Part shown: in pieces, positions 1 through 64,000 of the stretch
Numbering within the stretch: position 1 is the stretch's first letter
How the letters are laid out: every line of letters starts with the position of its first letter
Source of the DNA: Thermotoga maritima MSB8
GTDB taxonomy: Bacteria > Thermotogota > Thermotogae > Thermotogales > Thermotogaceae
DNA: 64,000 nt
Direction: 5' to 3'
NCBI RefSeq assembly: GCF_000008545.1
Contig: NC_000853.1
Location: 572,465 to 636,464 of the forward strand
The notes under the pieces: generated by a model
Told to the model about the DNA's origin: nothing
Seen by the model: the letters and a program-made list of their open reading frames with translations, nothing else
The model's database searches: none
Made by a program: the position numbers and the translations under genes

Positions 1-1908
1 GATGTCGAGTTTTCCAAGCTGGGACTCCGGAACGATGAACGCCACGGTGTTGTACTCCCCGCTCTTCATTCCCTGTATGATCATGTCGATGTTCACTCCC
101 ATCTGAGAGAGAGTTCTCATAATCCGTGCTGCGACACCGGGTTTGTCCGGTACATCCTTCAGAACAACCTTCGCCATACCGTCTTCAAAGGTAACCGCCC
201 TGACGATTGGATTCTCCACTTTTGTCCCCTCCCATATAAGGGTTCCACGAGTTTCTTTGTGTGCGTTCTTTATGAGAACCTTGACACCATACTTTCTCGC
301 GAATTCCGCCGCTCTCGCCTGCAGCACCTGGGCACCGTGTCTCGAGAGCTCGATCATCTCTTCCCAGGAGAGCTCTTTTATCACCCGCGCGTCTTTTACG
401 ATCCTGGGATCCGCCGTGTACACCCCGTCCACGTCTTTGTAGAGCTCACACAAATCCGCTCCCAGTGAGTAAGCGAGAGCGATCGCTGTGAGATCTGAGC
501 CACCCCTCCCAAGTGTGGTGATATCCCCCGTTTCGGTTATACCCTGAAACCCGGCGACAACGGGTATGAAATCCTGCTTCAGATACCTCGAAATGATATC
601 CGTGTTGATGTCGATGATCCTCGCTGATCCGTAACGCTTGTCGGTTATGATCTTCAGCTGATTTCCAGTGAAAGAGATCGCTTTGTAGCCTCTCTTTCTG
701 AGTGCGATGCTCATGAGAGCCACACTCTGTATTTCTCCCGTCGAGAGGAGAAGATCCAGTTCTCTCGGGTCGGGGTTTTCATCTATCGTCTTTGCGAGTT
801 CTATCAGGTGATCTGTGGTGTCTCCCATGGCGGAAAGCACGACAACGGGCTTCACACCGCTCTTCTTTCTCTTTATGATTTTCTCGGCCACTTTCTCGAG
901 TTTTTCCACATCGGAGATAGCGGCTCCACCGAACTTCATCACCACAACCGAGAACTTCTCGGCACCGCCGAGCACCTTGTATTTCGCCACTCTGAAAAGA
1001 TCCGCTATCACGGCGCTGGCGGTGGGATATCCACCCGCTCCCCTTCCCTTCAGCAGAAAATCTCCAGCGAGATCAGTTGAAACTTCTATCGCGTTGTCTA
1101 CACCATCCACGTTGAAGAACGGATCCTCTGGTGTCACTTCTCTCAAACGTACCTCGTATCTGTTTGTTGAAAAATCGAGTTCCCCGATCAGCTTCAGCTT
1201 TTTTCCGGAGCGAACGATCTCTTTTAGATACTCCGGATCTATTCTGGTTATGCCCTCGAACTGCACGCTGTTTATGCCCGGAAACCTTCCCGTTACCACA
1301 CCAGCTAAGACGGAGACCTTGTACGCCACGTCGTAACCTTCGATGTCGTTTGTGGGATCAGCTTCAGCATAGCCAAGTTCCTGTGCTTCTTTCAGAACTT
1401 CTTCGAAATGTCTTCCCTTGCTCATCTCCGTGAGGATGTAGTTCGTCGTTCCGTTCATTATTCCGCGTATCCTGGTGACTTTCTGAAAGATCAGATAATC
1501 CTGAAGGAGAGATATGATGGGAATACCCCCACCCACGGATGCCTCGAAGAAAAGCTTCCGTTTTTTTATGTACTCTGAGAACTCGTTGCCGTATTCGGAG
1601 ATGAGATTTTTGTTTGGAGTTACGACGATTCGCCCCAGCTCCAAGGCACGTCGCACAAGATCGACCGCCACATCCGTTCCACCTATTGCTTCTACAACCA
1701 CATCGCTGTTCAAAATGAGGTCATCGAAATCGAAAGCTATCTCCTCTTTCGGAACACCAAGCAGTTCGTACTTTTGAGGAGAGCGATTTATCACCTTCGA
1801 AATGATGAACTTTTCACCGATCCTTTTTTCTATTTCATTTCCTCTTTCTTTCAGTATGCGGTATATACTGCCACCCACAGTTCCAAGCCCTGCGATTCCT
1901 ACCCGCAC
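1..1908 (-). CDS. thrA: homoserine dehydrogenase-aspartate kinase fusion (3' end outside window)
   Basis: Bifunctional enzyme of the aspartate pathway: aspartate kinase makes aspartyl phosphate and homoserine dehydrogenase reduces aspartate semialdehyde to homoserine. 636 codons are visible. Residues 1-315 are homoserine dehydrogenase: an N-terminal GLGTVGG nucleotide-binding loop and a conserved stretch GYAEADPTNDIEGYD. Kinase begins near residue 318, with KFGGAA at 325 and GRGGSDLTA further on. An ACT domain begins near residue 576 (DVPDKPGV). The order is the reverse of E. coli ThrA, which is kinase first. I chose GTG at 1908 because AAGGAG lies 8 bases upstream; an in-frame GTG at 1917 overlaps that site. 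It is divergent from ilvB, so threonine/methionine/lysine and branched-chain supply sit back to back. Confidence 0.93.
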   Translation of the reverse strand, partial: MRVGIAGLGTVGGSIYRILKERGNEIEKRIGEKFIISKVINRSPQKYELLGVPKEEIAFDFDDLILNSDVVVEAIGGTDVAVDLVRRALELGRIVVTPNKNLISEYGNEFSEYIKKRKLFFEASVGGGIPIISLLQDYLIFQKVTRIRGIMNGTTNYILTEMSKGRHFEEVLKEAQELGYAEADPTNDIEGYDVAYKVSVLAGVVTGRFPGINSVQFEGITRIDPEYLKEIVRSGKKLKLIGELDFSTNRYEVRLREVTPEDPFFNVDGVDNAIEVSTDLAGDFLLKGRGAGGYPTASAVIADLFRVAKYKVLGGAEKFSVVVMKFGGAAISDVEKLEKVAEKIIKRKKSGVKPVVVLSAMGDTTDHLIELAKTIDENPDPRELDLLLSTGEIQSVALMSIALRKRGYKAISFTGNQLKIITDKRYGSARIIDINTDIISRYLKQDFIPVVAGFQGITETGDITTLGRGGSDLTAIALAYSLGADLCELYKDVDGVYTADPRIVKDARVIKELSWEEMIELSRHGAQVLQARAAEFARKYGVKVLIKNAHKETRGTLIWEGTKVENPIVRAVTFEDGMAKVVLKDVPDKPGVAARIMRTLSQMGVNIDMIIQGMKSGEYNTVAFIVPESQLGKLDI

Positions 1909-2031
1909 TTTTCTCACTCCTTGGGAAGAGTTTGTGAACATTTTAAAGGATCGATATGTTCTCATCTTATCCTAAATTTTACATTTTCATGATAAAAATG
2001 CTACTTCTAACAAAAAATTCGATTCAACAAC

Positions 2032-2060
2032 TTGACATTTTAAAGTGAGTGATATACCAT
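2032..2060 (+). promoter_or_regulatory. candidate upstream promoter of the ilv-leu operon
   Basis: A perfect TTGACA at 2032-2037 is followed after 17 bases by TACCAT at 2055-2060, a 4-of-6 match to the -10 consensus. The region is AT-rich and lies between divergent genes. A transcript from here would have a leader of about 70 bases. I see no leader peptide or T-box in it. Confidence 0.45.
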
Positions 2061-2099
2061 TCCTAAAAACCCCCCGTGATTTATTTATTATTCCAGGTC

Positions 2100-2108
2100 T
2101 GGTATAAT
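2100..2108 (+). promoter_or_regulatory. extended -10 promoter of the ilv-leu operon
   Basis: TGG followed directly by a perfect TATAAT at 2103-2108 gives an extended -10 element. No good -35 is present at 17 bases. It lies about 20 bases before the ribosome site GAGAGGAG (2121-2128), so the 5' leader would be very short. It may be an alternative to the TTGACA promoter upstream. Confidence 0.55.
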
Positions 2109-2136
2109 CATTCAATCTCCGAGAGGAGTGGTTCAC

Positions 2137-3878
2137 GTGAAGATGAAAGGTTCAAAGATGTTATTCGAAGCCCTTCTGAAAGAGGGAGTCGATACGATTT
2201 TCGGTATCCCTGGTGGTGCCATCATCAACGTATACGATGAACTCTGCAATTACGAAGATAAGATAAACTTCTATCTTTTCAGACACGAACAGGGAGCCAC
2301 ACACGCGGCAGACGGTTACGCGAGGGTCACGGGAAAGCCCGGAGTGGTCATCGTCACTTCCGGGCCAGGTGCCACGAACACGGTCACAGGCATAGCCACC
2401 GCCTACATGGATTCGATTCCGATCGTGGTGATCACCGGTCAGGTTCCCACCTCTTTCATAGGAACAGACGCCTTTCAGGAAGTGGATGTCACGGGAATCA
2501 CCATGCCCATCACCAAGCACAACCACCTCGTTACGAGTATAGAAGAACTTCCTTACGCGATAAAAGAAATGTTCTACGTTGCCACAACGGGAAGGCCGGG
2601 ACCTGTCCTTCTGGACTTCCCAAAGGATATACAAACTGCCGAGGGGGAATTCAACTATCCTGATACGGTGGAAATTCCGGGATACAAACCCACGGTGAAA
2701 GGCCATCCCAAACAGATAAAGAAGGCGGTTGAACTCTTGAAAGAATCGAAGCGCCCCGTTGTCATTGTGGGTGGTGGAGCGAATCTTTCCGGTGCCATGG
2801 ATCTTGTGAATCAGTTCATCGACAAATTCAAGGTTCCCGCTGTCAGCACGCTCATGGGACGCGGTGTGAATCCTTCCGACGAGAAGCTTTACTACGAAGG
2901 AATCGGAATGCACGGTACTTACTATGGGAACTACGCCGTGGCCAACGCAGATCTCATCATCGCCCTCGGTGTGAGATTCAGCGACAGAATCCTCGGAAAT
3001 CCCAGGACATTCGCGAAGAACGCCAGAATAGTCCATGTTGATATAGATCCCGCCGAAATCGGAAAGAACGTTCGGGTAGACGTGCCCATAGTCGGCGATC
3101 TGAAGAGTGTCCTTGAGGAATTCCTGAAGTACGAAATCGAGACGGACTTCTCGGACTGGATCGAAGAGCTCCAGGAGATAAAGAAAAAGTACCCGCTCAC
3201 CTACAAGAGGGATGGGAAGCTCATAAAACCCCAGTACGTTGTGGAAAAGGTGAACGAGGTCTTTCCAGACGACACGGTGGTCGTTGCGGATGTGGGGCAG
3301 AACCAGATGTGGGTTGCTCAGTTCTACAAGTTCAAACACCAGAGGTCTTTCCTGTGTTCCGGAGGACTCGGAACGATGGGATACGCCCTTCCCGCTGGAA
3401 TAGGAGCCAAGATAGGAGCCCCAGACAAGGAGGTTGTAGTCTTTGCCGGAGACGGCGGTTTCCAGATGAACATACAGGAGCTCATGACGATAAAAAGGTA
3501 CAACCTTCCTGTGAAGATCATCGTGATGGACAACAAAGCGCTGGGAATGGTGAGACAGTGGCAGCAGCTCTTTTTCAACTGCAGATACTCTGCCACCATT
3601 CTGTCTGACAACCCGGATTTCGCGAAGATAGCGGAAGCTGTTGGTATAAAAGCAATGAGAATAGAAAAGCCCGATCAGGTCGATGAAGCGATCGAGAAAC
3701 TCGCAAAATCCAAAGAGCCGATGCTCATTCACGCCGTCGTTGATCCCGCCGAGAACGTTCTTCCGATGGTACCACCGGGAGGAGACGTGGGAACACCGCT
3801 CATTGAAGCCCCATACGACGAAACCTTCGTGGAAAGAGTTCTGAAGGTCATCGAAGAGAGCAGGAGAGGTGATGAAAG

Positions 3879-3882
<4 letters not shown>
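2137..3882 (+). CDS. ilvB: acetolactate synthase large (catalytic) subunit
   Basis: Thiamine-diphosphate enzyme that condenses two pyruvates to acetolactate, or pyruvate with 2-oxobutyrate, the first common step to valine, leucine and isoleucine. The catalytic glutamate is at about residue 51 in RHEQGATHAADGYAR. The ThDP/metal-binding GDG lies near residue 438, followed by the DNKALGMVRQW loop. Length of 581 residues is normal for the family. Three in-frame starts exist: GTG 2128, GTG 2137 and ATG 2143. GTG 2137 lies 8 bases after GGAG (2125-2128), while GTG 2128 overlaps that site. First gene of the branched-chain operon; its stop overlaps the ilvN start (ATGA). Confidence 0.97.
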
Positions 3883-7058
<3,176 letters not shown>

Positions 7059-7070
7059 GGAGGTGGTCTT

Positions 7071-8687
7071 TTGAGTATAAAGGTCTACGATACAACGCTC
7101 AGGGACGGTGCGCAGGCCTTTGGAGTTTCTTTCTCACTCGAAGATAAGATCAGAATTGCCGAGGCACTCGATGACCTCGGTGTTCACTATCTTGAAGGGG
7201 GTTGGCCTGGCTCCAACCCGAAGGATATAGCGTTTTTTGAAGCTGTAAAAGGTATGAACTTCAAGAATCTGAAAGTGGCGGCCTTCAGTTCCACAAGAAG
7301 GCCCGACGTAAAAATAGAAGAAGACGCGAACATTCAGACCCTCATAAAAGCGGAAACACCTGTTTACACGATCTTTGGAAAGAGCTGGGATCTTCACGTG
7401 GAAAAAGCCTTGCGAACGACACTCGAAGAGAATCTGAAGATGATATACGACACAGTTTCATATCTCAAAAGATTCGCCGATGAGGTGATATACGACGCGG
7501 AACACTTCTTCGATGGGTACAAGGCGAACAGAGAGTACGCCCTCAAAACTCTGAAGGTGGCTGAAGAAGCGGGGGCTGATTGTCTCGTTCTCGCTGACAC
7601 GAACGGTGGAACGCTTCCACACGAGATCGAGGAGATCATCGAGGATGTGAAAAAGCACGTGAAAGCTCCGCTCGGAATACACGCTCACAACGATTCGGAT
7701 GTGGCGGTGGCGAATACACTCGCGGCTGTGAGAAAGGGAGCCGTGCACGTCCAGGGGACCATAAACGGCCTTGGAGAGAGATGTGGAAACGCGAATCTCT
7801 GTTCGGTGATTCCGAATCTCGTCCTCAAGATGGGTCTTGAGGTTATACCAAAGGAAAATCTGAAGAAACTCTTCGATGTGGCACACCTCGTTGCAGAACT
7901 CTCCGGAAGACCCCACATCGAGAACATGCCCTATGTGGGTGATTACGCCTTCGCTCACAAGGGAGGAGTCCATGTTTCTGCCATAAAACGCGATCCAAGG
8001 ACTTACGAACACATCGACCCGGAACTCGTGGGGAACAGAAGGATCATATCCATCTCGGAACTTTCCGGTAAGAGCAACGTGCTGGAGAAGATAAAGGAAA
8101 TGGGATTCGAAATAGATGAGTCATCGCCCAAGGTCAGGGAGATCCTCAAAAAGATCAAGGAATTGGAAGCGCAGGGGTACCACTTCGAGGGTGCGGAGGC
8201 ATCTTTCGAGCTTCTCGTCAGGGATATGCTCGGGAAAAGAAAGAAGTACTTTGAGTTTCTCGGTTTCACCGTGATGACCATAAAGAACAGGGATGAGGAG
8301 AGTTTCTCCGAAGCAACCGTGAAGGTCAGAGTCCCGGACGAAGTTGCGAAGAGACTGGGACACGACGAACCCTTTGAACACACAGCAGCGGAAGGAGAAG
8401 GACCGGTAGAAGCCCTCGACAGAGCGGTGAGAAAAGCCCTCGAGAAATTCTATCCATCTTTGAAAGACACGAAACTCACGGACTACAAGGTGAGAATCCT
8501 GAACGAGCAGGCGGGCACCAAAGCGACAACACGGGTTCTCATAGAGTCCAGCGACGGAAAGAGAAGGTGGGGAACTGTGGGCGTCTCACCGAACATCATA
8601 GAGGCTTCCTGGACCGCTCTTCTCGAATCCTTAGAGTACAAGCTTCACAAGGATGAAGAGGAGATGAGAAACGATGAGGAGAATTAA
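7071..8687 (+). CDS. cimA: (R)-citramalate synthase, alpha-isopropylmalate synthase family
   Basis: Predicted to condense pyruvate with acetyl-CoA to citramalate, the entry to the threonine-independent isoleucine route. The TIM-barrel starts with [16 protein letters not shown], the variant typical of bacterial citramalate synthases; true LeuA has [30 protein letters not shown] supplies the metal-binding histidines. The C-terminal third is the LeuA-type regulatory domain ([17 protein letters not shown]). The start is TTG at 7071 after AGGAGGTG, with no better alternative. It overlaps leuA by 14 bases. LeuC/LeuD/LeuB homologues can process citramalate. Substrate choice is inferred from subfamily motifs; a homocitrate or second isopropylmalate synthase role is less likely. 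Confidence 0.85.
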
Positions 8688-10215
8688 GATCTTCGATACA
8701 ACGTTGAGAGACGGAGAGCAATCCCCGGGAGCTTCGATGTCGATTGAAGAAAAAGTAGAAATGGCGCTCATGTTGGAGGATCTCGGCGTCGATCTCATCG
8801 AAGCCGGGTTTCCCGTTTCATCTCCCGTGCAGTTCGAGGCTGTGAAAAGAGTTGCGAGCGCCGTTCAGAAACCCATAGTGGTGGGACTCGCAAGGTGCGT
8901 TGAAAAAGACATAGACGCAGCATACGAGGCTCTCAAGGATCGACCAAAGGACAAACGTATGATACACGTTTTCATAGCGACTTCTCCGATTCACAGAAAG
9001 TACAAGCTGAGAATGGAAAAAGAAGAGATCCTCGAGAGGATCAGAAGATACGTCGGTTACGCCAAACAGTTCTTCGACCTCGTGGAGTTCTCGGCGGAAG
9101 ACGCTTCGAGAACGGAGGTTCCCTTCCTGATAGAGGCTTACAAGACGGCGATCGAAGCCGGAGCCACTACGATCAACGTTCCGGACACGGTGGGGTACGC
9201 CCTTCCCGACGAGTTTGGAGAACTCATAAAGACTCTGAGGGAGGGTGTGCCCGGTATAGAAAACGTCGATCTCTCTGTGCACTGTCACAACGATCTCGGA
9301 CTCGCCGTGGCGAACTCCCTTGCCGCCGTTCAGAACGGAGCCACCCAGGTCGAGGTGACTTTGAACGGCATCGGAGAAAGGGCAGGAAACTGCGCCCTGG
9401 AAGAGTTCGTGATGATCCTCAAGGTGAGGAAAGACAAACTTCCCTACGAGACGGGTATAAAGACGGAGCTCATATACCCCGCTTCCAGACTCCTCACACA
9501 CATAACGGGGCTCATCCCGTCCAGAAACAAACCCATAGTGGGAGAGAACGTGTTCCTTCACGAGTCGGGAATACACCAGGACGGTGTGCTGAAACACAGA
9601 GAAACCTACGAGATCATGAAACCTTCAGATATCGGCAGGTCTTCCGAGACGCTCGTGCTTGGAAGACACTCCGGAAAACACGCCCTCAGGAAGAAACTGG
9701 AGACATACGGCATCAAACTCGACGAAGAGACTTTCCAGAAAGTGTTCGAGAAATTCACAGAACTCGCCGACAGAAAGAAAGAGGTTTACGACGATGATCT
9801 TTTCTCGATCGTCTCTGAAGTTTTGAGGGAACCCATCAACGGTTACAAACTCGTTCACTTCCATGTACACACCGGAAACACACTGCTTCCAACTGCGGCG
9901 GTCGTGCTTCAGGTTGGAAACGAGAAGAGAGAAGCAGCAGAGGCAGGAAACGGACCGGTGGATGCCATTTTCAAGGCCATAGACAAAGCGCTCGGTATAC
10001 AGCCCAAGCTCGAAGAGTACATAATTCAGGCGGTTGGAACTGGAAAGAACGCGCAGGGAGAAGTCAAACTCACGTTGAGAATAGACAACGAACTCTACAG
10101 TGGAAGGGGAGTTTCCACGGACATAGTGGAGGCCTCCGCGATAGCTTACATAAACGCGATAAACAAGTACCTCATCGCCAAAGGTCTTCTCAGAAAAAAC
10201 GGAGGTGCTGAGTGA
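8674..10215 (+). CDS. leuA: 2-isopropylmalate synthase
   Basis: First committed enzyme of leucine synthesis: condenses acetyl-CoA with 2-oxoisovalerate. The canonical [16 protein letters not shown] opens the barrel, and [20 protein letters not shown] holds metal ligands. [19 protein letters not shown] lies in the linker. The C-terminal domain ends with [20 protein letters not shown], the leucine-binding regulatory domain. Its 513 residues match the bacterial LeuA type 1 length. Sitting beside cimA, it gives paralogous acyl-transfer synthases in tandem, which probably arose by duplication. Confidence 0.96.
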
Positions 10216-10216
10216 G

Positions 10217-11470
10217 ATGACACTCGCAGAAAAGATACTCTCTCAAAAAGCGGGAAGAAAGGTGGAACCGGGAGAATTTCTCCTTCTGGAGCCGGACATC
10301 GCTCTCGCGAACGACATAACGGCTCCGCTTGCGATAAAGAAGTTCAAGGAGTACGGTGGAAAGAAAGTGAAGTATCCAGACAGAGTGGTGCTCGTTCCAG
10401 ACCATTTCACCCCCAACAAGGACATAAAGTCCGCCATGCAGGTGAAGATGATGAGAGAATTTGCCAGAGAGCAGGGGATCGAAAAGTTCTTCGAAATAGG
10501 CAGGATGGGTATTGAACACGTGCTGCTTCCAGAAGAAGGAATCGTGAAATCCGGAGATCTCGTGGTCGGTGCGGATTCACACACCTGTACCTACGGAGCC
10601 CTTGGAGCGTTTGCGACCGGAGTGGGGTCCACCGACATCGCGGGCTTCTATCTCATAGGAAAGGTATGGTTCCGTGTCCCCGAGAGTATAAAGGTGACTC
10701 TTCGCGGGAAGTTCAAGGATCTGGTGACTGCCAAAGACCTCGTGTTGAAGCTCATCTCGATACTCGGTGTAGATGGAGCCAACTACAAGGCGATAGAATT
10801 CTCTGGACCGGGTGTGAAAGAGATCAGCATGGACGGCCGTTTTACCATTTCGAACATGGCGATCGAGGCGGGAGGAAAGACGGGACTGTTTCCGGTGGAC
10901 GAGATCACCATTGCCTACGAAAGAGAAAGAGGCATAGAAGTGGAAGAGATGTACCCGGACGAAGACGCAAAATACGTGAGAGAAGTGGAAATGGACCTTT
11001 CTGAGCTCGAACCTCAGGTTGCATATCCCTTCCTCCCATCCAACGCGAAGGACGTTTCCGAAGCTGAGAAAGAGAGAATAAAGATAGATCAGGCGGTGAT
11101 AGGAAGCTGTACCAACGGAAGGATAGAAGATCTCAGACTTGCCGCGCAGATTCTGAAGGGAAGGACAGTATCACCGGACGTTCGATGCATCATAATTCCG
11201 GGATCCCAGAAGGTTTACAAACAGGCTCTCAAAGAAGGACTCATCGACATATTCATCGACGCGGGCTGCGCCGTTTCCACGCCCACATGTGGACCCTGTC
11301 TTGGCGGACACATGGGAGTGCTCGCAGAAGGAGAGGTTGCGATCTCCACAACGAACAGGAACTTCGTTGGAAGGATGGGACATCCGAACAGCAAGGTTTT
11401 CCTGGCATCTCCTGCAGTGGCGGCGGCCAGCGCAATAAAAGGATACATCGCAGATCCGAGAAAGCTGTGA
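10217..11470 (+). CDS. leuC: 3-isopropylmalate dehydratase large subunit
   Basis: Aconitase-family [4Fe-4S] enzyme that isomerises 2- to 3-isopropylmalate with LeuD; probably also acts on citramalate/citraconate. Cluster cysteines fall at residues 298 (SCTNGR), 358 and 361 (CGPCLGG). VGADSHTCTYGALGAFATG is a conserved substrate-site segment. The 417 residues fit the short archaeal/thermophile LeuC form. I start at ATG 10217 because GGAGGTG (10201-10207) precedes it by 9 bases; an in-frame GTG at 10205 would overlap that site. Two bases separate the leuA stop and this start. Confidence 0.96.
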   Translation: MTLAEKILSQKAGRKVEPGEFLLLEPDIALANDITAPLAIKKFKEYGGKKVKYPDRVVLVPDHFTPNKDIKSAMQVKMMREFAREQGIEKFFEIGRMGIEHVLLPEEGIVKSGDLVVGADSHTCTYGALGAFATGVGSTDIAGFYLIGKVWFRVPESIKVTLRGKFKDLVTAKDLVLKLISILGVDGANYKAIEFSGPGVKEISMDGRFTISNMAIEAGGKTGLFPVDEITIAYERERGIEVEEMYPDEDAKYVREVEMDLSELEPQVAYPFLPSNAKDVSEAEKERIKIDQAVIGSCTNGRIEDLRLAAQILKGRTVSPDVRCIIIPGSQKVYKQALKEGLIDIFIDAGCAVSTPTCGPCLGGHMGVLAEGEVAISTTNRNFVGRMGHPNSKVFLASPAVAAASAIKGYIADPRKL

Positions 11471-11480
11471 GGTGATGGTG

Positions 11481-11975
11481 GTGAAGATAAAGGGAAAGGT
11501 TTTCGTTTTTGGGGACAACGTGAACACGGACGAGATCATACCGGCTAGGTACCTCAACACTTCTGACCCTCAGGAACTCGCAAAATACTGTATGGAGGAC
11601 GCGAGACCCGGCTTTGGAAGACGAGACGATATAAAAGGATCGATCATCGTGGCAGGAGAGAACTTCGGATGCGGTTCCTCGAGGGAACACGCTCCCGTTG
11701 CCATAAAGGCGGCTGGAATCTCCTGTGTCATAGCCAAGTCTTTTGCAAGGATTTTCTTCAGAAACGCTATAAACATCGGTCTCCCCATCGTCGAACTGAA
11801 AGAAGCCGACGAGTTCGAAGAGGGAGACATAGCAGAGGTGGATCTGGAAAACGGAGTGGTGAGGAATCTCACGAAAGGGAAAGAGTACAGAATAAGACCC
11901 TATCCTGAGTTTCTCATGAAGATCATGGAAGCGGGTGGATGGCTTGAATACTGTCTCAAAGAAGTGGGGGAGTGA
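11481..11975 (+). CDS. leuD: 3-isopropylmalate dehydratase small subunit
   Basis: Swivelling-domain partner of LeuC. GDNVNTDEIIPARYL at the N-terminus and GENFGCGSSREHAPVAIKAA in the middle are family hallmarks. Length of 164 residues fits the short LeuD form paired with short LeuC. Four in-frame starts compete: GTG 11472, ATG 11475, GTG 11478 and GTG 11481. The site GAGGTGAT (11469-11476) complements the 16S tail and suits 11481, giving MKIKGKVF. The exact start is uncertain by up to three codons. Confidence 0.95.
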   Translation: MKIKGKVFVFGDNVNTDEIIPARYLNTSDPQELAKYCMEDARPGFGRRDDIKGSIIVAGENFGCGSSREHAPVAIKAAGISCVIAKSFARIFFRNAINIGLPIVELKEADEFEEGDIAEVDLENGVVRNLTKGKEYRIRPYPEFLMKIMEAGGWLEYCLKEVGE

Positions 11976-11978
11976 CGA

Positions 11979-13043
11979 ATGAAGATAGCGGTTTTACCTG
12001 GAGACGGTATAGGTCCTGAAGTTGTAAGGGAAGCTCTGAAAGTGCTCGAGGTGGTGGAAAAGAAAACGGGGAAAACCTTTGAGAAAGTCTTTGGACACAT
12101 CGGAGGGGATGCCATAGACAGATTCGGTGAACCCCTTCCTGAGGAGACAAAAAAGATATGTCTGGAAGCCGACGCGATCTTCCTTGGAAGCGTCGGAGGA
12201 CCTAAATGGGACGATCTTCCTCCGGAGAAGAGGCCGGAAATAGGGGGGCTTCTTGCCCTAAGGAAGATGCTCAACCTTTACGCAAACATCAGGCCTATAA
12301 AGGTCTACAGATCGCTTGTGCATGTCTCTCCTCTGAAAGAAAAGGTGATTGGATCCGGGGTCGATCTTGTGACCGTCAGGGAACTTTCCTACGGAGTTTA
12401 CTACGGCCAGCCGAGGGGATTGGATGAAGAAAAGGGATTCGACACCATGATCTACGACAGAAAAACCGTGGAACGGATCGCGAGAACTGCCTTTGAAATC
12501 GCAAAAAACAGAAGAAAAAAGGTCACCTCCGTCGACAAAGCGAACGTCCTCTACAGTTCTATGCTGTGGAGGAAAGTTGTGAACGAAGTAGCGAGAGAAT
12601 ACCCTGATGTGGAGCTGACGCACATATATGTGGACAACGCTGCTATGCAGCTCATCCTGAAACCATCGCAGTTCGATGTGATCCTCACAACGAACATGTT
12701 TGGAGACATTCTCTCGGATGAGAGCGCGGCACTTCCTGGTTCTCTTGGTCTTCTGCCGTCCGCGTCTTTCGGTGATAAGAACCTCTACGAACCGGCAGGA
12801 GGTTCCGCTCCTGATATAGCCGGAAAGAACATCGCCAACCCGATCGCACAGATCCTCTCTCTCGCCATGATGCTCGAGCATTCCTTTGGAATGGTGGAAG
12901 AGGCAAGAAAGATAGAAAGAGCGGTTGAGCTGGTGATAGAAGAGGGATACAGAACCAGAGACATCGCAGAGGATCCAGAAAAGGCGGTTTCGACCTCTCA
13001 GATGGGAGATCTCATATGTAAAAAACTCGAAGAAATATGGTGA
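11979..13043 (+). CDS. leuB: 3-isopropylmalate dehydrogenase
   Basis: NAD-dependent oxidative decarboxylase, last leucine-specific step before transamination; in organisms with CimA it can also oxidise 3-methylmalate. Begins [18 protein letters not shown]. Substrate and metal residues lie in [14 protein letters not shown] and in [39 protein letters not shown] is the NAD-binding segment. Length of 354 residues is standard. Last gene of the nine-gene ilv-leu operon, followed at once by a hairpin and the convergent carB. Confidence 0.97.
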
Positions 13044-13063
13044 AGGGCCCTTCAGGGCCTTCA
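13041..13063. terminator. shared bidirectional terminator between leuB and carB
   Basis: TGAAGGGCCC-TTCA-GGGCCTTCA forms a 9-bp GC-rich stem with one bulged G. It occupies the 17-base gap between the convergent leuB and carB stops and overlaps the carB stop codon. T-rich sequence follows on both strands, though neither run is perfect, so efficiency is uncertain. Confidence 0.7.
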
Positions 13064-16000
13064 CATTTTCCATGTGTCGGTGAGTCTTCTCACCTTCACG
13101 ATAGAGCCTTTCTTCATCTTTCTGATCGCCGCCACCGCTGCTCTGAGTGACTCGACTGTGGTCAGGTATGGGATCTTCCTCTTCAGCGCCGTGGTTCTTA
13201 TCATGTATCCGACGGTTCTTCTTCCTTCAACTTTGAAGGGTTCCTTTCCATGAGAGACGGCGACGAGCGCAGGTTCATCACTGGACTGGGTGATCACAAC
13301 AAGGGATATCTTTCCCTGCTCCAGAAGATCTATCACGTCCGGTCTTCCTTCTCCCACCTTTGGAACCACCTTCACTTCCACACCGTGTGACTGCAGAGCC
13401 TTTGCCGTTCCTCTTGTTGCGTATATCTCAAAGCCCATGTCTGCGAGGTGAGCCAAGAGAGGAACGGCTTCCCTCTTGTCTTTGTCTGCGACGGTTGCGA
13501 GAATGGCTCCCGTTGTTGGCAGGGGGTTTCCGGCGGCTATCTGAGCCTTCGCGAATGCCTCTGCGAAATCTTCACCGATTCCCATCACTTCTCCTGTGGA
13601 GCGCATCTCTGGCCCGAGAAGTACATCCGTTCCCGGGAACTTATGGAACGGTATCACCACCTCTTTCACAGAGAACATCTTCGGCCAGGGAGTTGGGAGG
13701 ATCTCACTCTCTCCCAGTTTATCAACTTTTACCCCTGGTCTTGTGGGATATGGGAAGTACTCAGAAAGGAGCTCGGGCAGGTTTCTTCCCACCATGATTT
13801 TGGCGGCGATTCTCGCCACGGGGATTCCGATCGCTTTGCTCACGAAAGGAACTGTTCTCGATGCTCTGGGATTTGCCTCTATGATGTAGATCTCCTCGTC
13901 TTTCACCGCAAGCTGTATGTTCGCAACTCCCACAACCTTCAGCGCTTTTACAAGCTTGTAAACGGTTTCCTCTATCTCTTCCACGAGTTTCTCAGAAAGA
14001 CTCACAGGGGGCAGAACACACGCGGAATCTCCCGAATGGACTCCGGCTTCTTCTATCTGCTCCATCAATCCTGCTATCCACACGTATTTTCCATCCGACA
14101 CGACATCTACGTCGAGTTCTATCGCGTCTTCAAGAAATTTGTCTATCAGAACGGGGTATCCCGGTGAGACAACGGCCGCTTCCTTGACGTACATTTCGAG
14201 TTCCTGAGGAGTGTCCACAATGGCCATGGCCCTTCCTCCGAGCACGTAGCTCGGCCTCACAAGAACGGGGTATCCAAGATTCTCTGCTACCCTCAACGCT
14301 TCTTCCACGGACGATGCCGTTCCAAATGGAGGGCACTTCAACCCGATTTGTTTCAGAAGCTTAGCGAATTTTTCCCTGTCTTCGGCGATCTCAATCGATT
14401 CGAAGCTCGTTCCTATGATGTTCACCCTCTCTTCTACGAGGTATTTTGCTATCTTCAGTGGTGTCTGACCGCCGAATGCCACCACCACTCCCTTCGGTTT
14501 TTCGTTCCTCACGATCTCCAGAACATCTTCAACGGTGAGCGGTTCGAAGTAAAGCCTGTCTGAAGTGTCGTAGTCAGTCGAAACGGTTTCGGGGTTGGAG
14601 TTGACCATTATGGTTTCGTATCCTTCTTCCTGGAAGGACCACACTCCGTGGACGTTCGTGTAGTCGAATTCTATTCCCTGACCTATCCTGTTGGGACCGG
14701 ATCCCAGAATCATGATCTTCTCTCTGTCTGAAGGTACCGCTTCGTTCTCCACGCCGTTGTAGGTGGAGTAGTAATACGGGGTCTGTGCCTCGAACTCAGC
14801 GGCGCAGGTGTCCACCATCTTGTAGACGGGAAAGATCCGGTTGTCTTCTCTCATCTTTCTGATTTCTTTTTCTGAAACACCCCATATCTCCGCAATTTCC
14901 CTGTCTGAGTATCCCCACTGTTTTGCTTTCTTCAGGATCTCCACATCGAATTTCTTCAACTTCAGCTCTTCCTCGAGCTCTATACACGCTTTCATCTCTC
15001 TGAGGAACCATCTGTCGATCTTAGTGAGTTCGTGCACCTCTTCTACATCCATTCCGTTCCTGAACGCGGCGAAGACGTAGGAGATCCTTTCCGGCGTTGG
15101 ATTTGCAAGGTGTTCTCTTATGTGTTCAAGATCCAGTTTGGGAGCGGCATCGAGTTCAAGGGATCTGAGGGCTTTTCCCAAGGCTTCTTTGAAGGTCCTG
15201 CCTATCGCCATCACTTCTCCTACGGACTTCATCTGGGTGTTCAGTCTTGGGTCAGCCCCGGGGAACTTTTCGAGCTGGAATCTCGGTATCTTCACCACGA
15301 CGTAGTCTATGGAGGGTTCAAAGGCGGCCATCGTTTTGCCGGTGATGTAGTTCGGTATCTCATCGAGAGTGAAACCAACGGCAAGGAGAGCTGCGACCTT
15401 CGCGATGGGATAGCCCGTTGCCTTCGATGCCAGTGCGGATGACCTGGAGACCCTTGGGTTCATCTCTATGACGACCATTCTACCGGTCTCTGGATCCAAA
15501 GCGAACTGGATGTTCGATCCACCCGTTTCTATACCGATCGCATCGATCACTTTGTAAGCTGCGTCCCTCATTCTCTGGTACTCAACGTCCGTGAGTGTTT
15601 GCGCAGGTGCCACCGTTATGGAATCTCCGGTGTGTATTCCCATGGGGTCGAGATTCTCTATGGAACACACCACAATGAAGTTTCCAGCTCCGTCTCTCAC
15701 CACTTCGAGTTCGTACTCCTTCCAGCCGAGGACCGACTCCTCTATGAGGACCGTGTGAACCGGACTTTCTATGAGACCCTTTGTCACGATGTCTCTCAGT
15801 TCTTCTTCGTTGAACGCGATTCCACCACCTGTTCCACCAAGGGTGAAACTCGGCCTTATTATGACGGGGTAGCCGAATTCTCTTGCCGTCTCCAGTGCAT
15901 CGGCGAGGTTGTTCACGAGTCTGCTTCTCAGAACCTCAAGGCCTGCCTTTTCCATGGTTTCCTTGAAGAGTTCTCTATCCTCGGCCTTCTTTATCGACTC

Positions 16001-16360
16001 GAGCTTTGCGCCGATCAACTGAACGCCGTATTTATCGAGGATTCCCCTTTCGGCAAGTTCCACAGCGAGATTCAGGGCGGTCTGTCCTCCGAGGGTGGGG
16101 AGCAGGGCATCTGGTCTTTCTTTTTCAATAATCTTTTCGAGGAACTCCACCGTTAGAGGTTCTATGTAAACGGCATCGGAAAACTCCGGATCTGTCATTA
16201 TGGTCGCGGAGTTGGAGTTAACTATGATCACCTCGTAGCCGGCGCTTTTGAGAGCCTTCAGGGCCTGGGTACCTGAATAGTCGAACTCCGCAGCCTGACC
16301 GATTGTGATCGGACCGGATCCTATAACGAGGATCCTCTTTATGTCTTCTCTCTTCGGCAT
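13061..16360 (-). CDS. carB: carbamoyl-phosphate synthase large subunit
   Basis: Makes carbamoyl phosphate from bicarbonate, ammonia (delivered by CarA) and two ATP, for pyrimidines and arginine. Two repeated ATP-grasp halves are visible: the first opens [19 protein letters not shown], the second [19 protein letters not shown] near residue 555. ATP-binding [14 protein letters not shown] lies in the first half. The last 150 residues are the MGS-like allosteric domain ([18 protein letters not shown]). Length is 1099 residues, slightly longer than the enterobacterial enzyme. It shares one base with the carA stop (TAATG), so the two subunits are probably coupled. Confidence 0.97.
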
Positions 16361-17538
16361 TACCTTACCTCCTTTATGAGGCGTTTGAATTCTTCGAAGA
16401 AGTACTTGGCATCGTGAGGTCCGGGAGAGGCTTCAGGGTGATATTGAACAGAAAAGGCTGGATAATCAACCAGCCTCATTCCTTCCATCGTTCCGTCGTT
16501 CAGGGAGATGTGGGTGATCTCGACTTTTATTCCCTGAGGACTGATTCCTTCGAGGACGGATATCTTCTGAAGATTTTTCGTGAGAACGTTCGCGTCCTGA
16601 TCCTCGCTTCCCAGTTCTGGAAGGCCGAAACTCTTTGGATCCACAGCGAAGCCGTGGTTGTGCGTTGTGATCAGAACACGACCGGTTCTCAGATCTTTAA
16701 CGGGATGGTTGATGCCTCTGTGACCGAATTTCATCTTGTAAGTCCTTCCACCAACGGCGAGGCCAAGGAGCTGATGCCCAAGGCAGATCCCCGCGAGTGG
16801 AATTTCTTCTTTCAGAAGGTCTTTGATCAATCTGATGGTTTTCAAAAGGGCGGCGGGATCACCGGGACCGTTCGAGATCAGAACACCGTCGGGATTCAGC
16901 TTTTTGATGTCGTCTATATCAACACTGTAAGGAACTCTCATCACTTTTGCTCCCACTCTCTTCAGGTCTCTGAGAATACCCCATTTGACACCGGAATCGA
17001 GTACCACCACTGAGAAATCTCCTTCCGGGTTTTCTACGATGACTTCCTTCGGTGAAACAAGACCGGCTAAATCCCTTCCAACGATACTGGGGCTTTCTTT
17101 CACCCGTTTTACAAGGGAATCCGGATCGAGATCAACGGTCGATATGGCACCTTTCATAGCACCTTTCACTCGAATTTTCCTGGTGAGTGCTCTGGTGTCC
17201 ACTCCTTCTATGGCCACGATGTTGTACTTTTTCAAGTAATCGGGGAAAGACATGGTGGCTCTCCAGTTGGAAGGGGTATCCACGCTTCTGTAGACAACAA
17301 AACCGGCAACTTTTATTCCATCTGATTCTACGTCTTCGTCGTTCACTCCGTAGATTCCTATTTCCGGGTAGGTCATGACGACGATCTGACCGGTGTAGGA
17401 GGGATCGGTGAGGACTTCCTGATAGCCTGTCATTCCCGTGTTGAAGACCAGTTCACCAAAAGTTTCACCCTCTGCACCCAGACTCTGTCCAAAAAAAAAC
17501 GAACCGTCTTCTAAAGCGAGAAGTGCTTTTTTGGACAT
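16360..17538 (-). CDS. carA: carbamoyl-phosphate synthase small (glutaminase) subunit
   Basis: Hydrolyses glutamine and channels ammonia to CarB. N-terminal CPSase_sm domain with [19 protein letters not shown], then a class I glutamine amidotransferase domain. The nucleophile is about Cys252 in [15 protein letters not shown], and the His-Glu pair lies in [11 protein letters not shown] near the C-terminus. Length of 392 residues is normal. ATG start with AAGGAGGTGCAAC directly upstream. First gene of a leftward two-gene operon. Confidence 0.97.
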
Positions 17539-17564
17539 GTTGCACCTCCTTCCCTTTCTCAGAG

Positions 17565-17570
17565 ATTATA
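17565..17570 (-). promoter_or_regulatory. -10 element of the carAB promoter
   Basis: On the minus strand a perfect TATAAT lies 27 bases before the carA start codon. No convincing -35 exists at 16-18 bases. AT-rich imperfect palindromes such as CTTTGAATTAAAG at about 17603-17615 lie just upstream and could bind a regulator or act as an UP element. Confidence 0.5.
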
Positions 17571-17749
17571 CCCGCTGAAAGGACCTCCCGTCTTTTTCTT
17601 TACTTTGAATTAAAGGAAAGTCACAGGACTTTAATTTGGAATAAACATTTGAAATTTGAGGATTTTCATGCAATGAATGCAGGGTTCTGAAAACTAATAA
17701 ACAATGGCTTAAACATCACCTTCCAAACCAATCAAAGGAGTGACGATAA

Positions 17750-18481
17750 ATGAAAACCGATACGGAATGGCTTCTTTGTGATTTCCATGTACACACGAAC
17801 ATGAGTGACGGGCATCTTCCTCTGGGAGAAGTGGTGGATCTGTTTGGAAAACATGGAGTGGACGTGGTTTCCATAACAGATCATATAGTCGACCGAAGAA
17901 CTCTCGAGCAGAGAAAGAGGAACGGAGAACCGCTCGGAGCGATCACAGAAGATAAGTTTCAGGATTATTTGAAACGTCTCTGGAGAGAACAGAAAAGGGC
18001 CTGGGAAGAATATGGAATGATCCTCATACCGGGTGTTGAGATCACGAACAACACGGATCTGTACCACATAGTCGCCGTGGATGTGAAGGAGTACGTAGAT
18101 CCTTCACTGCCTGTAGAAGAAATTGTGGAGAAGTTGAAGGAGCAAAACGCTCTTGTTATAGCCGCGCATCCGGATAGAAAAAAGCAAGATGAAGAACATC
18201 TTTCGTGGTATCTCTGGGCGAACATGGAGCGTTTCAAGGACACGTTCGACGCGTGGGAAATCGCGAATCGTGATGACCTGTTCAACTCTGTTGGTGTGAA
18301 AAAGTATCGATACGTGGCGAACTCCGATTTTCACGAACTTTGGCACGTTTACTCCTGGAAAACCCTTGTGAAGTCGGAGAAAAACATCGAGGCGATAAAG
18401 GAAGCAATCAGAAAGAACACGGATGTGGCGATCTATTTGATGAGAAAAAACAGGTTGAGTTCTCTGTCAGATGTGATATAA
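17750..18481 (+). CDS. PHP-domain metal-dependent phosphoesterase
   Basis: Cytoplasmic PHP-family enzyme expected to cleave a phosphoester with two or three bound metals. N-terminal DFHVHTNMSDGHLPLGEVV gives the HxH and Asp ligands. SITDHIVDRR supplies the next motif, and AAHPDRKK and NSDFHEL supply later ligands. No signal peptide is present. The 243 residues hold one domain. Its substrate is unknown; nucleoside 3',5'-bisphosphate or 5'-oligonucleotide activity is known for some relatives. ATG start after AAAGGAGTGACGATAA. Its last bases overlap the promoter of the next gene. Confidence 0.88.
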   Translation: MKTDTEWLLCDFHVHTNMSDGHLPLGEVVDLFGKHGVDVVSITDHIVDRRTLEQRKRNGEPLGAITEDKFQDYLKRLWREQKRAWEEYGMILIPGVEITNNTDLYHIVAVDVKEYVDPSLPVEEIVEKLKEQNALVIAAHPDRKKQDEEHLSWYLWANMERFKDTFDAWEIANRDDLFNSVGVKKYRYVANSDFHELWHVYSWKTLVKSEKNIEAIKEAIRKNTDVAIYLMRKNRLSSLSDVI

Positions 18482-18482
18482 T
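18455..18482 (+). promoter_or_regulatory. strong sigma-A promoter of the Dps-like ferritin gene
   Basis: TTGAGT (18455-18460), 16-base spacer, then TATAAT (18477-18482) with TGA just before it as an extended -10. It overlaps the last codons of the PHP gene, showing separate transcription of the ferritin gene from about 18489. Confidence 0.8.
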
Positions 18483-18578
18483 GAATGAAACTTTGGAGTA
18501 AAAATAGAACAACTACGATTTGTTACAAACACGAAAAGAACGCGTACTGAGTTAAGAAAGTGAGCAGGAGGTGTTACT

Positions 18579-19127
18579 ATGGCGAGAGTGGCGAGGGAAA
18601 TGGTGGAAAAAGCAGGGGTTGATGTCGATAAGCTGCTGGAACTTCTGATCAAGAATGCGGCGGCCGAACTCACGACTTATTACTACTACACCATCTTGAG
18701 AGCGAACCTCATAGGACTTGAGGGAGAAACCATCAAAGAGATTGCGGAAGTTGCAAGAATCGAAGACAGAAATCACTTCGAAGCACTTGTTCCAAGAATC
18801 TACGAGCTCGGTGGAAAACTTCCAGATTGCATGAAGGAGTTCCACGATCTCTCTGCATGTCCACCAGCAAGACTTCCGGACAAACCAACTGTTCAGGAGA
18901 TTCTGAGGGTGCTCGTTGCCGCTGAAAGATGTGCGGTGAAAGGGTACACCGAGATATGCAACATGACCGCGGGTAAAGATCACAGGACCTACGAACTGTC
19001 TCTTGCTATTCTGAACGAAGAGATCGAACACGAATCCTGGTTCTCCGAGTTCCTCGGAGAGGGGCCATCTGGTCACTTCATGAGGCGTGGTGAAACTTCG
19101 CCGTTCGTTTCGAAATTCCTCAAGTGA
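18579..19127 (+). CDS. Dps-like (DPSL) ferritin-family protein
   Basis: Four-helix ferritin-like protein of 182 residues, probably storing iron or protecting against peroxide as an oligomeric cage. Carboxylate ligands are suggested in NAAAELTTYYYYTI, RIEDRNHFEAL and LNEEIEHESWFSEF. Two internal cysteines, in ERCAVKGYTEICN, recall the thioferritin/DPSL class known from archaea; two more occur in PDCMKEFHDLSACPP. ATG follows AGGAGGTGTTACT. It has its own promoter and terminator, so it is monocistronic. Catalase-like or bacterioferritin activity cannot be excluded from sequence. Confidence 0.82.
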   Translation: MARVAREMVEKAGVDVDKLLELLIKNAAAELTTYYYYTILRANLIGLEGETIKEIAEVARIEDRNHFEALVPRIYELGGKLPDCMKEFHDLSACPPARLPDKPTVQEILRVLVAAERCAVKGYTEICNMTAGKDHRTYELSLAILNEEIEHESWFSEFLGEGPSGHFMRRGETSPFVSKFLK

Positions 19128-19145
19128 AGATTCAACAATTCAGGC

Positions 19146-19175
19146 AGGCGCACCTTTGGGTGCGCCTTTTGTTTT
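19146..19175 (+). terminator. intrinsic terminator of the ferritin gene
   Basis: AGGCGCACC-TTTG-GGTGCGCCT forms a perfect 9-bp stem with a 4-base loop, followed by TTTTGTTTT. It lies 19 bases after the stop codon. Textbook intrinsic terminator. Confidence 0.93.
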
Positions 19176-19208
19176 AAAATAGGATCAAAAAGATCGGGAG
19201 GGATCGCA

Positions 19209-20264
19209 GTGGAGGAAAAGAGGCTGTCTGCTAAGAAAGGTCTCCCCCCAGGAACGCTCGTTTACACAGGGAAGTACAGGGAAGATTTTGAGATTGAAGT
19301 GATGAATTACTCCATAGAGGAATTTCGCGAGTTCAAAACCACAGATGTCGAATCCGTTCTTCCCTTCAGAGATTCTTCAACACCCACCTGGATAAACATA
19401 ACAGGCATACACAGGACGGATGTGGTTCAAAGGGTAGGTGAGTTCTTTGGTATTCATCCTCTCGTGCTCGAAGACATCCTCAATGTGCATCAGAGACCAA
19501 AAGTGGAGTTTTTCGAAAACTACGTGTTCATCGTTCTGAAGATGTTCACCTATGATAAAAATCTTCATGAACTGGAATCGGAGCAGGTCAGTTTGATACT
19601 CACAAAAAACTGCGTTCTTATGTTTCAGGAAAAGATAGGGGACGTGTTCGATCCCGTACGGGAAAGAATCAGATACAACAGGGGAATCATAAGGAAAAAG
19701 AGAGCGGATTACCTCCTCTACTCACTGATAGATGCACTGGTGGATGACTATTTCGTCCTGCTGGAGAAGATCGACGATGAGATCGATGTACTGGAGGAAG
19801 AAGTGCTCGAAAGACCTGAAAAAGAGACAGTTCAGAGGACACATCAACTCAAGAGAAATCTGGTTGAACTGAGAAAGACGATCTGGCCGTTGAGAGAAGT
19901 GTTGAGTTCTCTTTACAGAGATGTTCCTCCTCTTATAGAAAAAGAAACGGTCCCATATTTCAGAGATGTATACGATCACACTATCCAGATTGCAGACACC
20001 GTAGAAACCTTCAGAGACATCGTGAGCGGTCTTCTTGATGTGTATCTTTCGAGTGTAAGTAACAAAACAAACGAAGTGATGAAGGTGCTCACCATCATAG
20101 CGACGATCTTCATGCCTCTCACCTTCATAGCGGGTATCTACGGAATGAACTTCGAATACATGCCGGAGCTCAGATGGAAATGGGGCTATCCTGTGGTTCT
20201 CGCTGTTATGGGTGTGATCGCTGTCATCATGGTGGTCTACTTCAAGAAAAAGAAGTGGCTGTGA
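19209..20264 (+). CDS. corA: CorA-type magnesium/cobalt channel
   Basis: Pentameric inner-membrane Mg2+ channel. Long acidic cytoplasmic domain (residues 1-290) with coiled-coil stalk helices, then TM1 carrying the signature GMN in FIAGIYGMNFEYMPEL (about residues 312-314), TM2, and a short basic tail FKKKKWL. As I recall it, this is essentially the crystallised T. maritima CorA (351 residues). The start is GTG 19209, 8 bases after GGGAGG. Single gene between a terminator and the convergent dedA-like gene. Confidence 0.97.
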   Translation: MEEKRLSAKKGLPPGTLVYTGKYREDFEIEVMNYSIEEFREFKTTDVESVLPFRDSSTPTWINITGIHRTDVVQRVGEFFGIHPLVLEDILNVHQRPKVEFFENYVFIVLKMFTYDKNLHELESEQVSLILTKNCVLMFQEKIGDVFDPVRERIRYNRGIIRKKRADYLLYSLIDALVDDYFVLLEKIDDEIDVLEEEVLERPEKETVQRTHQLKRNLVELRKTIWPLREVLSSLYRDVPPLIEKETVPYFRDVYDHTIQIADTVETFRDIVSGLLDVYLSSVSNKTNEVMKVLTIIATIFMPLTFIAGIYGMNFEYMPELRWKWGYPVVLAVMGVIAVIMVVYFKKKKWL

Positions 20265-20285
20265 TTTGTCAACTCGACAATTGAT

Positions 20286-20834
20286 CTATTCCCGATGCCT
20301 CACAATGTCTTTCGAGATTCTTCTCTTCCAGAGAAGATAAACAAGTATCACAACTGCAAAAAGAACGATCCCCAGAATTTTTGAAAACTTCAGGAAGACC
20401 CTTCCAGCTATCAGACTGGAGAAAAAGAATGTACTCTCGTAGAGCAAGTCTCCAAGCCATATAATGAGGAGTGTGGGGAAGTTTCTTCCCGTGTAGCCCG
20501 CCAGAAACGGAGTGAACTTTCCCACCCAGGGAACGAATTTGCAAAGCGGCAGCAGTATTTTTTCTGAAAAAATGTAGACGTTTAAAAACTCCACAAGTAT
20601 CTTTTGTACGAATTTCCACCTGAGATTGAAAGGCACAGATTTGAGCTTTTTTCCAGCAAAGAATGTCACAGTATCCCAGCTCAAAAGCCCCATGTAGATT
20701 GTAAAGAAGGACGGAAAAATCTTCAGCTTTCCAACGGAGATCAGTGCTGTTGCTGTTAAAATTGGAATGGGAGTGCCCGAGTTGTCGAAAAGGAACGTTG
20801 CAAAGAAGAGTAACAGATATTTCAATCTTTTCAT
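20286..20834 (-). CDS. DedA-family (VTT domain) membrane protein
   Basis: Small polytopic protein of 182 residues. The diagnostic stretch is PLCKFVPWVGKFTPFLAGYTG, matching the DedA pattern G-R-F-x-P-x-x-R-x-x-x-P-x-x-A-G with variant residues. Roughly four or five hydrophobic segments follow. DedA proteins support membrane homeostasis and, in some bacteria, lipid carrier recycling. ATG is preceded by GGGAGGG. The conserved arginine of the family motif appears as lysine here. Divergent from the next operon. Confidence 0.8.
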   Translation of the reverse strand: MKRLKYLLLFFATFLFDNSGTPIPILTATALISVGKLKIFPSFFTIYMGLLSWDTVTFFAGKKLKSVPFNLRWKFVQKILVEFLNVYIFSEKILLPLCKFVPWVGKFTPFLAGYTGRNFPTLLIIWLGDLLYESTFFFSSLIAGRVFLKFSKILGIVLFAVVILVYLLWKRRISKDIVRHRE

Positions 20835-20847
20835 CCCTCCCGTGAAA

Positions 20848-20854
20848 TATAATA
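20848..20854. promoter_or_regulatory. overlapping divergent -10 elements
   Basis: Plus strand TATAAT at 20848-20853 and minus strand TATTAT at 20849-20854 coincide in the 50-base gap between the dedA-like gene and the rightward operon. -35 boxes are weak on both strands. Transcription in the two directions would be mutually exclusive. Confidence 0.4.
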
Positions 20855-20884
20855 GCGCAAGGAGGTGATGAGAAAATAAACGAA

Positions 20885-21463
20885 GTGCTGGTGAAGGAGC
20901 GAGAAGAAAAATTGAACAGGGTTTTAGTGGCTCTTCTAGGAATTCCAGTTGTTTTTTCCATTATTCGAGCCAAAATCGTCGAAACGATAGGATATTTCAT
21001 ATTCTGGCTCGGTGGTTTTTCACCATACGTTTATGAGAAGATAACCCATCAGGAGATACCTGAGAGAACGAAATTGATGCTCTCTTCATCGGTATTTCTC
21101 CACTCTGTGATGGGACAGTTTTTGAACTTCTACGAGAAGATATTTTTCTGGGACAAGATACTTCACTTCTACGGATCTTTTGTCATAACGTACTTTTTTT
21201 ACCAGATTCTGACGAAAAAATCGAGATTCTGGGACGAGGTGCCGGGTGCCGTTTTGATGGCGTTCCTTCTTGGGGTCTTTTCCGGGGTCCTTTGGGAAAT
21301 AGCCGAATTCACGACGGATAAGATACTGCCAGACTACAACACACAAAAAGGGCTGGACGACACCATGCTGGATCTCATTTTTGATCTTCTAGGATGCTAC
21401 ACGATGGCAAAGATTGTGTACAGGAAAAAGACTGGACGATTCTTCTGGAGACCTCGTTCATGA
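20885..21463 (+). CDS. membrane protein, DUF2238/YjdF-like
   Basis: About 192 residues with four or five hydrophobic segments. KILHFYGSFVITYFF, GVLWEIAEFTTD and GLDDTMLDLIFDLLG resemble the conserved His/Glu/Asp positions of the DUF2238 (YjdF) family; function unknown. The start is unclear. GTG 20885 is the first ordinary start but lies about 19 bases from the strong site AAGGAGGTGAT (20859-20869). An in-frame ATA at 20876, giving MNEVLVKER, lies 10 bases after AAGGAGG. The ATG at 20868 is out of frame and ends after three codons. First gene of a five-gene operon. Confidence 0.7.
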   Translation: MLVKEREEKLNRVLVALLGIPVVFSIIRAKIVETIGYFIFWLGGFSPYVYEKITHQEIPERTKLMLSSSVFLHSVMGQFLNFYEKIFFWDKILHFYGSFVITYFFYQILTKKSRFWDEVPGAVLMAFLLGVFSGVLWEIAEFTTDKILPDYNTQKGLDDTMLDLIFDLLGCYTMAKIVYRKKTGRFFWRPRS

Positions 21464-22839
21464 AGAAGGCCTATCTCTTTCTCACACTCGAAGGTGTCTT
21501 CTCTCTGTTCTACGCGCTTCTAATACAGGGACCTGTGTTCACAGGTCTTGCGATGCTTTTCAATCTGGACGAGTTTCTCCTGAGTGTCGCCGCTGCAATC
21601 CCTCCCATGATGCAGTTTTTTCAGCTGTTTGCCTCTTTCTTTGTTCAGAAATACAGAAAGAGGCGTTTTCTGGTCAACGTGTTCAACGCTTTCAGCAGAT
21701 TCAGTTTCGCTTTTCTCATCGTTTTTCTACTGCTTGGGAAAACAGAACCGTTGATTTTCATCGTTGCGCTCGTGATTTCCCAGATCTTCGCGGCCCTCTC
21801 CAGCAGTACGTGGAACTCATGGATGAGAGATCTCGTTCCTCCAGAGGAAAGAGGAAGGGTGTTTGGAAACAGAAACATGTTTCTATCCATAGGAAATGCT
21901 CTCATTATATACCTCTATTCTTCTATAGTTGATCATTTTTCTTCGGGTTTTGTTCTTGTGCTTCTCATCTCCACAGTGGGAACTGTCCTTTCTATCCTTG
22001 CCATGAACAAAATACCGGACGTTCCAGTTAAGGAAACAGGAACGGGAATTCCTCTCAAAGTGGTATTCAAGGACGAAAACTTCATGAAATTTGTCTTCTT
22101 CACCTTTTACTGGAACATGGCAGTCACGTTCTCTTCTGCTTTCTATCACTATCATCTTTTGAAGAACCTGGGTGTGGATTACACGTACATCGCTTACATG
22201 ATGATCGTGAACAACTTTGTGGCGATGCTGGTTTACAGGATCCTTGGAAAAGTGTCTGACAGGGTAGGACACAAAACGATAGCCGAGTTCGGTATCATCC
22301 TTGCTTCTTTCGTCTCCGGTATGTGGTTTTTCATGAACACCAATACTTACAGAACCCTGATGGTAGCGGACGCCTTCCTTTCTTCCATCGCGTGGTCCGC
22401 TATAAACCTGTCACTCGCCATCCTTCCTATGGAGGTTGCTTTCGAGTCTGATCCCGTTTTCTTCGGTTTGAACGCGTCTTTTGCCAGCGCTGGAAGTCTT
22501 ATAGGCTCATTTGCAGGTGGAATCACGGCGAAATTTCTCTCTGATATTTACGTAAATCTCCACGGTTTCGAAATTTTTGGACTTCAACTGCTCTTTTTGA
22601 TGGCAGGAATCTTCAGATTCTCCGCTGTGTTCTTTTTGAGAAAAGTCAAGGTGAAGAAGTACATCCCGTTCAGGGCCTTCATGTTGAGTACCCTTTCTGT
22701 CACTCTGAGGCGCCCTGTGTACAGAATTCTCGATGTGTATCTACTTTTGAAAAGGGGGAATGAACGTGTACGAAGGCTTGTTAGAAGATCTAAGAGAAGG
22801 AAGAGTAATACTGACGAGCAAGGCGGGGAACAGGGTTAA
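21460..22839 (+). CDS. major facilitator superfamily transporter
   Basis: Polytopic protein of 459 residues with about 12 transmembrane helices. The loop after helix 4 contains RDLVPPEERGRVFGNRN, typical of MFS efflux/permease proteins, and LGKVSDRVGHKTIAEFG is the equivalent A-type motif in the second half. Substrate unknown. ATG 21460 overlaps the preceding stop (ATGA). The very basic C-terminal tail (RRLVRRSKRRKSN) overlaps the next gene by 80 bases in another frame. Confidence 0.85.
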   Translation: MKKAYLFLTLEGVFSLFYALLIQGPVFTGLAMLFNLDEFLLSVAAAIPPMMQFFQLFASFFVQKYRKRRFLVNVFNAFSRFSFAFLIVFLLLGKTEPLIFIVALVISQIFAALSSSTWNSWMRDLVPPEERGRVFGNRNMFLSIGNALIIYLYSSIVDHFSSGFVLVLLISTVGTVLSILAMNKIPDVPVKETGTGIPLKVVFKDENFMKFVFFTFYWNMAVTFSSAFYHYHLLKNLGVDYTYIAYMMIVNNFVAMLVYRILGKVSDRVGHKTIAEFGIILASFVSGMWFFMNTNTYRTLMVADAFLSSIAWSAINLSLAILPMEVAFESDPVFFGLNASFASAGSLIGSFAGGITAKFLSDIYVNLHGFEIFGLQLLFLMAGIFRFSAVFFLRKVKVKKYIPFRAFMLSTLSVTLRRPVYRILDVYLLLKRGNERVRRLVRRSKRRKSNTDEQGGEQG

Positions 22840-23239
22840 CGGCATGACTATTGGATGGGGCTTCTTCGGGATCATATGGGAGGAAGAGTATTTCATCTCC
22901 GCTGTGAGACCTCAGAGATTCACCTGGCGTCTTGTGAAGGAGAGCAAAAGATTCACCCTGAACTTTCTAAGCGAAGAATACAGAGAAGCGCTTAATTACT
23001 TTGGACGTGTGAGTGGATACCAGGAGAACAAGTTTGAAAAGGGACTTCTTCACTTAGATGAATTGGAAGGATTCACCGCTCCCATTAAAGAAGCCCACAC
23101 GCTGATCGAATGTTCTGTGACCTTTGCTAGCAACGTGGAACCATTCGTTCTTCCCGTGGAAATCATCGATAAATTCTACAAAGATCATGGATTCCACACA
23201 CTGTTTTTTGGGAAGATCGAAAAGGTGCTTCAAAGATGA
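22760..23239 (+). CDS. flavin reductase-like FMN-binding protein
   Basis: 159 residues with the FMN-binding split-barrel fold. VNGMTIGWGFFGIIWEEEYF and FTLNFLSEEYREALNYFG match the flavin-reductase domain, in which FMN binds across a dimer. It may reduce flavin or be part of an NADH:oxidoreductase pair; partner unknown. Start ATG 22760 follows AAAGGGGGA and lies 80 bases inside the transporter gene. The domain begins within the first 15 residues, so a later start would truncate it. It overlaps sfsA by ATGA. Confidence 0.82.
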   Translation: MNVYEGLLEDLREGRVILTSKAGNRVNGMTIGWGFFGIIWEEEYFISAVRPQRFTWRLVKESKRFTLNFLSEEYREALNYFGRVSGYQENKFEKGLLHLDELEGFTAPIKEAHTLIECSVTFASNVEPFVLPVEIIDKFYKDHGFHTLFFGKIEKVLQR

Positions 23240-23904
23240 GACTGATACTTCCAGCTGATACGGAAGGGATCTTTCTGGAAAGAAAGAGCAGATTTACGGG
23301 AGTTGCTCTTGTCGAAGGGAAAAAGACCCTGATACACATCCACAATACAGGGCGCCTTCCGCTTTTGAAAAAAGGAAAAAGAGTTCTCCTGAAGCGTGCA
23401 GAATCCGATCGAAGGAAGACCGGCTGGGACCTTCTGGCAGTCGAACACAGAAATGAATTCGTCTTTGTCCATTCGGGTTTCCACAGTATCGTGGCCGGGA
23501 AGATTCTGGAAGAACTGTTCCCGGGCTCCACGATAGAAAGCGAGAAACGCTTTGAAAACAGCAGGTTCGATTTCCTGATCGACAGGAGGACCTTTGTGGA
23601 AGTGAAGGGATGTACGTACGAAGAAGATGGTGTCGCGATGTTTCCAGACGCACCCACAGGACGCGGAAGAAGACACATCGAGGAGCTGATCAGGTCTGTG
23701 AAAAGCGGTTTTAAGGCTCTTTTGTTGATCCTGGTTTTCCTCGAAAGCGACTGTTTTCTTCCGAACAGAAGCGTTGACCCGGCTTTTTCAGAGATTTTCT
23801 GGCGCGCTCTAAACAGCGGTGTTAATATCGACGTGTTCAGGGTAAAATACGATGGAGAGTACCTGTGTTCAACAGAGAAACTGTCGATCTGTGAGGAGGT
23901 GTAG
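23236..23904 (+). CDS. sfsA: SfsA family nuclease-like protein
   Basis: 222 residues. N-terminal OB-like half (ERKSRFTGVALVEG, HIHNTGRL) and C-terminal restriction-endonuclease-like half (FDFLIDRRTFVEVKGCTYEEDG, with MFPDAPTGRGRRHIEEL). The D...E-x-K residues needed for metal-dependent cleavage appear intact. The family was named for stimulation of sugar fermentation in E. coli; the biochemical role is unsettled, probably DNA/RNA binding. Start overlaps the flavin reductase stop. Confidence 0.9.
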   Translation: MRLILPADTEGIFLERKSRFTGVALVEGKKTLIHIHNTGRLPLLKKGKRVLLKRAESDRRKTGWDLLAVEHRNEFVFVHSGFHSIVAGKILEELFPGSTIESEKRFENSRFDFLIDRRTFVEVKGCTYEEDGVAMFPDAPTGRGRRHIEELIRSVKSGFKALLLILVFLESDCFLPNRSVDPAFSEIFWRALNSGVNIDVFRVKYDGEYLCSTEKLSICEEV

Positions 23905-23907
23905 CGC

Positions 23908-24102
23908 ATGGAGAATCCCACCATTGAACAGCTGGTGAAGAGGTATGTGGAGATCAAAGATCTCATGAAAGAACTCAGGGCAGAGAAGAAAGAGATCGAG
24001 GAAGTTTTGAGGGAATACGCTCAGAGAACGGGGATAAAAGAGTTCAAGGTGGATGGAAAGAAGGTCTTTTTTGAAGAAAAACTCAGCCTGAAAGTAAAAT
24101 GA
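23908..24102 (+). CDS. small charged coiled-coil protein, unknown function
   Basis: 64 residues, mostly one amphipathic helix rich in Glu and Lys (LMKELRAEKKEIEEVLREYA) with a short beta-like tail (FKVDGKKVFFEEKLSLKVK). No recognised domain. ATG 23908 after GAGGAGGTG, six bases after the sfsA stop, so co-translated with it. Followed directly by a terminator. The good ribosome site and the terminator at its end argue that it is real. Confidence 0.75.
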   Translation: MENPTIEQLVKRYVEIKDLMKELRAEKKEIEEVLREYAQRTGIKEFKVDGKKVFFEEKLSLKVK

Positions 24103-24130
24103 GCCCGCTGGAAGCGGGCTTCATTGTTTC
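24102..24130. terminator. bidirectional terminator between the sfsA operon and rrf2
   Basis: AGCCCGCT-GGA-AGCGGGCT makes an 8-bp GC-rich stem (24102-24120) in the 18-base gap between convergent genes. TTCATTGTTTC follows on the plus strand, and CATTTTACTTTC on the minus strand. Confidence 0.85.
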
Positions 24131-24534
24131 ATTTTCTCTTCTTGTTCTCTCACCAAATCTTCGAGAGTCACACCGCTTAAAATCTTCTCTATTTCGTTCT
24201 CTACCCTTTTCCACAGGGCCCTGATAACGCAGTCCAGCTCGTCCGGACAGCCAGGCATGTCGAAGAAAACCTTCGACTTCCTGTCCAGAAGAAACACGAT
24301 CTCAGAAACCTTTATTTCTTTTGGCGGACGCGACAGCATGTATCCACCGCTTTTCCCTCTTCTTGTTTTCACCAGCCCGGCTTTTTTCAGGGTGTACAGG
24401 ATTTTTTCTGCGAATTCCCTTGGAACTGACTGTTTCGCTTTCTCCAGTATTTCTGTCATCGAAAGGTAGTTTCCGTACTCTTTTGCCATCACGATCATGA
24501 GCCTGAGCGCGTATTCACTACGCATCGTGAACAT
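24121..24534 (-). CDS. Rrf2-family transcriptional regulator
   Basis: 137-residue winged-helix regulator. MRSEYALRLMIVMA and REFAEKILYTLKKAGLVKTRRGKSGGYMLSRPP are typical of IscR/NsrR/CymR relatives. Two cysteines six residues apart (GCPDELDCVIR) could ligate a [2Fe-2S] cluster with a third ligand elsewhere, but the usual third cysteine is absent. Starts at ATG 24534 after GGAGGG with a 6-base spacing, one base after the preceding stop. Last gene of the leftward ftsY operon. Confidence 0.88.
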   Translation of the reverse strand: MFTMRSEYALRLMIVMAKEYGNYLSMTEILEKAKQSVPREFAEKILYTLKKAGLVKTRRGKSGGYMLSRPPKEIKVSEIVFLLDRKSKVFFDMPGCPDELDCVIRALWKRVENEIEKILSGVTLEDLVREQEEKMKQ

Positions 24535-24535
24535 C

Positions 24536-26200
24536 TCAATCCCTCCACACGAAGACTCTGGACACGATCTTTCTGTTTTGGAGCGCCTCTCTTATGCTAT
24601 CCAGGTATATATCGATTTTTCTTCCCATGATAACTCCGCCGATGTCTTCCACAACGAAGACTCCACCACTGGGGGTGTCTCTGAGCTCTGGTATGTAGAG
24701 AACAGAACCCAGGGGGAAGATGGTGGTGTCCGCGGCCGCTGTCTTCCAATCTTCAGGGATTTTGCCGGATTTTGTGAGTCTGAAGGCGGGGTGTTCCGGT
24801 AATTTTCCATCTTCCCACTCCGTGTAGAAACTGATTTCGAACTCACCCATATTGGAGAAGAAAAGGAGCATGGGGTCCTTGGGCTCTCCTTCCACGTACA
24901 GTTCAAAGACGACGTTCTTTCCACCGTATCCTATGGTGTCACCCGCACTCACCCAGTCACCAGCGTTCACCGAAACCACAGCGAGATTTCTGTACACCGT
25001 TTCCACATCGTTTCCGTGATATATGACAACGGTTCCGTTGCTTACACTCTTCACTCGCCCTGGAAGCGCAGCTTTTACCTTCTGTCCATCGCTTTCCACT
25101 TCGACTCCCGTGGAAAAAGTTCCATCGGTTTTCAGGCCAAAACCGGAGACGATCACCTTCGGATCGGGTTTTTCTCCAACTGGAAAACTTGTCGAAAGAT
25201 TCGTGACGGGAACCTTTATGATTCTCCCTGCTATGAGCTTCCTCGGGTCGTCTATGCCGTTCAGCTTCATGATTTTTTCCACACCGTCGGGTCCAAGGTT
25301 GAACGCGTTGCTGATCTTCGCGAGGGTGTCGCCCCGCTCCACTCTTACAAACACGTATCCTTCCTCTATTCCAAGGATCCTTGCGATCTCATAACTCCTC
25401 ACGAGTCTTCTGAACTCGTCGAGGTATTTTTTCAACTGCTGTGAGTAACTCTCAACATCTATGTTCGCGTAGCTGGAAGGCTTCTGATCTTTCAGATTTT
25501 GAACGATCTGTTCCAGCGCCTTCTGGTTGGTTTCGAGATAGGAAAGCTTTTTCTCGATATCAGATATCCTGCTTTCCAGCTCATCGTTTGAAACGTTCAC
25601 CACCTTCGCTTCCGTTTCGCCCTGTGAAAGAACGCGTAAGGCCACTTTGGAGAGAAGTTTTTCAGTACTTTCCAGCCTTTCTTCTATTCGATCCACCACC
25701 GAAACGTTCTTTTCCAGAGTGGAAACCCTCTCTTCGAGATCGAGAAGGATGTGTTTCAGATCTTCTGAGACTTCCGGGGAACTTCCGAGTGAAACAATAC
25801 TCACTTTTCTCTCCAATTCTGAGATTTTCGATTTCATGTCTTCTATCTCGGAGAAGATGGAGGCGGCTTTTTCCACTGCAGGAAGTTTCATGGAGATGGA
25901 GTAGTAACTGTTCTCGAGATCGCTCATTTTGCTGGAGAACTCTTCCTGCAGGGAAGATAGATCCTCTTTGAGATATCTTACATCCCTTTTCAGCGCTTCC
26001 AGCTCTTCCTGAGAACTTTCCTGTGCCTTCATCTTGTTTTCCAAGTCCAGCATCTTCTTTTCGATGGAGTCTATCTGAGTGTTCAGCTGTCTTATCTGGT
26101 TTTCTAAATTGTTCAATTTTTCCTCCAGTTCGGGAGATACGCATGCTGCGAGAAATATCAGTATCAGAGAAAACATTAAGATCTTCTTAATTCCTGCCAT
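24536..26200 (-). CDS. envelope lipoprotein: coiled coil, LysM, degenerate LytM and 3D domains
   Basis: 554 residues. A signal sequence ends in the lipobox FLAAC, with Cys20 as the lipidation site. A long Glu/Lys-rich coiled coil spans roughly residues 22-270. LysM follows (about 278-331: RGDTLAKISNAFNLG...KLIAGRIIKVPV), then a LytM/M23-like fold (about 340-446: AALPGRVKSVSNGTVVIYHG, VNAGDWVSAGDTIGYGG) lacking the catalytic HxH. A C-terminal 3D domain (about 480-554) has conserved aspartates in AAADTT, VVEDIGG and KIDIYLDS. Probably binds or remodels peptidoglycan from the membrane. ATG 26200 lies 25 bases inside the DUF2225 gene; a longer reading from 26266 would lose the signal peptide. Confidence 0.82.
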   Translation of the reverse strand: MAGIKKILMFSLILIFLAACVSPELEEKLNNLENQIRQLNTQIDSIEKKMLDLENKMKAQESSQEELEALKRDVRYLKEDLSSLQEEFSSKMSDLENSYYSISMKLPAVEKAASIFSEIEDMKSKISELERKVSIVSLGSSPEVSEDLKHILLDLEERVSTLEKNVSVVDRIEERLESTEKLLSKVALRVLSQGETEAKVVNVSNDELESRISDIEKKLSYLETNQKALEQIVQNLKDQKPSSYANIDVESYSQQLKKYLDEFRRLVRSYEIARILGIEEGYVFVRVERGDTLAKISNAFNLGPDGVEKIMKLNGIDDPRKLIAGRIIKVPVTNLSTSFPVGEKPDPKVIVSGFGLKTDGTFSTGVEVESDGQKVKAALPGRVKSVSNGTVVIYHGNDVETVYRNLAVVSVNAGDWVSAGDTIGYGGKNVVFELYVEGEPKDPMLLFFSNMGEFEISFYTEWEDGKLPEHPAFRLTKSGKIPEDWKTAAADTTIFPLGSVLYIPELRDTPSGGVFVVEDIGGVIMGRKIDIYLDSIREALQNRKIVSRVFVWRD

Positions 26201-26832
26201 CTTTCCCTCCCCACCTTCGCGTAAAGGGATTTGCCGTCGTACTTTCTCAGAAGGAGTTCGTACCACCTCGCGGCTTCTTTCCTGTTGCCCAGGATTTGAT
26301 TCAAAACACCCAGATAGAAAAGTATCATGGGTTCGTCCGATTCTTCGTAATAGTCGTACTTGTAGTGGCTTTCGAATTCCTTCAAAGCTCTTTCGAGATA
26401 GCGCTTTTCTTCTTCTGACTTTCCCAGCTCTCTGAACAGCCAGGCGATCTTCAGATAAGAGATCGCTACTTTTTTTCTCTGGTTCAAAACAGAGTACACC
26501 ATTCCACTCAAAGCGTAGCGCTTGATCGCTTCCACGTGGTTCTCCACGTTTTTCAATTCGACCTTTTTCTTGGCCTCTTCGAGCAGTTTTTTCAGCTTTC
26601 TTTCCGTCTCTTCTCCTTTTATGGTGATGGTCTCGAAATCTTTGTCGAACGCAGAAAAGTAGCAGTTCGGACAGGTCACCACTTCGTAAAACATCGGGTT
26701 CACATCTTCAAAAACAGGTTTCAAGTCGATATCTCTGGCTTTGATCTTTATGGAGTCGAAAAAGACCATCTTCTTTTTGAACTTCGTTCCACAGAAAGGG
26801 CAGGTGAATTCTTTTTCCCAGAACTTGCTCAT
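26176..26832 (-). CDS. DUF2225 protein: zinc ribbon plus TPR-like helices
   Basis: 218 residues, function unknown. Cys11/Cys14 (CPFC) and Cys54/Cys57 (CPNC) form a split zinc ribbon. The rest is helical with tetratricopeptide-like repeats (AISYLKIAWLFRELGKSEEEKRYLERALKEFE; MILFYLGVLNQILGNRKEAARWYELLL). No signal peptide. It overlaps ftsY by ATGA and the lipoprotein gene by 25 bases, so the three are co-translated. Confidence 0.8.
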   Translation of the reverse strand: MSKFWEKEFTCPFCGTKFKKKMVFFDSIKIKARDIDLKPVFEDVNPMFYEVVTCPNCYFSAFDKDFETITIKGEETERKLKKLLEEAKKKVELKNVENHVEAIKRYALSGMVYSVLNQRKKVAISYLKIAWLFRELGKSEEEKRYLERALKEFESHYKYDYYEESDEPMILFYLGVLNQILGNRKEAARWYELLLRKYDGKSLYAKVGRERWQELRRS

Positions 26833-27713
26833 TCTGAAAGCAATACCTCCACAAAGGCCTCAGGATCGAAAGGCCTCAGGTCTTCTGCCTTTTCTCCGAC
26901 ACCGATGAACTTTATGGGAATTCCCAGTTCCCGGGCAATGGCCAGAGTTATTCCGCCTTTCGCGGTTCCGTCGAGCTTTGTGAGAATTATACCGGTGACA
27001 TTCACTGCTTCTTTGAATATTTTTGCCTGAACAAGTCCGTTTTGGCCGGTGGTGGCGTCTATCACGAGGAGCGTTTCGTGCGGAGCGTCGGGGATCTTCT
27101 TCTTGACAACTCTGTGAACCTTCCGCAATTCCTCCATGAGATTCTTCTTCGTGTGAAGTCTTCCGGCGGTGTCTATTATGACCACATCTTTGTTTCTGGC
27201 GAGAGCGTGAGCCACCGCGTCAAAGGCAACGGCGGCCGGATCTGCTCCTTCCGAGTGGGATATCACCGTGGCACCGACACGTTCTCCCCATATCTTCAGC
27301 TGTTCTATGGCGGCTGCTCTGAAAGTATCCGCCGCAGCGAGCACCACACTCTTTCCTTCATCCACGAACATCTTTGCGAGCTTTCCACAGGAGGTGGTCT
27401 TTCCCGTTCCGTTGACACCAACAACCATGATCACGAACGGGGGTTCAGGAGGAACGTTCAGCTTCGTATCGAAGTTCAGAATTTCCAGAATGATTTCCTT
27501 GAGAGACTCGAGAGCGTCTCCGTCCTTCTCTTCCAATCTCTCCAGAATGTATTCCGTTGTCTCGACTCCCACGTCCGCTTGAATGAGAAGTTCTTCCAGC
27601 TCCTCGCGGGTTTCATCGTCCAGCTTTTTTCCTTTGAGGAGCTTCACCACTCGTCCAAAAAACGTTTCTTTCGTCTTCTGGAGTCCCTTTTTCAAAAAAT
27701 CGAAGAGTCCCAT
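26829..27713 (-). CDS. ftsY: signal recognition particle receptor FtsY
   Basis: SRP receptor GTPase that docks ribosome-nascent chain-SRP complexes at the membrane. N-terminal helical N domain and G domain: P-loop [36 protein letters not shown], and [10 protein letters not shown]. Length of 294 residues lacks the long acidic A domain of E. coli FtsY, as is usual in Thermotoga. ATG start after AGGAGGTAGAAAGG. First gene of the ftsY-DUF2225-lipoprotein-rrf2 operon and divergent from htrA. Confidence 0.97.
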
Positions 27714-27826
27714 CCTTTCTACCTCCTGGTTTCCCGACTAATATTAAGCATACCATACGTTTTTGAACCAGTCCTTCGGAGTGTGTGTCTAAGAAACCGG
27801 AAACCTTTCGAAGGGAGGGGTAAGAG

Positions 27827-29206
27827 ATGAAGAAATTCTTTCTGACCATCGCTGTGGCACTGATACTCACCAGCGTCTTTCCATACGTCAACCCCGACTA
27901 CGAAAGTCCCATCGTTAATGTGGTCGAAGCGTGTGCACCGGCCGTTGTGAAGATAGACGTTGTGAAGACGGTGAAGACTTCCTTCTTCGATCCTTATTTT
28001 GAGCAGTTCTTCAAAAAGTGGTTCGGTGAACTTCCACCCGGTTTCGAAAGGCAGGTTGCCAGCCTCGGATCGGGCTTCATCTTCGACCCAGAAGGTTACA
28101 TACTCACCAACTACCACGTGGTAGGTGGAGCGGACAACATCACTGTGACCATGCTCGACGGAAGCAAATACGACGCGGAGTACATAGGAGGAGATGAAGA
28201 GCTCGACATCGCGGTCATAAAGATCAAAGCCAGCGATAAGAAATTCCCCTATCTGGAATTCGGTGATTCTGACAAAGTGAAGATCGGTGAATGGGCGATA
28301 GCCATAGGAAACCCCCTCGGCTTCCAGCACACGGTGACTGTGGGAGTGGTCAGCGCTACCAACAGGAGGATTCCAAAGCCAGATGGAAGTGGTTACTACG
28401 TGGGACTCATCCAGACCGACGCGGCGATCAACCCGGGAAACAGTGGAGGACCCCTTTTGAACATACACGGTGAAGTGATAGGCATAAACACCGCTATCGT
28501 CAATCCTCAGGAAGCTGTGAACCTCGGCTTTGCCATCCCGATCAACACGGTGAAGAAGTTCCTTGACACCATACTCACCCAAAAGAAGGTTGAAAAAGCC
28601 TACCTCGGCGTGACGGTCATGACCCTCACCGAAGAAACGGCGAAAGCTCTGGGGCTTGAATCTACGAGTGGTGCTCTGATAACGAGTGTTCAGAAAGGAT
28701 CTCCTGCTGAAAAGGCCGGGCTCAAAGAAGGGGACGTGATCCTCAAGGTTGACGATCAGGACGTGAGAAGTCACGAAGAACTGGTCTCCATCATACACAC
28801 TTACAAACCGGGAGACACTGCCGTTCTCACTATAGAGAGAAAGGGAAAGATCATGAAAGTTCAGGTGACGTTCGGTTCCTCATCTGAAGAAGAGAAAACA
28901 ACGACTGGTGAGGAAAAAATCGATGCCCTTGGTATCACAGTGTCGAACATCACGCCGGCCGACAGGGAGACTTATTCGATCCCGGAAGAGATAAACGGGG
29001 TCATAGTGAAGGAGAGCACCGGGAAGTTCGGTCTACAGAAGGGAGACGTAATCACCACAGTGTACGTGAACGGCAAAAGGTATGATATAAACTCTGTAGG
29101 GGATCTCAAGAAAGTTACATCCATTGTTAAAAATGGTGACTACATCGCCCTTTACATTTACAGGAATGGAGCGAAAGTCTTCGTGAGCTTCATCTATCAG
29201 AGATAG
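27827..29206 (+). CDS. htrA: HtrA/DegP-type periplasmic serine protease
   Basis: Exported heat-stress protease and chaperone. Signal peptide of about 20 residues, then a trypsin-like domain with catalytic His97 (TNYHVV), Asp127 (LDIAV) and Ser206 (NPGNSGGPL). An insertion (FFDPYFEQFFKKWFG) forms the LA loop. Two PDZ domains follow: PDZ1 with YLGVTVMTLT, and a more divergent PDZ2 from about residue 365. Length 459. ATG start after AAGGGAGGGGTAAGAG. Monocistronic with a strong terminator. Confidence 0.96.
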   Translation: MKKFFLTIAVALILTSVFPYVNPDYESPIVNVVEACAPAVVKIDVVKTVKTSFFDPYFEQFFKKWFGELPPGFERQVASLGSGFIFDPEGYILTNYHVVGGADNITVTMLDGSKYDAEYIGGDEELDIAVIKIKASDKKFPYLEFGDSDKVKIGEWAIAIGNPLGFQHTVTVGVVSATNRRIPKPDGSGYYVGLIQTDAAINPGNSGGPLLNIHGEVIGINTAIVNPQEAVNLGFAIPINTVKKFLDTILTQKKVEKAYLGVTVMTLTEETAKALGLESTSGALITSVQKGSPAEKAGLKEGDVILKVDDQDVRSHEELVSIIHTYKPGDTAVLTIERKGKIMKVQVTFGSSSEEEKTTTGEEKIDALGITVSNITPADRETYSIPEEINGVIVKESTGKFGLQKGDVITTVYVNGKRYDINSVGDLKKVTSIVKNGDYIALYIYRNGAKVFVSFIYQR

Positions 29207-29249
29207 AGAACCTCCCCTCAATGTTAATACAGCCCCCTTTGGTGATCTT

Positions 29250-29276
29250 TCCCCCTCCGGTGGAGGGGGATTTTTT
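29250..29276 (+). terminator. intrinsic terminator of htrA
   Basis: TCCCCCTCC-GGT-GGAGGGGGA forms a perfect 9-bp stem followed by six T. It lies 43 bases after the htrA stop and just upstream of the DegT gene. Confidence 0.93.
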
Positions 29277-29302
29277 GATATCATTGAGACGAGGTGATAT
29301 CG

Positions 29303-30454
29303 ATGATTCCGTTATCAAGGCCCGATATAAACGAGCAGGACATCGAAAGGGTAGTGGAAGTTTTAAAAAGCGGAAGGCTCAGTCTCGGTGAATACACGAA
29401 GCGTTTTGGAGAGATGGTGGCCGAATACACGGGTGCCAGATTCGGCTGGGCGGTGAGCAGTGGAACAGCTGCGCTCCATCTCATCCTGGAGAGTCTCGAT
29501 ATCGACGAGGGAGATCTGATCCTTGTGCCTTCCTTCACCTTCATCGCTTCTGTTAACGTAATCCTAATGAAAAGGGCAATTCCCGTTTTCGTGGATGTGG
29601 ATGAGAGAACTCTGAACGTTTCTCCAGAAACACTGGAGGAGGCGGTGAAAAGGTGCCTCAAAGGATTCAAACAGGGAAACATTGAGATAAAAGGAAAACC
29701 CCGTCTCTTCATGGCCGTTGATGTTTTTGGGCATCCCCTCGACTGGGACGGGATTCTCGACGTCTGTCAGAGGTACGGCATCGCGGTGGTGGAAGACTCC
29801 TGTGAAGCTCTTGGATCCGAGTACAAAGGAAGAAAGGTGGGCACCTTTGGAGTGGCCGGCGCTTTCGCATTCTACCCGAACAAACAGATCACCACAGGAG
29901 AGGGCGGTGTTGTTGTGACGAACGATGAAAAGATACACACCGCTGTGAAGAGCATGAGCAACCAGGGAAGAGGTGAAGGAGACGAATGGCTCTACCATGT
30001 GCGTTTCGGTTACAACTACAGAATCGACGAGATGTCGGCCGCGCTTGGATGCTCTCAAATGGAAAGAATCGATGAGATCGTAGAAAAACGCGCAGAAGCG
30101 GCGGAGAGATATTCAAAGATGTTGAAGGAGTTTTCCTGGGTAAAGGTGCCCGTCGTGGAAGATTACGTCACTAAGATGAGCTGGTTCGTCTACGTCGTGA
30201 GACTGGAAGGTCCAGATAGAAACCGTGTGATGAGGTACATGGAAGAAAAGGGAGTCCAGGTTAGAAACTACTTTTATCCCGTCCACTTTCAACCATTCTA
30301 CGAAAAACTCTTCGGCAGCATGAAAGGACTGCTTCCCGTGACGGAGAGGGAATCTGAGAAAACGCTCGCCATTCCGTTCTTTACGAGCATCACAGAAAGT
30401 GAACAGAAGACGGTGGTGGAGATCCTCAGAGAGGCGGTGGAGAGGGTTGGTTAG
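29303..30454 (+). CDS. DegT/DnrJ/EryC1/StrS aminotransferase
   Basis: PLP-dependent sugar aminotransferase of 383 residues acting on a nucleotide-linked keto-sugar. SSGTAALHLILESL is the phosphate-binding segment. PLP aspartate and neighbours lie in VVEDSCEALGSEYKGRKVG. The catalytic lysine is in FYPNKQITTGEGG. RNYFYPVHFQPFY near the end binds the nucleotide sugar. ATG 29303 has GAGGTGAT (29291-29298) upstream; GTG 29294 overlaps that site. It may partner the nucleotide-sugar dehydrogenase and WlbA-like oxidoreductase elsewhere in this window. The substrate is not decided by sequence. Confidence 0.88.
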   Translation: MIPLSRPDINEQDIERVVEVLKSGRLSLGEYTKRFGEMVAEYTGARFGWAVSSGTAALHLILESLDIDEGDLILVPSFTFIASVNVILMKRAIPVFVDVDERTLNVSPETLEEAVKRCLKGFKQGNIEIKGKPRLFMAVDVFGHPLDWDGILDVCQRYGIAVVEDSCEALGSEYKGRKVGTFGVAGAFAFYPNKQITTGEGGVVVTNDEKIHTAVKSMSNQGRGEGDEWLYHVRFGYNYRIDEMSAALGCSQMERIDEIVEKRAEAAERYSKMLKEFSWVKVPVVEDYVTKMSWFVYVVRLEGPDRNRVMRYMEEKGVQVRNYFYPVHFQPFYEKLFGSMKGLLPVTERESEKTLAIPFFTSITESEQKTVVEILREAVERVG

Positions 30455-31910
30455 CCTCTTTCTCAGCGTTCTCTCTGGCTTTCTCACCGCTCTTTCGATG
30501 CCGGGATTTCTCTCCGGAGCTTTGATCTGGTTTTCTCTGATTCCGCTTCTGTACGCGGTGGAAGGCAGGGGAGTGTGGAAAAGGGCGTTTCTTTCTTTCG
30601 TTTACTTTTTCACTCACGTGCTGATATCTTTCTTCTGGGTACTTCCAACTCTGACGGAGAACGTGCCCCTTGTCTTTGGAAGATACCCTTCCTGGCTTGG
30701 AATCGTGGTGTTTGTGCTGATGGGAATCATCGAAGCTGTTCCATTTCTTGGTTTTGGATTTCTCTCGTACTTTGCACCGCAGTCGATCGTTCTGAAGACT
30801 CTTTACCTTGCCTCCGTCTATACCATCTTCGAGTATCTCCGCGGTGTGGGAGAACTCGGATTCACCGGAGGAAGGATCTCAGAAGCGCTTTACAGCCACA
30901 CCGGACTGATACAGATCGTTTCCATCACAGGGACTCTGGGCCTCGTTTTTTTGATAGTTTCTCTGAACGTCCTCTTCTATGAGTTCTTGAGAAGAAGAAA
31001 AGGCCTTCTCATCTTTCCTGTGATCTTCTTCGTCTATCTGTTGAACTCTTCTGTTGTGCACCTTCTTCCCGTTCCTGAACGTGGTTCTTTCAAGGTGGTT
31101 GCACTCCAACCAAATGTTCCTACTTCCCTGAAATATTCTGTGTCGAGTGGAGAGATGCTTGAACTTCTCGAGTCGATGACGAAGGATTTTCATGGAAGCA
31201 TCGTGATCACTCCCGAGGCGTTCTTTCTGGAGGATGTGCGTTATTCTCAGAAGCTGAGAGAGCTCTCGGAGGAGAACACCTTCGTGATAGGATTTCCCGC
31301 GGACAACCAGAACAGCGTTTTCGTTCTGGAAGGTGGAAGATTCAGAAAGGTCTATTCCAAGGTGAAACTCTTCCCCTTTGTGGAGAAACTGCCGTACCCA
31401 AGGGTTTTTGGGGTTTTCAGTTTCCTGAAAGGATTGTCCTACTATGAACCTGGGCGGAATTTTTCCGTCTTCAACGTTGGAGAGAGCCCCCCGCTCTCTG
31501 TTCAGATCTGTTTTGAAAGTTACTTTCCGGAGGTATCACGCGCTTTCGTGAAAAACGGAAGCGAACTCCTCATCGTTGTGACGAACGATGGGTGGTTTCA
31601 CTACAAAGCAGCGCTGCTGAATCACTTCGTCCAGGGAGTGTTCAGGGCCGTTGAAACGAGAAGACAGTTCCTTCAGGTGGCGAACACCGGGATCACAGGT
31701 CTCGTTGACGAGTACGGTAGAATAGTAGATGCTCTTCCTCTGCGGGTGAGACTGGCAGGAGAGTTTCACATCAAAGCGAGAAAAGGCGAAACGTTCTACG
31801 TCAGATACGGAGACTGGTTTTTTTACCTCTCTGTGATTCTGGCGGTAGTCAGTGTTTTCATTTCCAGAATGCGAGGTGAAAGGAATGAAGGTATCGGAAT
31901 TCGATTATGA
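30447..31910 (+). CDS. lnt: apolipoprotein N-acyltransferase
   Basis: Inner-membrane enzyme adding the third acyl chain to lipoproteins. N-terminal half has six or seven membrane segments; the nitrilase-like domain begins near FKVVALQPNVP. The expected triad is present: Glu in VITPEAFF, Lys in YSKVKLFPFVE, Cys in VQICFESYFPE. Final membrane segment LSVILAVVSVFISRM. Length 487 from TTG 30447, which follows GGTGGAGAGGG and overlaps the DegT stop by 8 bases. An in-frame GTG at 30399 would add 16 mostly Arg/Trp residues and looks less likely. A substrate lipoprotein gene lies in the same window. Confidence 0.92.
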   Translation: MVSLFLSVLSGFLTALSMPGFLSGALIWFSLIPLLYAVEGRGVWKRAFLSFVYFFTHVLISFFWVLPTLTENVPLVFGRYPSWLGIVVFVLMGIIEAVPFLGFGFLSYFAPQSIVLKTLYLASVYTIFEYLRGVGELGFTGGRISEALYSHTGLIQIVSITGTLGLVFLIVSLNVLFYEFLRRRKGLLIFPVIFFVYLLNSSVVHLLPVPERGSFKVVALQPNVPTSLKYSVSSGEMLELLESMTKDFHGSIVITPEAFFLEDVRYSQKLRELSEENTFVIGFPADNQNSVFVLEGGRFRKVYSKVKLFPFVEKLPYPRVFGVFSFLKGLSYYEPGRNFSVFNVGESPPLSVQICFESYFPEVSRAFVKNGSELLIVVTNDGWFHYKAALLNHFVQGVFRAVETRRQFLQVANTGITGLVDEYGRIVDALPLRVRLAGEFHIKARKGETFYVRYGDWFFYLSVILAVVSVFISRMRGERNEGIGIRL

Positions 31911-32892
31911 ACTTCCACCAGAACTCATAGCGCAGGAACCTGTGGAACCACGGGACGCTTCCCGACTCATGGTGCTCCACAGAAAGACGCAGAGAATAGA
32001 ACACCGTATATTCCGGGAGATAATAGAGTATCTTGAACCCGGCGATCTGCTCGTTCTGAACGTATCGAAGGTGATACCAGCCCGTCTCTACGCGAGGAAA
32101 AAAACGGGTGCCAGCATCGAAATTCTTCTGATAGAGCGTTTGGAGGAAGGTATCTGGAAGTGCCTTGTGAGACCGGGTCAGAAGGTGAAAAAAGGAACGG
32201 AACTTGTAATCGATGAGGATCTGTCTGCCGTCTGCCTCGGTCGGGGTGAAGATGGAACGAGGATTCTGAAGTTTCAGCCTCAGGACGATAGATTGATCTT
32301 CGAGAAGGGCAGGACACCTCTTCCGCCGTACATAAAAAACGAAGTTCCTCTCGAGAGGTATCAAACCGTGTACGCGAAAGAAGAAGGCTCCGTCGCTGCG
32401 CCGACCGCGGGGCTTCATTTCACACCAGAACTCATAGAGAAGTTGAAGAAAAAAGGGGTTCAATTCGCCGAAGTCGTTTTGCACGTGGGAATAGGGACTT
32501 TCAGGCCCGTGAAGGTTGAGGAAGTGGAAAAACACAAGATGCACGAGGAATTCTACCAGGTTCCAAAAGAGACGGTCAGAAAACTCAGAGAGACAAGGGA
32601 AAGGGGAAACAGAATTGTAGCGGTTGGGACAACAACGGTGAGAACCTTGGAGACAATCGCCAGACTTCCTGAGCAGGAAGAATACGTGGGAAAAACCGAT
32701 CTATTCATATATCCACCCTTCGAGTTCAAACTCGTCGATGCCCTGGTTACCAACTTTCACCTTCCTCGTTCCACTCTTCTCATGCTGGTTGCGGCGTTCG
32801 CGGGGAAGGATTTCGTCATGGAAGCCTACAGGGAAGCCGTGAAAAGAAGATACAGATTCTTCTCTTTCGGCGATGCGATGCTGATTCTGTAA
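31885..32892 (+). CDS. queA: S-adenosylmethionine:tRNA ribosyltransferase-isomerase
   Basis: Transfers the ribosyl part of SAM to preQ1 in tRNA during queuosine synthesis. Begins FDYELPPELIAQEPVEPRD with SRLMVLHR. VAAPTAGLHFTPELIEKL and HVGIGTFRPVK are family signatures, and the end ...FSFGDAMLIL is diagnostic. Length of 335 residues is normal. ATG 31885 after GTGAAAGG lies 26 bases inside lnt. An in-frame start at 31852 would overlap lnt further. Confidence 0.96.
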   Translation: MKVSEFDYELPPELIAQEPVEPRDASRLMVLHRKTQRIEHRIFREIIEYLEPGDLLVLNVSKVIPARLYARKKTGASIEILLIERLEEGIWKCLVRPGQKVKKGTELVIDEDLSAVCLGRGEDGTRILKFQPQDDRLIFEKGRTPLPPYIKNEVPLERYQTVYAKEEGSVAAPTAGLHFTPELIEKLKKKGVQFAEVVLHVGIGTFRPVKVEEVEKHKMHEEFYQVPKETVRKLRETRERGNRIVAVGTTTVRTLETIARLPEQEEYVGKTDLFIYPPFEFKLVDALVTNFHLPRSTLLMLVAAFAGKDFVMEAYREAVKRRYRFFSFGDAMLIL

Positions 32893-32974
32893 CGGTTTGG
32901 AAAAAACACCCTTCTCTTAAACATAGGGTATAGAAAACGAAAATATGTGAACAGTATAATGGAGGTTGGGTTCC

Positions 32975-33472
32975 TTGAGGATCCTTGGGGTAGATCCCGG
33001 CTACGGAATTGTAGGAATAGGCATCATTGAAGTATCTGGAAACAGAATCTCTCACGTTTTCCACGGAACGATAGAGACTCCCAAAAATCTTCCAGCGGAA
33101 AAGAGGTTGAAGCGAATCTACGAGGAGTTTTTGAAAGTTCTTGAACGTTTCTCTCCAGACGAATGCGCCATGGAAAAGCTGTTCTTTGTGAAAAACGTTA
33201 CCACGGCCATAGGTGTGGGGGAGGCACGTGGTGTGCTTTTTCTCGCTCTCGCGGAAAAAAACATACCTGTCTTTGAATACGCGCCGAACGAAGTGAAGGT
33301 TTCGCTGTCGGGGTATGGAAGGGCAAGCAAGAAACAGATTCAGGAGAACGTAAAGCGTTTTCTGAACCTTTCGGAGATTCCCAGACCCGACGATGCAGCG
33401 GATGCACTCGCCATCGCCTGGTGTCACGCCCTTCAGAGCAGAGCAAGGAGGGTAACACATGAAAAAGATTGA
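32975..33472 (+). CDS. ruvC: Holliday junction resolvase RuvC
   Basis: Dimeric endonuclease that resolves Holliday junctions with RuvAB. Starting at TTG 32975 places the first catalytic aspartate at residue 7 (ILGVDPGYGIVG), as in E. coli. The other acidic residues lie in CAMEKLFF, and in RPDDAADALAIAWCH. Length 165. GGAGG (32961-32965) is 9 bases upstream; TTG 32966 directly abuts that site. It overlaps polC by 14 bases. Confidence 0.95.
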   Translation: MRILGVDPGYGIVGIGIIEVSGNRISHVFHGTIETPKNLPAEKRLKRIYEEFLKVLERFSPDECAMEKLFFVKNVTTAIGVGEARGVLFLALAEKNIPVFEYAPNEVKVSLSGYGRASKKQIQENVKRFLNLSEIPRPDDAADALAIAWCHALQSRARRVTHEKD

Positions 33473-36400
33473 AAATTTGAAGTGGAAAAATGTCTCGTTT
33501 AAAAGCCTGGAAATAGATCCCGATGCAGGTGTGGTTCTCGTTTCCGTGGAAAAATTCTCCGAAGAGATAGAAGACCTTGTGCGTTTACTGGAGAAGAAGA
33601 CGCGGTTTCGAGTCATCGTGAACGGTGTTCAAAAAAGTAACGGGGATCTAAGGGGAAAGATACTTTCCCTTCTCAACGGTAATGTGCCTTACATAAAAGA
33701 TGTTGTTTTCGAAGGAAACAGGCTGATTCTGAAAGTGCTTGGAGATTTCGCGCGGGACAGGATCGCCTCCAAACTCAGAAGCACGAAAAAACAGCTCGAT
33801 GAACTGCTGCCTCCCGGAACAGAGATCATGCTGGAGGTTGTGGAGCCTCCGGAAGATCTTTTGAAAAAGGAAGTACCACAACCAGAAAAGAGAGAAGAAC
33901 CAAAGGGTGAAGAATTGAAGATCGAGGATGAAAACCACATCTTTGGACAGAAACCCAGAAAGATCGTCTTCACCCCCTCAAAAATCTTTGAGTACAACAA
34001 AAAGACATCGGTGAAGGGCAAGATCTTCAAAATAGAGAAGATCGAGGGGAAAAGAACGGTCCTTCTGATTTACCTGACAGACGGAGAAGATTCTCTGATC
34101 TGCAAAGTCTTCAACGACGTTGAAAAGGTCGAAGGGAAAGTATCGGTGGGAGACGTGATCGTTGCCACAGGAGACCTCCTTCTCGAAAACGGGGAGCCCA
34201 CCCTTTACGTGAAGGGAATCACAAAACTTCCCGAAGCGAAAAGGATGGACAAATCTCCGGTTAAGAGGGTGGAGCTCCACGCCCATACCAAGTTCAGCGA
34301 TCAGGACGCAATAACAGATGTGAACGAATATGTGAAACGAGCCAAGGAATGGGGCTTTCCCGCGATAGCCCTCACGGATCATGGGAACGTTCAGGCCATA
34401 CCTTACTTCTACGACGCGGCGAAAGAAGCTGGAATAAAGCCCATTTTCGGTATCGAAGCGTATCTGGTGAGTGACGTGGAGCCCGTCATAAGGAATCTCT
34501 CCGACGATTCGACGTTTGGAGATGCCACGTTCGTCGTCCTCGACTTCGAGACGACGGGTCTCGACCCGCAGGTGGATGAGATCATCGAGATAGGAGCGGT
34601 GAAGATACAGGGTGGCCAGATAGTGGACGAGTACCACACTCTCATAAAGCCTTCCAGGGAGATCTCAAGAAAAAGTTCGGAGATCACCGGAATCACTCAA
34701 GAGATGCTGGAAAACAAGAGAAGCATCGAGGAAGTTCTGCCGGAGTTCCTCGGTTTTCTGGAAGATTCCATCATCGTAGCACACAACGCCAACTTCGACT
34801 ACAGATTTCTGAGGCTGTGGATCAAAAAAGTGATGGGATTGGACTGGGAAAGACCCTACATAGATACGCTCGCCCTCGCAAAGTCCCTTCTCAAACTGAG
34901 AAGCTACTCTCTGGATTCCGTTGTGGAAAAGCTCGGATTGGGTCCCTTCCGGCACCACAGGGCCCTGGATGACGCGAGGGTCACCGCTCAGGTTTTCCTC
35001 AGGTTCGTTGAGATGATGAAGAAGATCGGTATCACGAAGCTTTCAGAAATGGAGAAGTTGAAGGATACGATAGACTACACCGCGTTGAAACCCTTCCACT
35101 GCACGATCCTCGTTCAGAACAAAAAGGGATTGAAAAACCTATACAAACTGGTTTCTGATTCCTATATAAAGTACTTCTACGGTGTTCCGAGGATCCTCAA
35201 AAGTGAGCTCATCGAGAACAGAGAAGGACTGCTCGTGGGTAGCGCGTGTATCTCCGGTGAGCTCGGACGTGCCGCCCTCGAAGGAGCGAGTGATTCAGAA
35301 CTCGAAGAGATCGCGAAGTTCTACGACTACATAGAAGTCATGCCGCTCGACGTTATAGCCGAAGATGAAGAAGACCTAGACAGAGAAAGACTGAAAGAAG
35401 TGTACCGAAAACTCTACAGAATAGCGAAAAAATTGAACAAGTTCGTCGTCATGACCGGTGATGTTCATTTCCTCGATCCCGAAGATGCCAGGGGCAGAGC
35501 TGCACTTCTGGCACCTCAGGGAAACAGAAACTTCGAGAATCAGCCCGCACTCTACCTCAGAACGACCGAAGAAATGCTCGAGAAGGCGATAGAGATATTC
35601 GAAGATGAAGAGATCGCGAGGGAAGTCGTGATAGAGAATCCCAACAGAATAGCCGATATGATCGAGGAAGTGCAGCCGCTCGAGAAAAAACTTCACCCGC
35701 CGATCATAGAGAACGCCGATGAAATAGTGAGAAACCTCACCATGAAGCGGGCGTACGAGATCTACGGTGATCCGCTTCCCGAAATCGTCCAGAAGCGTGT
35801 GGAAAAGGAACTGAACGCCATCATAAATCATGGATACGCCGTTCTCTATCTCATCGCTCAGGAGCTCGTTCAGAAATCTATGAGCGATGGTTACGTGGTT
35901 GGATCCAGAGGATCCGTCGGGTCTTCACTCGTGGCCAATCTCCTCGGAATAACAGAGGTGAATCCCCTACCACCACATTACAGGTGTCCAGAGTGCAAAT
36001 ACTTTGAAGTTGTCGAAGACGACAGATACGGAGCGGGTTACGACCTTCCCAACAAGAACTGTCCAAGATGTGGGGCTCCTCTCAGAAAAGACGGCCACGG
36101 CATACCGTTTGAAACGTTCATGGGGTTCGAGGGTGACAAGGTCCCCGACATAGATCTCAACTTCTCAGGAGAGTATCAGGAACGTGCTCATCGTTTTGTG
36201 GAAGAACTCTTCGGTAAAGACCACGTCTATAGGGCGGGAACCATAAACACCATCGCGGAAAGAAGTGCGGTGGGTTACGTGAGAAGCTACGAAGAGAAAA
36301 CCGGAAAGAAGCTCAGAAAGGCGGAAATGGAAAGACTCGTTTCCATGATCACGGGAGTGAAGAGAACGACGGGTCAGCACCCAGGGGGGCTCATGATCAT

Positions 36401-37562
36401 ACCGAAAGACAAAGAAGTCTACGATTTCACTCCCATACAGTATCCAGCCAACGATAGAAACGCAGGTGTGTTCACCACGCACTTCGCATACGAGACGATC
36501 CATGATGACCTGGTGAAGATAGATGCGCTCGGCCACGATGATCCCACTTTCATCAAGATGCTCAAGGACCTCACCGGAATCGATCCCATGACGATTCCCA
36601 TGGATGACCCCGATACGCTCGCCATATTCAGTTCTGTGAAGCCTCTTGGTGTGGATCCCGTTGAGCTGGAAAGCGATGTGGGAACGTACGGAATTCCGGA
36701 GTTCGGAACCGAGTTTGTGAGGGGAATGCTCGTTGAAACGAGACCAAAGAGTTTCGCCGAGCTTGTGAGAATCTCAGGACTGTCACACGGTACGGACGTC
36801 TGGTTGAACAACGCACGTGATTGGATAAACCTCGGCTACGCCAAGCTCTCCGAGGTTATCTCGTGTAGGGACGACATCATGAACTTCCTCATACACAAAG
36901 GAATGGAACCGTCACTTGCCTTCAAGATCATGGAAAACGTCAGGAAGGGAAAGGGTATCACAGAAGAGATGGAGAGCGAGATGAGAAGGCTGAAGGTTCC
37001 AGAATGGTTCATCGAATCCTGTAAAAGGATCAAATATCTCTTCCCGAAAGCTCACGCTGTGGCTTACGTGAGTATGGCCTTCAGAATTGCTTACTTCAAG
37101 GTTCACTATCCTCTTCAGTTTTACGCGGCGTACTTCACGATAAAAGGTGATCAGTTCGATCCGGTTCTCGTACTCAGGGGAAAAGAAGCCATAAAGAGGC
37201 GCTTGAGAGAACTCAAAGCGATGCCTGCCAAAGACGCCCAGAAGAAAAACGAAGTGAGTGTTCTGGAGGTTGCCCTGGAAATGATACTGAGAGGTTTTTC
37301 CTTCCTACCGCCCGACATCTTCAAATCCGACGCGAAGAAATTTCTGATAGAAGGAAACTCGCTGAGAATTCCGTTCAACAAACTTCCAGGACTGGGTGAC
37401 AGCGTTGCCGAGTCGATAATCAGAGCCAGGGAAGAAAAGCCGTTCACTTCGGTGGAAGATCTCATGAAGAGGACCAAGGTCAACAAAAATCACATAGAGC
37501 TGATGAAAAGCCTGGGTGTTCTCGGGGACCTTCCAGAGACGGAACAGTTCACGCTTTTCTAA
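33459..37562 (+). CDS. polC: DNA polymerase III alpha subunit, PolC type
   Basis: Replicative DNA polymerase with built-in proofreading, 1367 residues. An N-terminal domain and OB domain come first. PHP begins near residue 270 (VELHAHTKFSDQDA). It is interrupted near residue 359 by a DEDDh exonuclease (VLDFETTGLDP, later HNANFDYRFL and HHRALDDARV). The palm follows. A four-cysteine zinc ribbon lies near residue 845 (CPECKYF...CPRCGAPL), and PDIDLNFSGEYQ near residue 896 carries catalytic aspartates. The C-terminal HhH region includes LPGLGDSVAESII. This domain order is the low-GC Gram-positive PolC plan. ATG follows GGAGGGTAACAC. Confidence 0.97.
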   Translation: MKKIENLKWKNVSFKSLEIDPDAGVVLVSVEKFSEEIEDLVRLLEKKTRFRVIVNGVQKSNGDLRGKILSLLNGNVPYIKDVVFEGNRLILKVLGDFARDRIASKLRSTKKQLDELLPPGTEIMLEVVEPPEDLLKKEVPQPEKREEPKGEELKIEDENHIFGQKPRKIVFTPSKIFEYNKKTSVKGKIFKIEKIEGKRTVLLIYLTDGEDSLICKVFNDVEKVEGKVSVGDVIVATGDLLLENGEPTLYVKGITKLPEAKRMDKSPVKRVELHAHTKFSDQDAITDVNEYVKRAKEWGFPAIALTDHGNVQAIPYFYDAAKEAGIKPIFGIEAYLVSDVEPVIRNLSDDSTFGDATFVVLDFETTGLDPQVDEIIEIGAVKIQGGQIVDEYHTLIKPSREISRKSSEITGITQEMLENKRSIEEVLPEFLGFLEDSIIVAHNANFDYRFLRLWIKKVMGLDWERPYIDTLALAKSLLKLRSYSLDSVVEKLGLGPFRHHRALDDARVTAQVFLRFVEMMKKIGITKLSEMEKLKDTIDYTALKPFHCTILVQNKKGLKNLYKLVSDSYIKYFYGVPRILKSELIENREGLLVGSACISGELGRAALEGASDSELEEIAKFYDYIEVMPLDVIAEDEEDLDRERLKEVYRKLYRIAKKLNKFVVMTGDVHFLDPEDARGRAALLAPQGNRNFENQPALYLRTTEEMLEKAIEIFEDEEIAREVVIENPNRIADMIEEVQPLEKKLHPPIIENADEIVRNLTMKRAYEIYGDPLPEIVQKRVEKELNAIINHGYAVLYLIAQELVQKSMSDGYVVGSRGSVGSSLVANLLGITEVNPLPPHYRCPECKYFEVVEDDRYGAGYDLPNKNCPRCGAPLRKDGHGIPFETFMGFEGDKVPDIDLNFSGEYQERAHRFVEELFGKDHVYRAGTINTIAERSAVGYVRSYEEKTGKKLRKAEMERLVSMITGVKRTTGQHPGGLMIIPKDKEVYDFTPIQYPANDRNAGVFTTHFAYETIHDDLVKIDALGHDDPTFIKMLKDLTGIDPMTIPMDDPDTLAIFSSVKPLGVDPVELESDVGTYGIPEFGTEFVRGMLVETRPKSFAELVRISGLSHGTDVWLNNARDWINLGYAKLSEVISCRDDIMNFLIHKGMEPSLAFKIMENVRKGKGITEEMESEMRRLKVPEWFIESCKRIKYLFPKAHAVAYVSMAFRIAYFKVHYPLQFYAAYFTIKGDQFDPVLVLRGKEAIKRRLRELKAMPAKDAQKKNEVSVLEVALEMILRGFSFLPPDIFKSDAKKFLIEGNSLRIPFNKLPGLGDSVAESIIRAREEKPFTSVEDLMKRTKVNKNHIELMKSLGVLGDLPETEQFTLF

Positions 37563-38098
37563 TCCAGAAGAAGCGCCATAACGAGCACATCCTCAAAGGA
37601 GCCGTCATCTCTTCTGACGGCCTTTCTCTTTATTCCCTCGAGTTCGAAGCCGAGTTTTCTGTAAAGGCTTATAGCCCTTTCGTTCGACTTCAGAACTTCG
37701 AGCTGGATCCTTATGAAACCATTCCTGCGTGCCCATTCTATGGCGCTTGTGATCATTCTGGTTCCGATTCCAATGTTCCAGTATCTCTTCTTCACGCTTA
37801 TACCTATTTCTCCCACGTGCTTCGTCCTCTTTCTTCCGAACCCCGTGAAGGTCAGCAGAGAAACGATTTCTCTGTTGATCTCGCCCACTATCATGAGCTT
37901 TCCAGGGTTGCTTCTGTACATTCTTATGTAGTTCCTTTCCGTGGAAACATCGTAAACCTCGTCCGGGCGGGTGATCAGAAAATCCGTTTCCGATGTTACT
38001 TCTTTCAGGTACTCTACGATTCTTCTTGCGTCCCAGATGCTGGCTTCTCTTATCAGGAGCAGAGAACCGTCTTTCAGGAGTTCCTTTCGTGGAAACAT
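37559..38098 (-). CDS. GNAT-family N-acetyltransferase
   Basis: 179 residues with the acetyl-CoA binding core VKKRYWNIGIGTRMITSAIEW and the C-terminal LEVLKSNERAISLYRKLGFELEG typical of RimI/RimJ/SpeG-like GNAT enzymes. Target unknown; protein N-termini or polyamines are possible. The start abuts the proC stop. The stop overlaps the convergent polC stop by four bases, with no room for a separate terminator. Confidence 0.85.
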   Translation of the reverse strand: MFPRKELLKDGSLLLIREASIWDARRIVEYLKEVTSETDFLITRPDEVYDVSTERNYIRMYRSNPGKLMIVGEINREIVSLLTFTGFGRKRTKHVGEIGISVKKRYWNIGIGTRMITSAIEWARRNGFIRIQLEVLKSNERAISLYRKLGFELEGIKRKAVRRDDGSFEDVLVMALLLD

Positions 38099-38866
38099 TC
38101 ACTTTTCCTCCAGTTCGAGCGCTCTTCTGTAAGAAGAGATCAGAGATTCTATGACACCGCTTCTCACAGCGAACCTCTCCATTGTGATGAGTCCTTCTAT
38201 GGTTGTTCCGGCTGGAGAACTCACCCTGTGTTTCCACAGAGCCGGGTGTTCGCCCGTCTCTGTTAAAAGCTCCGCGGAACCTTTGAAGAGCCTATAAACA
38301 AGTTCTTTCGCCGTGTCGAGTGGGATGCCCATCTTCAGCGCAGCGTCGAGAAACGCCTCCACCACGACGAAGATGAAAGCGGGGCCACTTCCGGTGAGGG
38401 CAGTGACGGCTGAGAAGAGCTTTTCCTCTATTTCAACGACGAAACCGAGTTTCTCAAGGAGTGATTTGACGAGTTCTCTTTCTTCAAGGCTCATATCAGC
38501 GCTGAAGGCGGTGGCGAGCACCCCTTCTCCCACTCTCACAGCAACGTTCGGCATAATCCTTGCCACCTTGTGAATACCGTACTTTCTTATCTCTTCGATT
38601 TTCAAGCCGGCAACTATCGAGAGCAGGATTCCGTCGAAACCTTTCAATGCGCTAAGCACGATGGGAGCGTCCTGAGGTTTGACTGCGAGGACTATCAGAT
38701 CTGCCTCACGAACTTTTTCCAGATCGGCAATTTCGTATGGAGGAGCATTGAATCGAGAGAGTTTTTCACTGTCCTTTTCAACAAGGAGAATCCTTTCGGC
38801 CTCCTTCGAAAATTTCTCTGCGAAGATCGAACCCATGTTACCAACACCGACGATACCGATTGTCAT
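38099..38866 (-). CDS. proC: pyrroline-5-carboxylate reductase
   Basis: NAD(P)H-dependent last step of proline synthesis. GIVGVGNMGSIFAEKF is the dinucleotide loop, AVKPQDAPIVL follows, and ALTGSGPAFIFVVVEAFLDAA with SSPAGTTIEGL are the ProC signature near the C-terminus. Length of 255 residues is normal. ATG is preceded by GGGAGGG. First gene of a leftward pair with the acetyltransferase. Confidence 0.95.
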   Translation of the reverse strand: MTIGIVGVGNMGSIFAEKFSKEAERILLVEKDSEKLSRFNAPPYEIADLEKVREADLIVLAVKPQDAPIVLSALKGFDGILLSIVAGLKIEEIRKYGIHKVARIMPNVAVRVGEGVLATAFSADMSLEERELVKSLLEKLGFVVEIEEKLFSAVTALTGSGPAFIFVVVEAFLDAALKMGIPLDTAKELVYRLFKGSAELLTETGEHPALWKHRVSSPAGTTIEGLITMERFAVRSGVIESLISSYRRALELEEK

Positions 38867-38892
38867 GATCTTCCCTCCCGGTCTTTTTGGAT

Positions 38893-38898
38893 ATTATA
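38893..38898 (-). promoter_or_regulatory. -10 element for proC
   Basis: Minus-strand TATAAT lies 27 bases before the proC start. The possible -35 TTTTCA is only 15 bases away, so the assignment rests mainly on the -10. It lies back to back with the tRNA-Thr promoter. Confidence 0.45.
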
Positions 38899-38912
38899 CA
38901 ACCCAGGAGGTC

Positions 38913-38940
38913 TTGAAAATTCCTGTGCGGCTGGTAAAAT
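38913..38940 (+). promoter_or_regulatory. promoter of tRNA-Thr and probably tilS-ftsH
   Basis: TTGAAA (38913-38918), 16-base spacer, TAAAAT (38935-38940) with TGG just before it as an extended -10. Predicted start is about 9 bases ahead of the mature tRNA 5' end. Confidence 0.72.
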
Positions 38941-38955
38941 AGAAACCAGAGGGAG

Positions 38956-39031
38956 GCCAGCGTAGCTCAACCGGCAGAGCGGCGCATTCGTAATGCGCAG
39001 GTTGTGGGTTCGAGTCCCACCGCTGGCTCCA
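38956..39031 (+). tRNA. tRNA-Thr, anticodon CGT
   Basis: 76 bases including an encoded CCA. The acceptor stem GCCAGCG pairs with CGCTGGC, the discriminator is T, and CCA follows. The D arm contains GCTCAACCGGCAGAGC. The anticodon arm GCGCA-TTCGTAA-TGCGC gives anticodon CGT, which reads ACG (threonine). The T arm GTGGG-TTCGAGT-CCCAC is complete. It reads into tilS only 27 bases downstream. Confidence 0.97.
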
Positions 39032-39058
39032 TTTCTTTTTAATGGAGGGGTGTGAAGC

Positions 39059-40340
39059 ATTTCCGACGAATTTGAAGAAAGATTTCTGAGCTTTTTGAAG
39101 GAAGAAAGGTTGCTTGAAGAAGGAGAACATGTGCTTGTTGCAGTCTCCGGCGGAATAGATTCGATGACCCTCCTGTACGTTCTGAGAAAATTCTCCCCCC
39201 TTTTGAAGATCAAGATCACAGCGGCTCACCTCGATCACAGGATAAGAGAGTCTTCCAGAAGAGACAGGGAGTTCGTGGAAAGGATCTGTCGCCAGTGGAA
39301 CATACCTGTAGAAACGTCAGAGGTGGATGTTCCTTCTCTCTGGAAAGATTCGGGAAAGACATTGGAAGAGATCGCAAGAGAGGTGAGATACGATTTTCTG
39401 AAAAGAACGGCAAAGAAAGTCGGAGCCTCGAAAATCGCCCTCGCACATCACAAAAACGACCTTCTGGAAACGGTCGTTCACAGGCTGATAAGAGGAACAG
39501 GCCCCCTTGGTCTTGCCTGCATCTCTCCTAAAAGAGAAGAGTTCATCAGACCTTTTCTTGTCTTCAAAAGGAGTGAAATAGAAGAGTACGCCAGAAAGAA
39601 CAATGTTCCTTACGTTGTTGACGAGACCAACTACAACGTCAAATACACGAGAAATTTCATCAGACACAGAATAGTCCCTCTCATGAAAGAATTGAACCCA
39701 ACTGTGGAGGATGCCGTCTATAGACTGGTTTCTGTCACCCATTTGCTGAGAAATTTCGTTGAAAGAACTGTGCAGGACTTTGTTGAGAGGAATGTCTATT
39801 TCTACAAAGACTACGCCGTGTTCGTTGAGCCGGAAGATCTTTTTCTTTTCCTCGAAGTCACAAGATGGGTGTTGAAAGAGATGTACGGAAGGGTACCAGA
39901 GTATGAAAAACTGATCGGAACCTTGAAGTCGAAGAGAGTAGAGCTCTGGAGCGGAATTTTCGTGGAACGATCTTTCGGTTATGTAGCTGTGGGGAAGACA
40001 GTTTTCAAGAAAAAATACCGTGTTGAAGTGAAAGGTGACATGTTGGAGATGGAAGGGTTTAAAATAAGAGTGGTGAATAACAGAAACGATATGAAATTTT
40101 GGGTCAGAAACAGAAAAGAAGGTGATAGAATAATAGTCAACGGCAGGGAGAGAAAGCTGAAGGATGTTTTCATCGAGAAAAAAGTCCCAACTTTTTACAG
40201 AGACAGGGTTCCTCTCCTCGTCGATGAAGAAGATCGGGTTCTCTGGGTTCCGGGGATCGCCCGATCAGACTTTTTGCCAGAAGATGTGGTTGTGGAACTT
40301 CTGGAATACCCTGTCGGTTATGTGAAAGGAGGTACATATT

Positions 40341-40354
<14 letters not shown>
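39059..40354 (+). CDS. tilS: tRNA(Ile)-lysidine synthase
   Basis: Attaches lysine to C34 of the minor tRNA-Ile so that it reads AUA. N-type ATP pyrophosphatase with the PP-loop VAVSGGIDSMTLL, then AAHLDHRIRESSRRDREF and AHHKNDLLETVVHRLIRGTG. Start is uncertain. The first ordinary start is TTG 39095, but a strong site GGAGGGG (39044-39050) precedes an in-frame ATT at 39059 by 8 bases. ATT restores about 12 residues (MSDEFEERFLSF) before the PP-loop, giving the N-terminal helix length usual in the family. I therefore use ATT. It overlaps ftsH by 14 bases. Confidence 0.92.
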
Positions 40355-44008
<3,654 letters not shown>

Positions 44009-44015
<7 letters not shown>

Positions 44016-45313
44016 AAGAAAAACTTCTGAGCAAAACGGCCCTTCTCGGAGTGATCGGCCTCGGGTACGTGGGACTCCCGCTCGCCGTTGAAAAGGCAAA
44101 AGCGGGATACAGGGTGCTGGGGTTCGATATCCAGAAGAAGAGGGTCGACATGGTGAACCGCGGGGAAAACTACATAGGAGACGTGGTCGACGAAGACCTC
44201 AAAGATCTCGTGGAAAAAGGTATGATCAGGGCCACCACAGATTTTTCTGAGATGAAGAACTGCGACGTCGTCACGATATGCGTTCCAACACCGCTCGGGA
44301 AGTACAAGGAACCCGACCTCACCTACGTCATAAATACTGCAAAGGAGATTGCAAAGTACCTCCACAGAGAAATGCTTGTTGTGCTGGAGAGCACCACCTA
44401 CCCGGGAACCACCGAGGAGGTCGTCCTGCCCATCCTGGAATCCACCGGGCTGAAAGTCGGGAAGGATTTTTATCTCGCCTTCAGTCCTGAAAGGGTGGAT
44501 CCCGGAAACAAAATTTACAAAACGAAGAACACGCCGAAGGTAGTCGGTGGTGTGACGGAAAAATGCACGGAGCTTGCGAAGATCCTCTATGAAAACGTGC
44601 TCGAGGCACCCGTTCACACCGTCTCTTCACCGAGGGCGGCGGAGATGGCGAAGGTGCTCGAGAACACCTTCAGACTGGTCAACATCTCCCTCATAAACGA
44701 AGTGGCCATCGTCGCGCGAAGAATGGGAATCAACATCTGGGAAGTGATAGACGCTGCTGCAACAAAGCCCTTTGGATTCATGCCCTTCTATCCCGGACCT
44801 GGTGCGGGAGGGCACTGCATCCCGATAGATCCCTTCTACCTCGCTTACAAAGCGAAGGAGTACGACGTGAGGCTCGACCTCGTGGAGATGGCCGGTGAAA
44901 TAAACGACTTCATGCCCGAGTACGTGGTGATGAGAGTTCAGGACATCCTGAACGAGAGAAAGAAACCTTTGAACGGCTCGAAAGTGCTTCTTCTTGGAGT
45001 CGCGTACAAGGGTGATATAGACGACACGAGGGAGTCGCCTGCGCTGAAGGTCTGGGACCACCTCGAAAAGAAGAAAGCGGTAGTTGAATTCTTCGATCCT
45101 TACGTTCCGGAAGTGAAGAGAGGAGACAGGATTCACCGACGGGTCGAACTCACTGAAGAGTACCTGAAAGGCGTGGACATCGTGGTGATCACGACCGCCC
45201 ACAAGAACGGAGTTGATTACGACTTCGTTGTGAAGAACGCGCCCGTGGTCTTCGACACCAAAAACATCACAAAAGACGTGAAAGAAAACAGAGACAAGAT
45301 CATCCTGCTTTGA
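44009..45313 (+). CDS. nucleotide-sugar 6-dehydrogenase, UDP-GlcNAc/UDP-ManNAc type
   Basis: 434 residues of the UDP-glucose/GDP-mannose dehydrogenase family: NAD loop GVIGLGYVGLPLA, STTYPGTTEEV, SPERVDPGN, NTFRLVNISLINEVA and catalytic Cys in PGPGAGGHCIPIDPFYL, then GVAYKGDIDDTRESPA. The SPERVDPGN and HCIPIDP forms resemble WbpA/WecC enzymes that oxidise UDP-GlcNAc or UDP-ManNAc to the uronic acid, more than plain UDP-glucose dehydrogenase. GTG 44009 follows GGGGAGG at 8 bases. End overlaps the convergent rhomboid gene by 14 bases. Confidence 0.85.
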
Positions 45314-46007
45314 ACCTTCTGATCGCTTCATCGATCTCCGGGATCTGTCTGATCAGGAAGATGTAAGAGAGAACGACGAGTAAAACGACGGCTATCGCGA
45401 GGACCCTCCAGAGGGTCCTCCTTTTCCATGAGAAGGGGCTCATCGTGTATCCAAGAAGCATTCCAGACAGGAAACCTCCAAGATGAGCCGCGTTGTTGAT
45501 GTTCGTTCCCGGAAGGAATCCGTACACAACGTTGATCAGAATGATGGGAAGAAGAGACACGCCGGTCACAGGTTTCATGAAGAAGGGAGTGTCCTTTCGA
45601 AAACCCGCCGCGAAGAGTATTCCGATGAGGCCAAAGATGGCACCACTAGCCCCGACGGAGATCGTGTCGTGGTAGAACACGTGCGTTGCCAGATTACCCA
45701 CGATTCCGGTGAAGAAATAACCGACCAGGAACTTCTCCGTTCCGTATATATCCTCCACGATCAAGCCAAAGTAGTAAAGCGCGTATGAATTGAACAGTAT
45801 GTGGAGTATTCCTCCGTGGACGAACAGAGCGGTGATCAACCTGAACCAGTCTCCCGCATCGACTCTGGGACCGTACTGAGCTCCGTATCTCAACAAAAGC
45901 AGCATCTGAAGAACAGGATCCCTGGTCGAGAAAACACCAGAAAAGGTCATCATCACGAATATGAACGCGTTGAAGAGCAGAATGAAATAAACGGCCCTTT
46001 TTCTCAT
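45300..46007 (-). CDS. rhomboid-family intramembrane serine protease
   Basis: 235 residues with about seven membrane segments. The catalytic dyad is Ser121 (VGASGAIFGLIG) and His175 (NAAHLGGFLSG); Asn73 in HILFNSYAL matches the oxyanion asparagine of GlpG. Natural substrates are unknown. ATG overlaps the oxidoreductase stop by four bases. Last gene of a four-gene leftward operon. Confidence 0.92.
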   Translation of the reverse strand: MRKRAVYFILLFNAFIFVMMTFSGVFSTRDPVLQMLLLLRYGAQYGPRVDAGDWFRLITALFVHGGILHILFNSYALYYFGLIVEDIYGTEKFLVGYFFTGIVGNLATHVFYHDTISVGASGAIFGLIGILFAAGFRKDTPFFMKPVTGVSLLPIILINVVYGFLPGTNINNAAHLGGFLSGMLLGYTMSPFSWKRRTLWRVLAIAVVLLVVLSYIFLIRQIPEIDEAIRRFKAG

Positions 46008-47086
46008 CGAAGCTTTACTCCTTTCATCTCTTCTGTGGAGAAGTCGAAGGGGTACTTCACCGGTCTTCCTTCCAGGAAAGACCTGTATATTCCAAGAACT
46101 ATCTCCACCGCTTTTTTGCCGTCTTCTCCAGAGATGTAAGGCTTCCTGTCGTTCGTCACGGCCTCGTAGAAATCTCTGTACACGTACTTGTGACTGTCTC
46201 CGTACACCGTGTCCGGATCCGGTAGATTCATGAACGGATGACCCTCTTCTCCTTCGAATCTCCAGGTGAGGATCCTGTTGACGGCGATTCCACCGATAAC
46301 CACCGTTCCTTTCTCACCGAAGATAGCGAGTGTCTCTTCTAAGTTTCTCGGAAACACGTTGCTCGTTGCTTCTATCAGGCCCGTCTTCCCGCCTTTGAAC
46401 TTCACGATGGCGAAACCTTCGTCTTCCGCCTCTATGTACGGGTGATTCGTGTTCGCTATGTGCCCGTAGATCTCCTCTATCTCTCCTCCGAGGAACCACT
46501 GAAGAAGATCTATGGCGTGCGTGGACTGGTTCATCAGGACCCCGCCGTCCATCTCCCAGGTACCTCTCCAGCTCGCCTGTTTGTAGTAATCCTCGTTTCT
46601 GTTCCACCTCACGGCGACAGACGCGTAGAAGATCTTTCCAAACGCCCCCGAATCGAGTTTTTTCCTCACTTCCTGAACGGGTGGATTGAATCTGTTCTGG
46701 AAGAAAACACCGAGTTTTAGATTCTTTTGTTTCGAGAGTTCTACCATCTCGTTCATGTGCTTTGTCGAGAGGGCCATGGGTTTTTCCACGAGGACGTGTT
46801 TTCCAGCTTCGAGCGCTTCCATGGTGATCTGGTAGTGTTTTCCGCTCTCGGTGGCTATGGAGATCACGTCTACGTCTTCTCTTTTGAGGAGCTCTCTGTA
46901 GTTCGTCATTGTCTCGGGTCTTCTCAAGCCCGACTTTTCGAAATGTTCGGCGGCGCGGTTCGCCCTTTCTTCCACGAGATCACACACCGCCACCGTTTCG
47001 AACAGGTCCTGCGTTTCAATCAGCGCTGGGACGTGTTTCTTCTGTCCGATCCTTCCGCATCCCACGAGTGCTATCCTCAGTTTCAT
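46004..47086 (-). CDS. Gfo/Idh/MocA oxidoreductase, WlbA-like
   Basis: 360 residues. NAD loop ALVGCGRIGQKKHVP, then EKPMALSTKHMNEM with the family lysine, and YYKQASWRGTWEMDGGVLMN followed by QSTHAIDLLQWFLGG. The last segments closely resemble WlbA/WbpB, which oxidise C3 of UDP-N-acetylglucosaminuronate ahead of a DegT aminotransferase. Such partners occur at 44009 and 29303. Substrate is inferred, not proven. Its 5' end overlaps the transporter gene by 71 bases. Confidence 0.82.
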   Translation of the reverse strand: MKLRIALVGCGRIGQKKHVPALIETQDLFETVAVCDLVEERANRAAEHFEKSGLRRPETMTNYRELLKREDVDVISIATESGKHYQITMEALEAGKHVLVEKPMALSTKHMNEMVELSKQKNLKLGVFFQNRFNPPVQEVRKKLDSGAFGKIFYASVAVRWNRNEDYYKQASWRGTWEMDGGVLMNQSTHAIDLLQWFLGGEIEEIYGHIANTNHPYIEAEDEGFAIVKFKGGKTGLIEATSNVFPRNLEETLAIFGEKGTVVIGGIAVNRILTWRFEGEEGHPFMNLPDPDTVYGDSHKYVYRDFYEAVTNDRKPYISGEDGKKAVEIVLGIYRSFLEGRPVKYPFDFSTEEMKGVKLR

Positions 47087-47921
47087 AATGAACCTCCCTT
47101 TCGAAGATCAAAAGACCAATCACCACAAGCACAACTCCTCCCACAAGAAGAGCGGAGGGAAGTTTCAGTTTCAGCAGGTGTTCCGCCACGGCCGTTACAA
47201 CTGGTATGTAGTATATCATGTTCGTTGTCGTTCTGCTTCCCAGTCTCTCTATTGCTTTGTTCCAGAGAAAGTAGGCAAGACCCGAGCAGACGAGTCCCAG
47301 ATAAAGAAGAGAAATCACAACGATTGAGTTCATCTCTCTTATCTGCTGGAACTTTCCGGCTGAGAAAGGAAGGAAGAACACGACGCCCCAGAACATGATC
47401 CCCGCGTTTTCTCTGAAGGAGAGACTCCCGAGACTTTCTATGTGGTGAGTGTAAAAGACCCACGACAGAGCCGCGCCGAAGGCGAGAAGGTCTCCGAGGG
47501 GATTCAGTTTCAGAACGAACCTGCCGTTCAAAACGACGAGGGCCACCCCGAGAAAGGACAGGATCACACCCAGGTACATCTTCGAAGTGGTTTTCTTTTT
47601 CTGAACGAGATGCGAGAAAAGGAGAAAGAATACAGGAGCTGAAGACACTATGATTGCTGCGTTGGTGGGCTCTGTGAACATGAGGGCGGAATTCTCAAAC
47701 GCAAAATAGCTGAACACTCCCCAGAAACCAGCCATCACGATATTTTTATTGAAAAGCTTTGGTCTTCCACCGGATATGAGGAAAAGAAAAAAGAAAGCGA
47801 AGATGAACCTCAGAAAACCTGCAAAGAACGGATCCAGAACCTGAACTACCACTTTGGTGGCAAGAAAAGAGATCCCCCAGAACACCACAACGAGCCACGC
47901 GAAGAACCTTTCCAAAATCAT
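47016..47921 (-). CDS. EamA/DMT-family transporter
   Basis: 301 residues with ten predicted membrane segments in two EamA repeats (VVFWGISFLATKVVVQVL...; PLGDLLAFGAALSWVFYT). Probably a metabolite exporter; substrate unknown. The charged tail after LLIFERE (about 24 residues) is encoded wholly in the overlap with the oxidoreductase gene. It overlaps the pyrophosphatase gene by ATGA. Confidence 0.87.
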   Translation of the reverse strand: MILERFFAWLVVVFWGISFLATKVVVQVLDPFFAGFLRFIFAFFFLFLISGGRPKLFNKNIVMAGFWGVFSYFAFENSALMFTEPTNAAIIVSSAPVFFLLFSHLVQKKKTTSKMYLGVILSFLGVALVVLNGRFVLKLNPLGDLLAFGAALSWVFYTHHIESLGSLSFRENAGIMFWGVVFFLPFSAGKFQQIREMNSIVVISLLYLGLVCSGLAYFLWNKAIERLGSRTTTNMIYYIPVVTAVAEHLLKLKLPSALLVGGVVLVVIGLLIFEREVHYETEDSTRGMRKDRTEETRPSAD

Positions 47922-49555
47922 CTCTCCCTTCTCAGCACCTCACCGATCTTGGGAACGAAGTCCTTCTTTCTGGACATAACCCCCTTCAACAGAAAAAGAC
48001 CGTCCTTCTTTTCCGCGTTGAAGGCTTTTTCCACTAACTTTTGATCTCCATCCATCATCAGAAGACTCGCTTCTTCCACAGGATTCGTGAAGAGCACAAA
48101 GAAATGTTTGACACCGAATTCTCCCTTGAGGGTCTTCAGTGTGTTCATGAAACGTTCCTTTTCTTTCAAAAGTGTTGAAAAGTCCGACGTCATTATCTGA
48201 GAAACGGCGAAGGATTCTTCTCCCATCTCGTAGACTTTCACGTCGCGCTTCAGCAGTTCAGCGGGATCGACGTCTTCCGGTATCTTCATCCCTTCCTTCA
48301 GCAGTTTCTTCGCGAATTTTTCCAGATCGAGTTTGGCAACATCAGCCAGGAAATTCGCCATCTTCCTGTCTTTCTCTGTCGTCGTGGAGAGTTTGAAGAA
48401 GAGTGTATCGGAAACGATACCCGAGAGCAGAATTCCGGCTATCTCCCTTTCCATCTTCACACCGTTTTTCAAGAAGAACTCTGCCACTATTGTTGAGGTG
48501 CTTCCGACGGGTTCGTTGTAGAAGAAAACGGGATTCAGAGTGCTCAGTCCACCGAGCCTGTGATGGTCTATGATCTCGAGGATTTCCGCTTTCTCGACTC
48601 CTTCCGGTGCCTGGGTGATCTCGTTGTGATCCACAAGGATCACCTTTTTCCTCACATCTTTGAGCAGGTCCGTCCTAGTTATAACACCACAAAGCCGCCC
48701 TTTCTCGTCTTCTACGAACGCTGCTCTTATCTTCGAGGTGAAGACGATCTCTTTTACTTCCTCGAGTGTGTCCTTCTTCGTCACCGTGGGGAATTTCTTG
48801 CTCATCACGAGGGTCACGGGGAGTGAAAGGTTTATGAGCTTTGCGGCGCTGAACGCGTCGAACTTCACTCTCAAAACGGCGGCGTTCTTTTCTTTTGCTA
48901 TTTCAAGCACTCTGTTTGATACTGGGGCGTTGTTCACGACTATCATGAGTTTTGCTCCTTTTTCCAGAAGAGCGATCTGGGCCGGTTCGTTGTCTCCCAC
49001 GATCACCACGTCACCTATCTCTATCTTTCCCAGGAGCACATGAAGGGCATCCACCGCTATGTGAACCTTTCCGGATACGGTTTTTTCTTTCATGTAGTCA
49101 CAGACAACCTCTGCTTTCAGTATCCTGACTAGCTGATCGAACGGAACCGGGTGTATAACCAATGGTTCTATCTTCAATCTCCTCACGTAGACTCGAGCAA
49201 TGTTGCTTTCAGTGACCACTCCTATCATTTTCTCCTTTGAAACCACCGGAACGTTTTTTATTCCTCTGCTTTCCATGAGCATGGCCACATCGTAGGCGGA
49301 TGTGTCCGGAGTGACGAAAATGGGATTTTTCAGCTCGAGATCTTCAACGGTGGGTTCGAGCGTTTCAATGTGGAGGGGTGGATTCATTCCGAAATATTTG
49401 AGCACGAAGAGGGATTCGTTTGTGAGATCGCCGCTTCGAGCTGGAATGAATGTTTTTCCCTTTTCCACATTGTTTTTGAAGTGCGCGTACCCTATCGCAG
49501 AGCAAACGCTGTCGGTGTCCGGATTCTTGTGGCCTATCACGTACACTCTTTCCAA
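47918..49555 (-). CDS. ppaC: family II inorganic pyrophosphatase with CBS-DRTGG-CBS insert
   Basis: Manganese-type pyrophosphatase likely controlled by adenine nucleotides, 545 residues. Metal ligands His9, Asp13 and Asp15 lie in VIGHKNPDTDSVCSAIG. CBS1 (about 80-135), DRTGG (about 140-260) and CBS2 follow. The DHH motif is in EIIDHHRLGGL, and DHHA2 is C-terminal. TTG 49555 follows GGAGGTG by 6 bases and puts the ligands at the family positions; a longer reading from 49621 adds 22 residues with no ribosome site. First gene of a leftward operon. Confidence 0.9.
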   Translation of the reverse strand: MERVYVIGHKNPDTDSVCSAIGYAHFKNNVEKGKTFIPARSGDLTNESLFVLKYFGMNPPLHIETLEPTVEDLELKNPIFVTPDTSAYDVAMLMESRGIKNVPVVSKEKMIGVVTESNIARVYVRRLKIEPLVIHPVPFDQLVRILKAEVVCDYMKEKTVSGKVHIAVDALHVLLGKIEIGDVVIVGDNEPAQIALLEKGAKLMIVVNNAPVSNRVLEIAKEKNAAVLRVKFDAFSAAKLINLSLPVTLVMSKKFPTVTKKDTLEEVKEIVFTSKIRAAFVEDEKGRLCGVITRTDLLKDVRKKVILVDHNEITQAPEGVEKAEILEIIDHHRLGGLSTLNPVFFYNEPVGSTSTIVAEFFLKNGVKMEREIAGILLSGIVSDTLFFKLSTTTEKDRKMANFLADVAKLDLEKFAKKLLKEGMKIPEDVDPAELLKRDVKVYEMGEESFAVSQIMTSDFSTLLKEKERFMNTLKTLKGEFGVKHFFVLFTNPVEEASLLMMDGDQKLVEKAFNAEKKDGLFLLKGVMSRKKDFVPKIGEVLRRER

Positions 49556-49580
49556 TGCTTTCACCTCCGCTACTAAAAAA

Positions 49581-50646
<1,066 letters not shown>

Positions 50647-50647
<1 letters not shown>

Positions 50648-50823
50648 TGAAAAGACTGATCCTTTTTCTTCTCTTCCTCACCGTTTTCTTTCTGAACGAG
50701 ACTTTCAACGTGTCTGAAAAATTACAGCCCCTTTTTTACAGAATAACTTTCCCCTTCCTGAAGCTGAGAGCCAACGGTTCAGGAAGTGATTTTGAGGTTT
50801 CAAAACAGGATCTATCCAGGTGA
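50647..50823 (+). CDS. mreC: MreC N-terminal membrane-anchor segment (separate frame)
   Basis: A 58-codon frame too short for many gene finders. It begins at ATG 50647, sharing one base with the mreB stop, and reads MKRLILFLLFLTVFFLNETF, one transmembrane segment, followed by a short polar tail and TGA at 50821-50823. An MreC protein normally starts with exactly such an anchor, but here the external beta domain is in the next frame. Either this is a separate small membrane protein, or mreC is read through a +1 shift. Confidence 0.7.
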
Positions 50824-51271
50824 TGTTTATCTGGGAACCAAGAGCGTGGGAAACCTTTTCTTTGTGACCGGGAAGGGAGAAGGTTTTTTCTACATTCTGG
50901 GAGAAGCGGAAGAAGGTGCCATCGTTCTCGATCCGCTGGAGAAGAGGTTCCTTGGGATAGTTGTGGAAAAAGGTCCTATTTCAAAGGTTATGAGAGTGTT
51001 TTCTGAGGATTTCGTGGAAAAGGTGAGGGTGGAAAACGATCGCGAGTCCGTTGTGGGAGTCGTCAAAGGGGAACGTGTTCCCAGACTCTCTGTTATAGAA
51101 GACATAGACGTGACGGGCTGGAAGGTGTACTTCGAAAGCGAAAAATGGAACGTGGCCTTCAAAGAGTACCTGTTCATAGGAACCGTGGCGGGACGTGATG
51201 AGGAGTACTTTCTGCTGAACGTGACACGGGACGTTCCGGACAGGGTGATCGTCATCGGGGTGGTAGAATGA
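50792..51271 (+). CDS. mreC: MreC-like extracytoplasmic domain
   Basis: About 159 residues, beta-rich and without a signal peptide: RIYPGDVYLGTKSVGNLFF, FLGIVVEKGPISKVMRVFS, and VRVENDRESVVGVVKGE resemble the MreC periplasmic barrel, though divergent. Position between mreB and mreD supports this. TTG 50792 lies 7 bases after AGGA (50781-50784). GTG 50786 is also in frame but too close to that site. It overlaps the anchor frame by about 32 bases, so translational coupling or frameshifting is likely. Without an anchor this domain could not reach the periplasm. Confidence 0.72.
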   Translation: MRFQNRIYPGDVYLGTKSVGNLFFVTGKGEGFFYILGEAEEGAIVLDPLEKRFLGIVVEKGPISKVMRVFSEDFVEKVRVENDRESVVGVVKGERVPRLSVIEDIDVTGWKVYFESEKWNVAFKEYLFIGTVAGRDEEYFLLNVTRDVPDRVIVIGVVE

Positions 51272-51612
51272 TCTATGTTCTTGCCTTTCTCAGCATCTTC
51301 TGGGACTACGTCTTCCAAGACGTTTTGAGTTTCTTTCCCGCCTTTCTGGGCCTTGCCTTCTGCAGGAGAACCATTCCTCTTTTGTTTATTGTGATTTTGA
51401 TCAGACTCTTCGCAATTCCAGGATACTGGTATATTTTCGTTTTGATCGTATTTTTGATCCTTGACGCCTTGAGGGAGCATTTCTCTTCAGTGTTGCTCCC
51501 CGCTGTTGTCCTTGTGGCTGTCGGCTGTCTTGTCGGTGAAATTCGGATGCTGACGGTTTTGCTTTCCGCCGCCACTGGCATCGTGTTCATTCTGGGAGGA
51601 TCGAAGCGGTGA
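51268..51612 (+). CDS. mreD: MreD-like membrane protein
   Basis: 114 residues with four or five hydrophobic segments (VLSFFPAFLGLAF, IPLLFIVILIRLF, WYIFVLIVFLILDALRE, VLLPAVVLVAVGCL, LTVLLSAATGIVFIL). Shorter than typical MreD (about 165) and with weak similarity, so the name rests mostly on position between mreC and mrdA. ATG overlaps the previous stop and its stop overlaps mrdA (GTGA). Confidence 0.7.
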   Translation: MIYVLAFLSIFWDYVFQDVLSFFPAFLGLAFCRRTIPLLFIVILIRLFAIPGYWYIFVLIVFLILDALREHFSSVLLPAVVLVAVGCLVGEIRMLTVLLSAATGIVFILGGSKR

Positions 51613-53282
51613 AGAACAGGTTGATTCTGATCCTGATGGCCCTATCGTTTGTCTTGATCATCATGAAAGCTTTCCAGGTGCAGATCCTCGAACACGAGAA
51701 ACACAAAAAGTACATAGACCTTCTTCAAACAAGGCTCGTGAAAATACCCGCTCCACGGGGAAAGATCATCTCAAGTGATGGAAAAGTGCTCGCAAAAGAT
51801 GAAGTGGTGTACGTCCTCGATCCGTGGCTGAACAGCATAGATGAGCTGAAAAAAACAGGCCTCTTCACTCCCGAGGAGATTCTTTCACTTGTCAAAGGTG
51901 AATCCATAGTCATCGACAAAGCGAGAGCGGATGTGATTTCGAAGGCTGGAATGCGGGTCGTCATGGATTACAGGAGAAAGTACGAGCCGCTTGCACCGCA
52001 TGTGGTTGGTTACGTGAACGCAGACAGGGCGGGAGTGTACGGTGTGGAGAGTGTGTACGACGAATTCCTGACGGGAACGGACGGTGTGAAGATGGTCTTT
52101 GTGGAACCATCCGGTGCGATATCTTCTGAAGTTCTTCGAAGCCCCCCGAAACCCGGCGAAGATGTAACACTCACAATCGATACCAGGATACAGAAAGTTG
52201 CCGAGGAATCTCTCGAAAAAATCGGGAATCCGGGCTCTGTGATCCTCTCCGATGTCAGAACAGGTGAAATTCTTGCCCTCGCATCGTTCCCAGAATATAA
52301 CCCCCAGGACTTTTACGAAGGCTTCACTAAAAGAGAGTGGGAAAGGTTTGCTAGAAATTCACCTTCTCCTTTGATCAACAGAGCGATATCGTCCGCGTAC
52401 AGCCCAGGGTCTTCCATAAAGATACTCTGGGCCGTAGCCGCTTTGCTGAACGGTGTCGATCCGGAAGAGAAGATCAACTGCCGTGGAGTGTTCGAATACA
52501 GAAACAGCAGAGGTGAAGTGGTGGCGAGGTACAGGGACTGGAAAGAAGAGGGTCACGGCTTCACCGATCTCAGAAAGGCGATCAGGGTTTCCTGCAACGT
52601 CTACTTCTATCAGCTTGGGCTGAAGCTCGGTGTGGACAAAATGGTGGAGGTTGCGAAGAAGCTGAGCATCTTCGAAAAGACAGGAATAGACCTTCCAGGT
52701 GAAAAGAGCGGTACACTTCCATCACCCGAGTGGAAAATGTCCAAAATAGGAGAACCCTGGTATCCCGGTGACACCATCCTGATGTCCATCGGACAAGGGT
52801 ACCTTACAGCGACTCCCATAGAGCTTCTGAAACTCGTTTCACTTGTGGCAAACGAAGGAATCTTCTACAGACCACACGTGGTGAAAAGAATCGGCTCGAA
52901 AGCGGTGAAACCGGAGATCGAAACGCAAGTTCAGATCGATGAGAAGATATGGAACTTTATCAAGGATGCCATGGTCGATGTGACGTCCTTCAAAGGGAAC
53001 GAGAAGGAAGACCCCGGAACGGCGTACCACGTGTTCGGAGACTTTCCGTACAGAGTGGCCGGGAAAACAGGCACCGCCGAGGCCGGAAGCGGTGCTCCTC
53101 ACTCGTGGTTCGTGGGTTTTGCTCCTGCGGAAAATCCAGAAGTTGCGATCGTGGTGATGGTGGAACACGGAGGATACGGTTCCGGTGCAGCATCCCAGAT
53201 AGCAAGAAGGGTTCTGGAAGAATACTTCAAACTGAAAGAAAGTGCTCAAGAAACTCCCGTGTCCTCTCGTTCTCGGGATTAG
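51609..53282 (+). CDS. mrdA: penicillin-binding protein 2, peptidoglycan transpeptidase
   Basis: Class B PBP that crosslinks side-wall peptidoglycan with the Rod complex, 557 residues. One N-terminal membrane segment ([18 protein letters not shown]), pedestal domain with [16 protein letters not shown], and the transpeptidase triad: S268-S-I-K271, S328-C-N330, K486-T-G488. GTG 51609 overlaps the mreD stop. The 3' end overlaps the convergent ABC ATPase gene by 56 bases. No separate RodA gene is in this cluster. Confidence 0.95.
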
Positions 53283-53955
53283 AGAAGATCTTTTCGGGAG
53301 GTCCCATCTCAACGATTCTTCCCTCGTCCATGAAAACCACCCTGTCGGAGACGTCACGGGCGAACCTCATCTCGTGCGTCACGATCAGCATGGTCATACC
53401 GGATTGAGCCAGATCTTTTATGACGTCGAGCACCTCTTTCACGAGCTCTGGATCGAGAGCGGAAGTGGGTTCGTCAAAGAGCATGAGTTCCGGGTCCATC
53501 ATGAGGGCCCTCGCTATGGCCACCCTCTGCTGCTGTCCACCGGAGAGGTTTCCGGGCTTTTCGTTTATCTTTTCGATGAGTCCAACCCTTTCCAGGAGCT
53601 TTTTCGCTTTTTCTACAGCTTCGTCTTTTTGCATGTTCTTCACTTTCATCGGAGCGAGTGTGAGGTTGTTCAAAACAGAAAGGTGCGGAAACAGGTTGAA
53701 CTGCTGAAAGACCATACCTATGGAACTTCTTATCCTGTTTATGTTTCTGTGGGTGATGAGCTCACCTTTGAAGTAGATCTTCCCCCGCTGATACTCCTCG
53801 AGCAGATTTATACAGCGAAGAAGGGTGCTCTTTCCGCTTCCGCTTGGACCGATGATGGAGATCACTTCACCCTTTTTCACCTCGAGATCTATTCCCCTTA
53901 ACACGTAGAGTTTTCCGAAGTACTTGTGAAGATCTTCGATTTTCAAAACGGTCAT
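53227..53955 (-). CDS. polar amino acid (probably arginine) ABC transporter ATPase
   Basis: 242 residues. Walker [11 protein letters not shown]-loop in [16 protein letters not shown], signature [15 protein letters not shown], Walker [16 protein letters not shown]-loop [10 protein letters not shown]. The sequence is of the GlnQ/ArtP class. It overlaps the permease gene by four bases and the 3' end of mrdA by 56 bases on the other strand. Confidence 0.95.
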
Positions 53956-54602
53956 ACTTTCAACCTGCCTTCCACGAACTTCACCAGCCTGGAAACGGAG
54001 AAGGTGATGGCGAAGTAGATCAGCGCCACACCACCGTATATGGGAAAGCTCATGAATGTTCTGCTCACGATGTACTGGGCGCTTCTCATGAGTTCGACGG
54101 TTCCTATCACCATGGCAAGGGAACTGTCCTTTGCGAGGGCAATGAATTCGTTTCCAAGAGCCGGAAGTATGTGCCTGAAGGCCTGGGGAAGAATCACGTA
54201 GATCATCGCCTGTGCGTGTGACATGCCGAGAGATCTCGCCGCCTCGTACTGTCCCTTTGGGACGGATTGTATCCCCGCCCTCACGATCTCGGCGACGTAC
54301 GCACCGCTGTTTATTCCGAGAGCAATAACGGCGGCTGTGAACCTGTCGAATTCGAGCCCCAGTTCGGGAAGTCCAAAGTACACGAGAAACAGCTGGACCA
54401 TCAGGGGTGTTCCCCTGAGAAACTCCACGTAGACAGAAGACGGGTACCTTATGATCCGGTACTTCGAGAGCCTTCCCATGCCGACGAAGATCCCTATGGC
54501 GAGCCCTATGAGAACGGCCAGAGAAGTAAGCTGAAGGGTGCGCAGGGCACCCTTCAGAAGGAGCGGTAGATTATCCACAATTACGCTCAACCATTCCGGC
54601 AT
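53952..54602 (-). CDS. polar amino acid (probably arginine) ABC transporter permease
   Basis: 216 residues with five predicted membrane helices and the HisM-type EAA loop [22 protein letters not shown] that docks on the ATPase. [21 protein letters not shown] is typical of amino-acid permeases. Only one permease gene is present, so the channel is probably a homodimer. It lies 14 bases downstream of the binding-protein gene. Confidence 0.94.
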
Positions 54603-54616
54603 CTTTCATTCCTCCA

Positions 54617-55357
54617 TCACTCTGAGAACCATTTTTCTATAAGCACGTCGTACGGACTCTTTTTGAGCTCTCTCAAAACGCTGTTGATGAATTCCAGAAG
54701 ATCCGTGTCCTCTTTCCTCACGGCGATGCCGTACTGCTCGCTGGAGAGCACCCCACTCGAGATAACAAGATCCGGATTCTTCGCCACGAAAGCCCTTGCC
54801 GTGGCGGAGTCCAGAACCACCGCGTCCGCTCGGCCTCTCTTCAGCTCGAGGAACGCGTCCGTGAATTTATCGAACCTGACGACCTTGATACCATCGTACT
54901 TTGAAACCTCTATGTCTCCGGTGGTACCGATCTGAACGGCCACGGTTTTCCCTACGAGGTCTTCGTAGGTCTTCGGTCGGAAGTCACTGTCTTTCCTCAC
55001 CACGATGACCTGTCCCGCGTCGAAGTACGGATCGGAGAAGGCCACGACCTTCTTTCTCTCCTCTGTGATCGTCATACCGGAGATGATCACGTCGATCTTC
55101 TTTGTGAGCAGGCTCGGAATGAGTCCGTCGAAGGTCATATCGACGATCTTCAGTTCGACGCCGAGTCTTCTCGCGATTTCCTTTGCGAGATCGACATCGA
55201 AACCCACGATGTTGCCGTTCTCATCAACGAACTCGAACGGAGGAAAATCCGCAGAGAGTCCGACGAGCAGGTACCCTCTGCTTTTGATCTCGTCGATGGC
55301 TCCAGAAAAGATCACGATCGAAACCAGAAGAATCGAAACCGCAAGTAGTTTTTTCAT
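54617..55357 (-). CDS. arginine-type periplasmic solute-binding protein
   Basis: 246 residues with a cleavable signal (LLAVSILLVSIVIFSGA). Family 3 amino-acid binding motifs: LLVGLSADFPPFEFVDENGN, GFDVDLAKEIARRLG, DVIISGMTITEERKKVVAFS. From memory this is the well-studied T. maritima arginine-binding protein, so arginine is the likely ligand. ATG after GGAGGTGATAAT. It has its own promoter inside the end of the purine permease gene. Confidence 0.93.
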   Translation of the reverse strand: MKKLLAVSILLVSIVIFSGAIDEIKSRGYLLVGLSADFPPFEFVDENGNIVGFDVDLAKEIARRLGVELKIVDMTFDGLIPSLLTKKIDVIISGMTITEERKKVVAFSDPYFDAGQVIVVRKDSDFRPKTYEDLVGKTVAVQIGTTGDIEVSKYDGIKVVRFDKFTDAFLELKRGRADAVVLDSATARAFVAKNPDLVISSGVLSSEQYGIAVRKEDTDLLEFINSVLRELKKSPYDVLIEKWFSE

Positions 55358-55374
55358 ATTATCACCTCCGATTT

Positions 55375-55403
55375 ATTATAACACAATGCTGCATATCAAT
55401 GCT
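55375..55403 (-). promoter_or_regulatory. promoter and possible operator of the arginine transporter
   Basis: Minus-strand TATAAT (55375-55380) preceded by TGT gives an extended -10. Two direct copies of CAATGCT (plus strand 55384-55390 and 55397-55403), 13 bases apart, cover the -35 area, where a repressor could bind. The stop codon of the upstream permease lies within this element. Confidence 0.6.
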
Positions 55404-56712
55404 TTATGAAGAGCAACCACAAAGCGAAGGCGAGAGCGAGAATCCACGTGAACCAGTGTACTTCTTTCGATTTCCCGGAGAAGAGCTTCACCAATGCATA
55501 GGAGATGATGCCGAGCGCTATTCCGTTGGCTATAGAGTATGTGAGCGGCATAGTTATGACGGTAATGAACGCGGGGAGCGCTTCTGTGATGTCATCCCAT
55601 TTCACTCTTCCAAGGTTTCCGATCATGAGCGCCCCAACGAAGATCAGAGCGGGAGCGGTCGCGTATCCAGGAACCGTCTGGGCGAGAGGGGCGAAGAAGA
55701 GCATGGCGAGCATACATAGGGCAACGACGAGAGCCGTGAGACCAGTTCTTCCTCCTTCAGCGATACCCGCACCGCTCTCGATGTACGTGGTCACTGTCGA
55801 AGTTCCAAAGAGTGCACCTACAGAAGTTCCTATCGCGTCCGCGAGGAATGCCCTGTTCGCCCTCGGAAGCTCTCCGTTCTTCATGAAACCAGCGCTCTGA
55901 GCGAGTCCTGTGATGGTACCGAGTGTGTCGAAGAAGTCAACGAAGAAGAAGGTGAGAACAACGATCCAGAAGTCGAGGCTCAAAAATCCAGAAAAGTCGA
56001 GCTTCATGAACGTCGGAGATATATCTGGAACGGGACCGACGATTCCCTGGTACTTCGTGACTCCTATGCCGGGGATGGCACCCACAAGCGTGGCCACGAG
56101 AATCCCTATCATCACCGCTCCCGGGATCTTCCTGTGGTAAAGCGCCACGATCACCAGGAGCCCTACGACCGTCACGAGCACACCGGGATTCGTGAGATCG
56201 CCGAGAGTAACGGAAGTGGCAGGATTGGATACAACGATTCCCGCGCTTCTCAACCCTATGAACGCGATGAAGAAACCGATACCCGCGGAGATGGCCACTT
56301 TTATGGACTCGGGTATGATCCCGGCGACGAACTTTCTGAACCCAACGAGTGTCAAGCCTATGAAGATCAGACCTTCAACGAACACGGCAGCGAGGGCCAC
56401 TCTCCAGTCTATCCCCATGCCGAGACACACGGTGTAGGTGAAGTACGCGTTCAGTCCCATACCGGGTGCGAGCGCGAAAGGATAGTTCGCGAAGAAGGCC
56501 ATGACGAGAGTGGCTGTGGCGGATCCCAGTATCGTTGCGACCATGAAGGCTCCGAAGAACTGCTGGTACAGGGGGCTGCTCGCGTCTACACCAACCGCCT
56601 GAACGAGGATGGAAGGATTCACAAAAACGATGTAGGCCATGGTGAGGAAAGTAGCGATACCCGCGAAGATCTCTGTTTTCACGTTCGTCCCGTTCTCTTT
56701 GAGACGGAACAC
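55396..56712 (-). CDS. NCS2-family purine (adenine/guanine/hypoxanthine) permease
   Basis: 438 residues with 12-14 membrane segments. Signatures: TMAYIVFVNPSIL near the start, FALAPGMGLNAYFTYTV, DFFDTLGTITGLAQ and TSTVTTYIESGAGIAEGGRTG. These place it in the AzgA/PbuG/PbuO branch rather than the UraA branch, so adenine, guanine or hypoxanthine are probable substrates. I start at GTG 56712, 8 bases after GGAGG; an ATG at 56781 would add 23 residues without a ribosome site and across a hairpin. Confidence 0.9.
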   Translation of the reverse strand: MFRLKENGTNVKTEIFAGIATFLTMAYIVFVNPSILVQAVGVDASSPLYQQFFGAFMVATILGSATATLVMAFFANYPFALAPGMGLNAYFTYTVCLGMGIDWRVALAAVFVEGLIFIGLTLVGFRKFVAGIIPESIKVAISAGIGFFIAFIGLRSAGIVVSNPATSVTLGDLTNPGVLVTVVGLLVIVALYHRKIPGAVMIGILVATLVGAIPGIGVTKYQGIVGPVPDISPTFMKLDFSGFLSLDFWIVVLTFFFVDFFDTLGTITGLAQSAGFMKNGELPRANRAFLADAIGTSVGALFGTSTVTTYIESGAGIAEGGRTGLTALVVALCMLAMLFFAPLAQTVPGYATAPALIFVGALMIGNLGRVKWDDITEALPAFITVITMPLTYSIANGIALGIISYALVKLFSGKSKEVHWFTWILALAFALWLLFIKH

Positions 56713-56742
56713 ACAGCTCACCTCCGATATAAAAAATTTAAG

Positions 56743-56758
56743 GGGATCTCTGGATCCC
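56743..56758 (-). promoter_or_regulatory. leader hairpin upstream of the purine permease
   Basis: On the minus strand GGGATC-CAGA-GATCCC forms a 6-bp stem, followed a few bases later by a T-rich run (TTAAATTTTTT) and then by the permease ribosome site. It lies beyond the binding-protein terminator, so it belongs to the permease leader. It could be an attenuator or mRNA stabiliser. The sequence lacks the conserved core of the purine riboswitch. Confidence 0.5.
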
Positions 56759-56799
56759 GTACTTTGTTTTGATTTTCTCATGTTTTCTTTAAAGGAGTT

Positions 56800-56836
56800 T
56801 TAAACAAAAGAAAAGCGGGAGGAACAGCCTCCCGCT
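56800..56836 (-). terminator. intrinsic terminator of the sugar-binding protein gene
   Basis: AGCGGGAGG-CTGTT-CCTCCCGCT (56814-56836, read on the minus strand) is a 9-bp GC-rich stem followed by TTTCTTTTGTTT. It abuts the stop codon of the binding-protein gene. Confidence 0.92.
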
Positions 56837-58095
56837 CACTCGCCGTATTCTTCCTTGAGATACTCCCTTATCTTCTGATCCGCCGTCTTTATCGCAGTTT
56901 CCATGTCCACCTTTCCGTTGATGAAATCGGAGAACATGTTTCCAACCACCGTTCTGATCTCGTACCATACACCGATCTGTGGATCGAACACGGCGTTGTC
57001 TATCTGCTTCAATGGTATTTCGAGCAGAGGATCGGACTTCGCCGCTTCCTTCCAGATCGACGTTTCGAGGGCGCTTCTTCTCACGGGAATGTAACCCGTG
57101 TTGATCGCCCAGTAAGCGGTGACTTCTGGTGATATGAGGTACTTCATGAACTCCCAGGCTGCTTTCTTTTCCTCTTCGCTTGCCGTGTTGAACATGATTA
57201 TATCCGTTCCGGCAAATGGAACTTTGTTCGTCACCCAGGTGGGAACTGGAGCCCAGCTCCAGGTGAACTTACCCTTCGTGGATTTCTCAACGTAGGGTCT
57301 TCCCGCTATCGTGCTTATGTACATCATGATCTTCTGCTGACCGAAGATCCCGTCGAGGTATCCACCCTGGGAGTACGCGATACCATCGTCCACCATCTTC
57401 TTCACGAAAGCGAGAACGTCCCTTGTTTCCTGACTGTCGATGTTGGAGACCCACTTTCCATCGACCTGTTTCAGGATGGAACCACCGCGGAGTGTGAGGA
57501 GTATCTGGAAGAAGTCAACGGTCGTTCTGAAACCAAAACCGTACTGATCGATCTTTCCGTCTCCATCGAAGTCTTCTGTCATGATTCGCGCCGCTTCGTA
57601 AAGCTCATCGATCGTTTTGGGAACATCCACGCCGTACATCGCAAAAGCGTCCGCGTTGTAATAGAGCACGTAGAGACTCTTGTTGAACGGAACCGCGTAG
57701 ATGGTGTCTCCCCACATACAGTTGTCCCTCAAAGGTTTGAAGATGTCTTCCCACTCTTCCTTCGTGAGGCCTATCTTCGGGTCGTTCACGAACTCGTTCA
57801 GAGGCTGCACAACACCGCTCTGGATGAGTTTCGCCGTCCAGTTGGAATAGGCCTGCGAGATCGTGGGAAGTTCTCCTGCCTGCGCTGCCGCGAGGAGCTT
57901 CTGAGAGAGTGCACCGTAGTTTCCAACGTAGACCGCTTCGACCTCGATATCCGGGTGGAGTTCGTTGAAGGTGTTCACTATCTCCTGGAGAGTTTTACCG
58001 TGTCCCCCGCCCATGGCGTGCCAGAACGTGACCTTCACCTTCGCGAGGGCAAAAACACTGAGAATCACCATGAGAGCAACGAGAAATTTCTTCAC
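56836..58095 (-). CDS. carbohydrate ABC transporter solute-binding protein
   Basis: 419 residues, family 1 extracellular binding protein of the MalE/UgpB type. Signal peptide FLVALMVILSVFALA, then VTFWHAMGGGHGKTLQEIVNTF, a UgpB-like opening (FWHAMGG). DGDGKIDQYGFGF resembles an EF-hand-like calcium loop. GTG 58095 after GGGAGGGATTCCT. Divergent from two permease genes. The sugar or sugar-phosphate ligand is not predictable; the FWHAMGG start and the nearby exported phosphoesterase hint at a phosphorylated ligand. Confidence 0.9.
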   Translation of the reverse strand: MKKFLVALMVILSVFALAKVKVTFWHAMGGGHGKTLQEIVNTFNELHPDIEVEAVYVGNYGALSQKLLAAAQAGELPTISQAYSNWTAKLIQSGVVQPLNEFVNDPKIGLTKEEWEDIFKPLRDNCMWGDTIYAVPFNKSLYVLYYNADAFAMYGVDVPKTIDELYEAARIMTEDFDGDGKIDQYGFGFRTTVDFFQILLTLRGGSILKQVDGKWVSNIDSQETRDVLAFVKKMVDDGIAYSQGGYLDGIFGQQKIMMYISTIAGRPYVEKSTKGKFTWSWAPVPTWVTNKVPFAGTDIIMFNTASEEEKKAAWEFMKYLISPEVTAYWAINTGYIPVRRSALETSIWKEAAKSDPLLEIPLKQIDNAVFDPQIGVWYEIRTVVGNMFSDFINGKVDMETAIKTADQKIREYLKEEYGE

Positions 58096-58128
58096 AGGAA
58101 TCCCTCCCTTCTCGATGTTTTCCCCTTG

Positions 58129-58152
58129 AATTATACCGCATAGGTTATAATT
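58129..58152. promoter_or_regulatory. divergent promoter region with inverted repeat, candidate operator
   Basis: AATTATACC-GCATA-GGTTATAATT is an inverted repeat with one interruption. Each arm contains the -10 of one gene: minus-strand TATAAT (58130-58135) for the binding protein and plus-strand TATAAT (58146-58151) for the permease. On the minus strand TTGAGT with a 16-base spacer to TATAAC is another option. A dimeric regulator bound here would block both directions. Confidence 0.55.
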
Positions 58153-58189
58153 TGATTGTGAAGAAACTCAAGGAAAGAGAGGTCTGAGT

Positions 58190-59452
58190 ATGAAACCTTC
58201 GAAGAAGCTGAGAGAAGCGGTTCTTGCGTACCTCTTTCTTCTTCCGTCCCTTGTGGTTCTCGGGATGTTCGTCTTCTGGCCGGTTGGATTCTCTTTCGTT
58301 CTGAGCTTCTTCAAGTGGGATTTCAGGAACATGAAGAATCCCTACTTCACAGGTCTTGACAACTACATCGAGATCTTCAAGTTCGACTACCCACCGAAGT
58401 ATTCTTTCGTTTTCACTGTTTTGAACACCTTCTTTCACCTTGCGGTCGCCGGCGCGATCGTGATGTTGATCGTTCACCTGATCAAGAAAAGAACCCTCTC
58501 AGGTATCATCTCCAACGCCGCTGTAGTACTGGTATACATCGCTTTGAACCTCTTCAACGTGGAAAATCCCATCCTTTCCTTCCTGGTCGCGGCCATCTCC
58601 TGGAGCTGGCTGGTGTACGACTTCAAACGGGTGGAGTTCAAGAACACCTGGCTCTGGTTCATTCTGTTTCTTGCGGTCTTTGTTTTCGTGGAGCTGAACT
58701 CGTCTCTTCCGGGACTGGTGAACTTTTTGCTCGACGCGAAGGACAAGAATCTCTTCCTGAAGGCGCTCACCAACACACTGTACTACGTGATACTGAGTGT
58801 GCCTTCACAGATCTTCATTTCTCTCATGATCGCCCTTCTTCTGAACAGCAACGTGAAGTTCAGGGTGTTCTTCAGGACCGCCTACTTCATACCCTTTGTC
58901 ACATCGGTTGTGGCCATATCTCTCGTCTGGAAGTGGATCTTCAACGACGAATTCGGTCTTTTGAACTACATCCTCTCTCTGTTCAACATAGAACCCATCT
59001 CCTGGCTGAAAGACGAAAGATGGACCATTCCCACGATAGCCATCGTCTCCGTCTGGAAGACCGTCGGGTACGATGCGGTGATCTTCCTTGCGGGGCTCCA
59101 GAACATAGACAGGTCTTATTACGAAGCAGCGGAAGTGGATGGTGCGAGTTCTTTGCAGAAGTTCTTCTACATCACCTGGCCGCTTTTGTCGCCGACGACC
59201 TTCTTCCTGCTCATAGTTTCCCTAATAGGAGCCTTCAAGGTCTTTGCGGAAGTCTACGTTCTCTACGATGGGCTTCCGGGACCGTACAACAACAGCGGAA
59301 TGACGCTCGTGTACTACGTGTTCGACCTGTTCTACAGACAGCAGAGAATGGGAATTGCCTCGGCGGCAGCCTACATCCTCTTTGCGATCATTCTGATCTT
59401 CACCTTCATCCAGTACAGGGTTGGAAGAAGAGCAGTCGAGTATGTCTCGTGA
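58190..59452 (+). CDS. carbohydrate ABC transporter permease, MalF/UgpA type, with extra membrane insert
   Basis: 420 residues, longer than the usual 290-300. N-terminal membrane helix AYLFLLPSLVVLGMFVFWPVGFSF, then TGLDNYIEIF. About 120 extra hydrophobic residues (roughly 85-190) containing three or four added helices (GIISNAAVVLVYIALNLF; FLVAAISWSWLVYDF; TWLWFILFLAVFVFV) precede the conserved core. The EAA loop is YYEAAEVDGASSLQKFFYITWPLL. ATG follows AGAGAGGTCTGAGT. No ATPase gene is nearby, so it probably uses a shared MsmK/UgpC-type ATPase. Confidence 0.88.
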   Translation: MKPSKKLREAVLAYLFLLPSLVVLGMFVFWPVGFSFVLSFFKWDFRNMKNPYFTGLDNYIEIFKFDYPPKYSFVFTVLNTFFHLAVAGAIVMLIVHLIKKRTLSGIISNAAVVLVYIALNLFNVENPILSFLVAAISWSWLVYDFKRVEFKNTWLWFILFLAVFVFVELNSSLPGLVNFLLDAKDKNLFLKALTNTLYYVILSVPSQIFISLMIALLLNSNVKFRVFFRTAYFIPFVTSVVAISLVWKWIFNDEFGLLNYILSLFNIEPISWLKDERWTIPTIAIVSVWKTVGYDAVIFLAGLQNIDRSYYEAAEVDGASSLQKFFYITWPLLSPTTFFLLIVSLIGAFKVFAEVYVLYDGLPGPYNNSGMTLVYYVFDLFYRQQRMGIASAAAYILFAIILIFTFIQYRVGRRAVEYVS

Positions 59453-59461
59453 GGTGATAGC

Positions 59462-59914
59462 GTGAAGAAGCTGGTCGTATACATCCTTCTCATATTCGGT
59501 GCCGTTGTCATGCTGGGTCCTTTCATCTGGATGCTGCTCACCTCCTTCAAAGCACCTTCGGAGGTTCAGCAGTGGCCCCCGAGCTTCTACACGAAGAACT
59601 TCGCTTTCTCGCGCGATGTGAAAGTGATCCTGAAACCAGGTGTCCAGAGGGTCGCAAAAGGAGTCAGCTTGAGAGAAGCGTACGCTCTGAAAACAGCAGA
59701 GGAAAATCTGCTCACCATCACGGTGAACGACGACCCGTTCCACAGAGGAACGATGACGATCCCCCTCAAAGGGGCAAAATACACAACAGGGGTGGATGTT
59801 GAAAGAGTCAAAGAACTCTCCTCGAAATCCCCGGTGGAATTCTCCTGGAAAACACCGGAAGAGTTTTTCGAACAGTTCTTCATATACTACAAGAGCGGTG
59901 GGCAAAACTGGTGA
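59462..59914 (+). CDS. N-terminal part of a MalG-like permease (first frame)
   Basis: 150 residues. Starts with MalG-type helix 1 (LVVYILLIFGAVVMLGPFIWMLLTSFKAPSE) and the following WPPSFYTKNFAFS, as in family permeases. Residues 35-150 are a polar, presumably extracytoplasmic, segment. TGA at 59912-59914 ends the frame, and the rest of the permease continues in the -1 frame from 59911. GTG 59462 follows GAGGTGATAGC. Interpreted as the 5' part of one permease whose reading switches frame, or one half of a two-protein permease. Confidence 0.8.
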   Translation: MKKLVVYILLIFGAVVMLGPFIWMLLTSFKAPSEVQQWPPSFYTKNFAFSRDVKVILKPGVQRVAKGVSLREAYALKTAEENLLTITVNDDPFHRGTMTIPLKGAKYTTGVDVERVKELSSKSPVEFSWKTPEEFFEQFFIYYKSGGQNW

Positions 59915-61548
59915 ACGAAATTCTGAGTTCAACTGAAGGGGCTCTGAGAACCATCTCTCAGATGAAGCGCTTTGTGAACATCAGAATAAAAGATGAGGAG
60001 GAAAAGGAAAGATTTCTCTCGTTTCTCGAGGCTGTGAGCGGAGAACTCTCTTCTTTCCAGGAAAAGGTGCTCGGTATGAAGGCGGGTACCACTCTCATTC
60101 TCTCCGACGAAGAAGTGAAGAAACTCTATGAACTTCTCGATGGTTTACAGCTCGAATATTCTGGAGACAACCCACTCGTTCCTGTCTACAGAAAGAACGT
60201 GGCCTCTCCCTTCGAAGAGGTGAAAAGAAACGTTTCTTACTACCTCGAGGTCAGCGGCTTCTTCCAGAGCGTTCAGAACCTCGCTGTGGAAAAAGACATC
60301 GTCGCCCGCTCGATGAAAAAAGATGAAAGAAAGACTCTCTTTTTGAAAAAGATCGAAGACTTCCCCGACAGAGAGCTCGTGGAAAGACTCCTGGAGGAGT
60401 CGGAAAACCCCGTTGAGGACTACGTCTCTTTGAAAGAGAAAGAACTCTCGGAGAAACACCGCGTGGATCTTCTCACCATCGCTTCGGTGAAGCCGGTTGT
60501 TTCTTCTCTGATCTCCCTCGCACAGGAAAACGGAATCGAAACAGAGAGTTTCTCGCAGATGATCGCTGAAATGGACGTCAAACTCACTGGAAGCAGCACC
60601 TACAAAGTGTTGAAGTCGAAACTCTCTCAGCTCGATCTGAATGAAAACTTTCTCAACGAAGTGGCCAGTTATCTCAGAAACGTTGCATTTCTCAGAAAGG
60701 CCTACGAGGACGCGATGAGCTCGTGGAAGATCGTGGACGCCCCGGATTTCGTGAAGGAAGTCCGGGTGAAGGGTGGAGAAGTGATAGAGATCCTTCTGGA
60801 GGGTGTTCCTTCTGTCTTTCTGAGCGACGAGACCATCGACTCTGTGAAACTCAAGTTCTCGTTCTCCGAGGTGCTGGCCAACATCTTTCAGAACTACGTC
60901 GATGCCTGGAACGCCGCTCCTTTCCCGAGGTACTACTTCAACACGTTCTTCGTTGCGACAACAACGACACTGCTCGAGGTGGTCACCGCCTCCCTTGCCG
61001 CGTACGCCTTCTCCTGGATGGTCTTTCCCGGAAGGGACTTCATCTTCGGACTCTTCCTTGCAACCATGATGATCCCAGGTGAGGTGCTCCTCGTTCCCAA
61101 CTTCATCACGATCTCGAAACTCGGCTGGATTGACACCTACTACGCCCTCATAATCCCATGGATCGTCAGTGTCTTCGCGATATTCCTTCTGAGACAGCAC
61201 TTTTTGACCATACCGAGAGAACTCTTCGACGCGGCGAAGATAGACGGGTGTTCTCACTGGAGATTCCTCTGGCAGATGGTGGTGCCTCTCAGCAAACCGG
61301 CTGTCATCACTTCTGCACTTCTCAAATTCGTTGGAAGCTGGAACGCGTTCCTGTGGGTCCTCATCGTCACGAACAGCGAAAAGTACAGAACACTGCCCGT
61401 TGGACTCCAGGCGTTCAGTTCAGACGTGGGAACTCAGTACAACCTGCTCATGGCGGCCGCTACGTTCTCGATACTCCCCGTGGTGATACTCTTCATCTTC
61501 ACCCAGAAGTACTTCATTCAGGGAATCGCGAGGACCGGATTGAAATGA
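59911..61548 (+). CDS. C-terminal part of a MalG-like permease with large extracytoplasmic insert
   Basis: 545 residues. Residues 1-325 are soluble, helical and Glu/Lys/Ser-rich with no known domain. From residue 328 the MalG core appears (NYVDAWNAAPFPRYYFNTFF), with five membrane helices and the EAA loop RELFDAAKIDGCSHWRFLWQMVVPLSKP. Helix 1 is missing because it lies in the preceding frame. The frames overlap GTGA, and the possible ribosome site is weak. A -1 shift on the AAAA at 59904-59907 would join them into a roughly 695-residue permease. Confidence 0.85.
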   Translation: MNEILSSTEGALRTISQMKRFVNIRIKDEEEKERFLSFLEAVSGELSSFQEKVLGMKAGTTLILSDEEVKKLYELLDGLQLEYSGDNPLVPVYRKNVASPFEEVKRNVSYYLEVSGFFQSVQNLAVEKDIVARSMKKDERKTLFLKKIEDFPDRELVERLLEESENPVEDYVSLKEKELSEKHRVDLLTIASVKPVVSSLISLAQENGIETESFSQMIAEMDVKLTGSSTYKVLKSKLSQLDLNENFLNEVASYLRNVAFLRKAYEDAMSSWKIVDAPDFVKEVRVKGGEVIEILLEGVPSVFLSDETIDSVKLKFSFSEVLANIFQNYVDAWNAAPFPRYYFNTFFVATTTTLLEVVTASLAAYAFSWMVFPGRDFIFGLFLATMMIPGEVLLVPNFITISKLGWIDTYYALIIPWIVSVFAIFLLRQHFLTIPRELFDAAKIDGCSHWRFLWQMVVPLSKPAVITSALLKFVGSWNAFLWVLIVTNSEKYRTLPVGLQAFSSDVGTQYNLLMAAATFSILPVVILFIFTQKYFIQGIARTGLK

Positions 61549-61561
61549 AGGAGGCGATGAT

Positions 61562-63202
61562 ATGAAAAAGCTCGTTCTTCTGATTCTGATTCTTTCCTGT
61601 GCGGTCTTTGGAGAGCTCTTCTACGGAAACCTTCACTCGCACACGTCTTACTCCGACGGTTCCGGAACACCGGACCAGGCCTACGAGTACGCGAAAAGGT
61701 ACCTCGACGTTCTCGCGGTGACGGACCACGCTTACTACTTTGCCCAGAAGATCAACGGAAAGACAAAACCCTATTTGACAAAGCTCGCTGCGGAGAGGCA
61801 CACAAAAGACGGTGAATTCGTCGCACTTCAGGGTTTCGAATGGACCGCGGGAGTGGGGCACATAAACGTGTACGAGTCTCTCGAGTGGATCGACAGAAAC
61901 CAGGAAAGTTCTCTAGAAGGTTTCTACAGGTGGCTCGTTGAACACAAAAAACTCGCCCAGTTCAACCACCCCATAAGCACCTTTGGCACCTTCGATTCGT
62001 TCCGCTATTTTCCTGAAGCGGACCAGTATGTGAATCTGATCGAGGTGGGAAACGGGAACTGGTCCTCCGGAGACGTGATAAACGAAGAGATGTTCGGAAA
62101 CTACATCCTCGCTCTGAACAAAGGATGGCACCTCGGTGCTACCGTGGGACAGGACAACCACAAGCCCAACTGGGGGAGCGCGAACGAAGGAAGAACCGGT
62201 ATCGTAGCAGACACTCTGACCTACGACGACATCATGGACGCTCTCTGGAAGAGACACACTTTCGGAAGTGAAGACAAGAACGTCAAAGCGCTCTTGAAAA
62301 GCGGCTCCCATCTGATGGGGGATATCGTTTCTGTGGAAGATCTCTCTCCACAGAAGATCAGTCTCGAGTACGAAGACACGGAAAAACTCCTCTATCTTGC
62401 CGTTATCTCTCAGAGTGGGACCGTTCTGGAGCTCAGACCTAACACGGAGCGACTGAACTTGACCCTTTCGGTCACGCCTCCAGATGGATACGAGTGGTAC
62501 TTTGTCTACATGAAACAGTTCGACGGTGATGAGATAGTCACCTCACCGATCTGGTTCCAGACACCTTCTCCTGTCTACGTGAACAGTGTGAGAGTCTCTC
62601 CAGAAGAGATACACGACGGTGAATCGGCGAAGGTCTACTTCGAGATCTACAACGTGACCGGTGAAGACCAGAATGTGAAGCTTTCTGTTCTTCTCGATGA
62701 AAATCCGCTGAGAGAAGTGGAACTGAGTTTTTCACCGTACCAGGTGAAAAGATTCGTCGTTCCCACGGGATCGCTGGAGAAAGGCTACCATCGTGTTTCC
62801 TTCGTTGTGGATGGAAAACTCGTCCAGTCGAGCGGTTTCTCTGTGAAAGAAAAACAGAAAGGTGTGATCATGATCGACACGCTCCACGAGAACGATCACC
62901 TGGAAGAACTCAAAGCGCTCGCAGAAGAGCTGGAAAAGAGAGGCTACAACGTGAAGTACCCGAAGGTGATGCTGAAGGACCTGGAAGGTGTGGACATCCT
63001 CATCATCTCAACTCCCAAAGAAGGTGGATTGAGCTTTGCAAAGAAGCTTTCGAACAAAGAGATCGAGGCCATTGAGAACTTCAAGGGCAAGATCTACATC
63101 GTCCCGGGTGGCGACGAAGAGTACAGGAAGCTCTATCTGGAGAAGATAAAAGGGGAGGTCGTCACGCTCGAGGAATTGAGAAAGAAACTGCTCGAGGAGT
63201 GA
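61562..63202 (+). CDS. exported PHP-domain phosphoesterase with Ig-like and Rossmann-like C-terminal domains
   Basis: 546 residues. Signal peptide KKLVLLILILSCAVFG; Cys13 makes a poor lipobox, so lipidation is uncertain. PHP domain about 20-260: metal ligands His25, His27 and Asp32 (NLHSHTSYSDG), VTDHAYYF, FEWTAGVGHINVY, FNHPIS and GQDNHKPNWG. About 330-430 is a beta-rich Ig/CARDB-like domain (YVNSVRVSPEEIHDGESAKV). The last 110 residues look Rossmann-like (VIMIDTLHENDHLEELKALA; VDILIISTP). Probably cleaves a phosphodiester outside the cell. ATG follows AAGGAGGCGATGAT, 13 bases after the permease, so it is in the transporter operon. Confidence 0.82.
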   Translation: MKKLVLLILILSCAVFGELFYGNLHSHTSYSDGSGTPDQAYEYAKRYLDVLAVTDHAYYFAQKINGKTKPYLTKLAAERHTKDGEFVALQGFEWTAGVGHINVYESLEWIDRNQESSLEGFYRWLVEHKKLAQFNHPISTFGTFDSFRYFPEADQYVNLIEVGNGNWSSGDVINEEMFGNYILALNKGWHLGATVGQDNHKPNWGSANEGRTGIVADTLTYDDIMDALWKRHTFGSEDKNVKALLKSGSHLMGDIVSVEDLSPQKISLEYEDTEKLLYLAVISQSGTVLELRPNTERLNLTLSVTPPDGYEWYFVYMKQFDGDEIVTSPIWFQTPSPVYVNSVRVSPEEIHDGESAKVYFEIYNVTGEDQNVKLSVLLDENPLREVELSFSPYQVKRFVVPTGSLEKGYHRVSFVVDGKLVQSSGFSVKEKQKGVIMIDTLHENDHLEELKALAEELEKRGYNVKYPKVMLKDLEGVDILIISTPKEGGLSFAKKLSNKEIEAIENFKGKIYIVPGGDEEYRKLYLEKIKGEVVTLEELRKKLLEE

Positions 63203-63205
63203 TAG

Positions 63206-64000
63206 ATGTTGAAGAGACTTGGAATAGTCGGCTTTGGAGCGAGCGCCATCGGGTTCATCAACGGTCTCATAGAAAGCGGTAAGGTGAAAGACTACAGGAT
63301 CACCGTTCTAGAGAGAGGAAAAGACTACTCCCACAACACCATCTCCGGTGTGAGAATGGATGGGAAGATCTTCATCTCCCACGGCATGGGAGGGGAGATA
63401 TACATTCCCCTTGAGATTCAAGCGAAGACGGTGGAGTTTTATCTGAAGTTCTCCGGCTACACTCCCACCGTCGATAAAAGAGTGGGCATCGTGAACTACC
63501 TGAAGTCCTTCGAAAGGGATGGCAGGAAGATAGAGTTCGGAGAATCCTTCTCGGACGAGGAGATCTACAAGCGCTTCTATCACCACGGTTTCGAGCCGGT
63601 GAAGTCCTATTTCTTCCATCTGGGAACGGACATTCTGAAGGAGACGAACAAAAACATATACGAGTACTTCTCTTCCTTTGAGAACATAGAGTTTCTCTTT
63701 GGAACCACCGTGGAGGACGTTGAGTTCGGTCCTCCCCACAGGGTGCACACGAACAGGGGAGACTTCGAGTTCGACGAGCTCGTGATCGCCGTTGGAAGAA
63801 GCGGACACAGACTCATGGAGCGTCTCAAAGAGAAGTATCCACAGCTTGTCAGGCCGAACCAGTTCGTCGACATCGGTGTCAGGTACGAACTTCCAAACCA
63901 CGTGATGGATCCGTTCTCCGATATGTACGAGGTGAAGGTTCGCTACAGGACCAAAACGGGTTACATCTGCAGGATCTTCTGCCAGAATCCGGCAGGAAAG
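63206..64000 (+). CDS. FAD-dependent dehydrogenase, COG2509-like (3' end outside window)
   Basis: 265 codons visible. N-terminal FAD/NAD-binding loop GIVGFGASAIGFINGLIESG, a second glycine stretch in ISHGMGGEIYIP, and ELVIAVGRSGHRL. VDIGVRYELP and TGYICRIFCQNP resemble the uncharacterised FAD-dependent dehydrogenases of COG2509. ATG is three bases after the phosphoesterase stop, so it is the last visible member of the ABC-PHP operon. Substrate unknown. It continues past the window end. Confidence 0.85.
   Translation, partial: MLKRLGIVGFGASAIGFINGLIESGKVKDYRITVLERGKDYSHNTISGVRMDGKIFISHGMGGEIYIPLEIQAKTVEFYLKFSGYTPTVDKRVGIVNYLKSFERDGRKIEFGESFSDEEIYKRFYHHGFEPVKSYFFHLGTDILKETNKNIYEYFSSFENIEFLFGTTVEDVEFGPPHRVHTNRGDFEFDELVIAVGRSGHRLMERLKEKYPQLVRPNQFVDIGVRYELPNHVMDPFSDMYEVKVRYRTKTGYICRIFCQNPAGK

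Follow-up and report, generated by a model that had tools for sequence, protein, structure and literature searches.

In a study of 2008, the MalG1 and MalG2 permeases of the Thermotogales were described with a hydrophilic region of ~500 residues between transmembrane helices 1 and 2 (PMC2246101). Both proteins are encoded in the genome of Thermotoga maritima MSB8, where their open reading frames measure 823 and 833 amino acids from start to stop. The same genome carries malF2 (TM1837), a pseudogene with an authentic frameshift (PMC2246101). The locus described here likewise concerns a sugar permease gene of this genome that is broken by an indel, but it is another gene, and the lesions in malF2 are of single bases.

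The permease gene lies towards the end of the window, the stretch of 64,000 nucleotides that was analysed and that spans bases 572465–636464 of a single-contig genome, and occupies two open reading frames on the forward strand (Table 1). The frames are offset by −1 and share the four bases GTGA, and a run AAAA (59904–59907) stands just before the stop of the upstream frame, all in agreement with the coordinates and layout that an original prediction had read from these letters. The upstream frame holds one hydrophobic helix, the motif WPP and ~106 residues of a large extracytoplasmic insert, and its GTG is preceded by a Shine-Dalgarno-like GAGGTGA with a duplex of −11.9 kcal/mol. A comparison with related genomes suggests, with a probability of about 0.92, that this is a MalG/UgpE-type ABC importer permease gene, which normally runs over ~701 codons in one frame and has been broken here by a 19-base deletion. 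A literature search found neither papers naming TM0595–TM0602 nor data on protein or RNA from the locus.

Table 1. Position of the features discussed, in window coordinates.
Feature	Position	Strand	Remarks
5' permease fragment	59462..59914	+	GTG start, 150 aa; helix 1, then TSFKAPSEVQQWPP
3' permease fragment, −1 frame	59911..61548	+	GTG, 545 aa; remaining insert, helices 2–6, EAA-type loop
Site of the proposed 19-base deletion	between 59899 and 59900	+	from pairwise alignments with G001–G006
Part of the gene that encodes the large extracytoplasmic insert	59582..60885	+	bounded by the flanking motifs WPP and FQNYVDAW; deletion site inside
Partner permease, MalF/UgpA type, 420 aa	58190..59452	+	PF00528
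Substrate-binding protein	56836..58095	-	PF01547; nearest curated family UgpB; divergent
CehA/McbA-type PHP metallohydrolase with signal-like N-terminus	61562..63202	+	directly downstream of the permease pair
PHP-domain gene	17750–18481, indel at 18005	+	intact here; syntenic G002 copy lacks seven bases and is frameshifted

The downstream frame matches PF00528 over its residues 359–539 with 80.4 bits against a cut-off of 26.4, and an intact orthologue also exceeds this cut-off (78.5 bits). The permease assignment within the earlier label "MalG-type" was thereby upheld. The label itself can be refined: the cut-off of 261 bits for the NCBIfam MalG equivalog NF008231 was reached neither by the downstream frame (72.0) nor by the intact orthologue (72.4), and the best-scoring equivalog, UgpE (NF008210, 147.9 bits), likewise remained below its own cut-off of 297 bits. 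Among permeases of known structure, the membrane domain is related to E. coli MalG (2r6g chain G, phmmer E 3.9e-15) and to mycobacterial SugB (7cad chain B, phmmer E 9.7e-27), both of which have a short loop between helices 1 and 2 without an insert domain. The permease described here belongs to the same superfamily and the same phylum as MalG1 and MalG2 and has its very large extracytoplasmic insert at the same position, but it is nearest to UgpE. By hhalign, the membrane domains match with a probability of 99.9%, whereas the inserts, compared by sequence profile only, reached 16% over 54 columns. As judged from these profiles, the insert is the third large one at the helix 1–2 position in Thermotogales after those of MalG1 and MalG2, in a different permease family and with no detectable sequence relation to them.

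To assess the junction, six other Thermotoga genomes (G001–G006) were aligned to it pairwise and strand-aware, a check suggested in the original prediction. Each of the six has a single stop-free frame of 704–705 codons, and each has 19 more bases at the junction. The alignments place these bases in one gap at 59896–59900 for five of the relatives and, for G005, in two parts of 12 and 7 at 59903/59907. The segment that is missing here consists of six codons and of one further base, the first in an Arg codon; this residue (Arg153) is invariant among 26 orthologues from across the order. Elsewhere in the gene there are no indels relative to the two nearest species, and those relative to the other congeners are in-frame or compensated by neighbouring ones. 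One long stop-free frame was also found in 41 of 45 genomes order-wide, while two were broken by other lesions and one apparently lacked the gene. Close relatives are therefore intact and the disruption here is a unique indel, which is the pattern of a recent-indel pseudogene.

The −1 relation of the two frames follows from 19 modulo 3: a loss of 19 bases would shift the frame by −1, into TGA 59912–59914, where the upstream frame ends. Because the gene is intact in all near relatives and 19 bases have been lost here, the split would be a recent lesion and not a translational trick. The most probable origin is a deletion that recently abolished function in the lineage that was sequenced, and it is known from one T. 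maritima assembly. The original prediction had argued from the odd number of helices in the second frame that both parts belong to one joined protein, and this is correct for the ancestor and likewise for all near relatives, in which there is one frame. The causes that it offered do not hold as stated. One extra or missing base at the junction had been considered; the loss is of 19 bases, which excludes a single-base sequencing slip, so that sequencing error is left only as a less probable source of the 19-base gap.

A comparison with the nearest species gave dN/dS values of 0.12 for the 5' fragment, 0.13 for the remaining insert and 0.01 for the membrane domain. Three amino-acid changes are unique to this genome, compared to three and five in the two nearest species. 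Both halves have been under purifying selection up to the recent past, and therefore the lesion is either young or not present in cells at all. Few frame-changing indels were found across the syntenic 64 kb in comparison with G002. The seven-base loss that breaks the PHP-domain gene in G002 (Table 1) indicates that small deletions of this kind occur in the clade.

It is rather unlikely that T. maritima cells do have the 19 bases and that only the assembly lacks them, through a cloning or assembly artefact. Such an artefact would concern the origin of the gap only and agrees with a deletion in the lineage on an ancestrally single frame and on the absence of recoding. Shotgun errors are mostly of one or two bases in runs, so that a clean 19-base gap outside a repeat would be unusual among them, and genuine small deletions were found in the clade. 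On the other hand, relaxed selection is visible in neither half, whether by dN/dS or by unique changes, and the assembly also lacks a separate region of ~9 kb that is known in other MSB8 stocks (PMC4447916; PMC3636130). The absence of that region was put down to a deletion carried by a laboratory variant (PMC4447916; PMC3636130). The resequenced ATCC genomovar has 1,869,612 bases, 8,887 more than the 1,860,725 here, and the difference is mostly accounted for by this ~9-kb region, which lies between TM1847 and TM1848.

Two of the causes put forward earlier fare worse than an artefact. Translation of two polypeptides, coupled at the GTGA overlap and assembling in the membrane as a true split permease, would fit the overlap, the good conservation of both reading frames and a weak Shine-Dalgarno-like stretch before GTG 59911 (−7.4 kcal/mol with the anti-Shine-Dalgarno sequence, a score that 2 of 41 internal codons surpass). 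It is nevertheless improbable, since all six congeners have a single frame and none of the relatives is split at the junction, and since GTG 59911 is an inherited Val codon, which occurs in the nearest relatives as part of LVNEI (orthologues of G002 and G003). The second piece would moreover have five helices and a soluble head on the wrong side of the membrane unless translocated, and a recent lesion accounts for the conservation of both frames. The least credible reading, which can almost be dismissed, is that the two frames are joined by programmed −1 frameshifting at AAAA 59904–59907. A −1 slip at this run would indeed restore the frame, but 6/6 congeners read through the junction in one frame, and the bases of the run belong to the ordinary codons GCA AAA CTG in G002. 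The zero-frame codons here (GGT GGG CAA AAC TGG TGA) contain no heptamer of the form X XXY YYZ; the slip site is thus neither conserved nor present, and no relative has a frame break there. Even a joined product would be without conserved residues, including the invariant Arg. With the deletion as a plain cause, recoding is removed as a false lead.

After a deletion of 19 bases, helix 1 and a quarter of the insert would be left on the first fragment; helices 2–6 and the other three quarters would be left on the second, if it is started at GTG 59911. We infer that the two would fail to form a working permease, because the 325-residue soluble head of the second would have to cross the membrane without a signal and because a conserved stretch is missing from both. 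T. maritima MSB8, the model strain of the phylum, may thus be without a permease that has been kept by almost all of its relatives, which would matter for transporter work and for growth models of T. maritima. What remains is a broken gene of the ordinary sort whose cause is clear; the domain that it carries is conserved and has been little studied.

This domain, measured from the motif WPP that follows helix 1 to the motif FQNYVDAW that precedes helix 2, has 441–442 residues in the genus and 441–532 among 42 orthologue sequences, with the upper values elsewhere in the phylum. The original prediction of a large insert of about 445 residues was therefore close to the ~440 found in intact orthologues. 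Named records with the insert include Thermosipho, Mesoaciditoga and Marinitoga. In three of the closest outside relatives, two from the Ardenticatenales (L057 and L058) and one Sumerlaeota metagenome-assembled genome (L059), the membrane domain is 47–52% identical and fewer than 10 residues lie between the same motif and FQNYVDAWN. The presence of the insert across Thermotogota and its absence from these three argue for an insertion that was old, precise and kept, and by this distribution the insert is genuine, old and common to the phylum. A Pfam search with the insert alone found no family common to several orthologues. Tentatively, the insert might represent an undescribed extracytoplasmic domain family that was acquired at the helix 1–2 loop by a single gain in the ancestor of the Thermotogota, separately from the insert of MalG1/MalG2; the phylum would then repeatedly have given its sugar permeases large outer domains, which perhaps serve to keep binding proteins in place within the wide space beneath the toga.

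Structure prediction was performed with an intact Thermosipho orthologue (L046) and not with the nearest Thermotoga orthologue. The full-length model had a mean pLDDT of 75, the insert being better than the membrane part, and E. coli MalG chains matched it with Z 10.5–11.5 and an rmsd of 5.1–5.4 over 221–226 residues. Modelled alone, the insert was predicted with confidence, at a pLDDT of 84.8 and a pTM of 0.74. It is mostly helical, with strands supplied by both ends, and these terminal strands are read as forming a base next to the membrane. The deletion, at residue 118 of this model, lies immediately ahead of a long helix, so that the N-terminal and C-terminal strands would come to lie on different fragments. 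In intact orthologues, the insert would be a helical domain outside the cytoplasm that rests on a small beta base at the membrane. No solved structure clearly resembles it: a PDB sequence search with the insert gave only weak helical matches, and Foldseek with the insert model gave no match at E ≤ 0.001. Helical bundles proposed by VIA-align (Z up to 10.2, rmsd 3.9 over 110 residues) were discarded as being below the level at which this tool is trusted for helices. By analogy with the P2 loop of MalF, the most plausible role of the insert would be to dock or position the substrate-binding protein. The insert would be a reasonable structural target for studying the docking of binding proteins in Thermotogota.

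The partner permease adjoins the insert-bearing permease gene in the examined regions of G002, G037, G020 and G009 and in several named contigs. The gene for the substrate-binding protein is adjacent here and in G002, and lies elsewhere in G037, G020 and G009. The CehA/McbA-type gene is also downstream in G002, and it was not found beside the pair in the other three. Beyond the binding-protein gene, a one-base indel relative to G002 was noted at 56726, among the initial codons of the frame 55396–56781 on the reverse strand, which is listed as an NCS2-type permease and the true start of which is probably further in.

Some other genomes differ at the orthologous gene. In G041 (L177), of the same family, the insert-bearing permease is apparently missing, and the closest match is a 277-codon permease without insert. 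One extra base breaks the membrane domain of the orthologue in the single-contig genome G008 (L175, 3300–3600), and in G032 an in-frame TAG replaces a conserved Trp codon (L176, about 4087). The orthologue of Marinitoga lauensis is frameshifted near the EAA region (contig L060, 5197–5203), where a long-read error is possible. The lesions in G008, G032 and L060 all differ from one another and may be errors or true losses; taken together, these differing lesions hint that the transporter can be lost.
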